A stretch of DNA of 64,000 nt from Streptomyces sp. SBT349 (GTDB lineage Bacteria > Actinomycetota > Actinomycetes > Streptomycetales > Streptomycetaceae), in NCBI RefSeq assembly GCF_001083795.1, contig NZ_LAVK01000003.1:1-64000 (forward strand), read 5' to 3'. The position numbers and the translations under genes are program-made. Of this stretch, positions 1 through 64,000 are shown in pieces (position 1 is the stretch's first letter; each line of letters starts with the position of its first letter). Below the pieces are notes generated by a model. That model was not told the DNA's origin, did not search any database, and saw only the letters and a list, made by a program, of their open reading frames with translations.

Positions 1-405
1 GGGGGCGGCGGGGGGGGGGGGGGCCCCGAGGGGGGCGCCGGGGCCGAGGGCGACGCGTTCGCCACCGTGCTGGAGACGAGCCTGGCTCCGGGCGAGAGCG
101 AGACGGCGGTCTTCGAGGTGCCCGACGACGGCTTCCTGCTGATCACCGACATCGTGGCCGACGCGCCGCAGGGGGACACCGGCACCCTGCGCGTCACCAT
201 CGACGACAGGACCGTCACCTCGCTGGCCCTGGAGAACTTCCGCAGCCACGACAACCACTGGGTGACCCCGATCGAGGCGCCGCCGGGCAGCACCATCGAG
301 ATGTCGGTGACCTGCCATCAGCCGGGGAACCCGCCCGACGGACCCACGCCCAGCACCTGCGAGGAGTCGCTCTTCGTCAACGGCACCTGGGGCGCGTTGC
401 CCTGA
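1..405 (+). CDS. C-terminal part of an unknown protein (5' end outside window)
   Basis: The reading frame is open to base 1 and ends at a stop at 403-405, so the true start lies outside the window; a GTG at 67 is only an internal candidate. The first 20 codons are nearly all Gly/Ala/Glu (GGGGGGGGPEGGAGAEGDAF), which would be a flexible linker. It is followed by a compact, probably beta-rich region of about 110 residues (LETSLAPGESETAVFEV at the start, two Cys in VTCHQ and STCEES). The fold could be an extracellular or surface domain, but I recognise no family. The poly-G run at bases 8-23 may partly be a contig-end artefact. Confidence 0.55.
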   Translation, partial: GGGGGGGGPEGGAGAEGDAFATVLETSLAPGESETAVFEVPDDGFLLITDIVADAPQGDTGTLRVTIDDRTVTSLALENFRSHDNHWVTPIEAPPGSTIEMSVTCHQPGNPPDGPTPSTCEESLFVNGTWGALP

Positions 406-478
406 GGGGGCGCCGGGGGATCCACGGTGATCGAAAACCCGTCGACACGGGTGATCACCCCGGGGATCGTTGGACGGC

Positions 479-1243
479 ATGCGACAGGAAGAGATCTGGA
501 ACACCGACGTTGCCCACGGCTACGACACGCCCGGCACCGGCATGTTCGCGCCGGAGGTGCTGGAGCCGACGGTGGATCGCCTGGCCGAGCTCGCCGAGGG
601 CGGACCGGCGCTCGAGTTCGCCATCGGCACCGGCCGGGTGGCCGTCCCCCTGGCACGACGTGGCGTGCCGGTCACCGGCGTCGAGATGTCACAGCCGATG
701 GTGGACCGACTGCGGACCAAGGTGGACGAGGCGACGATCCCGGTCGTCGCCGGTGACATGGCGACCGCCCGCGCCCCGGGAACGTTCCAGCTGGTCTACC
801 TCGTCTACAACACGATCTCCAACCTGCTCACCCAGGACGAGCAGGTCGCGTGCTTCCGCAACGCCGCTCGCCACCTGGCACCGGGTGGACGGTTCGTCAT
901 CGAGCTGTGGGTCCCCGAACTGCGGAAGCTGCCGCCCGGCCAGCAGGCCGTGGTCGGCGGGGAGTCGGGGACGGGCCACTTCGTCCTGGACGCCTACGAC
1001 GTGCTGCGCCAGCACGTCGTCTCCCACCACTTCTGGTTCGGCGACGGCGAGGAGACGCGGATGTTCCGCAGCCCGCACCGCTACATCTGGCCGACGGAGC
1101 TCGATCTCATGGCCCGGCTGGCCGGCTTCCGGCTGGAGTCCCGGCACGCGGACTGGCACGGAGCCGAGTTCACCGCCGAGTCGCGGTCCCATGTCTCCGT
1201 CTACCGGCGTGGCGAGAAGGGCCCGGACCAGCTCGGCGGCTGA
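479..1243 (+). CDS. Class I SAM-dependent methyltransferase
   Basis: A 254-residue protein with a Rossmann methyltransferase core. Motif I is LEFAIGTGRVAVPLA (about residues 44-58), an acidic residue follows in GVEMSQPMV, and the region VYNTISNLLTQDEQ corresponds to motif IV. Such proteins transfer a methyl group from S-adenosylmethionine; the substrate cannot be told. The ATG at 479 is preferred to a TTG at 470 because the family normally starts just before the helix EEIWNTDVAHGYD. It stands alone on the plus strand, so no pathway is implied. Confidence 0.8.
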   Translation: MRQEEIWNTDVAHGYDTPGTGMFAPEVLEPTVDRLAELAEGGPALEFAIGTGRVAVPLARRGVPVTGVEMSQPMVDRLRTKVDEATIPVVAGDMATARAPGTFQLVYLVYNTISNLLTQDEQVACFRNAARHLAPGGRFVIELWVPELRKLPPGQQAVVGGESGTGHFVLDAYDVLRQHVVSHHFWFGDGEETRMFRSPHRYIWPTELDLMARLAGFRLESRHADWHGAEFTAESRSHVSVYRRGEKGPDQLGG

Positions 1244-1265
1244 GCCCGCGCTGTCCGGGCACCTC

Positions 1266-1655
1266 CTAGCCGGCCACCCGCGTGGTGCGCTGGCCCGCGT
1301 CGAGGACGGTGATCGCGCCCGCCCACAGGCATACGCACGTTGAGCGGGCGGTGAGCGCGGGCACCCGGGCGACCAGCACGGTCGGGGAGCCCGGGGCCCA
1401 GGGCGCGGACACCGCCGGGACGCACGGCGCCGGGGTCGGCACCCCCGCCGCGGCGGCGGTGGCCGCCACCACCGCCGGATTGGTGCGGCTGTTGCACAGG
1501 CCGAACGGCGCCAGGTTCGCCACCGGCCGGATGTCGTCGATCCGGGCGACCGGCCTTCCCGACGCCGTGACTCCCCGGGGCGGCACCGCGAGAGGGGCGG
1601 GGGAGAGCCCGAACGAGCACCGGAGCATCGCGCCCGCGACGACCACCGCGCTCAT
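1266..1655 (-). CDS. DUF4280 PAAR-like protein
   Basis: A 129-residue protein that fits the DUF4280 (PAAR-like) pattern end to end: N-terminal VVVAGAMLRCSFG, then IDDIRPVANLAPFGLCNS, GVPTPAPCVPA, a W-x-PGSPTVLV segment and C-terminal STCVCLWAGAITV. PAAR-like proteins form the sharp tip of contractile injection systems (type VI or extracellular CIS) in other bacteria; that role is family knowledge and is not shown here, since no sheath, tube or baseplate gene lies in the window. The ATG overlaps the stop of the preceding small ORF (ATGA) and has a GGAGGGG ribosome site, so the two are probably translationally coupled. Confidence 0.75.
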   Translation of the reverse strand: MSAVVVAGAMLRCSFGLSPAPLAVPPRGVTASGRPVARIDDIRPVANLAPFGLCNSRTNPAVVAATAAAAGVPTPAPCVPAVSAPWAPGSPTVLVARVPALTARSTCVCLWAGAITVLDAGQRTTRVAG

Positions 1656-1891
1656 GACCCCTCCCCGGCAACGGTCTCGGTGAGGAGGTCACGGGCGGTG
1701 GACCGCCGGGCGGGGAGGCCCTCGGCTTGTCGGAGCATGCGCACGACGGCAGTGTTCCCGGCGACGCGTGCGGCACGGCAGGGACGCGGGGGCAGACTTC
1801 CGGGCAGCGTGCGCGAGGCGTCGGGCGCGAGGCGTCGGGCGCGGGTGCCGCGCCTGGCCGCGCCTCGCCGCGGTCGGCGTCGGGTCACCAC
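1652..1891 (-). CDS. Small orphan ORF, possible DUF4157-type remnant
   Basis: A 79-residue reading frame tucked between the sigma factor (7-base overlap) and the DUF4280 gene (4-base overlap). The first half is Arg/Pro-rich and unlike a folded domain. The second half contains VAGNTAVVRMLRQAEG, which resembles the AGNxAVxRML segment at the N-terminus of many actinobacterial DUF4157 proteins, a family frequently associated with extracellular contractile injection systems. The coupling and GC-rich third positions argue that it is translated. It may be a decayed fragment of a longer gene. Function unknown. Confidence 0.4.
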   Translation of the reverse strand: MVTRRRPRRGAARRGTRARRLAPDASRTLPGSLPPRPCRAARVAGNTAVVRMLRQAEGLPARRSTARDLLTETVAGEGS

Positions 1892-2865
1892 CGGGGGATG
1901 AGCGGCGCGTCCGGTTCGTGCTGCCGCCAGGCCGCGGTGAGGCGGGCGAGGCGGGTGGGGTGGGCGATGCCGCGCACGGTCGCGATCCTGCCGCCGGTGA
2001 TGTCGAACGCCACGACGCCGACGACCTCGTCGCCGGGCACGAAGAGGATGGCGGGGGCGCCGTTGACGCGCGCGTAGTGGATGGCGGGCGTGCCGCCGGC
2101 GAAGCGCCGTTTCGCGGGTGTCGGTGTGAAACCGGCCCGTGCGACGGCCGCGATGCCCTGCGGAGTGTCATACCGCAGCAGCGTCCCGGCCAGGCCGCGG
2201 GCGCCGTCGGAGATCGCGGTCGCGTCGTCGGTGAGCAGCGCCACCAGCCGTTCGGTGCGGCCCGAGGAGGCGGCGGCGAGGAATTCCTCGACGATCCTGC
2301 GGGCGGATGCCGGGTCGCCGTCGCCGTTGCCGCTGCCGTTGCCGCGGCGGCGCGCGGCGGTGATGCGGTGCCGGGCCCGGTGGAGGTGCTGCTGGCTCGC
2401 GGACTCTGTGACGCCGAGGATCTCGGCGATCTCGGCGTGGCTGTGGCAGAACGCCTCGCGCAGGAGGTAGACGGCCCGCTCGACGGGGGACAGGCGTTCC
2501 ATGAGCGTCAGCACGGCCAGGGAGACCGATTCGCGCTGCTCGAACGTGTCGGCCGGGCCGAGCATCGGGTCGCCGTCGAGGAGCGGTTCGGGCAGCCAGG
2601 CGCCGACGGCGCGTTCGCGGCGGGCTTGTGCCGAGCGGAGCCGGTCGAGGCACAGGTTGGTGACGACCCTGGTCAGCCACGCCTCCGGCACCTTGATCCG
2701 CCGCCGGTCGGCGGCCTGCCAGTGCAGGAACGCGTCCTGCACGGCGTCTTCGGCGTCGGCGGCGGAGCCCAGCAGCCGGTACGCCAGCGGGGCCAGCCGG
2801 TTCCGGCTGGCCTCGAACCGGCCGGTGTCGAAGCGATCAGCGGCGGCGCCGTCCACGCGAACCAC
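1885..2865 (-). CDS. sigJ: ECF sigma factor, ECF41/SigJ type with C-terminal SnoaL-like domain
   Basis: A 326-residue protein. Residues about 18-85 form sigma region 2 (LAYRLLGSAADAEDAVQDAF, then WLTRVVTNLCLDRLRSA); residues about 115-170 form region 4 (LSPVERAVYLLREAF and the helix-turn-helix HAEIAEILGVTESASQQHLHRAR). A Gly/Asn-rich linker leads to a SnoaL-like domain (about residues 195-320). In ECF41 factors this extension replaces an anti-sigma factor and tunes activity. The DGGGK motif typical of ECF41 is here only ISDGARG. It starts 9 bases after the stop of the upstream oxidoreductase gene; ECF41 genes are known to sit next to such oxidoreductases, which supports the call. A GTG start is used. 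Confidence 0.88.
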   Translation of the reverse strand: MVRVDGAAADRFDTGRFEASRNRLAPLAYRLLGSAADAEDAVQDAFLHWQAADRRRIKVPEAWLTRVVTNLCLDRLRSAQARRERAVGAWLPEPLLDGDPMLGPADTFEQRESVSLAVLTLMERLSPVERAVYLLREAFCHSHAEIAEILGVTESASQQHLHRARHRITAARRRGNGSGNGDGDPASARRIVEEFLAAASSGRTERLVALLTDDATAISDGARGLAGTLLRYDTPQGIAAVARAGFTPTPAKRRFAGGTPAIHYARVNGAPAILFVPGDEVVGVVAFDITGGRIATVRGIAHPTRLARLTAAWRQHEPDAPLIPRW

Positions 2866-2874
2866 CCTAGGCGG

Positions 2875-4089
2875 CTAGGCGACCGCCTGCCCGGCCGGCG
2901 TATGCGCGGATCCATCCGGCACGGCGGCCAGGCGGCGCGTGCGCCTGGGCAGGCCGAAGGTCGGGTGCGAGGAGCTCCACAGCGCGGCCGTGACGATGCC
3001 CCACTTGATCCGCGCGGCCTTCCGGCCGCCCACGTACGTCGGCCTCGGCCGCGCCTCGTCGTCGACCCTCTGCAGGATCCCGTCCCGCCGCCCGAGGCTG
3101 ATGGCGTTGTACGCGTAGACCAGCCTGGTGTTCTCGATACCGCGGCCGGTCAGGCGTCCCACGATCGCGTCCGTGGCCTGCCGGCCGGTGTAGCCCGCCG
3201 AGGCGCAGGACATCGGCAGCGGCCGGCCGTTGTCGCCGATGGCGTGGGCGCTGTCGCCGACGGCGTAGACGTCCGGGTGCGAGAGCGACCGCATGGTGCG
3301 GTCGACGACGATCCGGCCGTTCGCGGTGACCTCAAGACCGCCGGCGGCGGCGATGGGGCTGACCGCGAACCCGGCCGCCCACACGGTCGCGTCGGACGCC
3401 AGGGCGGTGCCGTCGGCGCACAGCACCCGCGTCGCCTCGACGGCTTCGACGGTGGTGTGCTCCAGGACGGTGATGCCCAGCCGGTCGCAGGCCCGGCGCA
3501 GGTGGCCGCCGGCCCCGACGGCGAGCCGGGCGCCCAGCTCGCCGCGGGCGACCAGCGTCACCGGCAGGCCGGGCCGGGATTCGGCGATCTCGGTGGCGGT
3601 CTCGATGCCGGTCAGCCCGTCACCGACGACCAGCACGCTCCCGCCCGCGCCCCGCCGCTCCAGGCCGTCCAGGCGCTCGCGCAGGGTCAGCGCCGAGGGC
3701 CGGCCGGCGACGTCGAAGGCGTTCTCGGCCACGCCGGGGACGCCGTGGTCGGCGACGCGGCTGCCGAGCGCGTAGAAGAGCGTGTCGTAGCCGAGCTCGC
3801 CGCTACCGCCGTCGGCATGGGCCACGGCGACGACCCGGCGCTCGGGGTCGACGGCGGTGACACGGGCCAGGCGCAGCCGTATCCCCGTGCCCGCGAAGAC
3901 GTCGGCGAGCTTCGGAGCCGCGATCTCCTGGCCGGCCGCGAGCTGGTGCAGGCGCATCCGCTGGACGAAGTCCGGCTCGGCGTTGACCACGGTGATCTCG
4001 GTGTCCGCCGGGGACAGCCGGCGGGCCAGGATCCCCGCCGTGTAGGCCCCGGCATAGCCGGCGCCGAGGAGGACGATGCGGTGCTTCAT
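2875..4089 (-). CDS. NADH dehydrogenase-like FAD oxidoreductase
   Basis: A 404-residue flavoprotein of the type II NADH dehydrogenase/pyridine nucleotide-disulfide oxidoreductase superfamily. The FAD dinucleotide fold is at the N-terminus (IVLLGAGYAGAYTAGIL), the NAD(P)H fold at about residues 150-180 (SVLVVGDGLTGIETATEIAE), and the second FAD motif at about residue 270 (HPDVYAVGDSAHA). Electron acceptor unknown. It is the first gene of a leftward unit with the sigma factor, and this pairing is characteristic of ECF41 loci, where the oxidoreductase is a likely sigma target. Starts with ATG at 4089 after a CAGGAGCGCC ribosome site. Confidence 0.85.
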   Translation of the reverse strand: MKHRIVLLGAGYAGAYTAGILARRLSPADTEITVVNAEPDFVQRMRLHQLAAGQEIAAPKLADVFAGTGIRLRLARVTAVDPERRVVAVAHADGGSGELGYDTLFYALGSRVADHGVPGVAENAFDVAGRPSALTLRERLDGLERRGAGGSVLVVGDGLTGIETATEIAESRPGLPVTLVARGELGARLAVGAGGHLRRACDRLGITVLEHTTVEAVEATRVLCADGTALASDATVWAAGFAVSPIAAAGGLEVTANGRIVVDRTMRSLSHPDVYAVGDSAHAIGDNGRPLPMSCASAGYTGRQATDAIVGRLTGRGIENTRLVYAYNAISLGRRDGILQRVDDEARPRPTYVGGRKAARIKWGIVTAALWSSSHPTFGLPRRTRRLAAVPDGSAHTPAGQAVA

Positions 4090-4172
4090 GTGGCGCTCCT
4101 GTCGGTTCGCTTGCTCCCTCGGTGGGTTGAGCGGAACAGCGCCCCGATTGCTGACAGGAACCGCGTGTGGCG

Positions 4173-4224
4173 TGGGTCACAGGGCTGGGTCACAGGACTT
4201 GGCCCCAGAGCTGGGTCACAGAGT
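4173..4224. repeat. Four-unit 13-bp tandem repeat
   Basis: Units TGGGTCACAGGGC, TGGGTCACAGGAC, TTGGCCCCAGAGC (degenerate, 9/13) and TGGGTCACAGAGT follow each other without a gap in the 382-base divergent region between the oxidoreductase (minus) and pectate lyase (plus) genes. Copies spaced by just over one helical turn suggest a multimeric protein-binding site or a slippage product. The rest of this gap holds the palindrome at 4392-4405 and no further gene. Confidence 0.8.
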
Positions 4225-4391
4225 CGTCCCCGGACGCCGCCCCGCCCCTCGTCCCTGCGCTGCCGGGCCATGCGCGGACCGGGTCGCGGATGATCGGTAT
4301 TGTCCTCGCGGTGCGCGGAATCGTGCCGATTCTCCCCCCTACGCTTACCGTCCGAGTGGCCCGAATGACCAGGGGCCTTCCGCTCCGTGAG

Positions 4392-4405
4392 GGTAAGCGC
4401 TTACC
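4392..4405. promoter_or_regulatory. LacI-family-type operator upstream of pectate lyase
   Basis: GGTAAGCGCTTACC is a perfect 14-bp palindrome with the central AAGCGCTT core favoured by LacI/GalR-family sugar regulators. A half-site, CGCTTACC, lies 43 bases upstream of the palindrome end (4342-4349). It lies 66 bases before the pectate lyase start, as expected for repression relieved by pectin breakdown products. The regulator gene is not in the window. Confidence 0.65.
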
Positions 4406-4471
4406 GAGTCGAGGTCTCGCGCCCGGGGGCCGCCCGCCTCGCTGTACTCGACGACGAAAGGCGAGCCAAGG

Positions 4472-5581
4472 ATGAGACGTTCAATGGCGTTGCGACTCTC
4501 CGCGGTGCTGGCCTCGATGGCCATAGCGACCGCGACCGGTGCGTTCCTGTCGATGCCCGAAGCGTCGGCGGCGGCCGGCAGCGCCACCGGCTACGCGACC
4601 CAGAACGGCGGGACGACCGGCGGCGCGGGCGGGCAGACGGTCCGGGCCACCACGGGAACCGCGATCCACGCGGCCCTGTGCGGCCGGGCCAGCAGCGAGA
4701 CCCCGATCATCATCGAGGTCGAGGGGACCATCAACCACGGCAACACCAGCAAGGTGTCGGGCGACAGCTGCAACACCGCCGCGGGCGTGATCGAGCTCAA
4801 GCAGATCAGCAACGTCACGATCATCGGCGTCGGCAGCGGAGCCGTCTTCGACCAGCTGGGCATCCACGTGCGCGAGGCCAGCAACATCATCATCCAGAAC
4901 GTGACCGTCCGGAACGTCAAGAAGTCCGGCTCGCCCACGTCCAACGGCGGCGACGCCATCGGCATGGAGAGCGACGTCCGCAACGTCTGGGTCGACCACG
5001 TCACCCTGGAGGCGTCGGGCGGGGAGTCGGAGGGCTTCGACGGCCTCTTCGACATGAAGGACAACACCCAGTACGTGACCCTCTCCTACAGCATCCTGCG
5101 CGACTCCGGCCGCGGAGGGCTCGTCGGGTCCAGCGAGAGCGACCGCTCGAACGGCTTCGTCACGTACCACCACAACCTCTACGAGAACATCGACTCCCGC
5201 ACCCCCCTGCTGCGCGGTGGCACCGCCCACATCTACAACAACCACTACGTGAGCCTCCACGAGTCCGGGATCAACTCCCGAGCCGGAGCTCGCGCCAGGG
5301 TGGACAACAACTACTTCGAGGACTCCAAGGACGTCCTGGGCACCTTCTACACCGACGAGGCCGGCTACTGGCAGGTCGGCGGCAACGTCTTCGACAACGT
5401 GACCTGGTCCAGCCCCGGTGACGAGAACAACCCCGCCGGCCCGGACCCGCAGTCCACCACGACCGTCAGCATCCCGTACTCCTACAGCCTCGATGACGCC
5501 GGTTGCGTGCCGGACGTCGTCAGCCGGACGGCGGGCGCCCACACCGGTCTGGCCGAGTCGGACGGCGACTGCTCGCCGTAG
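4472..5581 (+). CDS. Secreted pectate lyase, polysaccharide lyase family 1
   Basis: A 369-residue exported enzyme that cleaves polygalacturonate by beta-elimination. Residues 1-34 form a Sec signal peptide (MRRSMALRLSAVLASMAIAT, cut probably after ASA). The rest is a PL1 parallel beta-helix with the WVDHVTL segment, a run of Asn-rich turns and the catalytic-arginine motif RTPLLR near residue 248. Length is normal for PL1, with no carbohydrate-binding module. The LacI-type palindrome upstream suggests sugar-responsive control. The gene stands alone and is followed by a convergent amidotransferase gene. Confidence 0.93.
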   Translation: MRRSMALRLSAVLASMAIATATGAFLSMPEASAAAGSATGYATQNGGTTGGAGGQTVRATTGTAIHAALCGRASSETPIIIEVEGTINHGNTSKVSGDSCNTAAGVIELKQISNVTIIGVGSGAVFDQLGIHVREASNIIIQNVTVRNVKKSGSPTSNGGDAIGMESDVRNVWVDHVTLEASGGESEGFDGLFDMKDNTQYVTLSYSILRDSGRGGLVGSSESDRSNGFVTYHHNLYENIDSRTPLLRGGTAHIYNNHYVSLHESGINSRAGARARVDNNYFEDSKDVLGTFYTDEAGYWQVGGNVFDNVTWSSPGDENNPAGPDPQSTTTVSIPYSYSLDDAGCVPDVVSRTAGAHTGLAESDGDCSP

Positions 5582-5609
5582 ACGCGGGGACGGCCCGGAC
5601 CGAGCCGGA

Positions 5610-6335
5610 TCAGCGGGGGTCCCGGCCGCGCCTCGCGGCGAACGCCGCGAAGCGCAGGGCCACCTCGCGCCAGACCTCGACGAGGGCGGGGTCGTCCGCG
5701 ACGGCGCGACGGTGCAGTGCCTCCCGGTCCACCCCATGACGCGCGAGCCGCCCGGCTGACCACTGGGCGATCCGCTCCGGGTCGCTCTCCGGATGGAACT
5801 GAACGCCCCACGCCGCCTCGCCGACCCGGAACGCCTGATACGGGCACCGGTCGCTCTCCGCCAGCCACCGCGCGCCCTCCGGCAGCCGGACGATCGCGTC
5901 CACGTGGTTCTCGATCGCCACGGGACGCGGCGGCAACCGGCGGAACAGCGGGTCCTCCGCCGCCTCGCCGCGCAGCGTCAGCCGCGTGCTCCCGAACTCC
6001 GGCTCCCCGTGCTCCGCCCGCACGGCTCCGCCGGCGACGCTCGCCAGCATCTGTCCGCCGAGACAGATGCCGACCATCGGGATCTCCCGGTCCAGCGCGT
6101 CCCGCACCAGCCGCCGCGCCGGGGCCAGCCAGGGCGCTCGCTCGTCGTCGTCCGGCAGATAGGCGCCGCCGAGAACGAGCAGCGCCGCGTGGTCCAGCCT
6201 GCCGGGCAACGGCTCTCCGGCGTAGGCCCGCACGACGCGCAGATCGAGCCCGCCCTCGGCGAGCCACCCGGCCCACCGACCGGGACCACCGGCCGCCATG
6301 TGCTGAATGACCAGAGCCTCGGTCCTACGAGCCAT
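5610..6335 (-). CDS. Type 1 glutamine amidotransferase (GATase1)
   Basis: A 241-residue single-domain class I amidotransferase. The nucleophile elbow is GICLGGQML (Cys about residue 92) and the catalytic His/Glu pair is in VQFHPESD. Free-standing members hydrolyse glutamine or act as gamma-glutamyl peptidases; the partner is unknown. ATG 6335 is chosen because it has GGAGTGG upstream and begins the conserved MARRTEALVIQH; an in-frame start at 6413 would add a Pro/Arg-rich tail. Divergent from the ABC exporter genes, sharing a 179-base region with a perfect palindrome. Confidence 0.85.
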   Translation of the reverse strand: MARRTEALVIQHMAAGGPGRWAGWLAEGGLDLRVVRAYAGEPLPGRLDHAALLVLGGAYLPDDDERAPWLAPARRLVRDALDREIPMVGICLGGQMLASVAGGAVRAEHGEPEFGSTRLTLRGEAAEDPLFRRLPPRPVAIENHVDAIVRLPEGARWLAESDRCPYQAFRVGEAAWGVQFHPESDPERIAQWSAGRLARHGVDREALHRRAVADDPALVEVWREVALRFAAFAARRGRDPR

Positions 6336-6436
6336 GTTCCACTCCCGTGTCGTGCGCCTGCCCGGCCGTGCCGGTCTCCCTGTCGGAGACCGTTCTGCCC
6401 CACCCCACCGCACACCACCCCCCGGCGGGCACGCGC

Positions 6437-6456
6437 CATCAGCCGATCGGCTGATG
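6437..6456. promoter_or_regulatory. Perfect 20-bp palindrome in a divergent promoter region
   Basis: The 10-bp arm CATCAGCCGA is followed directly by its exact reverse complement. It lies between the amidotransferase (minus) and the ABC transporter operon (plus), 58 bases before the latter start. A perfect dyad of this length is typical of a TetR- or MarR-type operator; no such regulator is encoded beside it. Confidence 0.6.
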
Positions 6457-6514
6457 CTCCTTCGAGCGCGATGGGCGATGTCCGCCCCCGTCCCGCCGCG
6501 GCACGCTCATTCCC

Positions 6515-7417
6515 ATGGCAATCATCGAAGTCAGCGGCCTGCACAAGGGCTACGCGGGAAGGAAGGCCGTCGACGGCGTGTCCTTCACCGTCGAGAAGGG
6601 AGAGATCTTCGGGATCCTCGGCCCCAACGGCGCGGGCAAGACCACCACGGTCGAGTGCGTGGAAGGACTACGGCGCCCCGACGCCGGCAGCGTCCGCGTG
6701 GCCGGGTACGACCCCGTCGCCGACCGCGACTCCGTCACCCGCATCCTGGGCGCGCAGCTCCAGGAGAGCGAACTACAGCCCAAGATCACCGTCAGGGAGG
6801 CGCTCGAACTGTACGCCGCCTGCTACCCGGACCCCGCCGACTGGCGCGCCCTCGCCGAGCGCCTCGGACTCAACGACACACTCCGCACCCGGTTCGCGAA
6901 GCTCTCCGGCGGCCAGAAGCAACGCCTGTCCATCGCGCTCGCCCTGGTCGGCAAGCCCGGCATCCTCGTACTGGACGAGCTGACCACCGGCCTCGACCCG
7001 CGAGCCCGCCGCGACACCTGGCGGCTCATCCAGGACATTCGCGACAGCGGGGTCACCGTGCTGCTGGTCACGCACTTCATGGAGGAAGCACAGCGCCTGT
7101 GCGACCGGATAGCCCTGATCGACAAGGGCCGGATCACCGCACTGGACACCCCGTCCGGGCTGATCGGACGCACCGCGGGCAGCACGGCGATCTCCTTCAC
7201 GCCCTCCGCCCCGCTCGACGTGCGGCTGCTGGCGGAACTGCCCTCGGTCGCGTCCGTGACGCACGAGGACGGCCGGATCGTGGTCAACGGCACGGACGAG
7301 ACGGTGCACGCCGTGCTCTCGCTGCTCGCCGGGCAGGGCGTCTCCGCCCACCAACTCCGCGTCACCGAGGCCACCTTGGACGACGCCTACCTCGACCTGA
7401 CGGGACCGGACGCATGA
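6515..7417 (+). CDS. ABC transporter ATP-binding protein, DrrA-like
   Basis: A 300-residue ATPase. Walker A is GPNGAGKTT (about residue 39), the Q-loop is in LGAQLQES, the signature is LSGGQKQRL (about residue 137) and Walker B is ILVLDELTTGLDP. In the Walker B context Leu stands where Pro is more usual, but the catalytic acidic residue is kept. The C-terminal 80 residues are the DrrA-type extension. It powers the permease encoded next (4-base overlap) and probably exports a drug, lipid or peptide. It heads an operon that continues into a two-component system, a common actinobacterial arrangement. Confidence 0.92.
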   Translation: MAIIEVSGLHKGYAGRKAVDGVSFTVEKGEIFGILGPNGAGKTTTVECVEGLRRPDAGSVRVAGYDPVADRDSVTRILGAQLQESELQPKITVREALELYAACYPDPADWRALAERLGLNDTLRTRFAKLSGGQKQRLSIALALVGKPGILVLDELTTGLDPRARRDTWRLIQDIRDSGVTVLLVTHFMEEAQRLCDRIALIDKGRITALDTPSGLIGRTAGSTAISFTPSAPLDVRLLAELPSVASVTHEDGRIVVNGTDETVHAVLSLLAGQGVSAHQLRVTEATLDDAYLDLTGPDA

Positions 7418-8202
7418 CCACGTTCAACCTCGGCCGCAACCCCGGCCGCACGGCGGCCGTCAAGGGCAGCGCCACCGCCGTCCTCAAGGCGGAGGGACGC
7501 CTGATCCTGCGCGAGCCCGCCGCCCTCTTCTGGGTGCTGGCCTTCCCCGCGATCCTGCTGTGCATCCTGGGCGCCATCCCCTCCAACCGGGAGCATTCGG
7601 CCGAACTGGGCGGCCTGCGCGTCGTGGACCTCTACGTCCCCGTCGCCATCCTGCTCGCCGTGATCACGGCCGGCCTCCAGACCATGCCGCCCGTCCTCAC
7701 CGGCTACCGCGAGCGCGGCATCCTGCGCCGCATGTCCAGCACCCCCGTGCGGCCCGGCTCCCTCATCGGCGCGCAGATCGCGCTGCACGGCGCGGCCATC
7801 GCGGTCTCCGCGCTGCTCGCCCTCGCCGTGGGCCGGATCGTGCTCGACGTGGCCCTGCCCCGCCAGCTCTTCGGATACCTGGTGGCGCTCGCTCTCGTCA
7901 CCCTGGCCACCCTGGCGCTCGGCGCCACCATCTCCGCCGTCTGCCGCACCACGAAGATCACCCAGGCAGTAGGCTCGGCGGTGTTCTTCCCGGCGATGTT
8001 CGCCTCCGGTGTCTGGCTGCCGGTCGCGGCCATGCCCGACGTGCTCCAGCGCATCGTGAGCCTCACCCCGCTGGGCGCCGCCGCACAGGCCCTCGACGAG
8101 GCCGCCGCGGGAGACTGGCCTGACTGGACACACCTGGGGGTCATGGCGCTGTGGGCGGTCCTGCTGATCGCCGCGGCCCGCCGCTGGTTCACGTGGGAGT
8201 AG
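7414..8202 (+). CDS. ABC-2 type transporter permease
   Basis: A 262-residue integral membrane protein with about six hydrophobic segments (for example ALFWVLAFPAILLCILGAI, VPVAILLAVITAGLQTM, LFGYLVALALVTLATLAL) and the ABC-2 signature region FFPAMFASGVWLPVAAMPD followed by LTPLGAAAQALDE. It forms the channel of the exporter with the preceding ATPase. The start ATG overlaps the ATPase stop (ATGA). The histidine kinase gene begins 8 bases after its stop. Confidence 0.9.
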   Translation: MTTFNLGRNPGRTAAVKGSATAVLKAEGRLILREPAALFWVLAFPAILLCILGAIPSNREHSAELGGLRVVDLYVPVAILLAVITAGLQTMPPVLTGYRERGILRRMSSTPVRPGSLIGAQIALHGAAIAVSALLALAVGRIVLDVALPRQLFGYLVALALVTLATLALGATISAVCRTTKITQAVGSAVFFPAMFASGVWLPVAAMPDVLQRIVSLTPLGAAAQALDEAAAGDWPDWTHLGVMALWAVLLIAAARRWFTWE

Positions 8203-8210
8203 CTCGTGCC

Positions 8211-9494
8211 ATGACGATGACGGTCGAGGAGCGCTGGGCGCAGTTCTTCCGGTACGGGCCGTACGCCCTGCTGGGCCTCGCCACGCTCCTCGGATCCGTG
8301 GCCGCCCCCCTGATCATGACCCGGTGGGAGATGTACGTCGCGGGGGCTCTGCTCCTCGCCACGCTGGCCGTGCAGGCGTGGTGGTCCCGGGCCATGCCGC
8401 GGCTGCTGGCGGCGGCCCCGGGCGAACACGCGGCCGACGCGGAACGGGGGGCCGGCACCCCGTTGCTGCCGGAGGGGACCACGGCCGGTCGCGTCTACTT
8501 CGTGCTGCGCACCGCCCTCGCCTTCGCCCTGACCTGGTTCAATTCCTTCTTCGCGATCTATGCCTGCCTCGGCTACTTCGACGCCGCGCAACTGCTGCCG
8601 CCGCGCGCCGCCCGGGCCGGGATCATGGTCACCGCCGTCGCCCTGGCGGGCTCCCAGTCCGGCGGACTGCCGCCGGACTCGCCGATGCAATGGGTGGTCT
8701 TCGGCGCGCTGCTCGTCTTCAACGCGACGCTCGCCATCAGCCTCAACCACCTCGGTGCCAAGGAGGCCGAGAAGGCCGAGGAGCGGGCCGAGACCATCAC
8801 CGCCCTGGAGAAGGCCCTCGCCGAGAACGCCGCCCTGCACGCCCAACTCGTCCTCCAGGCGCGGGAGGCCGGCGTCGCCGACGAGCGACGCCGCCTCGCC
8901 GCCGAGATCCACGACACCATCGCCCAGGGCCTGACCGGCATCATCGCCCAGCTCCAGGTGGTCTCCTCCACCGCCGATCCGGACCTGGCCCGCGAGCACG
9001 TGGGCCGCGCCCAGGCGCTGGCCCGCCACTCCCTGGGCGAGGCCCGGCGCTCCGTGGCGAACCTCTCTCCCGCCGCCCTGGAGCACGACACGCTCCCCGA
9101 GGCGCTGAAGAAGACCGTCGGCGAGTGGTCCGAGCGCACCGGCGTGGCGGCCCGGCTCACCGTCACCGGCACCGAGGAGCCGCTGCACGACGAGGTCGCC
9201 GCCACCCTCCTGCGGATCGCCCAGGAGGCCCTCGCCAACACCGGCCGCCACGCCCGCGCCGCCCGCGCGGGCGTCACCCTCTCCTACATGGGCGACGAGG
9301 TCACCCTGGACATACGCGACGACGGCCGCGGCTTCGACCCCCTCGCCGCGGCGACGCGCACCGGCAGCGGCGGCTTCGGCCTCGACGGGATGCGCGCCCG
9401 CGCCGAACGCATCGCCGGCACCGTCGCCGTCGAGTCGGAGCCGGGGCAGGGCACCGCGATCAGCGCCCGCGTACCGTTGGTGCGCCATGGCTGA
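8211..9494 (+). CDS. NarL-type sensor histidine kinase
   Basis: A 427-residue membrane kinase. The N-terminal half has about five transmembrane segments (GPYALLGLATLLGSVAAPLI to VVFGALLVFNATLAISL), then a coiled-coil EKAEERAETITALEKALAEN. The HisKA_3 phosphoacceptor is in AAEIHDTIAQGLTG, and the ATP-binding domain has DIRDDGRGFD and GFGLDGMRARAERI. The ATG at 8211 (MTMTVEERW) is chosen over an upstream GTG that would overlap the permease. It overlaps the response regulator gene by 8 bases, so the two form one signalling unit controlling the adjacent exporter. Confidence 0.92.
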   Translation: MTMTVEERWAQFFRYGPYALLGLATLLGSVAAPLIMTRWEMYVAGALLLATLAVQAWWSRAMPRLLAAAPGEHAADAERGAGTPLLPEGTTAGRVYFVLRTALAFALTWFNSFFAIYACLGYFDAAQLLPPRAARAGIMVTAVALAGSQSGGLPPDSPMQWVVFGALLVFNATLAISLNHLGAKEAEKAEERAETITALEKALAENAALHAQLVLQAREAGVADERRRLAAEIHDTIAQGLTGIIAQLQVVSSTADPDLAREHVGRAQALARHSLGEARRSVANLSPAALEHDTLPEALKKTVGEWSERTGVAARLTVTGTEEPLHDEVAATLLRIAQEALANTGRHARAARAGVTLSYMGDEVTLDIRDDGRGFDPLAAATRTGSGGFGLDGMRARAERIAGTVAVESEPGQGTAISARVPLVRHG

Positions 9495-10128
9495 CCGGAC
9501 CATCACGTTGCTGATCGTCGACGACCACCCCGTCGTCAGGGACGGCCTGCGCGGCATGTTCGCCTCCGATCCCGGCTTCGCCGTCCTCGGTGAGGCCGCG
9601 GGCGGTGCCGAGGGGGTCGAACTCGCCCTGCGCCTGGACCCGGACGTCGTCCTGATGGACCTGCGCATGCCCGCCGGCAGCGGCGTCGAGGCGATCGCCG
9701 ACCTCACCCGGCGCGGCGCCCGCGCCAAGGTCCTCGTCCTCACCACGTACGACACGGACTCCGACACCATCCCCGCGATCGAGGCGGGCGCCACCGGCTA
9801 CCTCCTCAAGGACGCGCCCCGCGACGACCTGTTCACGGCGGTCCGCGCCGCCGCCGAGGGCCGCACCGTCCTGTCGCCCGCCGTCGCGTCCCGCCTCGTC
9901 GGCGCCGTCAGGAACCCCGCCACCCCCGCGGCCGAGGTGCTCTCGGCCCGCGAGCGCGAGGTGCTCGAACTGGTGGCCAGGGGCACCTCGAACCGCGAGA
10001 TCGCCCGGGAGCTCTTCATCAGCGAGGCGACGGTCAAGACCCATCTGACCCATCTGTACAGGAAGTTGAGGGTCAACGACCGGGCGGCAGCGGTGGCCGT
10101 GGCGTACGACCGCGGCATCCTGGGCTGA
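9487..10128 (+). CDS. NarL/LuxR-family response regulator
   Basis: A 213-residue regulator. The receiver domain has the acidic pair in LLIVDDHPVV, phosphoacceptor Asp in VVLMDLRMP (about residue 56) and the conserved Lys in YLLKDAP. The C-terminal LuxR helix-turn-helix (about residues 148-205) has LSAREREVLELVARG and EATVKTHLTHLYRKL. It is the cognate partner of the upstream kinase and the last gene of the exporter operon. Confidence 0.95.
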   Translation: MADRTITLLIVDDHPVVRDGLRGMFASDPGFAVLGEAAGGAEGVELALRLDPDVVLMDLRMPAGSGVEAIADLTRRGARAKVLVLTTYDTDSDTIPAIEAGATGYLLKDAPRDDLFTAVRAAAEGRTVLSPAVASRLVGAVRNPATPAAEVLSAREREVLELVARGTSNREIARELFISEATVKTHLTHLYRKLRVNDRAAAVAVAYDRGILG

Positions 10129-10140
10129 GCCTCAGGCGCG

Positions 10141-10162
10141 CCGGCCGCCGCTCCGCGGCCGG
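10141..10162. terminator. Bidirectional hairpin terminator
   Basis: Stem CCGGCCGC/GCGGCCGG with loop CGCTCC lies between the convergent ends of the response regulator and VOC genes. There is no U-tract, as is usual in high-GC actinobacteria. Confidence 0.5.
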
Positions 10163-10164
10163 GC

Positions 10165-10515
10165 TCAGCGGTGGCTCAGCACGTTGAGCACCCGGCCGTT
10201 GGGGTCACGGACGAAGAACCGCCGCACGCCCCACTCCTCGTCCTGGAGCGGATGGACGATGTCCGCGCCGCTCTCCTGCAGGGCGGCGTAGGCCGCGTCC
10301 ACGTCATCCACCTCGATGCTCATGTCGGGGATGACCGGGGCGGTTTCGTCGCTGGTCATGAAGCTGATCTGCGCCGCCGGCAGGGTGGGGGAGGCAAGCG
10401 TCATGATCCACCCCAGGTTCATGACCTCCTCGAAGCCCAGTCGGCCATAGAACTCGCGGCTCTCTTCCGCGGCGGCCTCCGACGGGACGACGGGCATGAC
10501 ACGGCGAACGGACAT
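10165..10515 (-). CDS. VOC-superfamily (glyoxalase/bleomycin resistance-like) protein
   Basis: A 116-residue single VOC domain: N-terminal SVRRVMPVVPSEAAAEESREFY, the middle strand MSIEVDDVDAAYAAL, and the C-terminal FFVRDPNGRVLNVLSH that ends most members. Such proteins are metal-dependent lyases, isomerases or dioxygenases, or bind antibiotics. It lies just downstream of the halogenase on the same strand, so it may be a tailoring or self-resistance function of the PKS locus, but it could equally be independent. ATG 10515 fits the family length. Confidence 0.85.
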   Translation of the reverse strand: MSVRRVMPVVPSEAAAEESREFYGRLGFEEVMNLGWIMTLASPTLPAAQISFMTSDETAPVIPDMSIEVDDVDAAYAALQESGADIVHPLQDEEWGVRRFFVRDPNGRVLNVLSHR

Positions 10516-10601
10516 CGGTGACTCCAGGTGAGGACGGAGGTGGTTCTCGGACTCTCCCGCACTACACCACACCGCCGCCGGCCGGCCGGGGGTCGGCGAC
10601 C

Positions 10602-12074
10602 TCATGGCAGGGTCCAGGCCAGACCGTCCGCGGTGACGGCGAGTCCCCCGGAGGCGGCGGGGCCGGGGTCGTCGAGCGGACCGCCGTACAGCGCCTGCTC
10701 CTGGAGCTCGTTGCCGGTACGGAAGGTCGCGCCGACGACCCGGGAGGAGAGCAGCGGATTGACGCGGTCGCCCGCGGTCGCCAACCGGCCCACCGCGCCG
10801 TCCAGTTCGGCCGCCGCGGAACGCCAGTGGGCGCCGAGCCGCTGGGTGCCGACCACCGCCGCGTCGCCGGACACCAGCCCGCCGGCCAGCTCGGCGAACG
10901 CGGCGGCCTCGCCGGTGTCCACCCGGGCCACCTTCTTCGCCGACCAGAAGTACGAGCGCTCGTCGCGTTCCATGTCGTAGAACGCCATGAGGAACTCGTA
11001 GAACACGGCGTACTCGCGGCGGTAGCGCGCCTCGAACTCGGCGAAGCCGCGCGCCTCGGGCACGCTGCCGTCCAGCGCGGCGTTCACCGCGCGGGCGGCC
11101 AGCAGGGCGCCGTAGGTGGCCAGGTGCACCCCCGAGGAGAGCACCGGATCCACGAAGCACGCGGCGTCGCCGACCAGCGCGACCCCGCGCGCCCAGAACG
11201 CCTTCTTCCAGTAGGAGTAGTCCTTGCGCACCCGCACCCGGTCGTAGGGTGGCTCGGTCGCGACCGGCACGTCCGCCAGCAGCCGTCCGACCTCGGGGCA
11301 GGCGCGGATCATGTCCCGCCAGGCGGCGCGCGGATCGCGCTGGACCGCCGGGGTGTGCTCCGGCGCGATGACGGCGCCGACGCTGGTCAGGTCGTCGCGC
11401 AGCGGGATGTACCAGAGCCAGCCCGCGTCGAAGGCGGCGCAGAAGATGTTGCCGCTGTTCGGCTCGGGGAGCCGGCGCCCGCCCGCGAAGTAGCCGAACA
11501 CGGCCAGGTTGCGGAAGAACTCGGAGTACACGCGCGCACCGCCGACCCGGCCGTGGATCCGGCTGGTGTTGCCGGACGCGTCGATGACGAAGGGGGCGTG
11601 CGCCGTGCGCGGGGTGCCCCCGGGGTCGGTGTACTCGACGCCGCGCACCCGTTCGCCGTCGGCCACCAGGCGCCGCACCGGGCTGCCCTCGCGGATCTCG
11701 ACCCCGGCGCGGCCCGCGTTGCGCAGCAGGATCTCGTCGAACCGGGAGCGTTCCACCTGGAACGCGGTCGCCGTCGGCTCGGGCAGGCGAGGCGTCATGG
11801 AGAAGGAGAACTGCCACGGCCGTGGGTCGCGCCCCCAGCGGAACGTGCCGCCGCGTTTGGGTGTGAAGCCCGCCCGGGCGACCTCGTCGGCGACGCCGAG
11901 GATGCGGCACAGGCCGTGCACGGTGGCGGGCAGCAGCGACTCGCCGATCTGGTATCTCGGAAACGTCTCCCGTTCCAGGAGCAGCACCCGGTGACCGCGC
12001 ATGGCCACGGCGGTCGCCGCGGTCGAGCCGGCCGGGCCGCCGCCCACCACGATCAGGTCGTAGTCCGGGGTCAT
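10602..12074 (-). CDS. FAD-dependent halogenase (phenolic/carrier-bound type)
   Basis: A 490-residue flavoenzyme that would use FADH2, oxygen and chloride or bromide to halogenate an electron-rich carbon. It shows the FAD motif VVGGGPAGST (residues 9-18), the halogenase hallmark GESLLP (44-49), a conserved Lys in TPKRGGTFRWG (Lys73, the expected haloamine-forming residue) and GWLWYI (218-223), which keeps flavin monooxygenases from hydroxylating. GDAACFVDP and SSGVHLA mark the FAD end region. The first ATG (12074) has a GGAGA site and lies 26 bases after the PKS stop, so the genes are almost certainly co-transcribed. The flavin reductase is not encoded nearby. Confidence 0.9.
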   Translation of the reverse strand: MTPDYDLIVVGGGPAGSTAATAVAMRGHRVLLLERETFPRYQIGESLLPATVHGLCRILGVADEVARAGFTPKRGGTFRWGRDPRPWQFSFSMTPRLPEPTATAFQVERSRFDEILLRNAGRAGVEIREGSPVRRLVADGERVRGVEYTDPGGTPRTAHAPFVIDASGNTSRIHGRVGGARVYSEFFRNLAVFGYFAGGRRLPEPNSGNIFCAAFDAGWLWYIPLRDDLTSVGAVIAPEHTPAVQRDPRAAWRDMIRACPEVGRLLADVPVATEPPYDRVRVRKDYSYWKKAFWARGVALVGDAACFVDPVLSSGVHLATYGALLAARAVNAALDGSVPEARGFAEFEARYRREYAVFYEFLMAFYDMERDERSYFWSAKKVARVDTGEAAAFAELAGGLVSGDAAVVGTQRLGAHWRSAAAELDGAVGRLATAGDRVNPLLSSRVVGATFRTGNELQEQALYGGPLDDPGPAASGGLAVTADGLAWTLP

Positions 12075-12100
12075 CGGGGATCTCCTGTTCTCACGTGCTC

Positions 12101-15100
12101 TCACCCGGCCGGCCAGGCGCGGATCGCCGCGGCCGTGGTGTCGGCGTCGCGGTGGACGAGGGAGTAGTGGTCGCCGGGGACGTCGACGACGTCGTGGGGC
12201 AGCGGCCAGTGCGGGCGCCAGTCCCGGTCGGCGTCGATCCGCCGCATCTCCGCCGTCGGCCGGCCGCGGAGCAGGAGGGCCGGAACCGGCGACGGTTCGG
12301 GGCGCCAGTCCTCCAGCACCCGCGCATAGCCACCGCCGGCGATCAGCAACGAGTCGTCGAACTGCTCGACCAGCTCGTCCGGCAGGGCGGCGCCGGCGGC
12401 CATCAGGGCCAGCGCCCGCGCGTCGTCGCGGCGCAGCACGCCGGCGTGCGAGTCGAGCAGGACCACGCCGGCCGGTGGCCGCCCCGCGCTCGCGAGGTAA
12501 CGGGCCACGGCGTGCGCGACGGCGCCGCCGGCGCAGAAGCCGACGAGGACGACCGGTCGGCCGGGCGACAGCGCGTCCACCGTGTCGGCGTGCGCGCGCA
12601 CCAGCGCGGCCACGCTGTCCGGTACCGCCCGGCGGCCGCCGAATCCGGGATGTTCCAGGAGGAACAGGTCGCGTTCGCCGTCGAACCGCTCGGCCAGGCC
12701 GGCGGGGACGCGGTGGTGGGGCGTGAGGTAATCCGGGATGTACGCCAGCGCGGTGCCCTCGCCACGGGCCAGCCGAACCGGGGGGACGGCATGCCGGGCG
12801 CGCTCGGCCGCGGCGAAGGACGGCACCGCGGAGGACGCGAAGTAGCGCAGCGCCATCGCCTCCAGCGGGCCCCGTTCGCGCAGGACCCGGTGGTAGACGG
12901 CGCTCAACCGGTAGGACGGCGGCGGAGCGTGGCTCTCGGCGTCGGGCCCTGCCCCCGCTTCGGCCCCGGTCCCCGGCAGGCCCCCGCCGTTTCGCAGCTC
13001 GGCGTGGACATGCGCGGCCAGCGCGGCGAGCGTCGGGTGGTCGAGAACGACCGTCGGCGCCAGCCGCACGCGCGTGAACGCGCTGAGCCGGTTGCGGACC
13101 TGCACCGCGGTCAGGGAGTCGAAGCCGAGCCGGCCGAACTCCCGGTCGGCGGGGAACGCGGACGGGTCCGGAAAGCCCAGCACCGCGGCCAGCTCGGCAC
13201 GGATCAGCTCGGTCAGCACGCTCTCGCGCTCCCGCGCCGGAACGGCGGCGAGCCGCTCGCGCCAGGCGCCGGGCGCCTGCGCGGTGGCCGACGGGGCGGC
13301 GCTCGTCCCCTCCGGAGACGGACGCGCACGCGCCAGGTCCGCCAGGTCCGCCAGGACCGGCGGTCCGGACGGGCCGCCGGCGGCCGCGGGATCCAGCGGG
13401 AGCGGCACCAGCACCGGCTCCGCACGGCGCAGCGCGGCGTCGAGCAGGCCGATGCCCTCCCGCTCGGTGACCGGCCGGATGCCGCCCTCGCCGAGACCGA
13501 GCGGCGCGACCCGGCCCGCCATTCCTCCGCCGTCCGCGGCGGACCACGGACCCCAGGCCAAGGATTGCGCGGGCAGGCCGCGGGCGACCCGGTGGCGGGC
13601 GAGCGCGTCGAGAAACCCGTTCGCGGCCGCGTAGTTCGACTGCCCCGGCCGGCCCAGCACGCCGGCGGCCGAGGAGTACAGCACGAACGCGGACAGCCCG
13701 AGATCCCTGGTCGCCTCGTGCAGATGCCAGGCGCCGTCCGCCTTCGGCGCCAGTACGGCCGCCACCCGGCGCGGGGTCATGGCGTCCACCACGCCGTCGT
13801 CCACCACCCCCGCGAGATGGAACACCGCGGTCAGCGCCGGTCGGCAGGCCGCGACCAGGGCGTCGACGGCCGCCCGCCCGCTCACGTCGCACGCCACCAC
13901 GGTCACGGTGGCCGGCAGATCGGCCACCCACGCGGGGACCCGGCCGCCGCGGCCGGCCAGCAGCAGATGGCGGACCCCGCGTTCGGCCACGAGATACCGG
14001 GCGAGGCTCGCACCGAGCCCGCCGGTGCCGCCGGTGATCAGGACCGTGCCCTCGGGATCCAGGGCGGGCGCCTCGGCGGTCCGCGGATCCGCGGCGGTCA
14101 GCCGGGGCACCAGGACGACGCCGTCGCCCAGCGCGACCTGGGGTTCGCCGGTGCGCAGCGCCGCGTCCAGGGCCTCCGGGGAGGCGGGACGGCCGCGGCG
14201 GTCCACCAGCGCCATCCGGCCGGGGTGCTCGGACTGGGCGCTGCGCACCAGCCCGGCGACCGCGGCCTCGGCCAGGTCCGGATCGTCTCCGGTGGCGTTG
14301 CGGGTGAGGATCAGCAGGCGGCCCGGCCGCGCGTCGGAGACCCAGTCGCGCACCCGCGCCAGCGTGGCCGTGACGAGGTCCCGGACGCGTTCGGGCAGGT
14401 CGGCGCCCTCGGGCAGGCCCGCGGCCAGGCGTGCAACGTCGAGCAGTTCGTGCTCCGCGCCCGCGTCGCCGGCCGGCGCGGCGGGCCGCCAGAGAGGCCG
14501 GTACACCTCGGCGCGGGTGGCGGGCACCGCGGGGATCGCCCGGGTGACCACGGACTCGATCGCGGCGAGTAGCCGGTCGGCCGGGTCGGTGAGGGTGATC
14601 CGGAACTCGTCCGGTCCCAGCCGCCGCAGACGGGCCCGCGCGGCGGTGGCACCGGTCGTGTACACGGTCACGCCGGTGCAGGCGAGCGGGGCCCGCGGCT
14701 CGTCCGGTCGTTCGGCCAGCAGCGCGGCGTGCAGCGCGGCGTCGAGCAGCGCCGGATGCAGGGCGTACGAGCCGGCGGTCGCCGCCTCCCCGGGCGGGAG
14801 CGCCACGTCGGCGAAGAGTTCCGCCCCACGGCGCCACAGGGCGGTCACCGCGCGGAACGCGGGCCCGTAGCGGTGGCCGTACGGGGCGAGGCCTGGGTAG
14901 TCGACCGGGATCTCCTCCGCGCCCGGGGGCGGCCACGCCCCCGGCGGAACGGCGGGTGGCGCGCCGGCAGGCGCGATCGCCGCGGTGGCGTGCCGGGTCC
15001 ACGGCCCCGTGGCGCCGGCGGTGCGGGCCCAGACGGTGACCGGGCGGGTCCCCGCCTCGTCCGCCGCGCCCGCGACCACCTGGACCCGCGCCGGATCGGC

Positions 15101-18100
15101 CCCGGAGAGGATCAGCGGCTCGTGAAAGGCCAGTTCGGCCAGGCGCACGGCGCCGGACGCCCCGGCCGCGCGGCAGGCCAGCTCGGCGAACACCGACGCG
15201 GGCACCAGTGTCCGGCCGCCGATCACATGGTCGGCGAGCCAGGGCTGACGGGCGGTGGACAGCACTCCCGTGTGCCGGACGCCGGGCCCGTCGGCGTCCG
15301 GCCGCTCCTCGCCCAGCAGCGGATGGCCGGCCGCGACCCGGTGCCGCGAGGCGTCCAGCCAGTAGCGCTGCCGCTGGAAGGGGTAGGTGGGCAGCGGGCG
15401 GCGACGGGCACCGCTGCCCGCGTACACCGCCCGCCAGTCCACCGGCACGCCGTGCACATGCAGGGCGGCCAGCGCCGCGAGCGTCGCGCGGGGGTCGGCG
15501 CACGCCGTGAACACCGCGCCCGCGTCCGGTGCCACGCACTCCTCCGCCGACACGCCGAGCGCGGCGGAGGGACCCGCCTCGACGAAGGCCGTGACCCCCT
15601 GGTCGGCCAGCCACTCCACCGCGTCGGCGAACCGGACCGTCTCGCGGACGTGCCGTACCCAGTGGTCGGCGGTGGCGAGCTCGTCCGGTTCGGGACGGCC
15701 GGTCACCGTGGACACCACCGGGACGGACGGCCGGTGGTAGGTCACCGACTCGGCGATCTCGCGGAACTCGGCCAGCATCGGGTCGAGCAGCGGGGAGTGG
15801 AACGCGTGGCTGACCCGGAGCCGGGTGGCCGGGTGGCCGATGCGGGCGGCCAGCTCGACCACCGCCTCCTCGTCGCCGGAGAGCACGAGGGACATCGGCC
15901 CGTTGACCGCCGCCACCGCGACCCGCCCGGGCACCTCGCCGAGCCGGTGCGCCACCTCGGCCAGCGGAGCGCGCACCGCGAGCATCGCGCCGCTGGCGGG
16001 CAGGGCGGCCATCAGACGGCCGCGCGCGGCGACCAGCCGTACCGCGTCGGCGCGGGAGAACACGCCGGCGAGGTGGGCGGCGGCCAGCTCACCGACCGAG
16101 TGACCGACCAGGTAGTCCGGTCGTACGCCGCACTCGGCGAGCAGCGCGTGCAGGGCGACCTCGAAGGCGAACAGCGCGGGCTGCGCGTAGTCGGTGCCGT
16201 CCAGCGGGCCGCCGTCGGGGTCGTCGATCACCTCCGACAGCCGCCGGTCGAGCCACGGCGTGAACGCCTCGCACACCTCGGTGAACGCCGCGCCGAACAC
16301 CGGGAAGGACGCGGCCAGTTCGCGGCCCATCCGGGCCCGCTGACCGCCCTGGCCCGCGCACAGCAGCGCCACCTTCGGCCTGCTCCGCGCGGTTCCCCGG
16401 TACAGCGCGGGGCTGCCGGTGCCCTCGGCCAGATCGCGCAACCCCGCCAGCAGGCCGTCGGCGTCGGCGGCCAGCACGGCCGCGCGGCGGGCCAGCGGCG
16501 CCCTGGTGGTCGCCAGCGAGTACGCGACATCCAGCGCGTCCTGTCCGGTCCGGCCGGTTCCGCCGGTTCCGCGGGTCCCGTCCGCGAGCGTGGCCGCCAG
16601 CTTCGCCGCGTGGGCGCGCAGACCGGCCTCGTCGCCGCCGCTGACCAGCCAGGGCCCGATCGGCAGGCGGCGCGCCGGCTCGGTCGGGCCCCGGCCGGAC
16701 CCGATGGCCGTGCCGGCGCCGGAGTCGACGCCGGAGTCGGCGTCGGCGCCGACGTCCGGCGGCTGCTCGATGATCACGTGCGCGTTGGTGCCGCCGATGC
16801 CGAACGAGGAGATCGCCGCCCGTCGCGGCCCCTCGCGCCGCGGCCAGGGCCGCGCCCGGTCGAGCAGCCGCACCGCACCGGCGGACCAGTCCACATGCGG
16901 CGACGGCTGCTCCGCGTACAGCGACCTGGGCAGTTCGCCGTGCCGCATGGCCTCGATCATCTTGATCACGCCCGCCACCCCGGCCGCGGCCTGCGTATGC
17001 CCGAGGTTCGACTTGACCGAGCCCAGCCACACCGGGTCGTCCGGGTCGCGGCCGGCGCCGTAGGTGGCCAGCAGGGCGCCCGCCTCGATCGGATCACCGA
17101 GCGCGGTGCCCGTGCCGTGTCCCTCGACCACGTCCACGTCCGTCCCCCGCAGTCCCGCCTCGGCCAGCGCCAGCCGGATCAGGTCGCGCTGCGCCTCGCC
17201 GTGGGGGGCGGTCAGCCCGTTGGACGCGCCGTCCGAGTTCACCGCGGAGCCGCGCAGCACGGCCAGCACCGGATGCCCGTTCCGCCGCGCGTCTGACAGC
17301 TTCTCCAGCAGCACCAGCCCGACGCCCTCGGCCCACGCGGTGCCGTCCGCGCCCGCCGCGAACGACCGGCACCGGCCGTCCGGGGACAGGCCGCGCTGGC
17401 GGCTGAACGCGATGAACGGCTGCGGGCTCGACATCACGGTCACACCGCCGGCGAGCGCGAGCGTGCACGCGCCCGCCCGCAGCGCCGCGGCGGCCAGGTC
17501 CATGGCGACCAGTGAGGAGGAGCACGCCGTGTCGACGGTCATGGCCGGGCCGCGCAGGCCGAGGACGTAGGAGATCCGGCCGGACGCCACGCTGCCCGAG
17601 GAGCCGATGCCGATGTGCGCCTCCAGCTCGTGCGCCGACACGCGGCTGCCGTAACTGGCGTGCATCAGGCCGACGTACACCCCGGTGTCGGTGCCCCGCA
17701 AGGACGGCGCGGGAATGCCCGCGCGTTCCAGCGTTTCCCAGGCGACCTCCAGGAGCAGGCGGTGCTGGGGGTCCGTGGCCAGCGCCTCGCGCGGCGAGAT
17801 GCCGAAGAACAGCGGGTCGAAGTCCGCCGCGGCGCTGAGGAATCCGCCGCGCCGGGTGTACGTGGTGCCGATCCGGTCCGGGTCGGGATGGTGCAGGGCG
17901 GCGACGTCCCAGCCGCGGTCGGTGGGGAAGTCGCCGGTGGCGTCCACGCCCTCGGCCACCAGCCGCCAGAGATCCTCGGGCGAGTCCACCCCGCCCGGGT
18001 AACGGCAGCCGACGGCCACGATCGCCACCGGCTCGGCGTCCGGCCCGCGCCGCGGCGACGCCGTCGCGGGGGCGCCGCCGTGCAGCCGGGTGTCCAGGTA

Positions 18101-19885
18101 GGCGGCGACCTCGGCCGCGGTCGGGTGGTCCCAGACCAGCGTCGCCGGCAGCCGCAGGCCGGTGCGCAGGCCGAGCCGGTGCCACAGGGTCATCGCGTCC
18201 AGTGAGGTCAGCCCGAGATCGGCGAAGGACGTGCCGGCGTCCGGGGCGCCCGGCTCGGCGGCCGTCCCGCGGACGGCCGCGGTCTCCGCGCACACCAGGG
18301 CGGTCAGCGCGGCCCGCCGCTCGCCGGGCGTCCGGTCGGCCAGCCGCGCGAGCGCCGGCTCGGCCGGACGCGCGGCGAGCGCCTCGCGCAGCACCGCCCG
18401 CCGCGGCTTGCCCCCGGCGGTGCGCGGAACGGCGGGCGTGAACAGGACGTCCTCGGGCACCTTGTGCGCGGACAGCACCGTGGCGCACGCCCGCAGCAGG
18501 CCCGCGGGATCGAGCGTCTGCTCCGCCGGGACCACGAACGCCACCGGGACCTCGCCGAGCAGGGGATGCGCCCGAGCGACCACGGCCGCGTCGCGAACGC
18601 CGGGCAGGCCGAGCAGCACCTGTTCCACCTCGGCCGGGTCGACGTTCTCGCCGCCGCGTACGATCCGGTCGTTCACCCGGCCGGTGACGGTCAGACGGCC
18701 CTGCTCGTCGAGCCGTCCCAGGTCACCGGTGTGGTACCAGCCGTCGCGCATCGCCTCGGCGGTGGCCTCGGGCCGGTTGTGGTAGCCGAGCATGAGGCCG
18801 GGACCGCGCACGCGGATCTCGCCCTCGGCGCCGGTCGCGTCCCGGCCCGTCCCCGGATCGACCAGCCCGATGTCCATGCCGGGGACCGGCGGCCCGCTGC
18901 CGCCGGGCGGGCGCGGCCCGTCGACCGTCTCCATGGCGATCTTGCCGCAGGTCTCGGTGCTGCCGTAGCCGTCGAGCAGCGGGGCGCCGAACCGCCCCTC
19001 GACCCGCTCCCGCAGCTCCGGGTCGCTGGGCGCGCCCGCGGTGACGCACAGCCGCAGCGAGGGCACCGCGCCCAGCCCGGCGTCGAGCAGCCGCAGATAG
19101 GTCAGCGGCACGCCGCACAGGACGGTCGGCGCGAACTCACCGATGAGCCGTACCAGTTCCGCCGGGTCCGGTGACGCGGTGATCCGCGCGGTCGCCCCGG
19201 CCACGGTCGTGCCCAGCACGCAGAGCGAGTGGGCGTAGGTGTGCGCCAGCGGCAGGGGCCAGAGCAGGCGGTCCGTCGCCGACAGCCCGAGCCGCGGTCG
19301 GTAGCAGGCGACCGGGGACCAGAGGGCCGAGCGCTGGCTGGCCACCGCGGCCCTGGGCGCCCCGGAGGTGCCGGACGTGTAGAGCAGCCACGCCGGATCG
19401 TCCAGGGCGAGGTCGTCACGGGGCGCGGCCGGCCCTTGGGTGGCGAGGGCCTCGAAGTGCGAGACGGTGTCCGGCGCCGCGCCCTCACCGGTCACCACCA
19501 GGCGCGGAGACCGGCCGGCGGTCACCCGGGCTATCCGCGGCAGGTTCCGCCGGTCGGTGACCAGCACGGCCGGATCGCAGTCCTCCCAGAGCGCGGCGAG
19601 TTCGGCGTCGGTGCCGCGGGGGCTCAGCGGCACGCCGACCGCGGCGGCCCGGACGGTGGCGAGGAGGCCCTCGACGAGCTCGACGCCGTCGTCCAGGCAG
19701 AACGCCACCCTGGCGCCGCGGTCGACGTCCAGCCCCGCCGCCAACCGGGCGGTCCTGCGCTCCAGTTCCGCCCAGCTCACCCCGCGCCGGTCGTCGGTGA
19801 ACGCGAGCTTCCCGCCGTGCCGTGCGGCGTTGTCGGTGAGCAACTCCGGGACGGGCCGGACCTCGATCGCTTCCGCCGCATCCAT
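12101..19885 (-). CDS. Self-contained hybrid acyl-ligase/type I polyketide synthase, AL-ACP-KS-AT-DH-KR-ACP-TE
   Basis: A 2594-residue megasynthase. Domains: acyl-AMP ligase, residues 15-500 (LYTSGTSGAPRAA; RGGENVDP); loading ACP 530-600 (LGLTSLD, Ser561); KS 617-1045 (Cys788 in DTACSSS, His923, His963); AT 1170-1480 (GHSVGE, Ser1263; HAFH at 1360, hence malonyl-CoA); DH 1520-1790 (His1553 in HVIGGRTLVP, Asp1715 in HPALLDAALH, YGHRYGPAF); KR 1945-2130 (GGTGGLG; VDD at 2028-2030, a B-type indicator; Tyr2085); ACP 2215-2295 (LGFDSL, Ser2257); TE 2370-2594. No enoylreductase. The TE elbow reads GFCAGG, so Cys2451 replaces the usual Ser, with Asp2478 and His2573 as likely partners. It activates an unknown carboxylic acid, extends it with malonate to an unsaturated chain, once or iteratively, and releases it. 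ATG 19885 follows a GGAGG site. Confidence 0.93.
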   Translation of the reverse strand: MDAAEAIEVRPVPELLTDNAARHGGKLAFTDDRRGVSWAELERRTARLAAGLDVDRGARVAFCLDDGVELVEGLLATVRAAAVGVPLSPRGTDAELAALWEDCDPAVLVTDRRNLPRIARVTAGRSPRLVVTGEGAAPDTVSHFEALATQGPAAPRDDLALDDPAWLLYTSGTSGAPRAAVASQRSALWSPVACYRPRLGLSATDRLLWPLPLAHTYAHSLCVLGTTVAGATARITASPDPAELVRLIGEFAPTVLCGVPLTYLRLLDAGLGAVPSLRLCVTAGAPSDPELRERVEGRFGAPLLDGYGSTETCGKIAMETVDGPRPPGGSGPPVPGMDIGLVDPGTGRDATGAEGEIRVRGPGLMLGYHNRPEATAEAMRDGWYHTGDLGRLDEQGRLTVTGRVNDRIVRGGENVDPAEVEQVLLGLPGVRDAAVVARAHPLLGEVPVAFVVPAEQTLDPAGLLRACATVLSAHKVPEDVLFTPAVPRTAGGKPRRAVLREALAARPAEPALARLADRTPGERRAALTALVCAETAAVRGTAAEPGAPDAGTSFADLGLTSLDAMTLWHRLGLRTGLRLPATLVWDHPTAAEVAAYLDTRLHGGAPATASPRRGPDAEPVAIVAVGCRYPGGVDSPEDLWRLVAEGVDATGDFPTDRGWDVAALHHPDPDRIGTTYTRRGGFLSAAADFDPLFFGISPREALATDPQHRLLLEVAWETLERAGIPAPSLRGTDTGVYVGLMHASYGSRVSAHELEAHIGIGSSGSVASGRISYVLGLRGPAMTVDTACSSSLVAMDLAAAALRAGACTLALAGGVTVMSSPQPFIAFSRQRGLSPDGRCRSFAAGADGTAWAEGVGLVLLEKLSDARRNGHPVLAVLRGSAVNSDGASNGLTAPHGEAQRDLIRLALAEAGLRGTDVDVVEGHGTGTALGDPIEAGALLATYGAGRDPDDPVWLGSVKSNLGHTQAAAGVAGVIKMIEAMRHGELPRSLYAEQPSPHVDWSAGAVRLLDRARPWPRREGPRRAAISSFGIGGTNAHVIIEQPPDVGADADSGVDSGAGTAIGSGRGPTEPARRLPIGPWLVSGGDEAGLRAHAAKLAATLADGTRGTGGTGRTGQDALDVAYSLATTRAPLARRAAVLAADADGLLAGLRDLAEGTGSPALYRGTARSRPKVALLCAGQGGQRARMGRELAASFPVFGAAFTEVCEAFTPWLDRRLSEVIDDPDGGPLDGTDYAQPALFAFEVALHALLAECGVRPDYLVGHSVGELAAAHLAGVFSRADAVRLVAARGRLMAALPASGAMLAVRAPLAEVAHRLGEVPGRVAVAAVNGPMSLVLSGDEEAVVELAARIGHPATRLRVSHAFHSPLLDPMLAEFREIAESVTYHRPSVPVVSTVTGRPEPDELATADHWVRHVRETVRFADAVEWLADQGVTAFVEAGPSAALGVSAEECVAPDAGAVFTACADPRATLAALAALHVHGVPVDWRAVYAGSGARRRPLPTYPFQRQRYWLDASRHRVAAGHPLLGEERPDADGPGVRHTGVLSTARQPWLADHVIGGRTLVPASVFAELACRAAGASGAVRLAELAFHEPLILSGADPARVQVVAGAADEAGTRPVTVWARTAGATGPWTRHATAAIAPAGAPPAVPPGAWPPPGAEEIPVDYPGLAPYGHRYGPAFRAVTALWRRGAELFADVALPPGEAATAGSYALHPALLDAALHAALLAERPDEPRAPLACTGVTVYTTGATAARARLRRLGPDEFRITLTDPADRLLAAIESVVTRAIPAVPATRAEVYRPLWRPAAPAGDAGAEHELLDVARLAAGLPEGADLPERVRDLVTATLARVRDWVSDARPGRLLILTRNATGDDPDLAEAAVAGLVRSAQSEHPGRMALVDRRGRPASPEALDAALRTGEPQVALGDGVVLVPRLTAADPRTAEAPALDPEGTVLITGGTGGLGASLARYLVAERGVRHLLLAGRGGRVPAWVADLPATVTVVACDVSGRAAVDALVAACRPALTAVFHLAGVVDDGVVDAMTPRRVAAVLAPKADGAWHLHEATRDLGLSAFVLYSSAAGVLGRPGQSNYAAANGFLDALARHRVARGLPAQSLAWGPWSAADGGGMAGRVAPLGLGEGGIRPVTEREGIGLLDAALRRAEPVLVPLPLDPAAAGGPSGPPVLADLADLARARPSPEGTSAAPSATAQAPGAWRERLAAVPARERESVLTELIRAELAAVLGFPDPSAFPADREFGRLGFDSLTAVQVRNRLSAFTRVRLAPTVVLDHPTLAALAAHVHAELRNGGGLPGTGAEAGAGPDAESHAPPPSYRLSAVYHRVLRERGPLEAMALRYFASSAVPSFAAAERARHAVPPVRLARGEGTALAYIPDYLTPHHRVPAGLAERFDGERDLFLLEHPGFGGRRAVPDSVAALVRAHADTVDALSPGRPVVLVGFCAGGAVAHAVARYLASAGRPPAGVVLLDSHAGVLRRDDARALALMAAGAALPDELVEQFDDSLLIAGGGYARVLEDWRPEPSPVPALLLRGRPTAEMRRIDADRDWRPHWPLPHDVVDVPGDHYSLVHRDADTTAAAIRAWPAG

Positions 19886-19983
19886 CGGGCCTCCGTCTCG
19901 GTGGGGCGTCCGCCACCGTATCGGACCGCCGAGCGGCGCCCGGCCCGGCACCGGACCCCCGGCCGTTCGCCGGAGCGCCTCGG

Positions 19984-20820
19984 TCAGAGAACGGGCCTGC
20001 CGCCGGTGACCGCGACGCGGGCGCCGGAGATGTAGCCCGCCTCGTCTGAGGCGAGCAGGACGTAGACGGGGGCCAGTTCGGCCGGCTGGCCGGGGCGCCC
20101 CAGGGGAGTGTTCTCGCCGAACGAGGCGACCTTCCCGGCGGGCATGGTGGAGGGGATGAGCGGGGTCCAGACGGGGCCGGGCGCGACGCTGTTGACGCGG
20201 ATGCCCCGGGGGCCCAGCAGTTGGGCCAGCGCCGCGGAGAAGTTGGCGATGCCCGCCTTGGTGACGTCGTAGGCGAGAAGGCCGGGGGAGGGGGTGTCGG
20301 AGTTCACCGATGAGCTGTTGATGATGGACGCGCCGGAGGTCATCCGGGGCAGCGCGGCCTTGCAGAGGTGGAACATGGCGCTCAGGTTGGTGGCGAGGGT
20401 GCGGTCCCACTCCTCGTCGGGGATCTCCTCCAGCGACTGGTAGACCCGCTGCATGGCGGCGTTGTTCACCAGGATGTCGAGACGGTCCACCTCGTCATGG
20501 GCGCGGGCGATGACGTTCCGGCAGTGCTCCGGATCGGTGAGGTCGCCGCGGATGGCCACCCCTTTCCGGCCCGCGTCCTCGACCCAGTGGACGGTCTCCT
20601 CGGCGTCCTCGTCCTCCTCCAGGTAGGAGATGACGACGTCGGCCCCCTCCCGGGCGAAGGCGATGGCCACCGCCCGGCCGATTCCGCTGTCGCCCCCGGT
20701 GATCACGGCCGCCTTGCCGGCCAGCCGGCCGCTGCCGCGGTAGCTCTCCTCCCCGTGGTCGGGGACGGGCCTCATCTCGGCGGTGGTGCCTGGCGGTTGC
20801 TGCTGCTGGTCGGTGGGCAT
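19984..20820 (-). CDS. SDR-family oxidoreductase, stress-type (YghA/GsiB-like)
   Basis: A 278-residue NAD(P)-dependent short-chain dehydrogenase with the N-terminal extension typical of general-stress SDRs (MPTDQQQQPPGTTAEMRPVP), cofactor motif TGGDSGIGRA (about residue 40), NNAAMQ and the catalytic YDVTK. It is on the same strand 98 bases upstream of the PKS, so it may be co-transcribed, but this SDR type is common outside biosynthetic clusters. ATG 20820 is preferred over a longer frame because its product begins with the usual N-terminus. Confidence 0.85.
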   Translation of the reverse strand: MPTDQQQQPPGTTAEMRPVPDHGEESYRGSGRLAGKAAVITGGDSGIGRAVAIAFAREGADVVISYLEEDEDAEETVHWVEDAGRKGVAIRGDLTDPEHCRNVIARAHDEVDRLDILVNNAAMQRVYQSLEEIPDEEWDRTLATNLSAMFHLCKAALPRMTSGASIINSSSVNSDTPSPGLLAYDVTKAGIANFSAALAQLLGPRGIRVNSVAPGPVWTPLIPSTMPAGKVASFGENTPLGRPGQPAELAPVYVLLASDEAGYISGARVAVTGGRPVL

Positions 20821-21141
20821 GGCGGGGGATCCCTCTCTGAGGCGGGGGTACGGAGGAGACGGGCGCGGCGCCGGCCGGGAAGGTCCCGCCGCATGGTCCG
20901 GTGACGGACGCCCCATTCATAGCCCTCCGGCCATCAGGCGCCCGGCACGCGCGCCGCGGGCCCGAGCCGATACCCGCGTATGGACGCGGCCCCGCCCACG
21001 CGGCGACGCCGGGCACCGTCAACTCACCGGCGCCGTGCGGATTCCCAGGCGTCTGACGTGCTGCCTTCCCCGGTTTGCCGTCCCTCGCCCCCGCCGCGCG
21101 CCCGCGCCGCGCGGTCCGTTCACGACTCCCGTTCCCGGGGG

Positions 21142-21170
21142 TTGACACGGCTGGGGCGGTGGGGCAGGGT
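21142..21170 (+). promoter_or_regulatory. Sigma-70-type promoter of the transporter/CoA operon
   Basis: The -35 box is a perfect TTGACA (21142-21147); after 17 bases a -10-like CAGGGT follows (21165-21170). The predicted transcript begins near 21177, just before the repeated motif at 21190. It sits in the 445-base gap between the divergent SDR and tctA genes; the rest of the gap (20821-21141) shows no gene or clear signal. Confidence 0.55.
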
Positions 21171-21189
21171 CGTACGGGTAGTGCACAAG

Positions 21190-21206
21190 TGTGCGCTGTG
21201 CGAACA
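21190..21206. promoter_or_regulatory. Shared 17-bp motif, probable IclR operator copy A
   Basis: TGTGCGCTGTGCGAACA is identical to the sequence at 37910-37926 in the promoter region of the IclR gene. Here it lies about 13-30 bases after the predicted transcription start, an ideal place for repression. TGTGCG is repeated at 7-bp spacing within it. Confidence 0.65.
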
Positions 21207-21265
21207 TCGGGCGCCCGCCGTCCGGTCGTGCCCGATCGCGTGAGACGGTCAGTGAGGAGCGGCTC

Positions 21266-22768
21266 GTGGATGCCCTGTCGAGCCTGATGGACGGCTTCAC
21301 GGTGGCGCTGCAACCGTGGAATCTCCTGTTCGCCCTTGTCGGTTGCGTGCTCGGCATGGTGGTCGGGGTCCTGCCGGGCGTCGGCCCGATCACCGGCATC
21401 GCGATCCTGCTGCCGCTGACCTTCTACCTGGACGCGACCGGGTCGATCATCATGCTGGCGGCCATCTACTACGGCGCCATGTACGGCGGGACGATCACCA
21501 CCGTGCTCCTCAACGTCCCGGGCGAGGGCTCGTCGGCCATCACGGCGATCGACGGGCACAAGATGGCCCAGCAGGGACGCGCCGGGGCCGCCCTCGGCAT
21601 CGCGGCCATCGGATCCTTCATCGGCGGCATCGCCGCGGCCGTCCTGCTGGCCTTCGCCGCGCCGCCGCTGGCCCGGATCGCGCTGGACTTCGGGCCACCG
21701 GAGTTGTTCGCGCTGCTGTTCCTCGGGCTGACCCTGCTGGTGGGTCTGGGCAGCCGATCGGTGTGGCTGAGCATGCTCAGCGGTGTGCTCGGGCTCGCAC
21801 TGGTCATCCCCGGCACCGATGCCGTCACCGGGACGCCGAGGCTGACGTTCGGCAGCGTGGAGATGCTCAGCGGGCTGAACTTCGTGCCGATCATCATGGG
21901 CCTGTTCGGGCTGAGCGAGATCCTGTACCGCGCCCACCAGCGGCCCGAGAACGTGGGCGGCGACGCGACGGCCTACGCCCGGGTCAACCGTCAGGACCTG
22001 AAGGACTCGGCCGGTGCGATCGCCCGCGGCTCGGTGATCGGCTCGGCGCTCGGCATCGTGCCCGGCATCGGCACCACCGCGCCGACGCTGATGTCCTACG
22101 CGCTGGAACGGCGCGTATCGCGGACCCCCGAACGGTTCGGACGCGGCGCGATCCAGGGCGTCGCCGGGCCGGAGACGACCAACAACGCCTACGTGAGCAG
22201 CTCGATGATCCCGCTGTTCACCCTCGGCATCCCGGCGTCGCCGACGATCGCGATCCTGCTGGGGGCCTTCCTGATCAACGGACTGACGCCGGGGCCCGCG
22301 CTGTTCACCGAGGAACCCGACCTGGTGTGGGGCATCATCGCCAGCCTCTTCATCGGCAACCTCATGCTGCTCGTGCTCAACCTGCCGCTCATCCGGGTCT
22401 GGGTGCTGATCCTCAGGATCCCGGAGTCGATCCTGTTCCCGCTGATCATGATCTTCATGGTGCTCGGCTCGTACACCGTCAGCCGGAGCATGTTCGACGT
22501 CTGGGTGCTGATCGCGTTCGGACTGCTCGGCTACGCCGCCAAACTGCTCGACTTCCCGGTGGTGCCGATCGCCCTGACGATCATTCTGGGACCCCTGCTC
22601 GAAAAGACCCTGCGGCAGTCGTTGCAGATATCCGACGGGCACCCGGAGGTGTTCCTCCGGAACCCGTTCTCCTCCGCGCTGATCATCACCGCCGGACTCG
22701 TGCTCGCGTCACCGCTGCTGCGGCGGCTGGTCGGGCGGTTGCGCCCGCGGACCGTTTCCTCCCGGTGA
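21266..22768 (+). CDS. tctA: Tripartite tricarboxylate transporter, large permease TctA
   Basis: A 500-residue membrane protein of the TctA family with about 11-12 hydrophobic segments. Diagnostic stretches are VLPGVGPITGIAILLPLTF, YYGAMYGGTITTVLLNVPGE and VPGIGTTAPTLMSYALE; these Gly/Pro-rich repeats line the substrate path. It imports a carboxylate with sodium or protons using the TctC receptor and TctB small subunit. GTG 21266 is chosen because it follows GAGGAGCGG and yields the normal N-terminus (VDALSSLMDGFTVAL). It heads a ten-gene operon with most junctions overlapping. Confidence 0.95.
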   Translation: MDALSSLMDGFTVALQPWNLLFALVGCVLGMVVGVLPGVGPITGIAILLPLTFYLDATGSIIMLAAIYYGAMYGGTITTVLLNVPGEGSSAITAIDGHKMAQQGRAGAALGIAAIGSFIGGIAAAVLLAFAAPPLARIALDFGPPELFALLFLGLTLLVGLGSRSVWLSMLSGVLGLALVIPGTDAVTGTPRLTFGSVEMLSGLNFVPIIMGLFGLSEILYRAHQRPENVGGDATAYARVNRQDLKDSAGAIARGSVIGSALGIVPGIGTTAPTLMSYALERRVSRTPERFGRGAIQGVAGPETTNNAYVSSSMIPLFTLGIPASPTIAILLGAFLINGLTPGPALFTEEPDLVWGIIASLFIGNLMLLVLNLPLIRVWVLILRIPESILFPLIMIFMVLGSYTVSRSMFDVWVLIAFGLLGYAAKLLDFPVVPIALTIILGPLLEKTLRQSLQISDGHPEVFLRNPFSSALIITAGLVLASPLLRRLVGRLRPRTVSSR

Positions 22769-22814
22769 GCCCGTCCCCCGACCGCCACCCACGACGACGT
22801 CATCGAGGATCGAT

Positions 22815-23804
22815 ATGAAGAAGCGGATCACCACTGTTCTGGCGCTGGCCCTGATGTCGGTCCTCTGCACGGCGTGCGGCAGCGGCCGCGGCGCCGGCGG
22901 GGCCGAGGCGGACTTCCCGACCCAGCCCATCTCCCTGATCGTCCCGTACGGGGCGGGCGGCAGCACCGACACCATCGCCAGACTCCTCGCCGACCACATG
23001 GAGGGCACCCTGGGGCAGCCGGTCACGGTCGAGAACGTCCCCGGCGGGGTGGGCGCGGTCGGCGTGCAGCGGGTGTTCAACGCCCAGCCGGACGGCTACA
23101 CCCTGGCGATGGCGTCGGGGTCCATCCAGACGGTGACCCCGCAGACCACGGACCTGGGGTACGACCCGCTGGAGATGACCTTCGTCGCCTCGACCCACGA
23201 GTCGGTCGCCGCCCGCTTCGTCTCGGGCGACTCCGCCTGGCAGGACATCGACCAACTCGTCGAGTGGGGACGGCAGGACGGCCACGAGCTGGTCGACGCG
23301 ACGTCCGGCGGCTTCGGCGTCAACGACATCGGCACGGCGGCGCTCTCCGAAGCGGTCGGCGGGCTCAACAGCCGGCCCCTCGCCACCGACGGCGGTGCGG
23401 AGGCGGTGCTGCGGATCCTGGCCGGCGACGCGGACATGAACCAGAACTCCGCGACAGCGGCACTGCCGTACGTGGAGTCCGGCGAGCTGCGCCCGTTGCT
23501 CATCGAGAGCCCGGCCTGGCCCGAGCTGGAGGAGAGGGGCGTGCCGACCTCGCAGGAGCTGTACGACTACACGATCATCAATCCGTCCTCGGTGCTGGCC
23601 CCACCCGGGCTGCCCGAGCCCATCCGGCAGACCCTCGAAGACGCCGTCCGGGCCGCCGTCGAGGACGAGGAGGTCGCCGAGCGGATGGCCGGGACATTCG
23701 AACTGGTCACCTTCCGCACCGGCGAGGAGGCCGAAGCCTACGTCCGCGAGGCGTACGAGAGCTACACGCCCGTCATCGAGGCGATGGGGGCGGGCACCAG
23801 CTGA
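22815..23804 (+). CDS. tctC: Tripartite tricarboxylate transporter substrate-binding lipoprotein TctC
   Basis: A 329-residue extracytoplasmic receptor of the TctC (Bug) family. It has a lipoprotein signal peptide ending in the lipobox LCTAC (Cys about residue 19), then the family opening FPTQPISLIVPYGAGGSTD and GQPVTVENVPGG. Bug receptors bind small mono-, di- or tricarboxylates; the exact ligand cannot be deduced. ATG 22815 has AGGAT upstream. Its stop overlaps the next start by one base. Confidence 0.93.
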   Translation: MKKRITTVLALALMSVLCTACGSGRGAGGAEADFPTQPISLIVPYGAGGSTDTIARLLADHMEGTLGQPVTVENVPGGVGAVGVQRVFNAQPDGYTLAMASGSIQTVTPQTTDLGYDPLEMTFVASTHESVAARFVSGDSAWQDIDQLVEWGRQDGHELVDATSGGFGVNDIGTAALSEAVGGLNSRPLATDGGAEAVLRILAGDADMNQNSATAALPYVESGELRPLLIESPAWPELEERGVPTSQELYDYTIINPSSVLAPPGLPEPIRQTLEDAVRAAVEDEEVAERMAGTFELVTFRTGEEAEAYVREAYESYTPVIEAMGAGTS

Positions 23805-24508
23805 TGGCGAAACGAACGGAGAGCCCCGGCGGAGTACCGGACAAGACCGTGTCCGACCCGGCCGCGGCCGTGGCCGGAGTCCGCGACGGCGCCGTGGTGC
23901 TGGTCGGCGGCTGGGGCGGTATCGGAGTGCCCGAGGAGCTCATCGGCGCGGTGGCGGCGTCAGGCGTGACCGACCTGGTCCTGGCCTCGAACAACTGCGG
24001 CATGGGCCGCCCGGGCGACGTCGGCCAGCTGTTCCGCAACGGGCAGGTGCGCCGGGCGATCGCCACCTTCCCCGCGCACCCCGCGGCCACCGACTTCCGT
24101 ACCCGGTTCGAGAACGGCGAAGTGGAGCTGGAGCTGATCCCGCAGGGCACGCTGGCCGAACGGCTGCGCGCCGCGGGCGCGGGGCTGGGCGGGTTCTTCA
24201 CCCCGACCGGCGCCGGAACGCGGCTCACGGCCGGACGCGAGACCCGGGTGATCGACGGGCTCCCGCACATCCTCGAACCGCCGCTGCGCGGCGACATGGC
24301 GCTGATCAAGGCGGACCAGGCCGACGGGCTCGGGAACCTCCGGTTCCGCTACGCCGCGCGCGGGCTGAACCCGATCATGGCGATGGCCGCGCGCACGACG
24401 GTGGTCCAGGCCGACGAACTGGTGCCGGTGGGCGGCATCCACCCGGACGACGTGCACCTGCCCGGCATCTTCGTCGACCGCGTCCTCGTGACCGGGGGTG
24501 GCCGATGA
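23804..24508 (+). CDS. 3-oxoacid-type CoA-transferase subunit A
   Basis: A 234-residue alpha subunit of a family I CoA-transferase (ScoA/PcaI/AtoD group). Characteristic segments are GGWGGIGVPEELIGAV, LVLASNNCGMG, ELELIPQGTLAERLRAAGAG and GFFTPTGAGT. With subunit B it moves CoA from a donor such as succinyl-CoA or acetyl-CoA to a free acid, here probably the acid imported by the Tct system. The ATG shares a base with the tctC stop, and the stop overlaps the start of subunit B. Confidence 0.92.
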   Translation: MAKRTESPGGVPDKTVSDPAAAVAGVRDGAVVLVGGWGGIGVPEELIGAVAASGVTDLVLASNNCGMGRPGDVGQLFRNGQVRRAIATFPAHPAATDFRTRFENGEVELELIPQGTLAERLRAAGAGLGGFFTPTGAGTRLTAGRETRVIDGLPHILEPPLRGDMALIKADQADGLGNLRFRYAARGLNPIMAMAARTTVVQADELVPVGGIHPDDVHLPGIFVDRVLVTGGGR

Positions 24509-25173
24509 GCCGCCAGGGCTGGGATGTCGCCGCGCAGGCGCGGCAGGTGGCGCGACGGCTGCGGCCCGGCAGCTACGTCAACCTGGGCGTCGGCATGCCG
24601 ACGGCGGTCGCCGACCAGGTCGACCCGGAGCAACGCGTCATCTTCCACTGCGAGAACGGGCTGATCGGGTACCGCGGTCTCACGGACGGCGAGGAGGGCG
24701 ACCCCGACGTGATCGACGCGGGCAGCCGCCCGGTGGCGCTGGCGCCGGGCGCCGCGATCGTCGGCCACGACATGTCGTTCGCGATCGCCCGTGGCGGCCG
24801 GCTGGACGCCACCGTGCTCGGCGCCTACCAGGTGTCCGCCGACGGCGACCTGGCCAGCTGGGCCACGCCCGAGGCGCGGCTGTCCGGCGTGGGCGGCGCC
24901 ATGGATCTGGCCCTCGGCGCCCAGCGGGTCATCGTCATGATGCGGCACCGGGCCAGGGACGGTTCACCCAAGATCGTCCGCCGCTGCTCCTACCCGCTGA
25001 CCGCCCCGCGCTGCGTCCGGCTGGTGGTCACGGAGCTGGCGGTGCTCGACGTGCTGCCGGACGGCCTGACGGTCACCGAACTGGCCCCGGACGTCACCTT
25101 CGAAGAGCTGGAGAACGCCACCGACGCGCCGCTGCGGCCACCGCCGCCGCCGGTCGGCCAAGGAACTGCGTGA
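24505..25173 (+). CDS. 3-oxoacid-type CoA-transferase subunit B
   Basis: A 222-residue beta subunit (ScoB/PcaJ group). It opens with YVNLGVGMPTAVADQV and carries the catalytic-glutamate motif HCENGLIGY (Glu about residue 52), which forms the glutamyl-CoA intermediate. It starts by ATGA overlap with subunit A. The tail (LRPPPPPVGQG) is Pro-rich and probably disordered. Confidence 0.92.
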   Translation: MSRQGWDVAAQARQVARRLRPGSYVNLGVGMPTAVADQVDPEQRVIFHCENGLIGYRGLTDGEEGDPDVIDAGSRPVALAPGAAIVGHDMSFAIARGGRLDATVLGAYQVSADGDLASWATPEARLSGVGGAMDLALGAQRVIVMMRHRARDGSPKIVRRCSYPLTAPRCVRLVVTELAVLDVLPDGLTVTELAPDVTFEELENATDAPLRPPPPPVGQGTA

Positions 25174-25198
25174 GCAAGGAACCACGAGAGGAGCCCCG

Positions 25199-25669
25199 AT
25201 GCTCGGAAAGACGATCGGCGATCTGGAGCCGGGCGACGTCTTCGCACCGATCCGTTACACCCTGACCTCCTTCATGTGCACCGCGTACGCGCACGCCATG
25301 GAGGACCCGACCGAGTGCTACTACTCCGACACGGCGGCCTTCGGGCGCCAGGTGCGACCGCCGACGATGATCCACGCGGACAAGATGCGGCTGCTGGAGG
25401 CCAACTGCGATCAGGAGCGGCGCATCGAAGGCATCCACACCGACGACGCGCGCATCCACTACGAGTACCACGCCAAGCACCACAGCCCCGCCTTCGTGGG
25501 GGAGGAGCTGGTCGTCAGCGGCCGGATCGTCGACAAGTACGTGAAACGCGGGCGCGAGTACCTGCACTACGAGCTGAGCGTCGAGACCTCCGACGGACGG
25601 CCGGTGACGACCTACCACGACCGCACGCTGCTGCGGTTCAAGAAGAACGAGGAGACCGAGAATGCCTGA
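25199..25669 (+). CDS. MaoC-like hydratase, non-catalytic-type subunit (FAS1-like dehydratase domain)
   Basis: A 156-residue hotdog-fold protein. It resembles the N-terminal half of double-hotdog enoyl-CoA hydratases: GDLEPGDVFAPIRYTLT, then AMEDPTECYYSDTAAFG, PPTMIHADK and a C-terminal FKK tail. The His of the hydratase signature is Tyr here (ECYYSD), so it is more likely a structural or CoA-binding half. The adjacent gene (8-base overlap) encodes the half that keeps the His. The two probably form a heteromeric hydratase. Confidence 0.8.
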   Translation: MLGKTIGDLEPGDVFAPIRYTLTSFMCTAYAHAMEDPTECYYSDTAAFGRQVRPPTMIHADKMRLLEANCDQERRIEGIHTDDARIHYEYHAKHHSPAFVGEELVVSGRIVDKYVKRGREYLHYELSVETSDGRPVTTYHDRTLLRFKKNEETENA

Positions 25670-26153
25670 CGGGTCCCCCCTCCCCGACCTCGCCGTGGGC
25701 GCCGAACTGTCCGGGCCGACCCGCCCGCTCACCATGGAACGCGTCGAGTGGTACAGCATCGGCATGCTGTCGGCCGCGAGCGGCGTGCGCCAGGGCGTCC
25801 AGCGCAACATCCACACCGATCAGGAGTACGCCGCCTCGCAGGGCCTGCCCGCCGCGATCGCGGACGGCATGCACTCCACCAACTGGCTGTCGGCGATGAT
25901 GGCCCACCACTTCGGGGGCCACTACCTCACCAGCGGCGAGCTGCGGACGAAGTACATCAAGCCGGTGTTCGTCGACACCCCCCTGACGCCGCGCGGCGTC
26001 GTCACCGCCCGGGAGGAGGGCCCCGACGGCGTCACCTACCGGCTCGACGTCTGGTGCGAGGACGCCGACGGGGTCAAGCTCACCGTCGGCGACGCCGCGG
26101 TGACCGTGACCGCGAGCGTGAGCGTGAGCGCGAGCGCGGGCGGTGACGCGTGA
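25662..26153 (+). CDS. MaoC-like enoyl/hydroxyacyl-CoA hydratase, His-bearing subunit
   Basis: A 163-residue hotdog protein with the MaoC-like segment NIHTDQEYAASQGLPAAIADG (catalytic His about residue 49) and TSGELRTKYIKPVFVDTPL. The Asp that normally precedes the His by five residues is not obvious (SGVRQGVQRNIH), so the active site may be completed by the partner. The last 17 codons come from a hexanucleotide repeat and give VTVTASVSVSASAGGDA, probably disordered. Start and stop overlap both neighbours. Confidence 0.82.
   Translation: MPDGSPLPDLAVGAELSGPTRPLTMERVEWYSIGMLSAASGVRQGVQRNIHTDQEYAASQGLPAAIADGMHSTNWLSAMMAHHFGGHYLTSGELRTKYIKPVFVDTPLTPRGVVTAREEGPDGVTYRLDVWCEDADGVKLTVGDAAVTVTASVSVSASAGGDA
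26102..26139 (+). repeat. In-frame hexanucleotide repeat at the 3' end of the second MaoC gene
   Basis: Alternating GTGACC, GTGAGC and GCGAGC hexamers encode a Val/Thr/Ala/Ser dipeptide tail. Because units are six bases, slippage would change only tail length and keep the overlap with the next gene in phase. Confidence 0.6.
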
Positions 26154-27349
26154 CAGCGGCGGGGCCGCTGGCCGGGATCACGGTGCTCGACTTCACCCGG
26201 GTCTTCGCCGGTCCCTTCGCCACCCAGATCCTCGGGGACCTCGGCGCCGACGTGATCAAGCTGGAACGGGTGGACGGCGGCGACGAGTCGCGCGACTACG
26301 GCCTCACCGAGACGATGCCGCGCCCCGGCGCCCCCTTCCTGTCGCACAACAGGAACAAGAGGAGCGTCGCCGTCGACCTGAAGACGGAGGACGGCCGTGC
26401 GGTGGTGCGCCGGCTGGCCGAGACCGCCGACGTGCTCATCCACAACTACCGGCCCGGCGTCATGGAGCGGCTCCACCTCGACCACGCGAGCCTCACGCCG
26501 CTCAACGCCCGGCTCGTCTACTGCTCGATCTCCGGCTTCGGGGCGCACGGCCCGATGCGCACCAGGGCCGCGAACGACCTGTCGATCCAGGCGTACAGCG
26601 GCCTGCTCAGCATCACCGGCCAGCCCGGGGGCCCGCCGGCCCGCGTGCCGACGTCGGTGTGCGACCTGACCGCGGGCCTGTACGCGGCCATCGGCATCCA
26701 GGCCGCGCTGCACCACCGGTCGGTGAGCGGGGTGGGCCAGGAGGTCAGCACCTCCATGCTGGAGGGCCAGCTCACCATGCTCAACCACTTCCTCACCGAC
26801 TACTGGATGAACGGCCGGCTGGCGGAGAAGATGGGCACCGCGAACGCGCTCGGGCTGCCGAACGAGGCGTTCCCCACGAAGGACGGCTGGGTCTGCATCA
26901 CCTCCGCCAACGAGAAGATGTGGCGCCGGTGCGCCGCCGCCCTGGGCGTCGGCGAGCTGGCCGACGACCCGAGGTTCCGCACGCTGCGCGACCGTTACGC
27001 GCACCGGGAGGAACTGGTGACGCTGCTCTCCCGGGCCACGTCGGCGATGACCTCGAAGGAGTGCCTGGCCGCGCTGGAGGAGGGCGGCGTGCCCTGCTGC
27101 CCGGTGAACACCCTCGACCGGATCGCCACCGACCCGCTGCTCGACGCGCTCGGCAGCACCGTCGACATGGAGGTGGAGGGCGACCGGACGGTCCGCCTGG
27201 TGCAGACGCCGCTGCGCTTCTCCGCCACGCAGGTGTCGGCGCGCATCCCGCCGCCGCGCCTGGGCGAGCACACGGACGACGTCCTGGCCGGCGCGGGCTT
27301 CGCCGCCGACGAGATCGCGCGCATGCGCGCCGCCGGGGCGGTGGCCTGA
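26150..27349 (+). CDS. CaiB/BaiF family III CoA-transferase
   Basis: A 399-residue formyl-CoA transferase-like enzyme. Landmarks: TVLDFTRVFAGPFATQILGDLGADVIKLE at the N-terminus (split here as VLDFTRVFAGPFATQ and LGADVIKLE), FLSHNRNKRSVAVDLK, and the catalytic Asp in TSVCDLTAGLYAAIG (about residue 170). It transfers CoA between a CoA thioester and a free acid without the covalent glutamyl mechanism of the family I enzyme upstream, so the operon has two independent activation routes. The GTG overlaps the MaoC stop. Confidence 0.92.
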   Translation: MTAAGPLAGITVLDFTRVFAGPFATQILGDLGADVIKLERVDGGDESRDYGLTETMPRPGAPFLSHNRNKRSVAVDLKTEDGRAVVRRLAETADVLIHNYRPGVMERLHLDHASLTPLNARLVYCSISGFGAHGPMRTRAANDLSIQAYSGLLSITGQPGGPPARVPTSVCDLTAGLYAAIGIQAALHHRSVSGVGQEVSTSMLEGQLTMLNHFLTDYWMNGRLAEKMGTANALGLPNEAFPTKDGWVCITSANEKMWRRCAAALGVGELADDPRFRTLRDRYAHREELVTLLSRATSAMTSKECLAALEEGGVPCCPVNTLDRIATDPLLDALGSTVDMEVEGDRTVRLVQTPLRFSATQVSARIPPPRLGEHTDDVLAGAGFAADEIARMRAAGAVA

Positions 27350-27383
27350 CGCCTGTGACCGCAATCATCGAGGGAGCGCACGC

Positions 27384-28385
27384 ATGAGAAAGCTCGTCAA
27401 CGACCCGGCCGCGTTCGTCGACCAGACGCTCACCGGGATCACGCTGGCCCACCCGGACCGGCTGCGGCGGCCCGACGGCGAGCCGGGCGCCATCGTCCGC
27501 GCCGACACCGCGTTCGCCGGCCGCGTCACCGCGGCCACCGGCGGCGGCTCCGGTCACCTGCCGCTGTTCCTCGGCTACGTGGGCCAGGGGCTGGCCGACG
27601 GGTGCGCCGTGGGGCAGGTGTTCGCGTCACCGAGCACCGACCAGATGCTCGCCGTGACCCGCGCGATCGACGGCGGGCGCGGCGTGCTGTACCTCTACGG
27701 CAACTACAGCGGCGACCGGATGAACTTCGAGCTGGCCGCCGACCTGGCCCGCGCCGAGGGCATCGAGGTCGAATCGGCCGTGGCCGCCGACGACGTGGCG
27801 TCGGCCCCACCGGAGCGGGCGGAGAGCCGGCGGGGCATCGCCGGCATCCACTTCGCCTACCGGGTGGCGGGCGCCGCCGCGGCCACCGGCGCCGACCTGG
27901 CGACGGTGGCGGCGACCACCCGGCGGGCCATCGCCCGCACCCGGAGCATGGGCGTGGCGCTGGCGCCGTGCGTGCTGCCGGCCGTCGGCCACGCCAACTT
28001 CGAGATCCCGGACGGGCAGATCGAGGTCGGCATGGGCATCCACGGCGAGCCGGGCGTCGGACGCGAACCGCTGCGGACCGCCGACGCCGTCGTGGACGAC
28101 CTGGTCGACCGGCTGCTGGCCGACCGGCCGCCGTCGGACACGGACCGGGTGGCCGTGCTGGTCAACGGGCTGGGCGCCACCTGCCTCGAAGAGCTCTACA
28201 TCGTCTACCGGCGGGTGCACGAACGGCTCACGGCGGCGGGGCTGACCATCGCGCACCGCTCGGTCGGCGAGTACGCCACCTCCCTGGAGATGGCCGGTGC
28301 CTCGGTCTCGCTGCTGTACCTGGACGACGAACTGGAGCGGCTGATCGGCGCGCCGGCGTCCTCGCCGCTGGTGCTGGTCCCGTGA
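27384..28385 (+). CDS. dhaK: Dihydroxyacetone kinase DhaK-like subunit
   Basis: A 333-residue DhaK-family protein. It keeps GGGSGH (about residues 53-58), the Asp in NYSGDRMNFELA and the substrate-binding His in MGMGIHGEPG that holds ketoses as a hemiaminal. The usual GSGHEPAH is GSGHLPLF, a change beside the substrate pocket suggesting a substrate other than dihydroxyacetone, perhaps a tetrulose or a related hydroxy-keto compound. It starts 34 bases after the CaiB stop with GGGAG upstream and overlaps DhaL by 4 bases. Confidence 0.88.
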   Translation: MRKLVNDPAAFVDQTLTGITLAHPDRLRRPDGEPGAIVRADTAFAGRVTAATGGGSGHLPLFLGYVGQGLADGCAVGQVFASPSTDQMLAVTRAIDGGRGVLYLYGNYSGDRMNFELAADLARAEGIEVESAVAADDVASAPPERAESRRGIAGIHFAYRVAGAAAATGADLATVAATTRRAIARTRSMGVALAPCVLPAVGHANFEIPDGQIEVGMGIHGEPGVGREPLRTADAVVDDLVDRLLADRPPSDTDRVAVLVNGLGATCLEELYIVYRRVHERLTAAGLTIAHRSVGEYATSLEMAGASVSLLYLDDELERLIGAPASSPLVLVP

Positions 28386-29077
28386 GCGGCCAGGCCGCGG
28401 GCTCGGCCGCCTGGTCGGCGGACCGGCTGGCGCACGCCCTCGCGCTGGTCGCCCGGCGGGTGGCGGACGGCGCCGGGGAGCTGTCCCGGCTCGACGCGCT
28501 GGCCGGGGACGGCGACCTGGGAACGTCGCTGACGACCGGGTTCGCGGCGGTGGGCGCGCGGGTCGCCGAGCTGACCGGGCCCGACCCGGCGGCGGTGCTG
28601 ACCGCGGCCGGCCGGGCGCTGGCCCAGGAGGCGCCGTCGACGATGGGCACGCTGCTCGGCACGGTCTTCCTGCGCGGCGCCGCGGTGCTGCACGGCCGCG
28701 CCGTCCTCGACGCGCGCGGCCTGGCGGACCTGCTGGCCGCCGGCCGCGAGGCCGTCGAGCGGCGGGGCGGCGCCCGCGTCGGCCAGCGCACCGTGCTCGA
28801 CGCGCTGAGCCCCGCGGCCTCGGCCGCCCGCGCCGCGGCCGACGCCGGCCGCGGCATCGCCGGGGCGCTGGCGGACTCCGCGGCGGCGGCGCGCGAGGGC
28901 GCGGCGGCGACCGCCGCCATGGAGCCCCAGGTCGGCCGGGCCGGCTGGATACCCGACCGGGCCCGGGGCCATGTGGACGCCGGGGCGTCCGCATGGGCGC
29001 TGGTCATGACGGCCCTGTCCGACGCGGCCCGCCCGGCCCCGGCCAGCGGGCGCGCCGAGGGGAGCGACGATGGCTGA
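28382..29077 (+). CDS. dhaL: Dihydroxyacetone kinase DhaL-like nucleotide-binding subunit
   Basis: A 231-residue helical protein with the metal/nucleotide motif LAGDGDLGTSLTTGF (Asp cluster about residues 38-43), the STMGTLLGTVF helix and a C-terminal GWIPDRARGHVDAGASAWA that closes over the nucleotide. DhaL carries the phosphoryl donor. In PTS-type systems the donor comes from DhaM, which is absent here, so ATP may be used directly. GTG start, 4-base overlap with dhaK and 8-base overlap with the following transporter gene. Confidence 0.88.
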   Translation: MSGQAAGSAAWSADRLAHALALVARRVADGAGELSRLDALAGDGDLGTSLTTGFAAVGARVAELTGPDPAAVLTAAGRALAQEAPSTMGTLLGTVFLRGAAVLHGRAVLDARGLADLLAAGREAVERRGGARVGQRTVLDALSPAASAARAAADAGRGIAGALADSAAAAREGAAATAAMEPQVGRAGWIPDRARGHVDAGASAWALVMTALSDAARPAPASGRAEGSDDG

Positions 29078-29630
29078 CACCACCGAGGAGAAGGCCGGCA
29101 CCGCCGAGGAGAAGCAGGCCGACGCGCACGACGACGCCCTGGTGCCGGTCGGTCCCGTCGTCCGGTACGGGCGGCTGGCGTTCGCGGGGGTCCTGATCCT
29201 GCTGGGCCTCTACCTCGTCCGCGAGGGCCTCGACATCGGCTACGACAGGGAGAACGAGCCGGGCCCCGGGTTCTTCCCGCTGTGGGTGGGGGCCGTGCTC
29301 GCCGTGCTCAGCGCCGGCTGGCTGGTGCGCGAGCTGCGCCGGCCGGCCGACGCGCCCGCGCAGAATCTGGAGGCGCGCGGCCCGTTGCGGGTGCTCGGCC
29401 TCGTGGGTTCGATGGCGCTGCTGACCCTGTCCTTCGAGCCGCTGGGCTACAACCTCTCGGTGCTGCTGTTCTTCCTCGTCCTGTCGATGACCACGGCGCG
29501 TGGCCACACGCTCGCCAAGGTCCTGGTGGCGGTCGGCGCGAGCTTCGGGGTCTACCTCGCCTTCGACTACGGGCTCGGCATCATCCTGCCCGGCTCCGTG
29601 CTGCCGTTCCTCGAAGCACAGGGGCTGTGA
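29070..29630 (+). CDS. tctB: Tripartite tricarboxylate transporter small permease TctB
   Basis: A 186-residue membrane protein with four hydrophobic segments (LAFAGVLILLGLYLVREGL, WVGAVLAVLSAGWLVREL, LGLVGSMALLTLSFEPLGY, VLVAVGASFGVYLAFDYGL) and the TctB-type GPGFFPLWVG. The charged N-terminal 30 residues are cytoplasmic. It completes the Tct transporter but lies 5.3 kb downstream of tctC, at the end of the operon, which is unusual. A strong bidirectional hairpin follows. Confidence 0.92.
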   Translation: MADTTEEKAGTAEEKQADAHDDALVPVGPVVRYGRLAFAGVLILLGLYLVREGLDIGYDRENEPGPGFFPLWVGAVLAVLSAGWLVRELRRPADAPAQNLEARGPLRVLGLVGSMALLTLSFEPLGYNLSVLLFFLVLSMTTARGHTLAKVLVAVGASFGVYLAFDYGLGIILPGSVLPFLEAQGL

Positions 29631-29650
29631 CCGGCGTCGCCCCCGCCGCC

Positions 29651-29685
29651 CTGGTCCCCGGCCGCGACCCGCGGCCGGGGACCAG
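29651..29685. terminator. Strong bidirectional terminator hairpin
   Basis: A perfect 16-bp stem (left arm CTGGTCCCCGGCCGCG) with a three-base loop ACC lies between the convergent rightward Tct operon and the leftward operon ending in the thiolase. Confidence 0.8.
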
Positions 29686-29693
29686 GCCGCGGG

Positions 29694-30875
29694 TCACGCC
29701 TCCAGGACGACCGCGAGGCCCTGGCCGACGCCGATGCAGAGGGTGGCCAGCCCCCAGCCGCCGCCCCGCCGGCGCAGCGCGTGGGCGAGGGTGGTCAGGA
29801 TGCGCGAACCGGAGCTGCCCAGCGGGTGGCCGAGCGCGATCGCGCCGCCGGACGGATTGACGAGGGCCGGGTCGAGGTCGCGCCACTCGGCGAGGCACGC
29901 GAGCGTCTGGGCGGCGAACGCCTCGTTGATCTCGACGGCCGAGAGGTCGGACCAGGTGATCCCCGCCCGCCGCAGCGCGGTGCGGGCCGCCTCCACCGGC
30001 CCGATGCCGAAGACGTCCGGGTCGACGGCGGCGACGCCCCGCCCCGCGATGCGGGCCAGGGGCCGCAGCCCGAGGTCGTCGGCGACCCGTTCGGTGCCGA
30101 GCAGCACCGCCGAGGCGCCGTCGTTGAGCGGCGAGGAGTTGCCCGCGGTGACGGTGCCGTCCTTGCGGAAGGCCGGCTTCAGGCGGGCCAGCGCGTCCAG
30201 ATCCGTCGCGGGCCGTATGGACTCGTCGGTGGCCAGCTCGTTGCCGGGGACCGCGACCACCTCGGCGTCGAAGGCGCCCGCCGCCCAGGCCGCCGCGGCG
30301 CGGTGCTGGCTTTCGAGCGCGAACGCGTCCTGGGCCTCCCGTCCGATGGCGTACCGGTCGGCGAGCACCTCGGCGCTCTCGCCCAGCGTGATGGTCCAGC
30401 GCTCCGGCATCTCCGGGTTGACCATCCGCCAGCCCAGCGTGGTGGAGAACAGCGTCTCGTGGCCGCGGGGGTAGGCCCGCGCCGGCTTGGGCAGCACCCA
30501 CGGCGCCCGGCTCATCGACTCCACGCCGCCGCCGATCACCAGGTCCGCGTCGCCGGTGGCGATGGCGCGGTTTCCCTGGATGACCGCCTCAAGTCCGGAA
30601 CCGCACAGCCGGTTGACGGTGGCGCCGGGCACGCTGGTGGGGAGCCCGGCCAGCAGCGCCGCCATCCGCCCGACGTTGCGGTTCTCCTCGCCCGCGCCGT
30701 TGGCGTTGCCGAGGAGCACGTCGTCGATCCGGGCCGGGTCCAGGCCGGGGGCCCGGTCGACGAGAGCGCGGAGGACCGTGGCCGCGAGGTCGTCGGGGCG
30801 CACGTCGGCCAGCGCGCCGCCGTACCGGCCGATCGGCGTGCGGACCGCGTCGAGTACAAAGGTTTCCGTCGTCAC
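29694..30875 (-). CDS. Acetyl-CoA acetyltransferase/3-oxoacyl-CoA thiolase
   Basis: A 393-residue thiolase. The nucleophile Cys is in NRLCGSGLEAV (about residue 90), the second loop in NEAFAAQ, His in GGAIALGHPLGSSG and the acid/base Cys in CIGVGQG. It cleaves a 3-oxoacyl-CoA with CoA to acetyl-CoA and a shorter acyl-CoA; overall it looks closest to the beta-ketoadipyl-CoA thiolase type. It is the last gene of the leftward operon, 64 bases after the permease. GTG start with GAGAGG upstream. Confidence 0.92.
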   Translation of the reverse strand: MTTETFVLDAVRTPIGRYGGALADVRPDDLAATVLRALVDRAPGLDPARIDDVLLGNANGAGEENRNVGRMAALLAGLPTSVPGATVNRLCGSGLEAVIQGNRAIATGDADLVIGGGVESMSRAPWVLPKPARAYPRGHETLFSTTLGWRMVNPEMPERWTITLGESAEVLADRYAIGREAQDAFALESQHRAAAAWAAGAFDAEVVAVPGNELATDESIRPATDLDALARLKPAFRKDGTVTAGNSSPLNDGASAVLLGTERVADDLGLRPLARIAGRGVAAVDPDVFGIGPVEAARTALRRAGITWSDLSAVEINEAFAAQTLACLAEWRDLDPALVNPSGGAIALGHPLGSSGSRILTTLAHALRRRGGGWGLATLCIGVGQGLAVVLEA

Positions 30876-30939
30876 ATCAGACCTCTCGCTTGGGTGGGGG
30901 CGGGCGCGCGTGCCGGTTCCGGGCGCGCGTGAACCCGCG

Positions 30940-32670
30940 TCATCGGGCCCGGCCCGCGGGCCGCCGCTGCCAGCGTGACGACCGGCCCAGGGTCAGGGCC
31001 AGTACGACGACGACGCTGGTGACCAGGCTGACGACGGTCCCGAGAGCGGCCAGGTCGGAGAACGTCCCGTGGTCCCAGATGTCGAGGAACACGAAGCCCA
31101 CCACCGGGTTGGTCGTCCCGGCCAGGATGGCCGAGGCGGTGAGGTCGCCGACCATCACCACGAAGAGCAGCGCCCACCCGGCCGTGAGCCCCGGCCGCAT
31201 CAGCGGGAAGAGGATGGTCCGGAACGTGCGGCCCTTCGACGCCCCGGACATGCGGGACGCCTCCAGCAGCTCGTCGCCCACCTGCCCGTGCGCCACCTCC
31301 ACCGCCGTGGACGCCTGCGGCAGATAGATGATCACGTAGGCGATCAGCAGGATCTGCATCGTGCCGCTGAGGTAGAACGGTGCCCCGGCGAAGGTGACCA
31401 GCAGGGCGACCCCGAAGACGATGTGCGAGATCGCCCCGGGCGTCTTGGTGGCGCCCTCGACCAGCCTGGCGGGTACGCCGCCACGGTCGCGGCCGAACGT
31501 GATGACGACGGCGACCGCCACGATGCCGGTGGTCGCGCCGAGCACGCCGAGCGTCAGGCTGGTGCGCAGCGCGTCGAACGAGCGCCCGCCGTCACCGAAG
31601 AAGCCGCGGAAGTTGTCCAGGGTCAGCGTCGACAGGTCGACGCCGGCGGTCCAGAACGGCTGCAACGCCACCAGCGCCAGCGCGAGGAACGGCAGCACCG
31701 ACACGCACAGCAGGTAGCCGATCATCACCGCGCGGGCGGGCCGGCGCCACCTGCCGAGCCGGACGACGGTGGCGTGGGCGGCCTTGCCGGAGATGGTGGA
31801 GTGTCTCCCGCGGGCGGACACCCGGCGCTGGAGCAGCCACAGGGCCCCCATGACCACCAGGACCAGCAGGCTGACGGCCACCGCCTCGTCCAGCCGGGAG
31901 GGGAAGCTCTGGGTCAGCCGGACGATGTAGACGGAGATGGTGTCGACCCGCGCCGCCGTGCCGATGGTCCGCGGGATCGAGTACAGCGAGGACCCCACGA
32001 TGACCACCAGCAGCGCGGCGGCGGCGACCGCCGGGCGGATCGCCGGGAGCGAGACGCGCACGAGCGTGTTCAGCACCCCCGCGCCGGACATCCGCGACGC
32101 CTCCTCCAGCGACGGGTCGGCGTTCTTGAGCGCCGAGGAGACGATGAGGTAGACGTACGGCACCAGGGAGATCGTGTAGACGAAGATCAGTCCGGGCCAC
32201 GTCGAGATGTTCAGCGGTCCCTCTCCCGGCATGTCCAGGCCGACCGACTCGCCCAGCGACCGGATCGCGCTGTTGACGAAGCCGGCCCGCTCGTCGGCCA
32301 GGAAGACCCAGCCGATGCTCAGCGCGATCGGCGGCAACAGCAGCGGCACGACGGGCAGCAGGTCGGACAGCCAGCGCAGCCGCGCGTCGGTGCGCTCGTT
32401 CAGCCAGGCGAACGCCGAGCCGATGAGCAGCGCCAGCGGCCCGGCCGTCACCAGCACGGTGCCGGTGTTGCGGGCGGCCCGGTGCAGGGCGCTGTCGGTC
32501 AGGACCAGGCGCATCGGGGTGAGGTCGAGGGCGCCGCCGTCCACGAAGGAGGTGACGATCGTCGACGCCAGCGGGTACGCGATGAACCCCAGGACGGCGA
32601 GCGTCAGCGCCAGCCCGAGAAGTCCGAAGAGGTCCGGCCGGGGCAGGGCGCGCCGGGGGCCGCCGGTCAC
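30940..32670 (-). CDS. Fused iron(III)-type ABC transporter permease
   Basis: A 576-residue protein with two homologous membrane halves, each with about six transmembrane segments and an EAA coupling loop (LEEASRMSGAGVLNTLVRVSLP and LLEASRMSGASKGRTFRTILFP; positions about 190 and 460). This two-in-one arrangement is typical of FbpB/AfuB and related importers for Fe3+, thiamine, polyamines or phosphonates. GTG 32670 overlaps the ATPase stop. In this catabolic setting an organic substrate is at least as likely as iron. Confidence 0.9.
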   Translation of the reverse strand: MTGGPRRALPRPDLFGLLGLALTLAVLGFIAYPLASTIVTSFVDGGALDLTPMRLVLTDSALHRAARNTGTVLVTAGPLALLIGSAFAWLNERTDARLRWLSDLLPVVPLLLPPIALSIGWVFLADERAGFVNSAIRSLGESVGLDMPGEGPLNISTWPGLIFVYTISLVPYVYLIVSSALKNADPSLEEASRMSGAGVLNTLVRVSLPAIRPAVAAAALLVVIVGSSLYSIPRTIGTAARVDTISVYIVRLTQSFPSRLDEAVAVSLLVLVVMGALWLLQRRVSARGRHSTISGKAAHATVVRLGRWRRPARAVMIGYLLCVSVLPFLALALVALQPFWTAGVDLSTLTLDNFRGFFGDGGRSFDALRTSLTLGVLGATTGIVAVAVVITFGRDRGGVPARLVEGATKTPGAISHIVFGVALLVTFAGAPFYLSGTMQILLIAYVIIYLPQASTAVEVAHGQVGDELLEASRMSGASKGRTFRTILFPLMRPGLTAGWALLFVVMVGDLTASAILAGTTNPVVGFVFLDIWDHGTFSDLAALGTVVSLVTSVVVVLALTLGRSSRWQRRPAGRAR

Positions 32671-33815
32671 CGGGCCGCCTCCTTCGCGGCCAGCACGCGC
32701 AGGTCGGCGGGTTCGGTGACGACGAAGACGGCCTGGCCCTCCCGCAGCCGGTCCCGGCCGGCGCCGCGCGAGCGCACCCGGTGCCCCTTCACATCCAGGA
32801 AGTGCTCGATGTACGGCCCGCGGAAGGTCTCCGTGGTGAGGGTGGCCGGCCAGCCGTTGGAGCCGTTGCCCGGGGCGGTCGCCGACACCCCGACGTCCTC
32901 GGGCCGGGCGATGACGGCGACCGTGTCGCCGGGCCCGGCGCCCTCCGGGACGTTGCCGGCCGCGACGCGGATGTCCCCGACATCGGTGCTGACCACCCGG
33001 ACGGACCGGTCGGCGCCGTCGGGCTCCCGCAGGGTTCCGACCCACTCGTTCACGACGCCGAGGAACCCGGCGACGAACCGTGACGCGGGGGCCCGGTAGA
33101 CCTCCCGGGGGTCTCCCACCTGGGCGACCCTGCCGTCCTTCATCACCACGACCCGGTCGGCGATCGCGGTCGCCTCCTCCTGGTCGTGGGTGACGAAGAC
33201 GCCCGCGAAGCCGATGCGCTGCTGCATCGTGAGCAGCTCCACGCGCAGCTCCTCGCGGATCTTCGCGTCGACGTTGGAGAGCGGCTCGTCGAAGAGGATG
33301 ACGTCCGGGTCGGCGACCAGGCAGCGCGCCAGCGCGACCCGCTGCTGCTGACCGCCGCTGAGCTGAGCCGGGTACTCCCCGGCGAGGTGCCCGATGCCGA
33401 CGACGTCGAGGATCCGCTCCACGCGGGCGGCGATCTCGGCCCTGGGCCGCCGCCGGACGGCGAGCGGATAGCCGACGTTGCGCCGGACGGACATGTGCGG
33501 CCACACGGCGTAGGACTGGAACATCATGCCGAAACCGCGCCGCTCGGGCGGGACGTGCACGCCCCGTTCCGCCGACGAGACGACCCGCCCGTTGCTGCGG
33601 ATCTCCCCGCCGGTGGGCACCTCGAGACCGGCGACGCAGCGCAGCAGGGTGGTCTTGCCGCAGCCGCTGGGGCCGAGGATCACCACCATCTCGCCCCGCC
33701 CCACGTCGAGCGACACGTCGTCGACGGCGGCGACGCGCTCGCCGCGGTGGCGCCGGAAGTGCTTCGTCAGCCCCGCGACGCTGACGGGTGCGTCGCCCCG
33801 GTCTGCCTCTGTCAC
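32667..33815 (-). CDS. ABC transporter ATP-binding protein, FbpC/PotA type
   Basis: A 382-residue ATPase. Walker A is GPSGCGKTT (about residue 44), signature LSGGQQQRV, Walker B VILFDEPLSNVD and switch His in VFVTHDQEE. Residues 245-370 are a TOBE-type regulatory domain (VIARPEDVGVS). It energises the fused permease. GTG 33815 lies after GGGAGG and 15 bases from the receptor gene stop. Confidence 0.93.
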   Translation of the reverse strand: MTEADRGDAPVSVAGLTKHFRRHRGERVAAVDDVSLDVGRGEMVVILGPSGCGKTTLLRCVAGLEVPTGGEIRSNGRVVSSAERGVHVPPERRGFGMMFQSYAVWPHMSVRRNVGYPLAVRRRPRAEIAARVERILDVVGIGHLAGEYPAQLSGGQQQRVALARCLVADPDVILFDEPLSNVDAKIREELRVELLTMQQRIGFAGVFVTHDQEEATAIADRVVVMKDGRVAQVGDPREVYRAPASRFVAGFLGVVNEWVGTLREPDGADRSVRVVSTDVGDIRVAAGNVPEGAGPGDTVAVIARPEDVGVSATAPGNGSNGWPATLTTETFRGPYIEHFLDVKGHRVRSRGAGRDRLREGQAVFVVTEPADLRVLAAKEAAR

Positions 33816-33830
33816 GTCATCCCTCCCGTT

Positions 33831-34865
33831 TCACTCGATGCCCAGGGCGTGCAGCAGGCGTCGTTCCCGGTCGGCGTCGCCGATCACGTCGAGCGGCGTC
33901 GGCTCCCAGCCGTCGGGCAACTGGACGCACTGGTCGGCGTCCCTGAGCGGCGATCCGAGTTCGACCACGGCGCAACCGGCGTTCTGGGCCTCGGCGGTCA
34001 ACCGCCAGTGCATGAACAGCCGCGCCGCGTTGGGGTGCGGCGCGGCGGCCGCGATGCCCGCGCAGGTCCCCAGCCCCGAGGGCGGATCCTCGACGATGCT
34101 GAAGTCCAGGGGGGCGCCCTGGTCGCGCAGCTCCGTGGAATTGCTCAGGTGCGCCATCACGTTCGCCTGGAAGGCGCCCGCCGCCACCTGCTGGGAGCCC
34201 GGCGAGGCGCTCTCGACGAGGGTGGGGTCCTGGTCGGCCAGCCGCTCCAGGTACTCGATGCCGTAGGTCTCCTCCATCAGCGCCGCCCAGCCCATGTACG
34301 CGGGCGTGGAACGCGGATCGGTCAGCAGGAGCTTGCCGTGCCAGTACGGGTCGAGCAGGTCCTCGTAGGAGGTGGGGACCTGGTCCGGCGGGACCGCCTC
34401 GGAGTTGTAGGTGATCCCGCCGATGCTGTACATCGTGTCGGCGCAGGCGCCGTGCCGGGCCTGCTCCGGGTAGTCCGACCAGCCGGGTACCTCCTCGTCG
34501 GACAGCTCGACGAACCAGTCGGGGTACTCCTCCCAGACCTGCTGGTCGACGACCTGGATCACGTCCGCGTTGGTGACACCGGCCCGCTGCTCGCCCGCGA
34601 AGCGCTCCAGCATCGGGCCGGTCGTCAGCCGCAGCGTCTCGACCTCGATCCCGTACTCGGCTTCGAAGGCCGCGGCGAGTGCCTCGTTGAGCTCGTCGGT
34701 CTCCACCGAGTAGTGGACGACGCTGCCCTCCTCCTTCGCCGCCTCGACCAGGGCGTCCATCCCCTGGTCGGCGACATCCTCCGCGCTCTCCTCGGGTGGC
34801 TGCCCGCAACTGGTCGCCGTGGCGACGACGATCGCGAGCAGGGCCAGGGCCATGCGTGCGCGCAT
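33831..34865 (-). CDS. ABC transporter substrate-binding lipoprotein (iron/organic-anion type)
   Basis: A 344-residue exported receptor: signal peptide ending in the lipobox ATSC (Cys20), then the family 1 pattern LVEAAKEEGSVVHYSVE and ERFAGEQRAGVTNADVIQVV. Residues around YSIGGITYNSEAVPP form the hinge typical of Fe3+/spermidine/2-aminoethylphosphonate receptors. Ligand unknown. A strong GAGGAGGA ribosome site precedes ATG 34865, and the gene lies 4 bases after the SDR stop. Confidence 0.9.
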   Translation of the reverse strand: MRARMALALLAIVVATATSCGQPPEESAEDVADQGMDALVEAAKEEGSVVHYSVETDELNEALAAAFEAEYGIEVETLRLTTGPMLERFAGEQRAGVTNADVIQVVDQQVWEEYPDWFVELSDEEVPGWSDYPEQARHGACADTMYSIGGITYNSEAVPPDQVPTSYEDLLDPYWHGKLLLTDPRSTPAYMGWAALMEETYGIEYLERLADQDPTLVESASPGSQQVAAGAFQANVMAHLSNSTELRDQGAPLDFSIVEDPPSGLGTCAGIAAAAPHPNAARLFMHWRLTAEAQNAGCAVVELGSPLRDADQCVQLPDGWEPTPLDVIGDADRERRLLHALGIE

Positions 34866-34869
34866 GTGC

Positions 34870-35586
34870 TCAGTCCTCCTCGGTCAGCCCGCGCAGCGAG
34901 TACACGAGGGTTCGCATGCCGGGGCGCTGGGCGAGGACCTGGACGATGGCGGCGGCGACGTCGTCGGCGGTCATCATCCCGGCCAGCTCGGGGCTTTCCG
35001 GGGTGCGGCCCCTGCCCATGGCGAACTCGGTGACGACGCCGCCGGGGCACAGCGCGGTGACCCGTACGCCCCGCTTGTGCAGCTCGCGGTCCAGGCCGCC
35101 GGCCAGTCCCATCTGGGCGTGCTTGGTGGCCGCGTAGACGGCCTCGTTGCCGCGCCCGCGCAGCCCGGCGACCGAGCTGACGATCACGATGTCGCCCCCG
35201 TCGCCGAGCAGATGGGGAACGGCGGCCCGGACCGGCCAGACCGTGCCCGCGACATTGGTGTCGAGCATCTCCGCGAGCTCGGCGTCGGTACGGTCCATGA
35301 TCCCGCCGTACATGCCGATGCCCGCGTTGGCGACGAGGGCGTCGAGCCGGCCGAAGTGGTCGACGGCGGTGGCGATCAGGCGCCGGGCGTCGGCGGGATC
35401 GCGGACGTCCATGGGCACGGCGCGGGCGCCCTCGCCGAGTTCGCCGGTGAGTTCGGCCAGGCGTTCCTCGCGGCGGGCGCCGAGCACGACCTTCGCGCCC
35501 GCCCGGACGAGGGCCCTCGCGGTGGCGGCGCCGATCCCCGAACTCGCTCCGGTGATCGCGACGACTCGACCTGCTACCTCTTGCAT
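34870..35586 (-). CDS. SDR-family oxidoreductase
   Basis: A 238-residue classical short-chain dehydrogenase: cofactor motif TGASSGIGAATA (residues about 11-22), NAGIGMYG, catalytic Ser in VIVSSVAG and YAATK. It oxidises or reduces a hydroxyl/keto pair. In this operon it could act on a 3-hydroxyacyl-CoA or a free hydroxy acid. The ATG at 35586 (MQEVAGRVVAITG) with AGGAGA upstream is preferred over a GTG 11 codons upstream. Confidence 0.9.
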   Translation of the reverse strand: MQEVAGRVVAITGASSGIGAATARALVRAGAKVVLGARREERLAELTGELGEGARAVPMDVRDPADARRLIATAVDHFGRLDALVANAGIGMYGGIMDRTDAELAEMLDTNVAGTVWPVRAAVPHLLGDGGDIVIVSSVAGLRGRGNEAVYAATKHAQMGLAGGLDRELHKRGVRVTALCPGGVVTEFAMGRGRTPESPELAGMMTADDVAAAIVQVLAQRPGMRTLVYSLRGLTEED

Positions 35587-35625
35587 TGCGTGTTCTCCTG
35601 ACGTTCGGGGTGCGGGCACGTTTCC

Positions 35626-37785
35626 TCAGGGCTCCTCGACGATCAGCAGCCCGTCCACGGCGGCGACGTACCGGTCGCTCCACTTGACGGGGTTCAGTTC
35701 GAGGGTGAAGCCCTGCCACGGGGCCGACGCCGCGAGCCGTGAGAAGTCGGCGACGAAGCCGGCGACGCGCTCCATGGCGGCCGGCTCGGAGTCATGGCCG
35801 CCGGCCCGGACGAACCGGAGCCGGCGCAGCAGCCGTTCCGCGGTGGTCCGGTCGAACGGCGCGCGGTGCAGCTGGACGTCGCCGATGAGTTCCGTCATGG
35901 TGCCGCCGGCGGCGCAGGAGACCATGACTCCGAAGGTGGGGTCGCGGAATGCCGAGACGAGCAACTCGGCGCCGTCGCCGACCATGTGCTGGACGTGGAC
36001 CGCGTCCAGGAGGACGCCGCCGGCCGCCGCCCGTTCACGCAGCCGCTGGTAGGCCGCCCGCAGCTGGTCCTCGGAGCCGACGCGCAGGGCGACGAGTCCG
36101 GCCGCGGCCCGGTGGACGACGTCGGGCGACACGCCCTTGAGGACCACCGGGTACCCGATGGCCTCCGCCGCCTGGACGGCCGCCTCCTCCGAGGTGGCGG
36201 GCCGGCCCGCGGCGACGGGGAGGCCCGCGGCGGCGAGGATCTCGTGGCAGCGCGGCTCGGTGACCACCGTGCCGGCCGGGGCGGCACGCTCGGCCGCCGG
36301 CCAGGCGAACGCCATCGGCTCGGGCGGCGGCGCGCCGGTGGCCGGGGCGGGGCGTCCGGCCAGTTCGGCCGCCACGGCGACGGCCCGGACGTGTTCGCCG
36401 AAGACGTGGACGCCCTCGTCGCGCAGGTACGCGAGGACGCCGGGCGGGGCGAGCGGCCAGGCGACGCAGACGAGGGCGTCGGTGCGGCGGCGGAACGCGG
36501 ACAGTTCGGCGGCCACCTCGGGGCCGCCGCTGTCCATCGCGCCCATCTGCGCCAGCAGGATGTCGACGCCCGGATCGGCGGCGATGGCGTCGAGGACGGC
36601 CGGCAGGTTCTTCAGCATCTCCGGCTTGTTGAACGCCTCCGGTGTGAGGTCGACCGGGTTCCGCACGGACGCGATGGCCGGGACCAGCGGCGTGAGCGTG
36701 CGGCGGGTGTGCTCGGTGAGGGCCGGGACGCTCAGCCCGCGGCGGGCGGCCTGGTCGGCGGAGAGCACGCCCATGCCGCCGCCGAAGGTGAGCACCGCCG
36801 TGCCGGTGCCGGTGGGCTGGCGCGGGGGATCGGTCCTGCGATCGGTCCTGCTGAGGAAGAGGGCGATGTCCAGCAGCCGTTCCAGCGACTCGACCTGGAT
36901 CACGCCCAGTTCGTCGAGGACCGCTCTCCACGTGCTGTCCTCGCCCGCGAAGGCCCCGGTGTGCGCGGTGGCGGCGTGGGCGCTGGCCGGCGTGGCGCCG
37001 CCCTTGAGCAGCACGACCGGCTTGCCCGCGGCCCGGATCTCGGCGAGCGCGGCGGCCAGGCGGTCGCCGTCGCGCACGCCCTCCAGATAGCCGGTGACCA
37101 CACGGGTGCGGTCGTCGTGGGCCAGCGCGTGCAGCAGGTCGGCGGCGGTGAGCACCGCCTCGTTCCCGCTGCTGATCGTGTAGCGGAACCCGACCCCGGC
37201 CTGCTGGGCCAGGGCCTGCGCCATGGTGGCGAGGCCGCCGCTCTGGCTGACCATCGAGATGTCACCGGGTATGAGGGCGTCGACATGCGTCAGGAACGAC
37301 GCGAACGTCGCGGTCAGCGGCTGGTGGGAATCGATGAGGCCGAGGCAGTTGGGGCCCAGGACGGCGAACCCCGTCTCGGCGCACGCCTCGACGAGCGCCG
37401 CCTGGAGCTCCGCGCCGGCCGGGCCGACCTCCTCGAACCCGCCGGACCAGATGATGCCGTGCCGGGTGCCGGCCGCCGCGCACTGGCGGACCAGGTCGGG
37501 CGTCACCGCGGCGGGTACCGCCAGGATGGCGAGGTCCGCGGCGCCGGGCAGGTCGGCCACGCCCGGGTGGCAGGGGAGGCCGTCGACGCTGGACCGCCGC
37601 GGATTGACCGGCCAGATGTCGCCGGGGAAGCCGAACCTCCGCAGCCGCCGCACGGCCGCGCCGCCGACGTTGCCCGGCTGGTCGGAGGCGCCGATCACCG
37701 CGACCGAACGCGGCTGCAGCAGGCTCGTCAGCTCGGCGAAGTCGTGGCAGTCGAGGTCGGGGCGGAGGCGTGGTCGCGTCTTCAT
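35626..37785 (-). CDS. Acyl-CoA synthetase, NDP-forming (fused acetate-CoA ligase type)
   Basis: A 719-residue fused enzyme. Residues 15-140 form the CoA-binding domain (LLQPRSVAVIGASDQPGNVG), 150-300 a succinyl-CoA-ligase-like flavodoxin domain (MVSQSGGLATMAQALAQQ; phosphohistidine candidate in TAHTGAFAG), and 490-715 an ATP-grasp domain (GYPVVLKGVSPDVVHR, LNPVKWSDR). It makes an acyl-CoA from a free acid, CoA and ATP with ADP as product. First gene of the leftward operon, with GGAAGGA upstream of ATG 37785. Confidence 0.93.
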   Translation of the reverse strand: MKTRPRLRPDLDCHDFAELTSLLQPRSVAVIGASDQPGNVGGAAVRRLRRFGFPGDIWPVNPRRSSVDGLPCHPGVADLPGAADLAILAVPAAVTPDLVRQCAAAGTRHGIIWSGGFEEVGPAGAELQAALVEACAETGFAVLGPNCLGLIDSHQPLTATFASFLTHVDALIPGDISMVSQSGGLATMAQALAQQAGVGFRYTISSGNEAVLTAADLLHALAHDDRTRVVTGYLEGVRDGDRLAAALAEIRAAGKPVVLLKGGATPASAHAATAHTGAFAGEDSTWRAVLDELGVIQVESLERLLDIALFLSRTDRRTDPPRQPTGTGTAVLTFGGGMGVLSADQAARRGLSVPALTEHTRRTLTPLVPAIASVRNPVDLTPEAFNKPEMLKNLPAVLDAIAADPGVDILLAQMGAMDSGGPEVAAELSAFRRRTDALVCVAWPLAPPGVLAYLRDEGVHVFGEHVRAVAVAAELAGRPAPATGAPPPEPMAFAWPAAERAAPAGTVVTEPRCHEILAAAGLPVAAGRPATSEEAAVQAAEAIGYPVVLKGVSPDVVHRAAAGLVALRVGSEDQLRAAYQRLRERAAAGGVLLDAVHVQHMVGDGAELLVSAFRDPTFGVMVSCAAGGTMTELIGDVQLHRAPFDRTTAERLLRRLRFVRAGGHDSEPAAMERVAGFVADFSRLAASAPWQGFTLELNPVKWSDRYVAAVDGLLIVEEP

Positions 37786-37906
37786 GGGCGTCCTTCCGCT
37801 AGGGCGAAGTCCACCTGTCGTGCGGAGCGGCTCTGATGTGGTTCCGCGGCGGAACGTGCCGATTCGTCGAGCACGTCAGCCGGCGAAAGGGCGGCACGAC
37901 CGACAG

Positions 37907-37979
37907 TTGTGTGCGCTGTGCGAACAGTCGTACAATGTGCGAACGCCATGATGCAACCACGGCGAAACCTGCCTGTCAA
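37907..37979. promoter_or_regulatory. Divergent promoters with probable IclR operator copy B
   Basis: Plus strand: TTGTGT (37907-37912), 18 bases, then TACAAT (37931-37936), a good sigma-70 promoter for the IclR gene. Minus strand: TTGACA (37979-37974), 17 bases, then TTGCAT, facing the acyl-CoA synthetase gene. The motif TGTGCGCTGTGCGAACA (37910-37926), identical to that at 21190-21206, and a second TGTGCGAAC (37936-37944) overlap both. This lies in the 320-base gap between the divergent genes; I see no other feature there. Confidence 0.65.
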
Positions 37980-38105
37980 CGGCGGGGACCCGGGCATCAC
38001 GGCGGCCGAAAGACCGTCAGATTCGGCGTGTCCCAGGGCCCGGGACCTGGCAGACTCGCGCCAAGGACCGCAGGTGGGCGGTCATGTGGTCATCAGGAGG
38101 TGACG

Positions 38106-38885
38106 ATGACGGGTGAAGGCAAGGGCGCGGACTTCGTCCAGTCGCTCGCGCGTGGTCTGGCGGTGATCCGCGCGTTCGACGCCGAACACCCGGAGCTCTC
38201 GCTGAGCGAGGTCGCGCGGCGCGCGGGGCTGACCCGGGCGGCGGCCCGGCGGTTCCTGCTCACGCTGGAGGAGCTGGGCTATGTGCACGCGGGCGGGCGG
38301 CTGTTCGCGCTGCGCCCCAAGATCCTCGACCTGGGCTACGCGTACCTGTCCTCGCTCGACCTGCCGGAGGTGGCGCTGCCGCACATGGAGCGACTGGTGT
38401 CGCTGGTGCACGAGTCCTCGTCGGTGTCGGTGCTCGACGAGGACGACATCATCTACGTCGCCCGCGTGCCCACCAAGCGCATCATGTCCGTGAGCATAAG
38501 CGTGGGCACGCGGTTCCCCGCCGTCTCGACGTCCATGGGGCGGGTGCTGCTGGCCGGGTTGCCCGACGACGAGCTGGACGAGGCGCTGGAACGGACGGCG
38601 TTCGTCCGGCACACCGACCGGACGGTGGTCGACCCGGCCGAGCTGCGCGCGGTGATCGAGCGGGTGCGCGCGCGGGGCTGGGCGGCCGTCGACCAGGAGC
38701 TGGAGCACGGTCTGCGGGCGCTCGCGGTGCCGATCCGCGACTCGGGCGGCGCGACGATCGCGGCGATGAACGTCTCGGTGCCGGTGCGCGACAGCGAGAT
38801 GTTCGAACTCACCGAGCGGTACCTCGGTCACCTCCAGGAATGCGCCCAGCGCATCGAGGCCGACCTGATCGCGGTCGGGGCGTGA
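38106..38885 (+). CDS. IclR-family transcriptional regulator (PcaR/PobR type)
   Basis: A 259-residue regulator. The N-terminal winged helix (about residues 8-70) has FVQSLARGLAVIRAFD and LSEVARRAGLTRAAARRFLLTLEELGY (split as LSEVARRAGLTRAA and RFLLTLEELGY). The effector domain (80-255) has SVSVLDEDDIIYVARV and AAVDQELEHGLRALAVPIRD. The PcaR/PobR group responds to aromatic or beta-ketoadipate-related acids. It probably controls both operons of the island and itself through the TGTGCG sites. An AGGAGG site lies 6 bases before ATG 38106. Confidence 0.93.
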   Translation: MTGEGKGADFVQSLARGLAVIRAFDAEHPELSLSEVARRAGLTRAAARRFLLTLEELGYVHAGGRLFALRPKILDLGYAYLSSLDLPEVALPHMERLVSLVHESSSVSVLDEDDIIYVARVPTKRIMSVSISVGTRFPAVSTSMGRVLLAGLPDDELDEALERTAFVRHTDRTVVDPAELRAVIERVRARGWAAVDQELEHGLRALAVPIRDSGGATIAAMNVSVPVRDSEMFELTERYLGHLQECAQRIEADLIAVGA

Positions 38886-38901
38886 TGCCTCGGCGCCGCC
38901 G

Positions 38902-38931
38902 TTGACAGCCGCCGAGGGGACCGGATACGTT
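38902..38931 (+). promoter_or_regulatory. Sigma-70-type promoter of the crotonase pair
   Basis: TTGACA (38902-38907), an 18-base spacer and TACGTT (38926-38931). The predicted transcript starts near 38938, just upstream of the perfect dyad at 38952-38978. Confidence 0.6.
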
Positions 38932-38951
38932 CGCGGCCGTTCGCCAGAAGT

Positions 38952-38978
38952 ACATGTGTGCGGATCCCGCACACATGT
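38952..38978. promoter_or_regulatory. Perfect 12+3+12 inverted repeat operator
   Basis: Arms ACATGTGTGCGG and CCGCACACATGT are exact reverse complements around the spacer ATC. The dyad lies between the predicted transcription start and the GGGAGG ribosome site of the first crotonase gene. It contains the TGTGCG core of the two 17-bp motifs, so the same IclR protein may bind it. Confidence 0.75.
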
Positions 38979-39001
38979 GGTTCCTGATCGGGAGGTCGCG
39001 C

Positions 39002-39814
39002 ATGCCGTCCAGCGTGGTCCGCTACGAGGTCGACGAGCGACGCGTGGCGACCGTGACCGTCGACCGGCCACCGGTCAACGCCCTCGACCGGGAGACGCGC
39101 GAGCACCTGCTGGCGACCTTCGACCTGGTGCAGGCGCGGTCCGACGTCCGGGCCGTGGTCCTCACGGCGGACGGGCCCGTCTTCTGCGCCGGCGCCGACA
39201 TCAAGGAGAAGCAGGCGCTCAACGCCGGTGACGCCGAGGCGCGCCGCGCGGAGCGGCTGACGAGGGAGACGTTCTTCGCCGTCCTCGACAGCGCCAAGCC
39301 GGTGGTCGCGGCCGTGGGCGGGGCCGCGCTCGGCGCCGGTTTCGTGCTCGCCGCGTGCTGCGACGTGATCGTGGCCGCGGACGACGCGTTCTTCGGCATG
39401 CCGGAGATCGACGTCGGCCAGGGCGGCGGGGCGAGTTTCCTGCGGCGGATCCTGCCGGCGCCCAAGGTCCGCCGGATGGTGTTGACCGGGGAGCGGGTGC
39501 CCGCGGCCGAGTTGTACCGGCTGGGCGCGGTCGAGGAGTGCGTGCCGCGGGAGCGGCTGCTGCCCGCGGCCTCCGCCCTCGCCGCCGTCATGGCGGCCAA
39601 GAGCCCCGCGGCCGTGCGCGCCATCAGGTCCTCGTTCGGCGCCGTCGACGCGCTGCCGCTGCGCGACGGGTTCCGGCTGGAACAGAACTACACGGCGGAA
39701 CTCAGCGGCACCGCCGACGCCGAGGAGGCCAGACGCGCCTTCCTCGAAAAGCGACCGGCGGAGTTCGCCGGATCGGAACCCCTGTCCGGTCAGCCCCGAG
39801 GAGATCGGTTGTGA
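39002..39814 (+). CDS. Enoyl-CoA hydratase/isomerase family protein (crotonase fold)
   Basis: A 270-residue crotonase. The oxyanion-hole segments are CAGADIKEKQ and GGAALGAGFVLAACCD; the second acid/base Glu is kept in GMPEIDVGQGGG. The first catalytic Glu of true hydratases (GGGxELA) is replaced by Val in GAGFVLA, so isomerase, lyase or hydrolase chemistry is more likely than simple hydration. ATG 39002 follows GGGAGG; an upstream in-frame GTG would start within the operator dyad. Confidence 0.9.
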   Translation: MPSSVVRYEVDERRVATVTVDRPPVNALDRETREHLLATFDLVQARSDVRAVVLTADGPVFCAGADIKEKQALNAGDAEARRAERLTRETFFAVLDSAKPVVAAVGGAALGAGFVLAACCDVIVAADDAFFGMPEIDVGQGGGASFLRRILPAPKVRRMVLTGERVPAAELYRLGAVEECVPRERLLPAASALAAVMAAKSPAAVRAIRSSFGAVDALPLRDGFRLEQNYTAELSGTADAEEARRAFLEKRPAEFAGSEPLSGQPRGDRL

Positions 39815-40644
39815 CCAGGTACCAATCGCCCTATGACCCCTCGTCGATGCCGCGCGATCTGGAACACGTCGTCTACGAGAAGAAGGGTCACGTCGCCTAC
39901 GTGACCATCAACCGCCCCGAGGTGCGCAACGCGCTCCACTCGTACGCCTACCAGGAGTTGCGTGCCTGCTGGCGCGACATCTCCCTGGACCCCGACGTCT
40001 ACGTCGGCATCGTCACCGGCACCGGCCCGGCCTTCTGCGCCGGGCGCGACGTCAAGTTCCTCGCCGAGTACCAGGCCCGGGGCGAGCGCACCCCGCACGA
40101 GGACCCCAACAGCCCGCTGTTCCACTGGGGCGGCGGCGGGCAGCCGCAGGACGTCGCCCTGGAGAAACCGCTGATCGCCGCGCTCAACGGCTTCGCGGTG
40201 GGCGTCGGGCTCAACATCGCGCTCCAGTGCCAGCTCCGGGTGATGGCCGAGGACGCCTGGATCGGCGACCAGCACACCAACGTCGGGCGCCTGGGCGCGC
40301 CGCACGAGATGTACCAGGCGCTGCCGCGCACGACGGCCGCGTACCTCACCCTGTGCAACGGCCGGCTCGGCGCGCGGGAGTGCCTGGAACAGAGCATCGT
40401 CAACCGCGTCGTTCCCAAGGACCAGGTGCTGTCCGCCGCCGAGGAGTTCGCCGAGATGATCTGCCTCGGATCCCCGCTGGCGGTCCAGGGCGCGATCCGG
40501 CTCTACCGGCTCACCGCGGAGTTCCCGCCCTCGCTCACGTCCTACGCGCGCCACCTCGACCAGCAGATCGCCGAGACGGACGACGGCGCCGAGGGGGCGA
40601 GGGCGTTCAAGGAGAAGAGGGCGCCGGTCTGGACCCTGCGCTGA
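39811..40644 (+). CDS. Divergent enoyl-CoA hydratase/isomerase family protein
   Basis: A 277-residue crotonase-fold protein with VTINRPEVRNAL, CAGRDVKFLAEY and GFAVGVGLNIALQCQL. Neither usual catalytic Glu is present: the first position is Asn (GVGLNIAL) and the region that normally reads PEIxLG is IGDQHTNVG. The chemistry is therefore unlike crotonase itself; ring-opening, decarboxylating and dehalogenating relatives use other residues. GTG overlaps the previous stop (GTGA), so both crotonases are co-translated. Confidence 0.87.
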   Translation: MTRYQSPYDPSSMPRDLEHVVYEKKGHVAYVTINRPEVRNALHSYAYQELRACWRDISLDPDVYVGIVTGTGPAFCAGRDVKFLAEYQARGERTPHEDPNSPLFHWGGGGQPQDVALEKPLIAALNGFAVGVGLNIALQCQLRVMAEDAWIGDQHTNVGRLGAPHEMYQALPRTTAAYLTLCNGRLGARECLEQSIVNRVVPKDQVLSAAEEFAEMICLGSPLAVQGAIRLYRLTAEFPPSLTSYARHLDQQIAETDDGAEGARAFKEKRAPVWTLR

Positions 40645-40645
40645 G

Positions 40646-40665
40646 CCCCGCACCGGCCGGCGGGG
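40646..40665. terminator. Hairpin between convergent genes
   Basis: CCCCGC and GCGGGG pair around an eight-base GC-rich loop immediately after the second crotonase stop and before the end of the convergent HAD-like gene. Short stem, so a weak call. Confidence 0.4.
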
Positions 40666-40696
40666 AGTCTCCTCGCGCCGGGTGTCGTGCCGGGTC

Positions 40697-41218
40697 TCAC
40701 GACGGCTGTCGCAGCCACGCGTCGAGAGCCGCGTAGTCGCCACCGGTGAGACCGGTGCGGGGATCGACCCGGTGGAGGAGGGCGTGTCCCCGGTGGTGGG
40801 CGGCGACCCAGGCCCGGTCGGCGTCGGTGACCTCGTCGTCGACCCAGGCGAACGGCCGCCCGGCCGCCCATGCGACGAGGGCGCGGGTCTTCCCGTGCAA
40901 TCCCTCGCGCGCGTCCTGGTCGTCGGTGCCGGATGGCTCCGGCCAGCTCACCACGGGCAGCCGCGGCAGCCCGATGCGGGGGCAGACGCACTCGTTCGCG
41001 TCGGCCATCCATGTGGTGGCCCAGACGATCTCGCACGTGAGGGCCGTGAGCCGTGGCCCGTGCCCGGGATCGATCCTGGACAGAAGCGGATTCCCGTCGC
41101 CCTCACGCCCCCCGGGACCCGCCGCGTACGTCGGATACCGCCCGTGCGCCGCGCCGAACGGGATGAGCGGGCCGTCGACATCGAGGAACAGCAGCGGACG
41201 CCGCACGGAGCCGGTCAC
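40697..41218 (-). CDS. HAD-domain protein
   Basis: A 173-residue HAD-like hydrolase: motif I is LLFLDVDGPLIPFG (nucleophile Asp about residue 11), motif II WATTWMADAN, and a late acidic motif FAWVDDEVTDADR. This actinobacterial group resembles the HAD domain of RNA-repair proteins; substrate unknown. GTG 41218 places motif I near the N-terminus, as usual. Divergent from the TMEM175 gene. Confidence 0.85.
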   Translation of the reverse strand: MTGSVRRPLLFLDVDGPLIPFGAAHGRYPTYAAGPGGREGDGNPLLSRIDPGHGPRLTALTCEIVWATTWMADANECVCPRIGLPRLPVVSWPEPSGTDDQDAREGLHGKTRALVAWAAGRPFAWVDDEVTDADRAWVAAHHRGHALLHRVDPRTGLTGGDYAALDAWLRQPS

Positions 41219-41299
41219 GTCGAGAACGATAGCGACGGGCCCCGACGGGGACCACCTCCGGCCTCGGGTTGATCCACTTCCCGGCGGACGAGGAATAGC

Positions 41300-42001
41300 A
41301 TGCGAGCCATGGGAAAGGGCCCGACATCGCCGGGTGGCAGGCCGGAGGAAGACGTCCGGATCTCGGATACCGGCCGCGTCGAGGCGTTCAGCGACGCCGT
41401 GTTCGCCATCGTCATCACGCTTCTGGCACTCGATCTCAGACCGCCCGCGCACCGCCCCGGTGAGTTGCTCTCGGCCCTGGTGCACCAATGGCCCGCGTAT
41501 CTCGCGTTCGCCGTCTCCTTCGTCTACGTCGGAGTGATCTGGCTGAACCACCACTCTCTCCTCCGGCGCGTACGAAAGATGGACGTCGGACTCCGGTGGA
41601 TCAACCTGGGAATCCTCCTCGGGGCGGTCATCGTGCCGTTTCCCACGGCGACCCTCGCCGAAGCGCTCGCGGAGGGCGGCGGGCACGACGAGCGCGTGGC
41701 GGTCGTTCTCTACGCTCTCGCTGCCGCGATCATGGGAGGGCCATGGTGGGGTGTCTTCACGTATCTGCGGCGCCATCCCCATCTGCTGGAGCCGACCGTG
41801 ACGACGTCCTACCTGCGCGCTCAGCGGATCCGACCGCTCACCGGCGTGGTGCTCTATGCCGTCTGCGGATCGAGCGCGTGGTTCATCACCCCCTGGCTGG
41901 GGCTCGTCTGCGTCATCGTGGTCATCCTCTACCACGGCCTGACGAGTGAGGGTTTGCACGAAGGCCCGCTCGGGCGCCTCCTCGCGTCCGCTCGTCGCTG
42001 A
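41300..42001 (+). CDS. TMEM175/DUF1211-family membrane channel
   Basis: A 233-residue membrane protein with the hallmark GRVEAFSDAVFAIVITLLALD at the start of the first helix (FSDAVFAI), a second-helix WLNHHSLLRRV, and four further hydrophobic segments. Relatives form potassium-selective channels. ATG 41300 has GACGAGGA upstream; ATG 41309 is an alternative. Single gene. Confidence 0.88.
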   Translation: MRAMGKGPTSPGGRPEEDVRISDTGRVEAFSDAVFAIVITLLALDLRPPAHRPGELLSALVHQWPAYLAFAVSFVYVGVIWLNHHSLLRRVRKMDVGLRWINLGILLGAVIVPFPTATLAEALAEGGGHDERVAVVLYALAAAIMGGPWWGVFTYLRRHPHLLEPTVTTSYLRAQRIRPLTGVVLYAVCGSSAWFITPWLGLVCVIVVILYHGLTSEGLHEGPLGRLLASARR

Positions 42002-42054
42002 CCACCGCCGGTCGTCACCGGGCGGCGGTCGCACGTCGGCGTTCCCGCCTGCCC

Positions 42055-42085
42055 GCGCGCCGTCCGGACCGTCCGGACGGCGCGC
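42055..42085. terminator. Bidirectional hairpin terminator
   Basis: Perfect 15-bp inverted repeat (left arm GCGCGCCGTCCGGAC) around a single central base, between the convergent channel and permease genes. As a hairpin it would have about a 12-bp stem and a 7-base loop. Confidence 0.7.
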
Positions 42086-42091
42086 GGCTCG

Positions 42092-43903
42092 TCAGTCCCG
42101 GGAGAGGTCCGTTCCGTCGGCCGGCTCGGCCGTGGGGGGTCTGCGCCGCCAGGTCAGTGTGGCGAGGGCGGCGAGCGCGGCGAGCAGGAGGACGAGTCCG
42201 GCGGTGCCGGCGTTCAATCCGATGCCGTGGATGAAGACGTAGGCGAGCATGCCCGCGGCCAGGCAGTAGTAGATCATCGGCAGCACCGTCTTGCGGATCA
42301 GGAGGCCCTCCCTGCCGATGAGTCCGACGGTCGCGCAGGCGGCGACGACATTGTGGACCGTGACCATGTTGCCCGCGGCTCCGCCGACGGCCTGGACGGC
42401 GACGACGATCTTGGGGCTGACGCCGATCTGGTCGGCGGTGGAGAACTGGAAGAGCGAGAACATCAGGTTGCTCACGGTGTTGCTGCCGGCCACGAAGGCG
42501 CCCAGCGCGCCGACCCAGGGGGCGAACATCGGCCACGCGGAGCCCGCCAGGTCGGCGGCCCCGGTGGCCAGGGTCAGGGGCATGCTCTCCAGCCCGGTGG
42601 AGTTGAAGTCGGGGCCGGAGTTGATGAACACGCGCACCAGGGGCACGGCGAAGAGCAGCGCGATCCCGGCGCTGACGATCTGGCGCCCGGCCACGCGCCA
42701 GGATTCGGCGATCTCCCGGCGTTTCATGCGGAACGCCAGATAGGTCACGCCCACGGTCATCAGGAACATGAAGCCGGGCAGGAAGAAGGGCTCGACGGCC
42801 TGGGCGACCGGCGTGCCGAGGATGCTGTTCCACTCCAGGGAGATCCCGGACAGCCAGTCCTTCAGGGGGAGTTGGGGAAGGCGGGTGATCACCAGGAGCC
42901 CGGCGACCACCAGGTAGGGCAGCCAGGCGCGGGCCACGGGCATGTCGGAGGCGGTCGCCTCGCGCATGTCGGGCTGCACGGTCCCGCTCCACTCGGGGAG
43001 CCAGCGGTCGCGTGGCTCGAAGTCCCAGGCCCGGGTGGGTTGCAGGAATCCGCGCCGGGTGGCGACCATGACGATCACCAGGCCGATGAGACCGCCGAGG
43101 AGTGAGGGGAACTCGGGGCCGAACAGGATCGCGACCGTCACATAGGGCACGGTCATGGCGAGCGCGGCGAACAGGGCGAACGGCGCGACGGCCAGCCCTT
43201 CGCCGAAGCTGCGGTTGGCGCCGAAGTACCGGGTGAGCAGGCAGACGACGAAGAGCGGCACGAGGGTGCCGATGATCGCGTGCAGCAGTGCGACCTGCAC
43301 GGCGACCTCCGGCACGTAGTCGGCGAGCACGGTGCCCTCCTGGGCGAGCCGCGCCTCGACGGCCGAGGAGCCGCTCAGGCCGTCGTTGACGCCGACGAGC
43401 ATCGGGGTGCCCACCGCGCCGAAACTCACCGGCGTGCTCTGGATGATGAGGCCCACCATCACCGCGGCCATGGCGGGGAAGCCGAGCGCGAGCATGAGGG
43501 GGGCCACGACGGCGGCCGGGGTGCCGAAGCCGGAGGCACCCTCGATGAAGCTCCCGAAGAGCCAGCCCACGATGATCGCCTGCACCCGGCGGTCCGGACT
43601 GATCTGGGTGAACGCCGAGCGGATGCTGCGCAGGGCCCCGCTGGCGTCCAGGGTGGAGAGCAGGAGCAGGGCGCCGAAGACGATGTAGAGGAGGGTGAGG
43701 GCGATGATCAGGCCCTGGATGGAGGAGGCGGCGATCTCCGCCGCGCCGACCTCCCAGGCCACCGCGGCGATCACGACGACGAGGACGTATCCGGCGGGCA
43801 TGGCATAGGTGGCGGGCCAGCGCAGACCCACCAGCAGGACGCCCACCAGGAGGATCGGGGCCAGCGCCAGCAGGCTGAGGACGGCCAGGTTGTCGGTCAG
43901 CAT
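42092..43903 (-). CDS. lctP: L-lactate permease family transporter (LctP)
   Basis: A 603-residue membrane protein of the LctP family with about 13-14 transmembrane segments. Conserved stretches include [49 protein letters not shown] and [17 protein letters not shown]. It imports lactate or glycolate with protons. ATG 43903 ([16 protein letters not shown]) puts the first helix at the N-terminus; a longer frame starting at 44047 would cross the operator. The divergent FadR-type regulator and TTGGTC dyad fit lactate-responsive control. Confidence 0.92.
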
Positions 43904-44034
43904 GCGGGACAGCTTCCGCGGACCGCGGGACAGTGCGGACGGTTCTCCATAGCTACCTCCCGGTCGGGCGACAGCCGTTCGACCGGGTGTGGGGGTGCCA
44001 TCCGAGCCCGGTCGGGTGGCTCGTTTGGTGATGT

Positions 44035-44047
44035 TTGGTCGGACCAA
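44035..44047. promoter_or_regulatory. FadR/LldR-type operator
   Basis: TTGGTC-G-GACCAA is a perfect dyad matching the TGGTNNNACCA consensus of the GntR/FadR subfamily. It lies between the divergent lctP and regulator genes. Confidence 0.75.
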
Positions 44048-44137
44048 GCACCGGTTGGACCGTAGGATTGCCTTTGTCCTGTGTCAACAGGACGGACAGG
44101 CAAGGTAATTGATCCTTTTACCGATCAGGAGTGGGCC

Positions 44138-44884
44138 GTGCCGGAAGCCGCGGACTGGCAGCCGCTCTCCCGCACCCGGGCCCACGAACATGTCCTCGGC
44201 CAGATCGAGGAGAAGATCGTCTCCGGCGTGCTGCGCGTCGGGGACCGGCTGCCGCCCGAGCGGGACCTCGCCGCGATGCTGGGGGTCGGCCGGGGGGCCG
44301 TCAGGGAGGCCCTGCGCGTGCTGGAGTCCCAGGGGGTCCTGCGCCGCCCGCGGGTCGGCACCGGCCCCGACGCCGGCAGCGTCATCGCCGGCACCCCGGG
44401 CACCGGCCTGGCCCCGCTCATCCGCATCCATGCCGCCCTGGCCAGCTTCGACCTGAGCGAGATCACCGAGGCGCGGGTCGCCCTGGAACGCGCCGCCGTG
44501 GCGCTGGCCGCCTCCCAGGCGGGCCCCGACCACGTGTCCCGGATGGCGCGTCTCCTGGAGCGCATGGACGACCCGGCGTTGCCCCGCGAGGAGTTCAACG
44601 ACCTCGACACCGCCTTCCACATGCTGCTCGCCGAGGCGGCGAGCAACCGGCTCATCACCGCGCTGACCACCGCCATCCGGGGCGCGATCCGGCCCACCCT
44701 GCTCAACGCCTTCGGCCGGCTGGAGCACGCCGACGCGGTCCTCGACCGGCTCAGGCGGGAACACCGCGCCCTCTACGAGGCCGTCGCGAACGGCGAGGGC
44801 GGCCTCGCGGCCGACCTGGTCGAGCGCCATATCCGCGCCTTCCACCAGACGGCCGGGGAGGCGCTCGACACCCCCGGCGCGTAG
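44138..44884 (+). CDS. FadR-subfamily GntR transcriptional regulator
   Basis: A 248-residue regulator. The winged helix (about residues 10-75) has HVLGQIEEKIVSGVLRVGDR and LPPERDLAAMLGVGRGAVREALRVLE (LPPERDLAAMLGVGR). The C-terminal all-helical FCD domain (about 95-235) has the metal ligands Asp in FNDLDTAFHMLL and His in RREHRALYEA and ERHIRAFHQ. It probably represses lctP until lactate binds. GTG 44138 is chosen for the AGGAG 7 bases upstream; GTG 44081 would add 19 residues and lacks a good site. Confidence 0.9.
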   Translation: MPEAADWQPLSRTRAHEHVLGQIEEKIVSGVLRVGDRLPPERDLAAMLGVGRGAVREALRVLESQGVLRRPRVGTGPDAGSVIAGTPGTGLAPLIRIHAALASFDLSEITEARVALERAAVALAASQAGPDHVSRMARLLERMDDPALPREEFNDLDTAFHMLLAEAASNRLITALTTAIRGAIRPTLLNAFGRLEHADAVLDRLRREHRALYEAVANGEGGLAADLVERHIRAFHQTAGEALDTPGA

Positions 44885-45114
44885 GGGCCTGGCCGGGACG
44901 CCGACCTGGTTCGCCGGGCCGCGGGCCGGGGCGGACCCGGGGAATGTCCTCGGAGTGGCAAAAGTATGGACAGCCGCGTCGGAAGTCGCCTACCGTGGCC
45001 ATGATCTCTACGCGTACATGACAGGTGGTCGCCTCGGGGCCGGGATCCCGCCCGGGGCGATCGCGCCCCTCCGCGACGTGCCCCCCACCGCTCCGTCAGC
45101 GCCAGGAGGAACAG

Positions 45115-47109
45115 TTGAATCCACGGCAGCACCGGCGTACGCGCCCACGCGCACTGGGAGTGCTTCTCACCGCGCTCGTCCTCGGCACCCTCGCGGCACC
45201 CGCGGGCGCCGCCGACCTCCCCCCACAGGAGCCGGGGGTCACCCTGCGCACCTTCGACGTCCAGACCCCGCTCGACGAGATCTGCACCCTGAAGCCCGGC
45301 CAGACGCCCAATGTCGACAAGCTGATGCCGACGATCGACTGGCAGTCGACCGAGGACTTCGGCGTCAGCGACAACTTCGTCTCCCAGGTGATCGCCAACA
45401 TCAACGTCCCGGAGGCCGGAGACTACGCCTTCCGCCTGATCAGCGACGACGGGTCACGGCTGCTGATCGACGGTCAGCTGGTCATCGATCACGACGGGCT
45501 GCACTCCGCGGAGCCCAAGGACGGCTCGATCCAGCTCGCCTCCGGCTACCACGCCCTGGAGATCGACTACTTCGAGCAATCGGCGGACCAGGTGCTCAGC
45601 CTCCAGTGGCGGCCGCCGGGCGCCGCCGACTTCAGCGTCGTGCCGAACTCGGTGCTCAGCACCGACGCCGGCGTGGTGCGCGTGACCGCGCCGGGCCGCA
45701 AGGAGTGCGAGGGCGGCCTCGACACCCCCGGGGACGGCCTGCCGCTGACCTCGGTCCACCCGAACTACACCCTGACCGACCTGCGGCCCGAGGGCTTCGA
45801 GCCGCAGATCAGCGCGATGGACTGGCTGCCCGACGGCCGCCTGGCCGTGGCCACCTGGGGCGGCAGCGAGACCACGGCGGGCGAGGTCTACCTCCTGGAC
45901 AACGTCACCGGCGACACCGGCCCCGGCGAGGTCACCTTCACGCGGGTCGCCGAGGGGCTCAGGGAGCCGATGGGCATCACCGATGTCGACGGCACGCTCT
46001 ACGTCTCCGAGAAGCACCAGCTCACCGAGCTGAACGACCTCGACGGCGACGGCGTGACCGACGAGTACACCCCGATCGCCCAGTGGCCCCACAGCGGAAA
46101 CTTCCACGAGTTCGCCTTCGGCCTGCTGTACGAGGAGGGCCACTTCCTCCTGAACCTGTCGGTCGCCATCGACTACGGCGGTGCCACGACCGACCCCCAG
46201 CCGGCGGCCGACCGCGGCACCACCATCAAGGTCAGCAGGGAGACCGGCGAGATCACCTATGTCGCGGGCGGCCTGCGCACCCCCCACGGCCTCGGCCGGG
46301 GACCGGGCGGCGACCTCTTCGTCACCGACAACCAGGGCGGCTGGCTGCCCTCGTCCAAGCTCCTGCACATCGAGCAGGACCGGTTCTTCAACCACTACAC
46401 CAACCCCCCGGGGCCCTTCGACGAGAACCCCGTGACCAAGCCCGTCCTGTGGCTGCCGCAGAACGAGATCGGGAACTCCCCGAGCACGCCCGTGATGCTG
46501 ACCGAGGGCCCCTTCGCCGGTCAGATGCTCATCGGGGACGTGACCTACGGAGGTCTCCAGCGCGCCTATCTGGAGGAGGTCGGCGGTGAGTACCAGGGCG
46601 CCGTCTTCCGCCACACCCAGGGCCTCGAAGCCGGGGTGACCCGCGTCAGCGTGGGCCCCGACGGCGCGATCTACACCGGGGGCCTCGGCGCGGACGGCAA
46701 CTGGGGCCAGGAGGGCAAGCTCAGGTTCGGCCTCCAGAAGCTGACGCCGAACGGCACCAACGCGTTCGACATCGCCTCCATGCGCGCCACCCCGGACGGC
46801 TTCGTCCTCACCTACACGCAGCCGCTCTCCCAGGAGACCGCGGACGCGCTGGCCACCAGCTACCGGGTCCAGCAGTGGCGTTACGAGCCCACCGCCGACT
46901 ACGGCGGACCCAAGCTGGACCAGGAGACCCTGCCCGTCACCTCGGCCGAGCTGTCGGAGAGCGGCACGGAGGTCACCCTGGTGATCGACAACCTCTCGAC
47001 CGACCGCGTCGTTCACATCCAGTCCCCGCGCCCCTTCAGCTCCGCCGACGGCGAGACGCTGTGGAGCACCGAGGCGTGGTACACGCTGAACGCGATCCCC
47101 ACCGCCTGA
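45115..47109 (+). CDS. Secreted PA14-domain protein with sugar-dehydrogenase-like beta-propeller
   Basis: A 664-residue exported protein with a rare TTG start, decided by a perfect AGGAGGA ribosome site 4 bases upstream. Residues 1-34 are a signal peptide (LGVLLTALVLGTLAAPAGAA). Residues 45-170 are a PA14 carbohydrate-binding domain (YAFRLISDDGSRLLIDGQLV, YHALEIDYFEQSA). Residues 195-560 look like a glucose/sorbosone dehydrogenase-type propeller (LPDGRLAVATWGG, LREPMGITDVDGTLYVSE, GLRTPHGLGRGPGGDLFVTDNQ). It probably binds or oxidises plant or cell-wall sugars outside the cell. The 230-base gap before it shows no gene. Confidence 0.87.
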   Translation: MNPRQHRRTRPRALGVLLTALVLGTLAAPAGAADLPPQEPGVTLRTFDVQTPLDEICTLKPGQTPNVDKLMPTIDWQSTEDFGVSDNFVSQVIANINVPEAGDYAFRLISDDGSRLLIDGQLVIDHDGLHSAEPKDGSIQLASGYHALEIDYFEQSADQVLSLQWRPPGAADFSVVPNSVLSTDAGVVRVTAPGRKECEGGLDTPGDGLPLTSVHPNYTLTDLRPEGFEPQISAMDWLPDGRLAVATWGGSETTAGEVYLLDNVTGDTGPGEVTFTRVAEGLREPMGITDVDGTLYVSEKHQLTELNDLDGDGVTDEYTPIAQWPHSGNFHEFAFGLLYEEGHFLLNLSVAIDYGGATTDPQPAADRGTTIKVSRETGEITYVAGGLRTPHGLGRGPGGDLFVTDNQGGWLPSSKLLHIEQDRFFNHYTNPPGPFDENPVTKPVLWLPQNEIGNSPSTPVMLTEGPFAGQMLIGDVTYGGLQRAYLEEVGGEYQGAVFRHTQGLEAGVTRVSVGPDGAIYTGGLGADGNWGQEGKLRFGLQKLTPNGTNAFDIASMRATPDGFVLTYTQPLSQETADALATSYRVQQWRYEPTADYGGPKLDQETLPVTSAELSESGTEVTLVIDNLSTDRVVHIQSPRPFSSADGETLWSTEAWYTLNAIPTA

Positions 47110-47125
47110 CCCGCACCCAACTCCC

Positions 47126-47166
47126 GGCCCGGCCGCGCCCGTTCCCGCATGGGGCGCGACCGGGCC
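47126..47166 (+). terminator. Hairpin terminator after the PA14 gene
   Basis: A 15-bp stem with one mismatch (GGCCCGGCCGCGCCC against GGGCGCGACCGGGCC) and an 11-base loop starts 17 bases after the stop codon. Confidence 0.6.
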
Positions 47167-47204
47167 GGAGAGCTGTCCGGCCGCGGCCCGGCCGCGGGCG
47201 CACC

Positions 47205-47690
47205 TCGGGCGTCGGGCCACTCAGCCGTGTTCGCCCTGTTCCTGCGGGCCGAGCCGGAGGACGTGCCGGCGGTCCGCCCCGCAACGCCCTGGTGGATCGA
47301 TGTCCGGGGGGCCCACTGGCGCCGCCCGCACGGCCCGCTGAGCGACCTGGCCGGCCTGGACCGCCATCCCGTCGTCCACGTCAGCCGCGCCGACGCCGAG
47401 TCCCGCCGTTATCCCCGGGGCGACGAGCTCACCCCCGGCGGCCGCCACCGCTGCAACATCTGGCAGGGCGCCCCCCAACGGCCACGGGCTCCTCGACACG
47501 GCGGGCAACGTCTGGGAGTGGTGCGCCGATTGGTTCGACCCGCACTACTACACCCGGTCCCCCGAGCACGACCCGCGCGGGCCGGACCGGACGTCCCTGG
47601 CCGTCATCCGGGGCGGCTCGTTCCTCTGCCACGACACCTACCGCAACCGCTACCGCACCGCGGCGGATCTTGCCAGGACTTGTCGGGACC
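47205..47690 (+). pseudogene. Decayed formylglycine-generating enzyme (sulfatase-modifying factor)
   Basis: Fragments of a SUMF1/FGE-type protein can be read in order but in two frames. In the first frame: VPAVRPATPWW, GPLSDLAGLDRHPVVHVS, then YPRGDELTPGGRHRCNIWQG. In another frame, from about 47474: PNGHGLLDTAGNVWEWCADW, DPRGPDRT and IRGGSFLCHDTYRNRYRTAAD. Missing are the N-terminal third, about 28 residues after HVS (the AYCxWAGKRLPTEAEWEYAARGG region), about 20 residues after IWQG, and the C-terminal strand. The second catalytic Cys (normally SYC in LCHDSYCNRYR) is Arg. The second frame runs without a stop into the M28 peptidase gene. No sulfatase gene lies in the window. Confidence 0.82.
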
Positions 47691-47710
47691 ATGACGATAA
47701 GGAATCGACC

Positions 47711-49162
47711 GTGCCGGCAGAGGGAACAGACGGACAGGACAACGCCATGTCACCTTCCGGATCCACCAGTCGTCGAGCACTGCTGTCCGCCTCGGCCGCC
47801 ACCGCGGCCGGGGCCTCACTGATCGGCGGCCGGGCGGCCGAGGCCGCGCCCGCCGCCCCCGCCGCCCGCCGGGTCACCGCGCAGCCCCCGGGACGTGACC
47901 TGGTGGCGATGGCGCGCGAGATCGACCCGGGCCGGATCGAGTCCATCGTGCGCCGGTTGGTCGCCTTCGGCACCCGGCACACCCTGTCCGCCCAGGACGA
48001 CCCCGAGCGCGGCATCGGCGCGGCCCGGGACTGGATCCACGCGGAGCTGCGGCGGATCGCGGACGCCTCCGGCGGGCGGATGACCGTGGAACTCCAGTCG
48101 TACGTGCAGGAGCCGGACGGGAACCGCATCCCCGTGCCGACGACGATCACCAACGTGGTCGCCACCCTGCGCGGCTCGGCGGCGCCGGAGCGCGTGTACG
48201 TGGTCTCGGGGCACTATGACTCCCGGGTCTCCGACGTCGGCAACGCCACCGACGACGCGCCCGGCGCGGACGACGACGCCTCCGGGGTCGCGGTGGTGAT
48301 GGAGCTGGCCCGGGTGATGTCCACCCGGACCACCGAGGCGACCGTGGTGTTCGCCGCGGTGGCCGGCGAGGAGCAGGGCCTGTACGGCGCGGGTCACATG
48401 GCCCAGCGGTTCAAGGCGGCCGGGGCCGACGTCCAGGGCATGTTCACCAACGACATCGTGGGCAGCCCGGTCGCCGACGACGGCACCGCCGACCCGCGCG
48501 TCGTCCGCCTGTTCGCCGAGGGAGTGCCGACCTCGGAGACCCCGGAGCAGGCCGACGTCCGGCGTTCCGTGGGAGGGGAGAACGACTCGCCCTCCCGCCA
48601 ACTCGCCCGCTTCGTACGGGACGTGGCCGAGAACCGCGCCACCGGGATGACCGTGAACGTGATCTACCGCCGCGACCGCTACCTGCGCGGCGGGGACCAC
48701 ATCCCGTTCCTGGAGGAGGGGTACCCGGCCGCGCGCTTCACCGAGCCGCACGAGGACTACGCCCACCAGCACCAGGACGTCCGGGTGGAGGACGGGCAGC
48801 AGTTCGGCGACCTGCCGGAGTTCTGCGACATGGACTACATCGCCCGGGTCGCCCGGGTGAACCTCGCCACCCTGTGGACCCTCGCCCAGGCGCCCGGCAC
48901 CCCGACCGGCGTGCACATCGACACGGGCGACCTGACCAACTCCACCACCCTCGTCTGGACCCGCGGCCCCGAGCCCGACCTCGCCGGCTACGAGGTGGTG
49001 TGGAGGGAGCCCACCGAGCCGGAGTGGACCCACGTGCTCGACGCGGGCGACACCACCACGCACACCGTCGACATCTCCAAGGACAACGTGTTCTTCGGCG
49101 TCCGCGCGGTCGACCGCGCGGGCCACCGCAGCCCGGTGGCCTACCCCACCCCGTCCCGCTGA
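47711..49162 (+). CDS. Secreted (Tat) M28-family zinc aminopeptidase
   Basis: A 483-residue exported peptidase. The N-terminus has a twin-arginine signal (TSRRALLSASAATAAGASL). The M28 catalytic domain (about 60-390) shows the zinc ligands in SGHYDSR, GADDDASGV, AGEEQGLYG, TNDIVGS and EPHEDYAHQH. The last 95 residues form a fibronectin-III-like domain (TTLVWTRGPEPDLAGYEVVW). GTG 47711 has AAGGAA 7 bases upstream; ATG 47747 is an alternative with a more usual signal length. Its frame continues backward into the FGE remnant. Confidence 0.88.
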   Translation: MPAEGTDGQDNAMSPSGSTSRRALLSASAATAAGASLIGGRAAEAAPAAPAARRVTAQPPGRDLVAMAREIDPGRIESIVRRLVAFGTRHTLSAQDDPERGIGAARDWIHAELRRIADASGGRMTVELQSYVQEPDGNRIPVPTTITNVVATLRGSAAPERVYVVSGHYDSRVSDVGNATDDAPGADDDASGVAVVMELARVMSTRTTEATVVFAAVAGEEQGLYGAGHMAQRFKAAGADVQGMFTNDIVGSPVADDGTADPRVVRLFAEGVPTSETPEQADVRRSVGGENDSPSRQLARFVRDVAENRATGMTVNVIYRRDRYLRGGDHIPFLEEGYPAARFTEPHEDYAHQHQDVRVEDGQQFGDLPEFCDMDYIARVARVNLATLWTLAQAPGTPTGVHIDTGDLTNSTTLVWTRGPEPDLAGYEVVWREPTEPEWTHVLDAGDTTTHTVDISKDNVFFGVRAVDRAGHRSPVAYPTPSR

Positions 49163-49169
49163 GGGCCGC

Positions 49170-49206
49170 GGGCGGACCGGCGCCGCGTCACCGCGCCGGT
49201 CCGCCC
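49170..49206. terminator. Bidirectional hairpin terminator
   Basis: Perfect 14-bp stem (GGGCGGACCGGCGC/GCGCCGGTCCGCCC) with a nine-base loop between the convergent M28 peptidase and DUF6243 genes. Confidence 0.75.
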
Positions 49207-49220
49207 GCCCGGTGAGCGGG

Positions 49221-49487
49221 TCAGCCCTGCCGGTCGGTGCCGGGAGCCTGGTCGGCTCCGGTGGGCTCGGCGGCCTCGTCGGCCTCGTCGGCCTCGGCGG
49301 GCAGGTCCGCCTCGGCGACCGGGTCCCCCTGCGTACGCTCGCGCATCCGGCGCAGCAGTTCCTGCTTCTGGTCGGCGGCGGCCCTGCGGTCCGCCACGCG
49401 GGCGGGGGCGGAGCCCTGCCGGTCGGCGCGGGACAGCTTGTTCCGCTGTCCTCCTATGCCGAGAAGGTTGTTGTCGCGCTTGGCCAC
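49221..49487 (-). CDS. DUF6243 family small protein
   Basis: An 88-residue cytoplasmic protein whose start, AKRDNNLLGIGGQRNKLSRADRQ, matches the DUF6243 pattern found across Streptomyces. A Lys/Arg-rich helix (AAADQKQELLRRMRER) follows, then an Ala/Glu/Asp-rich acidic tail. Function unknown. GTG 49487 has GGAGAA upstream. Confidence 0.75.
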   Translation of the reverse strand: MAKRDNNLLGIGGQRNKLSRADRQGSAPARVADRRAAADQKQELLRRMRERTQGDPVAEADLPAEADEADEAAEPTGADQAPGTDRQG

Positions 49488-49659
49488 GGGTTCTCCATCG
49501 TGGTGAGAGGTGATCCGGAAGGGATCTGCGGGGTGGTGCGGGGACCAGTCTCCCCAAGCGGATCGCTGTCCACCAAACCGGAGCGACGACACATGACCGC
49601 GGCGCGCCCGTCGCTGGCACTATGTCGGCAGGCACACCGACCCGGGAAGGACCAACCGC

Positions 49660-49953
49660 ATGATCATCTTTGGCACCAGGGGATACCTGTACCAGCTCGC
49701 GATACTCACGCTGGTGTGCGGCCACTGCGGCAATCCCTCCGCGCACACGCTCAGGAAGCGTGTCACCAAGTTCACGCTGTTCTTCGTGCCGCTGTTCCCG
49801 GTCTCGACGTCGTACGCGACGCAGTGCACCTTCTGCGGCGCGGAGCAGAGGGCGACCAAGGAGCAGGCGGAGCAGCTCCAGGCGCAGGCCGCCGGTGGCC
49901 ACACCGGTCCGATGTACGGGCAGCAGCCACAGCAGCAGCCGTACCAGTCCTGA
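49660..49953 (+). CDS. Zinc-ribbon small protein
   Basis: A 97-residue protein with two CxxC knuckles (VCGHCGN and CTFCGAE) about 32 residues apart that would bind zinc, separated by a hydrophobic segment FTLFFVPLFPVST. The tail is Gln-rich (GQQPQQQPYQS). Close homologues occur throughout Streptomyces; function unknown. ATG 49660 has an AAGGA site upstream. Confidence 0.8.
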   Translation: MIIFGTRGYLYQLAILTLVCGHCGNPSAHTLRKRVTKFTLFFVPLFPVSTSYATQCTFCGAEQRATKEQAEQLQAQAAGGHTGPMYGQQPQQQPYQS

Positions 49954-50363
49954 GGGACCCGGAGCCCGGAGCCCGGTTCCTTCCGGGCAACTCCGGCGGC
50001 GGTCCGGGCTGGAGCACCTCACCCGTACGTGCGTCGAGCGGGGCCCGTTCCCCGAGGGGGCGCTCCAGCTCCAGCGCGTGGAAGTCCGGGGAGCTGTCCG
50101 CGATACCGCTGCCCATCTCCCCGAAGGCATCGGCGGCCGACATCAGGGGCACGGGCATGGCCTCCCCGTCCTCCCACCGGCGCGCCCCGTCCGATCCCTC
50201 CCAGGCGTCGGCCACGGCGCACATGCGCGGCAACGGGGTCCGGCCCCGGGCTCCGCTCCTGCCACGCGTCCGCGCCACAGCCGAGAACTCCCGCGACGAG
50301 GACGCCCGTCAGCAGGCACGTGCCCCAACGGCCCCGGGAGGCCCGCCTGTTCCCATGAGACAT
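49951..50363 (-). pseudogene. Possible frameshifted lipoprotein gene
   Basis: A frame starting at ATG 50363 gives a convincing lipoprotein signal peptide (GTCLLTGVLVAGVLGCGADA, lipobox VLGC). After PGPDPVAAH (about 50220) the GC-rich third-position pattern moves to another frame, which reads MCAVADAWEGSDGARRWED, MPVPLMSAADAFGEM and LELERPLGERAPLDARTGEV. This suggests one ancestral gene with a frameshift, a sequencing error, or chance. No family recognised. Apart from this and a small repeat I see nothing in 49954-50491. Confidence 0.35.
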
Positions 50364-50432
50364 GCCCCTCTGACGGGGGAACGCCCCGGCCGGTTCCCGT
50401 CGCCGCCGGACGGAGCGTCGCCGCGTCCGGGC

Positions 50433-50455
50433 GAGGACCGAGGACCGAGGACCGA
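50433..50455. repeat. Tandem 7-bp repeat, 3.3 copies
   Basis: GAGGACC is repeated three times in a row followed by GA, in the non-coding stretch downstream of the small hypothetical gene. Confidence 0.7.
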
Positions 50456-50491
50456 CCGCCGGGGCGTCGCGCGCCCCGGCGGTCGGCCGCG

Positions 50492-50743
50492 TCAGACGGC
50501 CGGAAGGAGGCTGCGGACCAGGCGGCACGTGGTCGTCGACGGTGGGTGGACGCCGATGCGCTCGGCCACCCGCCGTATCACCTCGTTCCTGGCCTGCCGC
50601 GGCGTGTAGACGCCGGAGTCGAGCAGGGCGATGGCGATGCGCATCGCCTTGCGCATCCGGTTGTGCTCGATGTACCACTCACGCGGCATGCCCGCCGGGA
50701 GCGGCTTGGTGCGCATGGATTTCGGGGCGTACGCCACTGGCAT
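50492..50743 (-). CDS. Small conserved actinobacterial protein of unknown function
   Basis: An 83-residue basic protein. The core GMPREWYIEHNRMRKAMRIA, then ALLDSGVYTPRQARNEVIRR and IGVHPPSTTTCRLVRSL, looks like a conserved small family I have seen in streptomycetes without an assigned role. GAGGAGG lies upstream of ATG 50743. The upstream non-coding stretch (50744-50886) is relatively AT-rich, carries an 11-bp palindrome, and probably holds its promoter. Confidence 0.7.
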   Translation of the reverse strand: MPVAYAPKSMRTKPLPAGMPREWYIEHNRMRKAMRIAIALLDSGVYTPRQARNEVIRRVAERIGVHPPSTTTCRLVRSLLPAV

Positions 50744-50797
50744 GGGCGACCTCCTCGGCCTGACTGAACCCTGGCTCGGTTATCTCCATGATACTGC

Positions 50798-50808
50798 GTC
50801 AGACTGAC
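50798..50808. promoter_or_regulatory. 11-bp palindrome in an AT-richer intergenic stretch
   Basis: GTCAG-A-CTGAC lies upstream of the small conserved gene; it overlaps a possible -35 (TTGTCA on the minus strand). Possible operator. Confidence 0.35.
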
Positions 50809-50886
50809 AAAGATGCTGGTCACAACCGTTTTTCGGGACGCCAGTTCGAATGCGACGGGCCGGGCCGCCCTCTCGGTTCGCGGGCC

Positions 50887-51636
50887 TCAGCCGTGGGCCA
50901 GGGCGCGGTCGAGGAGGGGGAGCAGGCGGTCCCAGTGACGCCGCAGCGCGGAGGGGGCGAAGGCGTCGGTGTCGGCCATGGTGAAGCCGTGGACGGTGCC
51001 GGGGTAGATCTCGGTGGTGTAGCCGACACCCGCGGCATCCAGGGCCTGGTTGAGCTCGCCGACGGCCTCGGCCGGCATGTCGTTCTCGGAGAGGCCGAGG
51101 TGGACTCGGGCGGTGAGCTCGGGGACGGCGCGGTGCGGGCTGTCGGGCGCGTCCGTGACCAGGTAGGCGGGATGGAACCCGGCGACGGCGGCCACCTGGC
51201 CGGGGTGGGCCGCCGCGGTGCGCAGCGCCAGGGCGGCGCCGATGCAGTAGCCGATCGCGGCGACCGGCCCGGCGCCGACCTCGGGCTGGGCACTGAGGAA
51301 CCCGAGGTAGGCGTCGGCGTCGCGCAGGGCTCGTTCCGTGGTGTGCGCCTCGATCAGGGGCATCAGCCGGGCGAAGACCGCGGGCCGGACCTCCTCCCCG
51401 ATGTGCTCGGGGAGTTCGATCACCGGCGCCGGGCCGTGCCGGTAGTAGAGGTGGGGGACGAGCACGTAGTACCCGTGCTCGGCCAGTTCGCGGGCCATCC
51501 CCTCCACCACGGGCCGCACGCCGAAGGCGTCCGTGTACAGCAGCACCCCCGGGCGCGGCTCGCCACCGTCGGGGAAGGCGGCGAAGGCGTCGGCCTGGCC
51601 GTCCGCGGTGGGGATCCGGAGCGTCCTGGCGGGCAT
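50887..51636 (-). CDS. Dienelactone hydrolase family protein
   Basis: A 249-residue alpha/beta hydrolase. The nucleophile elbow is IGYCIGAALALR (Cys about residue 125), the acid lies in LGLSENDMP and the His in PGTVHGFTM. Dienelactone hydrolases open lactones in chlorocatechol breakdown; most actinobacterial members have unknown substrates. ATG 51636 has GGAAGG upstream. Single gene. Confidence 0.9.
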   Translation of the reverse strand: MPARTLRIPTADGQADAFAAFPDGGEPRPGVLLYTDAFGVRPVVEGMARELAEHGYYVLVPHLYYRHGPAPVIELPEHIGEEVRPAVFARLMPLIEAHTTERALRDADAYLGFLSAQPEVGAGPVAAIGYCIGAALALRTAAAHPGQVAAVAGFHPAYLVTDAPDSPHRAVPELTARVHLGLSENDMPAEAVGELNQALDAAGVGYTTEIYPGTVHGFTMADTDAFAPSALRRHWDRLLPLLDRALAHG

Positions 51637-51756
51637 GGTGGACCTTCCTTCCGTGGGCCGGTGGCCGGGCGAACGCGTACGAACCGTAGCAGTGACGATC
51701 AACCCGGCCGCCATCCGGACGCCGCCCGTGACCCACGCGGGAGGACCGCCGATCCC

Positions 51757-52359
51757 CTACAACCAGTCGTGGTCGCGCGCGTACCGCGCCGCCTCGTGCC
51801 GGGTGCGGGTCTGCGTCTTCTGCATCGCCTTGGAGAGGTAGTTGCGTACCGTGCCCTCCGCCAGGTGGAGCCGGGCCGCGATGTCGGCGACCGCGTACCC
51901 CTCGCGGGTCACCCGCAGCACGTCGATCTCCCGGTCGGTGAGCGGGCAGTCGTCGACGACGGCGCGCGCGGAGACATCGGGGTCGATCCACCGCCTGCCC
52001 TCGTGCAGGGTCCTGATGACCGACGTGATGTGGGACGGTTCCGCCGACTTGCTGACGAAGCCCTGGACCCCGAGCCTGAGGGCCTTGCGGAGCACCCCGG
52101 GTCTGGCATGGCGCGTCAGCATGAGGATGACCTGGTCCGGCAGCGCGCGACGGATCGCCGAGACGGCACCGAGTCCGTCCACCCCGGGCATCTCCAGATC
52201 GATGACGAGCACATCGGGCCGGTGCCGCAGCGTGGCCTGGACGGCTCCCTCGCCGTCCTCCGCTTCGGCGAGCACGGTGATCTCCCCTTCGAGAGGGAGC
52301 AACGCCGCCAGCGCCTTCCGGAGAAGGGCCTCGTCGTCCGCCAGCACCACGGTGGTCAT
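51757..52359 (-). CDS. NarL/DesR-type response regulator
   Basis: A 200-residue regulator: receiver domain with VVLADDEALLRKAL, phosphoacceptor Asp in VLVIDLEMPG (about residue 54) and Lys in GFVSKSAEP; LuxR-type DNA-binding domain with LTDREIDVLRVTREGY and EGTVRNYLSKAMQKT. It pairs with the kinase gene 27 bases upstream. The DesR type usually controls a linked ABC transporter. Confidence 0.93.
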   Translation of the reverse strand: MTTVVLADDEALLRKALAALLPLEGEITVLAEAEDGEGAVQATLRHRPDVLVIDLEMPGVDGLGAVSAIRRALPDQVILMLTRHARPGVLRKALRLGVQGFVSKSAEPSHITSVIRTLHEGRRWIDPDVSARAVVDDCPLTDREIDVLRVTREGYAVADIAARLHLAEGTVRNYLSKAMQKTQTRTRHEAARYARDHDWL

Positions 52360-52386
52360 CTGTCGTCCTTCCGCGTTCGCGTGTTG

Positions 52387-53526
52387 TCAGAGGGTGGCGC
52401 CGGAGGGCGGGCGCGGGAGGTCCGCGGCCGTCAGGAACCGCCCGTCCTTCTGCTCCACCCTCAGCTCCCCTCCGTCCCCCGCCACTCGCTCCCCGAGGGT
52501 GGAGAGCCCTCTGAGCCGGGGAACGAGATCGGCCCGCACGCCGTCGTTGACGATGACGATGCCCGTCTCCGAGAGGGTGATCCGCACCTGCTCGGCCTGC
52601 GAATGCCGCAGGATGTTGGTCGTCGTCTCGCGGAGGACCTGGCCGAGCAGCTCGTCGACCCGCTCGTCGCCGTCGGCCTCACGGTCGACGCGCACGCGGA
52701 TGCCGGCGGCCTCGAAGAGGTTCTTCGCGTTCTCCAGCTCCGCCGACAGGTTGAGCCTCCGCTGCGCGTAGGCGAGCTCCTTGGTCTGGGCGATGGTGTC
52801 GCCGACCAGGGCGCGCACCTCGCGCAGTTCCTGCCGCACGCGCTCCAGGTCGCTCCCCACCAGCTTCTCGGCCAGGGCGATCTTCAGTTTCACCACGTGC
52901 AGCGTGTGGCCCTGGATGTCGTGGAGATCACTGGCGAAACGGATCCGTTCCCGAGCCACGGCCAGCTCCGCCTCGCGTTCCCGTGCCCGCTCCATGAGCG
53001 CGTAGAACCGCCGGTTGGCGAAGTTGAGGCCGGTCGCCACCCCGGTGACCACCGTGGGGACGAGTACGTACGAGGTCAGAACCCCGGCCACGCTCTCCTG
53101 TGACACGGCCGGCCGCGTCGCGCCCACCGCGGCGACGAATCCGATCAGCCCCCAGGCCGCCATGCCCCGGTGGCGCCGCAGCTGCGGGATGACGAGGGGG
53201 CCCACGATCGTCAGGCCGTAGGACGCCGTGGCGCTGCCGACCACCAGGACCCCCAGCGGCCACACGGCCGCGGTGATGACCAGGCAGGGGAGGACGACGC
53301 GGGAGAGGTCGCCCGCGGTCCACCGCTCGACGGCCACCAGCGCCGCTATCACGCCGGGGACCAGGATGGCCGCGTCCCACCCGGTCCGGGCGTCGGCCGC
53401 CACCAGCAGCGCCCCGACGACGGCGAGCGGCGCGAGCAGCATGACGAGGTTGAGCCTGCGCAGCCCGCCCTGCGTCTCCGCGTCGTGCTCGGGCATCCGG
53501 TGCGCCGCTCTCCTGAGCGGGGTCAC
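52387..53526 (-). CDS. DesK-type sensor histidine kinase
   Basis: A 379-residue kinase with five or six N-terminal transmembrane segments (LNLVMLLAPLAVVGALLVA to LTSYVLVPTVVTGVATGLN), the HisKA_3 motif FASDLHDIQGHTLHVVKLK and a C-terminal ATPase domain whose N-box is VLRETTTNILRHS. The G-box is short. GTG 53526 follows GAGGTGAC; ATG 53496 is an alternative. Divergent from the ABC ATPase gene, across a 274-base gap with an 11-bp tandem duplication (53571-53592, GGACCGGGGCC twice). Confidence 0.9.
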   Translation of the reverse strand: MTPLRRAAHRMPEHDAETQGGLRRLNLVMLLAPLAVVGALLVAADARTGWDAAILVPGVIAALVAVERWTAGDLSRVVLPCLVITAAVWPLGVLVVGSATASYGLTIVGPLVIPQLRRHRGMAAWGLIGFVAAVGATRPAVSQESVAGVLTSYVLVPTVVTGVATGLNFANRRFYALMERAREREAELAVARERIRFASDLHDIQGHTLHVVKLKIALAEKLVGSDLERVRQELREVRALVGDTIAQTKELAYAQRRLNLSAELENAKNLFEAAGIRVRVDREADGDERVDELLGQVLRETTTNILRHSQAEQVRITLSETGIVIVNDGVRADLVPRLRGLSTLGERVAGDGGELRVEQKDGRFLTAADLPRPPSGATL

Positions 53527-53800
53527 CGGCCGTCACCTCGCCGCCGAGGGAGCGGGCCGGGGCCGTTCTCGGACCGGGGCCGGACCGGGGCCGTCGTGGC
53601 CGTCAGCACGGTGTGCGGGGGCCGGGTGTCCATGTGCGGCTCTCCGGGAGGTGGGTCTTCAGAGTCTGCTCCGCAGTATTCTTCCGGCTCCCGGGGCGGC
53701 GCCAGTGTCACCACGTCATGCCCTCTCCCGAGGAACGTCATGGCGAGGCGATGACACGGCGCCACTGCCGGACGAGCGTGGCGGCGGGTGGGATCGGCCC

Positions 53801-54685
53801 ATGATCTCGACACCGGTCATCGACGTTGACCATCTGAATCTCTCCTACGGTGACTTCCACGCCGTGAAGGACCTGTCCTTCCAGGTGCGGCGCGGGGAGC
53901 TCTACGCGCTGCTCGGCACGAACGGGGCGGGCAAGACCTCGGCCCTGGAGGCCATCGAGGGTCACCGCGCCGCCACCTCGGGCAGCGTGCGGGTCTTCGG
54001 GCGGAGCCCGCGGGACCGGCGGGCCGTGCGGCCCCGGATGGGCATCATGCTCCAGGAGAGCGGTTTCTCGCCGGACCTCACGGTGAGGGAGACGGTCCGG
54101 CTGATCGGGAAGCTCACGCGGCGCGGCGACACGGTCGACCGCGTGCTCGGCGTCGTCGATCTCACGCACAAGGCCGGCACCAAGGTGTCCCAGCTCTCCG
54201 GCGGCGAGAAGCGACGTCTGGACTTCGCCACCGCCGTGTACGGGGCGCCCGAGCTGATCTTCCTGGATGAGCCCACCACCGGCCTGGACATCCGGTCCAG
54301 GGACGCCCTCTGGGACGCCGTGGACAGGCTGCGCGAGGACGGGTCCACCATCGTGCTCACCACGCACTACCTGGAGGAGGCCCAGCAGCGCGCCGACCGC
54401 ATCGGGCTCATGCACCAGGGCACCTTCCGCCGGGAGGGGACGGTGTCCGAGCTGACGCGGACCCTGCCGGCCACCGTGCGCTTCTCCCTCCCGGCACCCG
54501 CACCGGCGCTGCCGCTGCCGGCCACGCGCGAGAGCGACGGCACGTTCCTCGTCCAGACCTTCCAGTTGCAGAAGGACCTCCACACCCTGCTCGGCTGGGC
54601 GCACGACAACGCGCTGGACCTGCGGGAACTCCAGGCCGGGCCGACGCGGCTCGACGACGTCTTCCGCGCCATCAGCAGCGAGTAG
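53801..54685 (+). CDS. ABC transporter ATP-binding protein without a linked permease
   Basis: A 294-residue ATPase: Walker A GTNGAGKTS (about residue 38), Q-loop MLQESGF, signature LSGGEKRRL, Walker B LIFLDEPTTGLD and switch His in VLTTHYLEE. The C-terminus matches DrrA-type exporters (RLDDVFRAISSE). No ABC-2 permease follows: the convergent MerR gene ends 14 bases after its stop. Its membrane partner was probably lost or is encoded elsewhere. The neighbouring DesKR pair probably regulates it. Confidence 0.9.
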   Translation: MISTPVIDVDHLNLSYGDFHAVKDLSFQVRRGELYALLGTNGAGKTSALEAIEGHRAATSGSVRVFGRSPRDRRAVRPRMGIMLQESGFSPDLTVRETVRLIGKLTRRGDTVDRVLGVVDLTHKAGTKVSQLSGGEKRRLDFATAVYGAPELIFLDEPTTGLDIRSRDALWDAVDRLREDGSTIVLTTHYLEEAQQRADRIGLMHQGTFRREGTVSELTRTLPATVRFSLPAPAPALPLPATRESDGTFLVQTFQLQKDLHTLLGWAHDNALDLRELQAGPTRLDDVFRAISSE

Positions 54686-54699
54686 ACCGCTCCCGCACC

Positions 54700-55086
54700 T
54701 CACCGGCAGGGGCCGGGTGCGTCCGCCCGCAGGCCGTCCTGGTGCGCTCGGGCCGTGGCGATCACCACGTCGAGGGTGCGCCGGGTGCGCACGAGGTCGG
54801 TGATGTGCTGGGAGAGCCGGTCGCGCTCCTGCACCATCCGCTCCAGCGAGACCTCGGAGTTCTCCTCGCTGGGCGAGTCGACGCAGGGCAGGAGCTCCAC
54901 GATGGTGCGGCTGGAGAGACCCGCGGCGTACAGCCGCTGGATGAGCGCGACCCGCTCGGCCTCGCCGTCCGTGTAGTGCCGCTGCCCGCCGGCGCTGCGG
55001 CTGCTGCTGAGCAGTCCCCGTTCCTCGTAGTACCGCAGGGACCGGACGCTGACCCCGGTCCGTGCCGCGAGCTCTCCGATGCGCAT
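54700..55086 (-). CDS. MerR-family transcriptional regulator
   Basis: A 128-residue regulator: MRIGELAARTGVSVRSLRYY at the N-terminus with the wing residues SAGGQRHYTD, followed by a dimer helix (LERMVQERDRLSQHITDLVR). The single Cys in LPCVDSPSEENSE might sense redox or electrophiles. It is divergent from the old-yellow-enzyme gene and likely activates it through the long-spacer promoter between them. ATG 55086 has GAGGGGG upstream. Confidence 0.9.
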   Translation of the reverse strand: MRIGELAARTGVSVRSLRYYEERGLLSSSRSAGGQRHYTDGEAERVALIQRLYAAGLSSRTIVELLPCVDSPSEENSEVSLERMVQERDRLSQHITDLVRTRRTLDVVIATARAHQDGLRADAPGPCR

Positions 55087-55120
55087 GCCGCCCCCTCGCT
55101 GTGATCCGTGACACACGGTC

Positions 55121-55152
55121 TTGCCTCTGACATCGATGTGAGGTTTTAGCGT
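55121..55152 (+). promoter_or_regulatory. MerR-type promoter/operator with 20-bp spacer
   Basis: TTGCCT (-35, 55121-55126) and TAGCGT (-10, 55147-55152) are 20 bases apart, too far for normal sigma-70 use but typical of MerR-activated promoters. The spacer holds an imperfect dyad centred on ATCGAT (GACATCGATGT with flanks). It faces the alkene reductase gene. Confidence 0.65.
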
Positions 55153-55202
55153 ACCTGTCGTGCCCGGGAAACGGGCGTGCCCCTTCGCGAGGGAGTCCCG
55201 AC

Positions 55203-56276
55203 GTGACCACGCTTTTCGACAGCCACCGGCTCGGAGACCTGACCTTGCCCAACCGGGTGGTGATGGCCCCGATGACGCGCGTCCGGGCCGCCGCCGGTGG
55301 TCTGGCGACCCCCTCGATGGCCACGTACTACGCGCAGCGGGCGACGGCCGGCCTGATCGTGACCGAGGGCGTGCAGCCCAGCTCGATCGGACAGTCCAAC
55401 CCCGGGACACCGGGCCTGCACACCGATGAGCAGGTCGCCGCGTGGCGCCCGGTGACCGCCGCCGTGCACGCCAACGGCGGCCGTCTCTTCGCCCAGCTCA
55501 TGCACGGCGGACGGGTCTCCCATCCCGACACCACCGGCATGCGGCCCGTCGGGCCCTCGGCGGTCCCCGCGGCGGGGAAGGTGTTCACCCCGACCGGGCT
55601 CCAGCCCCCACCGACGCCGCGTGCCCTGGAGACGTCCGAAGTGGCCGAGCACGCACGGTCGTACGCGCGGGCGGCCCGCCGTGCCCTGGACGCCGGCTTC
55701 GACGGCGTGGAGCTGCACGGTGCCAACGGCTACCTGATCTCGCAGTTCCTCTCCTCGAACGCCAACCTGCGCACGGACCGCTACGGGGGTTCGGTGGCCA
55801 ACCGGATCCGCTTCGCCGTGGAGGCGGCGACCGCGACCGTCGAGGCCGTCGGTGCGTCCAGGACCGGCGTCCGCCTCTCCCCGGGCGGCACGTTCTGGGG
55901 GATCCGGGAGGCCGATGTCCCCGCGCTCTACGCGGAGTTGATCACCGAGCTGGCCCGCCTCCAGGTGGCCTACGTCCACCTGGAGGCCACCGCCGGCGAC
56001 GAGGTGCTGCTCGGGCTGCGCCGCGCGTGGCCGGGCGCCCTCATCATGAATCCCGTGCTCCCGATGGGACCGAAGCAGACCGGGCGGGCCGAGGCCGACC
56101 ACTGGCTCGGGCTGGGCGCCGACCTCATCAGCTTCGGCCGCGCTTTCCTGTCCAACCCCGACCTGGTCGAGCGCCTGCGCACCGGACTCCCCCTCGCTCC
56201 CGTCGACGAGGCCACGTACTACCAGGGGGGTGACGCGGGATACCTGACCTACCCGGCGTACCAGCACACGGCCTGA
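55203..56276 (+). CDS. Alkene reductase (old yellow enzyme family, NemA-like)
   Basis: A 357-residue FMN-dependent ene-reductase. Landmarks: LPNRVVMAPMTRVRA (FMN binding), AQLMHGGRVSHPD, the substrate and catalytic segment FDGVELHGANGYLISQFLSS (split VELHGANGYL), LRTDRYGGSVANR and FGRAFLSNPDLVERL. It reduces activated C=C bonds of enones, nitro-esters and other electrophiles with NAD(P)H, fitting control by a MerR sensor. GTG 55203 has GAGGGAG upstream. Confidence 0.93.
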   Translation: MTTLFDSHRLGDLTLPNRVVMAPMTRVRAAAGGLATPSMATYYAQRATAGLIVTEGVQPSSIGQSNPGTPGLHTDEQVAAWRPVTAAVHANGGRLFAQLMHGGRVSHPDTTGMRPVGPSAVPAAGKVFTPTGLQPPPTPRALETSEVAEHARSYARAARRALDAGFDGVELHGANGYLISQFLSSNANLRTDRYGGSVANRIRFAVEAATATVEAVGASRTGVRLSPGGTFWGIREADVPALYAELITELARLQVAYVHLEATAGDEVLLGLRRAWPGALIMNPVLPMGPKQTGRAEADHWLGLGADLISFGRAFLSNPDLVERLRTGLPLAPVDEATYYQGGDAGYLTYPAYQHTA

Positions 56277-56382
56277 TCCCCGCGCGCGGTCCGTCCTCCG
56301 CGGGAACTCCCGCAGAATGGACGGGGAACGGGCCGGGCGGCACCGCCCGCGGCAGGCGACGGCGACGACGGGGAACAGGCCG

Positions 56383-56871
56383 ATGGAAGAGGTGCAGGAC
56401 AGCCTGCGCAACGGGCTCTACTGGTGCGTGGCCTTCTCGGTGATCCTGCTGCCGGTCGGCTTCGCGAGCGGGCTGTGGGTGTGGGTCACCCTGGGCTACG
56501 CGGCGATCATCTGCGTCAGCCTGATCGTGGGCGTCGTACTGGCCATCGGCGGCCCGGTGCTGACGGCCGCGGCCTTCCTGCTGTGGCTGCTCGCCCTCGG
56601 AACCGGCCTGGGCCTGGTCGCCTTCGGAGTGCACGCCATCGTGGAGTTCGAGCCCTACTGCACCCCCTCCGAGACGGTCGACTGCCGCCTGCTGCTCAAC
56701 GGGCAGGACATGGGCGAGGCGAGCGTGGCCGACCAGCGCAGGAGCATGGTCGTCGACTCCCTGATGCCCATCGGGGGCGGGGCGGCGATCGCCGTCGCCG
56801 CGCTGGCCGTCGGGATCGCGCGGGTGCGCGACCGCGTCCCGCGGGCCGGGCACCCGTTCCGCCGCCGGTGA
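56383..56871 (+). CDS. Unknown multi-pass membrane protein
   Basis: A 162-residue protein with four hydrophobic helices (WCVAFSVILLPVGFASGLW, YAAIICVSLIVGVVLAIGG, TAAAFLLWLLALGTGLGLV, GGAAIAVAALAVGIARV) and an outside loop carrying two Cys (EPYCTPSETVDCRLL) that could form a disulfide. No family recognised. ATG 56383 is chosen over a longer frame from 56317. Confidence 0.65.
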   Translation: MEEVQDSLRNGLYWCVAFSVILLPVGFASGLWVWVTLGYAAIICVSLIVGVVLAIGGPVLTAAAFLLWLLALGTGLGLVAFGVHAIVEFEPYCTPSETVDCRLLLNGQDMGEASVADQRRSMVVDSLMPIGGGAAIAVAALAVGIARVRDRVPRAGHPFRRR

Positions 56872-56937
56872 GCGACGCCGTCGGCCATCGTCCGGCGGGG
56901 GCGATTACCCGGGCCCGGATCGGTCGATGATGGGGTC

Positions 56938-58197
56938 ATGGCTGATGTGTCGAACGGCTCGGGCGGCTCGGACGGCTCGGACGGGGTTCTCCCCTGCCCG
57001 CTTCCGGGCTCCTTCCGATTCGAGCCCTCGCCCCTCTGGGCCCGGTTGCGGGAGACCAGCCCGGTGGTGCGCGTGCGCACCGTCTCCGGTCACGTCTCCT
57101 GGCTGGTGACCCGCTACGAGGACGCCCGCACCGTGCTGAGCGACAAGCGGTTCTCCCGCGCCAGGATGATCGCACCGGACGCGCCGCAGGCCGGGCTGAC
57201 CAAGCCGCGGCGCGGTTCCCTGCCGACCATGGACCCGCCGGAGCACACCCGGGTCAGAAGGCTGCTCACCGCCGAGTTCAGCCACCGCTACCTCGAAGGG
57301 CTGCGACCCTGGATCCGGGACCTGGCGGAACGGCTCGCCGACGACCTGGCCGCCGCCGAGGCGCCGGCCGACGTGCGTGAGCTCTTCTGCCAGCCCGTCC
57401 CGATCCAGGTCATCTGCCAGATCCTCGGCGTCCCCTACGAGGACCGCCGCCGGTTCGCCGCCTGGTCGGCCGGCGTCTACGGGCTCTCACCCGACGAGGC
57501 CGACAGCGCCAACGAGTCCTACGACCGGCTGGAGGACTACCTCGGTCGGCTGCTGGCCGCGAAGCGCGCCGGGCTGAGGAAAGGCCGCGCGCCGGAGGAC
57601 CTCCTCGACCGGCTCGTCAGCGGAAGCGACGAGCACCGGCACCTGGACGAGGAGCAGCTCGTCGCGTTCGGCCTCAACCTGCTGATCGGCGGCTTCGAGA
57701 CGACCGCCAACCAGCTGGGCACGTTCGTCGCGTCACTGCTCAGCAGTCCGGACGAGTGGCGACGACTGGCCGCCGACGAGGAGCTCGTTCCGGCGGCCGT
57801 GGAGGAACTGCTGCGGCTGCACCGGCTGTCGGAAACCGGGCAACTGCGCATAGCCACCGAGGACGTCGAGCTGTCGGGCACCCGCATAGGCGCCGGCGAG
57901 GGGGTGATCGCCGCCATCGGCGCGGCCAATCGCGACCCCCGGGCCTTCCCCGACCCGGACCGGCTCGACATCACCCGCACGCCCAACCCCCACCTGGCGT
58001 TCGGGCACGGGCCGCACTTCTGCCTGGGCGCGCACCTCGCGCGCATCGAGCTCCAGGAAGCGCTGCGGACGCTGACCCGGAGGTTCCCCGGGATGCGCCT
58101 GGCCGTGCCCGCCGCCGAGCTCAGCTGGCGACGAGCGCTCATCAGCGGCCTGGAGAACATCCCCGTGCTGTGCGGGCCGGGGCAACGGAACGACTGA
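56938..58197 (+). CDS. Cytochrome P450
   Basis: A 419-residue soluble bacterial P450 (CYP105/107-like size). The I-helix is LLIGGFETTANQL (about 240), the K-helix ExxR is in EELLRLHRL (Glu283-Arg286 region), and the haem-binding loop is FGHGPHFCLGAHLAR (axial Cys about 361). It hydroxylates or epoxidises a small molecule using electrons from a ferredoxin, none of which is encoded nearby. Gly replaces the more common Ala at the start of the I-helix oxygen-binding motif. Stands alone. Confidence 0.95.
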   Translation: MADVSNGSGGSDGSDGVLPCPLPGSFRFEPSPLWARLRETSPVVRVRTVSGHVSWLVTRYEDARTVLSDKRFSRARMIAPDAPQAGLTKPRRGSLPTMDPPEHTRVRRLLTAEFSHRYLEGLRPWIRDLAERLADDLAAAEAPADVRELFCQPVPIQVICQILGVPYEDRRRFAAWSAGVYGLSPDEADSANESYDRLEDYLGRLLAAKRAGLRKGRAPEDLLDRLVSGSDEHRHLDEEQLVAFGLNLLIGGFETTANQLGTFVASLLSSPDEWRRLAADEELVPAAVEELLRLHRLSETGQLRIATEDVELSGTRIGAGEGVIAAIGAANRDPRAFPDPDRLDITRTPNPHLAFGHGPHFCLGAHLARIELQEALRTLTRRFPGMRLAVPAAELSWRRALISGLENIPVLCGPGQRND

Positions 58198-58203
58198 CCC
58201 GGG

Positions 58204-58222
58204 CTCGGCCACACGCGCCGAG
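58204..58222 (+). terminator. Hairpin after the P450 gene
   Basis: CTCGGC and GCCGAG pair around a seven-base loop just after the P450 stop, upstream of the next promoter. Confidence 0.4.
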
Positions 58223-58238
58223 AAAAATCCGGACGCGA

Positions 58239-58265
58239 TGTCGAGAACCCGTGCCCGGCTCCGTC
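58239..58265 (+). promoter_or_regulatory. ECF42-type autoregulatory promoter
   Basis: TGTCGA (58239-58244), 17 bases, then CGTC (58262-58265). As I recall it, ECF42 sigma factors recognise TGTCGA at -35 and CGA/TC at -10, and their targets are the linked DGPF/YCII genes. Position, about 50 bases before the YCII start, fits. Confidence 0.65.
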
Positions 58266-58316
58266 CCCGTGCTGAACGCGATCACAATGGGTCGCATCGG
58301 AACGAGGAGAAACACG

Positions 58317-58724
58317 ATGGCCAAGTACCTGCTGCTCAAGCACTACCGCGGCGCCCCGGCCTCGGTCAACGACGTGCCCATGGACCAGTGGACTCCGCAG
58401 GAGGTCACGGCCCACGTGCAGTACATGCGCGACTTCGCGACCCGGCTCGAAGGGACGGGCGAGTACGTCGACGGCCAGGCGCTCGCCCCCGAGGGGACAT
58501 GGGTCCGGTACGACGGCGAGGGCCGCCCGCCGGTCACCGACGGCCCGTTCGCCGAGACCAAGGACCTCATCGCCGGCTGGATGGTGATCGACGTCGACAG
58601 CTACGAGCGCGCCGTGGAGCTGGCCGGGGAGCTGTCGGCCGCCCCCGGGGCGGGCGGGGAGCCGATCCACGAGTGGCTCGAACTGCGCCCGTTCTACGGC
58701 GAGACCCCCACCGTCACGGAGTGA
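58317..58724 (+). CDS. YCII/DGPF-domain protein
   Basis: A 135-residue protein of the YCII (DGPF) superfamily: AKYLLLKHYRGAP at the start and the eponymous TDGPFAETKDLIAGWMVIDVD in the middle (DGPFAETK). The fold is ferredoxin-like; biochemical role unknown. Such genes are the standard companions and targets of ECF42 sigma factors, as here. ATG 58317 follows GAGGAGA. Overlaps the sigma gene by 4 bases if that uses GTG 58721. Confidence 0.9.
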   Translation: MAKYLLLKHYRGAPASVNDVPMDQWTPQEVTAHVQYMRDFATRLEGTGEYVDGQALAPEGTWVRYDGEGRPPVTDGPFAETKDLIAGWMVIDVDSYERAVELAGELSAAPGAGGEPIHEWLELRPFYGETPTVTE

Positions 58725-59896
58725 GCTCGCCGATGAACGAGGCCCTGCTGAGGAGCCTCACGCCGAGCGTGCTCGGAATCCTCGTCCGCCGCGGAGCCGA
58801 CTTCGCGGCGGCCGAGGACGCCGTTCAGGACGCGCTGGTCGAGGCGGTCCGCGTCTGGCCGGCCGACCCCCCGCGGGACCCGAAGGGCTGGCTGGTCACC
58901 GTGGCCTGGCGCCGGTTCCTCGACGCGACCCGCGCCGACACCGCCCGCCGCCGGCGCGAGGACCGCGTCGAGGAGGAGCCGGCGTCCGGGGCCGCGCCCG
59001 CGGTGGACGACACGCTCCAGCTCTACTTCCTGTGCGCCCACCCGTCGCTGACGCCGTCGTCCGCGGTCGCGCTCACCCTGCGCGCCGTCGGCGGGCTGAC
59101 CACCCGGCAGATCGCCCGGGCCTACCTGGTGCCCGAGGCGACCATGGCGCAGCGCATCAGCCGTGCCAAGCGCACCGTCTCCGGCGTGCGGTTCGACCAG
59201 CCCGGCGACGTGGCCACCGTGCTGCGCGTCCTCTACCTGGTCTTCAACGAGGGCTACTCCGGCGACGTCGACCTCGCCGCCGAGTCCATCCGGCTCACCC
59301 GGCAGCTCGCGACCGCGATCGACCACCCCGAGGTGGCCGGGCTGCTCGCCCTCATGCTGCTCCACCACGCCCGGCGCGCCACCCGGACCGCGCCCGACGG
59401 CAGCCTGGTGCCGCTCGCCGAGCAGGACCGGGGCCGGTGGGACACCGGGGCGATCGCCGAGGGCGTCGCGATCCTTCAGGCGGCGCTCGCCCGCGACCGG
59501 CTGGGCGAGTTCCAGGCCCAGGCCGCCATCGCGGCGCTGCACGCCGACGCGCTCACCGTCGAGGAGACCGACTGGGTGCAGATCGTCGAGTGGTACGACG
59601 AGCTCGTGCGCCTGACCGACAGCCCGGTCGTCCGGCTCAACCGCGCGGTGGCCGTCGGCGAGGCCGACGGTCCGCGCGCCGGGCTGGCGGCGCTCGCGGC
59701 ACTGGAGGACTCCTCCCCACGGGGACCCTCCGTGCCGCGCCACGCCGCGGTGGCGGCGTACCTGCACGAACGCGACGGCGACCTGGCGACGGCGGCACGG
59801 CTGTACGCCGAGGCGGCCCGCAAGGCCCAGAACCTCGCCGAGCGCGACCACCTGACGCGCCAGGCCGCCCGGCTCAACACCCGCCGGCGCCGCTGA
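58721..59896 (+). CDS. ECF sigma factor, ECF42 type with C-terminal TPR extension
   Basis: A 391-residue protein (387 if ATG 58733 is used). Sigma region 2 is in FAAAEDAVQDALVEAV and GWLVTVAWRRFLDATRAD; region 4 in LRAVGGLTTRQIARAYLVPE (HTH) and MAQRISRAKRTV. The 220-residue C-terminal extension (LYLVFNEGYSG, VRLNRAVAVGEADGP, PRHAAVAAYLHERDGD) is the TPR-like module that ECF42 factors need for activity. It is translated with the YCII gene through a GTGA overlap and probably drives its own operon from the TGTCGA promoter. Confidence 0.92.
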   Translation: MSSPMNEALLRSLTPSVLGILVRRGADFAAAEDAVQDALVEAVRVWPADPPRDPKGWLVTVAWRRFLDATRADTARRRREDRVEEEPASGAAPAVDDTLQLYFLCAHPSLTPSSAVALTLRAVGGLTTRQIARAYLVPEATMAQRISRAKRTVSGVRFDQPGDVATVLRVLYLVFNEGYSGDVDLAAESIRLTRQLATAIDHPEVAGLLALMLLHHARRATRTAPDGSLVPLAEQDRGRWDTGAIAEGVAILQAALARDRLGEFQAQAAIAALHADALTVEETDWVQIVEWYDELVRLTDSPVVRLNRAVAVGEADGPRAGLAALAALEDSSPRGPSVPRHAAVAAYLHERDGDLATAARLYAEAARKAQNLAERDHLTRQAARLNTRRRR

Positions 59897-59948
59897 CCGG
59901 CGAACGCCCGCGGGAGCCGCGGCAGTCACGCCTGCGTATGCTGCGCGC

Positions 59949-60635
59949 GTGGACGAACCCCCGGGACTGGTGATCTTCGACTGCGACGGAGTCCTGGTGG
60001 ACACCGAGCGCATCGCGCTGCGCGTGCAGCTGCGGATCGGGGCGGAGCTGGGGTGGCCGCTCACCGACCGGGAGGTCGTCGACCTGTTCATGGGGCGCTC
60101 GCTGGTCTCCATCGGGGAGCAGGTCGCGGCCCGGTTGGGGAAGCGGGTGGCGGCGGCCTGGACCGAGCGGTTCGAGCGCTACCACCGGGATGCCGTCGAC
60201 GCCGGGCTGACCCCCGTCGACGGCCTGCCCGAGGCGCTCGACGAGCTGACCGCGATGGCCCTGCCGGTCTGCGTCGCGTCCAGCGGCACCCACGAGAAGA
60301 TGCGCCACACGCTGGGCCGCACCGGTCTCTACGAACGGTTCGAGGGCCGCGTCCACAGCGCCACCGAGGTCGGCCGGGGGAAGCCGGCGCCCGACCTGTT
60401 CCTGCACGCCGCCCGGCGGATGGGCGTCGACCCCGGCGCGTGCGTGGTGGTCGAGGACAGCCGCCCCGGCGTCCTGGCGGCTCGGGCCGCCGGCATGCGG
60501 TGTCTCGGATACGCGGGCGGCGTCACCCCCGCCGACTGGCTGGACGGCCCCGGGACCACCCTCTTCCACGACATGCGCGAGCTGCCAGCCCTGCTGACCG
60601 GGCGGCGCGCCCCGCGGGTCGGGGCCGCGGGCTGA
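59949..60635 (+). CDS. HAD-superfamily phosphatase (phosphoglucomutase/GS1-like)
   Basis: A 228-residue HAD hydrolase of subfamily IA: motif I FDCDGVLVDTE (nucleophile Asp about residue 11), cap domain 20-85, motif II CVASSGTHEKM, motif III Lys in GRGKPAPDLF and motif IV VVEDSRPGV. The Asp-x-Asp and Glu-Asp pairs are complete, so it should be active on a small phosphorylated sugar or metabolite. GTG start; no operon partner. Confidence 0.9.
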   Translation: MDEPPGLVIFDCDGVLVDTERIALRVQLRIGAELGWPLTDREVVDLFMGRSLVSIGEQVAARLGKRVAAAWTERFERYHRDAVDAGLTPVDGLPEALDELTAMALPVCVASSGTHEKMRHTLGRTGLYERFEGRVHSATEVGRGKPAPDLFLHAARRMGVDPGACVVVEDSRPGVLAARAAGMRCLGYAGGVTPADWLDGPGTTLFHDMRELPALLTGRRAPRVGAAG

Positions 60636-60652
60636 GCGGCCGGCCGGCGCCG

Positions 60653-61249
60653 TCACGGACGCCGGAAGTCCCGCCGGTTCAGGAAGACGAGCTGCGCCCG
60701 CTTGCCGGGCAGGTCGATCTGCGGCCCCTTCAGGAAACCGGTGCGCAGGAACCGTGCGATCGCCCGGTCGTTGCGCGCGTCCGGCTCCGCGACGATCCTC
60801 GTGCGGCTCTCGTCCTCCAGCAGGTGGCCGAGGAAGGAGCCGAGCAGGGCGCCGGTGAAGCCGGGCGCGGCCGGGCCGGAGGGCGGGCCGATCAGGATGT
60901 GGATGCCGAAGTCGCCCGGCTGGACCTCGTAGCACTCCCCGACCGGATCGTGCTCGGGCTCGTAGGTCTGGAACAGGGCCACCGGCCGGTCGTCCAGGTG
61001 GACGAGGTAGGCGTGGTGGGTCGTCAGGGAGTCCACGTACGCGTAGATCTCCCGGACCCGCTCCCGGTCGGTGCCCAGCATGCCCCAGTAACGGGCGCGC
61101 TCCTGGGTGACCCAGGAGTGGAGGACGCCGGCGTCGCCCCGCGGGTCGACGGCGCGCACACGGATGGTGCCGAACCCGTCGACCGTCTCCTCATGCACGG
61201 GTGCGCCCTGGCCGCGGGTGGCTGTGTCGCCGCGGTGGTCCTTCGTCAT
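60653..61249 (-). CDS. GNAT acetyltransferase, siderophore (IucB/DesC-like) type
   Basis: A 198-residue acetyltransferase of the lysine/diamine N-hydroxy acyltransferase group: RARYWGMLGTDRERVREIY, HHAYLVHLDDRPVALFQTYE and RIVAEPDARNDRAIARFLRT are typical. Such enzymes acylate an N-hydroxylated amine to give the hydroxamate of siderophores. No NIS synthetase or monooxygenase lies nearby, so it may serve a scattered pathway or be repurposed by the adjacent NRPS genes. ATG 61249 is preferred to a GTG at 61273. I see no clear iron box in the 168-base divergent region. Confidence 0.82.
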   Translation of the reverse strand: MTKDHRGDTATRGQGAPVHEETVDGFGTIRVRAVDPRGDAGVLHSWVTQERARYWGMLGTDRERVREIYAYVDSLTTHHAYLVHLDDRPVALFQTYEPEHDPVGECYEVQPGDFGIHILIGPPSGPAAPGFTGALLGSFLGHLLEDESRTRIVAEPDARNDRAIARFLRTGFLKGPQIDLPGKRAQLVFLNRRDFRRP

Positions 61250-61417
61250 TCGCCTGCAATTCTCTCGGCCCACGGCCCGGACCCTGGTGCGCGGTCATCT
61301 CGCGGAGGGCGGGCACAGGGGGAGCGGAAGTGTCAACTGCGCATGCATGTAGGGTACTCACGGTGCCTTCCGAAACGAATGCCGCGGGGGCGGCCCTGGG
61401 AAGAGGGGGACGCTGCC

Positions 61418-62752
61418 GTGACCATCAGGGAGATCCGGGTCGGCGGGACGACGGACACGAGTGACGGCCCGGCGACATTCCTCCAGGAAGTGCTGTTCAC
61501 CACGATGTCGGCGAGCCCCGACGAGAATCGTGCCTTCAATGTGGAGAACGTCCATACCATCCGGGGCCCCCTCGACGTCGCCGCCCTGGCCCGGTCCGTG
61601 GATCTCGTCATCGAGCGCCACGAGTCCCTGCGCACGGTCTTCCTCGCACACCCCGACGGCGTACGGGCACGGGTGCTGCCGGCCCCCGCCGACGCGCTGA
61701 TCCTGCGCGACCACACCGGCGCCGCGGCCCCGGCCGAGGTGGACGCCGCCGTCCGCGAGGACGCCGAGCACCTCTTCGACCTCGCCCGCGAACGGCCCGG
61801 CCGGTTCACGCTGCACCGGATCGGCGAGGACGAGCACCTGCTGGTCGTCGTCGTCCACCACATCGTCCTGGACGGCTGGGCCATGGGCGTCCTGCTGGCC
61901 GACCTCGCCACGGCGTACGGGGACGTCCGCGCGGGCCGGATCCCCTTCGGCGGGCGCCGTCCCGGCCAGTTGGCCGACTTCGCCCGGCACCAGCGGGCGC
62001 TGACCGCCTCCCCCGAGGCCGTGCCGCTCCTCGACTACTGGGCCCGTCAGCTGGCCGACCTCCAGGACGGCTCCACCGTCCCCTACGACCGGCCCGCGCG
62101 CCCCCACCAGACCTTCGCCGGGGACCGGCTCGACTTCGAACTGCCCGCCGCGCTCGCCCGCAGCGTCCGCGACGTGGCGCGCGCCGAACGGGTCACCGTC
62201 ACCGCCGTCGTCCTGCTCGCCTACCAGATGCTGCTGCGCGAGTACGCGGGCCAGGAGGACATCGTCGTCGGGGTCCCCACGGCGAACCGGTTCCCGCCGT
62301 GGACCCAGGACTGCGTGGGGCTCCTGATGAACACCCACTGCGTCCGGATGAGGCTGCCCGCCCGTGCGCCGCTGCGCGACCTGCTGCACGCCAGCGCGCG
62401 GACCCTCACCGACGCGCTGCGGCACCAGGAGGTGCCGCTCGTGACCGTGTACGAGGATCTGATGGCGCGGTACGGTGCGGAGAATTTGCCGCCCTACCTC
62501 TTCCGAACGCTGTTCATCTGCCACACCCACCGGGTCGGCCCGTTGACGCTGGAGGGCACCGTCTGCGAGCGGCGGCCCTTCTCCCAGCGGGCCAGCAAGG
62601 CCGACATCACGCTCAACGTCTGGCCCGGCGACTCCGGCGTCCGCTGCCAGATCGAGTACAACACCGACCTCTACGACGCGGCGACGATCCAGCGCGCGGC
62701 CGAACGCTACCGCGCCCTCCTGTCCCGGATCGTCAACGACCTCGTCTGGTAG
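61418..62752 (+). CDS. Free-standing NRPS condensation-domain protein
   Basis: A 444-residue protein made of one condensation domain. The catalytic motif is HHIVLDGW (about residue 146), with FLQEVLFTTM near the start, the ESLRTVF motif, VVGVPTANRFPPWTQDCVGLLMN (motif C5-like; GVPTANR) and RRPFSQRASKADITLNV. It would form an amide or ester between carrier-bound or free substrates. No fused adenylation or carrier domain, which points to a dissociated NRPS line. GTG 61418 with AAGAGGGGG upstream. It heads the operon that runs off the window. Confidence 0.88.
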   Translation: MTIREIRVGGTTDTSDGPATFLQEVLFTTMSASPDENRAFNVENVHTIRGPLDVAALARSVDLVIERHESLRTVFLAHPDGVRARVLPAPADALILRDHTGAAAPAEVDAAVREDAEHLFDLARERPGRFTLHRIGEDEHLLVVVVHHIVLDGWAMGVLLADLATAYGDVRAGRIPFGGRRPGQLADFARHQRALTASPEAVPLLDYWARQLADLQDGSTVPYDRPARPHQTFAGDRLDFELPAALARSVRDVARAERVTVTAVVLLAYQMLLREYAGQEDIVVGVPTANRFPPWTQDCVGLLMNTHCVRMRLPARAPLRDLLHASARTLTDALRHQEVPLVTVYEDLMARYGAENLPPYLFRTLFICHTHRVGPLTLEGTVCERRPFSQRASKADITLNVWPGDSGVRCQIEYNTDLYDAATIQRAAERYRALLSRIVNDLVW

Positions 62753-62907
62753 CCGGCGCCCCTGCCCCGACCGTGACTCGCCTGCCCCCAGCGCCCGTTC
62801 CGGCCCGAGCCGTCGCACCGCCCCTCCCCGCGACCCGGCGGCGCGCCGTGCCACCGCCCACCCGCACCGCACCGTTCTCCCACCCGCCGACCGACCGAGG
62901 AACCACG

Positions 62908-63513
62908 ATGCCCATGACCATGGACACCTCGCCCACCGCCGCCCGGCCCGATCCGACGGAGCAGGCGGTGACCGCTCTCCTCACGTCCCTGGGGGTGGAC
63001 CTGAGCGGGGAATCCCTCGCCGACACCCCGCGCCGCGTCGCCGCCGCCTACCGCGAACTGCTGGAGCCGCACGAGTTCACGGCGACGACCTTCCCCAACG
63101 AGGACGGCTGTGACGAACTGGTCCTCGTCCGCGCCATTCCCTTCCACTCCCTGTGCGAGCACCACCTGCTGCCGTTCTTCGGCGTCGCCCACGTGGGCTA
63201 CGTGCCGGGCAAACGCGTGCTCGGCCTCTCCAAGCTGGCCCGCGTGGTCCAGGCGTCGGCGCGCGGCCTCCAGGTCCAGGAGCGCATGACCACCCGGATC
63301 GCCGACTGGCTGGCCGGCGAGCTGGAGCCCTTGGGCGCGGGCGCGGTGATCGAGGCCCAGCACACCTGCATGTCGATACGGGGCATCAAGGCCATCGGCT
63401 CCTGGACCACCACCTCCGCCCTGCGGGGCGTCCTGCGCGAGGACCCGCACCGCCGCGAGGAGTTCATGCGGCGCACCGAGAACGCCGGCGGCAACGGGAC
63501 GGGGTGGCGATGA
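62908..63513 (+). CDS. folE: GTP cyclohydrolase I (FolE)
   Basis: A 201-residue GTP cyclohydrolase I, which converts GTP to dihydroneopterin triphosphate. Zinc ligands are in HSLCEHHLLPFFG (Cys and His) and HTCMSIRGI (Cys); VLGLSKLARVVQASARGLQ and QVQERMT are standard. Placed between a condensation protein and an adenylation enzyme, it is more likely a second, pathway-specific copy feeding a pterin, a pterin cofactor or a deazapurine unit than the housekeeping folate enzyme. ATG 62908 follows CGAGGAACC; its stop overlaps the next gene. Confidence 0.95.
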   Translation: MPMTMDTSPTAARPDPTEQAVTALLTSLGVDLSGESLADTPRRVAAAYRELLEPHEFTATTFPNEDGCDELVLVRAIPFHSLCEHHLLPFFGVAHVGYVPGKRVLGLSKLARVVQASARGLQVQERMTTRIADWLAGELEPLGAGAVIEAQHTCMSIRGIKAIGSWTTTSALRGVLREDPHRREEFMRRTENAGGNGTGWR

Positions 63514-64000
63514 CCCCTTTACCCCCCGCCCGCGCGCCGGAACGCGTCGACCCGCTCGCCCTGTGCCTGGGAGCCGCTCCGGCCCCGCACCCCCCTGCCC
63601 CTGACGCCCCCGCGCTTCGCGACACCGCGGGCTCCGCCCTCACCCACCGGCAGCTCGCCGACGCGATCACCGCGCGCGCCCGGGAGCTCCGGGCCACCGG
63701 CGCCGGACCGGGCCGGCTGGTCCGCGTCGACGCGGAGCGCACCGCCGCCGCGATCGTGGACGTGCTCGCCGTCCTCGCCGCGGGCGCCGCCTTCGTCGCC
63801 CTCCCGCCCGGCGCGCGGCCCGGCCCCGGCACCGCCGCGGCCCTGGCCGGCCGGCGCGACATGCCGGCCGATGCCGCGTACGTGATGACCACCTCCGGCA
63901 GCACCGGCGCCCCCAAGGAGACCGTCGTGACCCGCGCGGGCCTGCGGCACGTCTTCGGCGCCCTGCGCGACGCGCCGCAGCTCCGCTTACCCGCCGGCCT
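63510..64000 (+). CDS. NRPS-type adenylation enzyme (5' part, cut by window end)
   Basis: The first 163 codons of an AMP-forming ligase. The A3 motif TTSGSTGAPKETVVTRAG is present (about residue 131), preceded by LTHRQLADAI and AVLAAGAAFVALPP, the usual N-terminal landmarks. The segment between them and A3 is shorter than in most A domains. ATG overlaps the folE stop. The Leu at bases 63987-63989 is encoded by TTA, the codon read by the bldA tRNA in streptomycetes, suggesting developmental control. Substrate and later domains lie outside the window. Confidence 0.88.
   Translation, partial: MTPLPPARAPERVDPLALCLGAAPAPHPPAPDAPALRDTAGSALTHRQLADAITARARELRATGAGPGRLVRVDAERTAAAIVDVLAVLAAGAAFVALPPGARPGPGTAAALAGRRDMPADAAYVMTTSGSTGAPKETVVTRAGLRHVFGALRDAPQLRLPAG

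Follow-up and report, generated by a model that had tools for sequence, protein, structure and literature searches.

In the terminal thioesterase (TE) of a single-module polyketide synthase (PKS) from Streptomyces sp. SBT349, a cysteine, Cys2451, stands at the nucleophile position that is usually held by serine, and it is conserved throughout the TEs of a clade of orthologous PKSs. A natural, clade-fixed Ser-to-Cys PKS TE appears to be new, whereas an engineered version and Cys TEs of nonribosomal peptide synthetases (NRPSs) are already known. Our main reading, to which we assign a probability of about 70%, is that the PKS and its neighboring halogenase form a unit, that Cys2451 would carry the chain as an acyl-thioenzyme and pass it to water or to a small hydroxyl or amine nucleophile, and that this Cys arose from Ser within the PKS family. 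All positions without a locus name refer to the window, i.e. the whole stretch of 64,000 nucleotides that was analysed.

The PKS gene lies on the minus strand at 12101-19885, starts with ATG at 19885 and encodes 2594 aa with the Pfam domain order AL-ACP-KS-AT-DH-KR-ACP-TE; the window itself shows an uninterrupted frame from AL through TE, and the presence of this series on one protein places the PKS in the single-module AL-PKS family. The AL (acyl-AMP/CoA ligase) loading domain (18407-19837, minus strand as are all domains that follow; PF00501/PF13193) has FadD13 (3r44, E=3.7e-58) as closest solved chain, and its near solved chains comprise FadD13, malonyl-CoA synthetase and aryl-CoA ligases, among which the substrate call is not decisive. 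PF00550 matches two stretches of the PKS, the first ACP (18086-18358, approximate limits, with an LGLTSL motif) and the second ACP (13007-13207, residues 2227-2293). Between them lie the ketosynthase (16736-18034, PF00109/PF02801; motifs DTACSS, HGTGT and NxGH), the acyltransferase (15554-16363, PF00698) with a HAFH motif that we take to be malonyl-type, the dehydratase (14486-15325, C-terminal limit approximate, PF21089/PF14765; DHxxxxRxxxP) and the ketoreductase including its N-terminal structural part (13526-14485, PF08659/PF22953; NY[AS]AAN). The KS, AT, DH and KR motifs, whose readings are general knowledge, are kept in 17 of 17 aligned clade rows. Given the usual motifs in the upstream domains and the malonyl-type AT, an enoyl acyl chain is expected, or else a polyene in the case of iteration. 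The terminal TE (12104-12898, PF00975), assigned by its match to the DEBS TE, an AlphaFold2 model and fold matches, follows the second ACP at the C-terminus, as in type I PKS cis TEs.

The TE elbow motif of the window PKS is LVGFCAGGAVAHAVA. A phmmer search with the TE matched 21 PDB sequences, of which the DEBS TE is the closest (E=1e-26), and the alignment pairs Cys2451 (codon TGC, 12533-12535, minus strand) with the Ser of the DEBS elbow GHSAGA, Asp2478 (GAC, 12452-12454, minus strand) with the Asp of VVLIDVYPP and His2573 (CAC, 12167-12169, minus strand) with the His of VPGDH. The three aligned DEBS residues are the established DEBS catalytic triad. The AlphaFold2 model of the TE was built on 8 sequences (mean pLDDT 72.8, pTM 0.78; residues 17-37, 85-91 and 170-190 below 50) and places Cys122 (model numbering) at the elbow between strand 117-121 and helix 123-137, Asp149 after strand 144-148 and His244 after strand 236-243. 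The top Foldseek match of this model is the DEBS TE, and the best fold matches in VIA-align are likewise PKS TEs, namely FluC from fluvirucin (Z 23.8), juvenimicin (23.4) and DEBS (23.2). The TE thus has the order nucleophile-Asp-His, with the Asp after the strand that follows the nucleophile helix and with Cys2451 in place of a serine, which is usual in type I PKS cis TEs and does not define them. The original prediction had named Cys2451 as the nucleophile, with Asp2478 and His2573 in their expected places; its coordinates and residue numbers are correct in a translation from the ATG at 19885 on the minus strand, and all three placements are borne out by the alignment with DEBS and by the model, which puts the Cys in the predicted triad position. 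From this position we infer that Cys2451 serves as the catalytic nucleophile.

A scan of the genome collection yielded seven Streptomyces loci of this kind (L008-L014), and of 391 other genomes sampled from the genus, 11 had an ortholog (E<=1e-60); a class-wide search added L076 and a query with the ligase domain added L155. With duplicates removed (L029 of L010, L032 of L013), the clade comprises 19 loci including the window. A TE is present in 18 of them, and Cys, Asp and His are all kept in 18 of 18 (one of these from G671), at 69-84% identity to the TE of the window. The Cys is therefore no artefact; a sequencing error or frameshift at this codon is ruled out by the 17 further clade TEs with Cys. 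The domain order is the same in the other 18 loci with three exceptions. L155 (in a region of G373, a genome with 8% contamination) has no TE, the halogenase following directly after ACP2 (6628-6824 of that locus), while PKS and halogenase are kept. In L011 an in-frame stop interrupts the linker between ACP and TE (9780-10010); the triad residues of the TE are still present, and no halogenase was found downstream. L076 has a break in its PKS frame close to the KS end (about 6507-6527), owing to decay or to an assembly error. In L012, the halogenase is a fragment only (10814-11130). Given the missing TE in L155 and the stop in L011, it may be that the TE is dispensable or that the two copies are in decay.

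Among related PKSs Cys is exceptional: with duplicates removed, Ser is present in 72 of the 73 TEs read outside the clade, the lone exception being L126, in line with the earlier statement that Cys-type TEs are rare in PKSs. A TE profile search covered 394 genomes of the class; of its 30 best loci, which were read, 4 were clade members and had Cys, and the other 26 had Ser; the three nearest Ser loci belong to PKSs of the same architecture as that of the window. The ligase query (E<=1e-110) hit a related AL domain in 105 of 392 genomes of the genus, that of the window among them. From these, 56 regions were fetched, picked mainly by frame length with some of similar length (e.g. in G363) left out, and together with L073-L076 they gave 60 regions, 14 of which yielded no TE. 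In the 46 regions with a readable TE we counted 44 Ser and 2 Cys, one in the clade member L076 and one in L126. Ser is likewise present in each of five additional TEs from the genome of the window, one of them being a match of 90 residues only; L006 gave no TE row. L047-L049 duplicate L073-L075 and were counted once, yet remain as rows in the TE tree. L126, a region of G253, reads GVCTGG at the elbow and is a second Ser-to-Cys change, seen in one genome, in a sister PKS accompanied by a halogenase. As sister PKSs of the same architecture otherwise carry Ser, the Cys is a derived state. The loci L110-L164 represent a large Streptomyces family of PKSs that have a single module in the order AL-ACP-KS-AT-DH-KR-ACP-TE and share few neighboring genes.

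The TE tree, of 87 rows, supports the Cys clade with 100/100 on a stem of 1.21 changes per column, and every row outside the clade has Ser except L126, which falls inside a Ser group of 27 rows (100/93). The KS tree (77 rows) recovers the same clade (100/100, stem 0.35) and puts L126 among Ser PKSs (99/97), and in the halogenase tree (29 rows) L126 groups with Ser loci. Because L126 stands among Ser loci in all three trees, it is simplest to regard Ser as ancestral and Cys as having arisen twice; there thus seem to be two independent Ser-to-Cys origins, the second in a single genome. Stems of the sister groups are 0.26 and 0.19 for the TE versus 0.16 and 0.084 for the KS; since sister TEs also outpace their KSs, the stem of the Cys TEs is only about 1.5 to 2 times as long as this ratio would lead one to expect. 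The clade TE has diverged more than the other domains of the PKS. Mean TE identity is 38-39% between the Cys clade and the Ser groups and 48% between the two Ser groups, whereas the corresponding values are 71-73% and 75% for the KS, 58-59% and 63% for the AT, and 54% and 59% for the AL. This comparison covers 15 Cys loci, 14 and 23 Ser loci and L126, and left out the window, L011, L012, L155, L125, L152, L164 and distant rows. Fifteen diagnostic TE columns part the clade from its sisters, the Cys included, e.g. 2480 (H for Y) and 2493 (A for W), in an analysis that left out the distant TE rows L134, L139, L149, L158 and L161. L126 has the Cys alone of these 15 in common with the clade; the Cys can therefore appear without the other TE changes of the clade.

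In the mechanism that we propose, the AL domain would load a carboxylic acid onto ACP1 and KS-AT-DH-KR would add one or more malonyl units, in a single round or iteratively, to give the enoyl chain, and the halogenase would chlorinate the acid or else the chain once it is bound to the ACP. With His2573 and Asp2478 activating it, Cys2451 would then take the chain from ACP2 by thioester exchange, so that an acyl-S-enzyme forms in place of the usual acyl-O-enzyme, and the chain would leave on water or on a small nucleophile with a hydroxyl or amine group. Together with the halogenase next to it, the PKS would act as a two-gene unit, and the Cys would have arisen from Ser inside the Streptomyces family of single-module AL-PKSs. 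A thioester intermediate at Cys2451 appears most likely, since the Asp is canonical and a Ser-to-Cys pikromycin TE is the nearer precedent; judged by sequence, products of hydrolysis, ester, amide and thioester exchange would all be compatible.

The strongest competitor, at somewhat less than even odds in our view, is that the exchange is close to neutral, i.e. that the TE is an ordinary hydrolase releasing the free acid with Cys doing the work of Ser. The canonical triad positions fit this view, as does L126 with its Cys in an otherwise Ser-type TE, and according to the accessible text of PMC11934086 a RufT TE changed from Ser to Cys was loaded better, cyclised less and still mainly hydrolysed its substrate. 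What speaks against near-neutrality is the retention of the Cys in all 18 clade TEs, at 69-84% identity with the window's TE, together with the long TE stem and the 14 other diagnostic columns. A further counterexample comes from ObiF1, where replacing the Cys by Ser reportedly left only the hydrolysis product (PMC6668435, available in part). A bolder version of the main reading holds that the clade fixed the Ser-to-Cys change together with a remodelled active site, that the chlorinated enoyl chain would go to a specific amine, alcohol or thiol acceptor and not be released as free acid, and that a second lineage has begun the same course; we put this forward tentatively, as a possibility that is probably not the case.

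The halogenase is the second gene of the conserved unit (10602-12074, minus strand) and is flavin-dependent by its matches to PF04820 and PDB 3e1t, the latter annotated 'Halogenase' and matched with E=7.9e-151 over residues 5-489. We take 3e1t to be CndH of chondrochloren biosynthesis, and since the halogenase is closest to this protein, its likeness suggests a chlorinated product. A WxWxIP motif is present in 29 of 29 halogenase copies and the dinucleotide-site pattern in 27 of 29. A stop-free halogenase follows the PKS in 17 of the 19 clade loci. Stop-free halogenase matches of 464-492 residues, 62-67% identical to that of the window, also lie beside the PKS in 12 loci of one Ser sister group (L126 included), and none was found beside the PKS in the other Ser group of 14. 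As the 12 sister loci also carry one, the halogenase does not track the Cys. Downstream of the halogenase a small glyoxalase/bleomycin-resistance-like protein (PF00903) is encoded at 10165-10515 on the minus strand, and the pair is adjoined at 6515-10128 on the plus strand by an ABC transporter ATPase, an ORF that looks membrane-like by eye, a histidine kinase and a response regulator.

In 17 compared loci, the genes common to at least three were the PKS, the halogenase and one block in three close relatives, as read with an ORF caller that fused or overlooked some genes and, for instance, hid the type III PKS of L008. No further gene was common to more than three of the family loci, and the SDR gene, two-component system and transporters of the window had no match, at the chosen cut-offs, in the 18 ortholog loci, which span about 20 kb. 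A larger conserved cluster was on this basis rejected. Since nothing else recurs apart from the block in close relatives, the PKS-halogenase pair is a conserved unit in varied surroundings. No other conserved acceptor gene was seen in the compared loci either, and this, with L155 keeping PKS and halogenase in the complete absence of a TE, would suit a proofreading (editing) role for the TE, with release taking place elsewhere or spontaneously. We consider such a role improbable, as the domain is a C-terminal cis TE, closest to PKS release TEs in sequence and fold, and is kept in 18 of 19 loci.

The link to obafluorin found no support in the form drawn in the original prediction. Were the DH skipped, a β-hydroxyacyl chain could in principle be closed to a strained ring (β-lactone) as in obafluorin or sulfazecin, and the Cys at the nucleophile position and the KR would be in accordance with this. 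In ObiF and SulM, however, the Cys nucleophile is combined with an Asp that is shifted to a later strand, 'position II', as described in the accessible parts of PMC6668435 and PMC11298585; both are NRPS enzymes with strained-ring chemistry and share with the window TE the Cys at the nucleophile position. Asp2478 instead pairs with the Asp of DEBS, directly behind the strand that comes next after the nucleophile helix, and LLLRGRPTAEM, where by our placing a position-II Asp would be expected, contains no Asp. Membership in the ObiF/SulM type was therefore rejected and the analogy is weak, since these enzymes place the Asp elsewhere. The apparently intact DH should moreover remove the β-hydroxyl, and neither ObiF nor SulM is named among the 21 PDB matches of the TE; they are not named among 50 fold-match rows either, which proves nothing. 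Taken together, we regard a β-lactone as very unlikely.

Least probable of all is that the unit makes lagunapyrones, which to our knowledge carry no halogen, by passing the chain to a type III PKS: such a gene was found in only 1 of 64 sequences searched, the MP131-18 ortholog L008 itself, and L008 is among the 17 of 19 clade loci with a halogenase after the PKS. The proposal goes back to an in silico analysis of Streptomyces sp. MP131-18, in which cluster 3, with SBA_00390 as single-module PKS and SBA_00389 as type III PKS, was assigned to lagunapyrones (PMC5301196, accessible text), and L008 indeed has a type III PKS and an ICMT-type methyltransferase gene (1105-2920 of that locus) divergent from the PKS ortholog. 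As these neighbors match the published description, the L008 genes very probably are SBA_00390 and SBA_00389. The accessible text of PMC5301196 on cluster 3 makes no mention of a halogenase, a ligase domain or a Cys TE, and the published lagunapyrone assignment of this ortholog looks doubtful.

Several precedents were sought in the literature. For a PKS TE with a GYCAGG or GFCAGG elbow there was none in a search covering few subscription papers, and no monomodular PKS with halogenase and ligase was found. Wider matches on Cys TEs were, as far as the available texts go, ObiF, SulM and a Pks13 structure paper; a solanimycin paper was discarded as precedent because the cysteine described there belongs to the KS. 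Iterative monomodular PKSs of Streptomyces do exist, as cited in the accessible text of PMC8622039. The PKS-halogenase unit would represent a compact two-gene pathway, for which we found no proven product in the literature. A study by Wang and others (PNAS 2020) is said to deal with iterative monomodular PKSs of Streptomyces and may cover relatives of the single-module AL-PKS family. Protein engineers have introduced Ser-to-Cys changes into TEs to obtain better catalysts of cyclisation or acylation. The natural Cys clade, its Ser sisters of the same architecture and L126, a relative that differs mainly by the Cys, constitute a ready experiment on why a TE uses Ser or Cys and on which changes must accompany the swap.

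Compared with known systems, the halogenase shares with 3e1t the match over residues 5-489, but no other part of the chondrochloren pathway was found beside the PKS. The TE has fold, triad order, canonical Asp position and C-terminal cis placement in common with the TEs of DEBS, pikromycin, juvenimicin and fluvirucin. The latter three use Ser, as does DEBS by alignment, and identity to the window TE is about 30%. With a single module, a long-chain macrolactone is unexpected unless the PKS iterates. The same layout of Cys and usual Asp is seen in the NRPS TE AB3403 (4zxh; PMC11298585, accessible part), an uncharacterised enzyme that matches the window TE weakly (E=1.1e-7). The engineered pikromycin TE of Koch et al. 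2017, as cited in the accessible texts of PMC6668435, PMC11760250 and PMC11934086, is a nearer precedent than the obafluorin TE: it shares with the window TE the Ser-to-Cys swap in a PKS TE with canonical triad, but it is man-made and acts on a macrocyclising substrate, whereas the window TE is natural, clade-fixed and accompanied by further changes.
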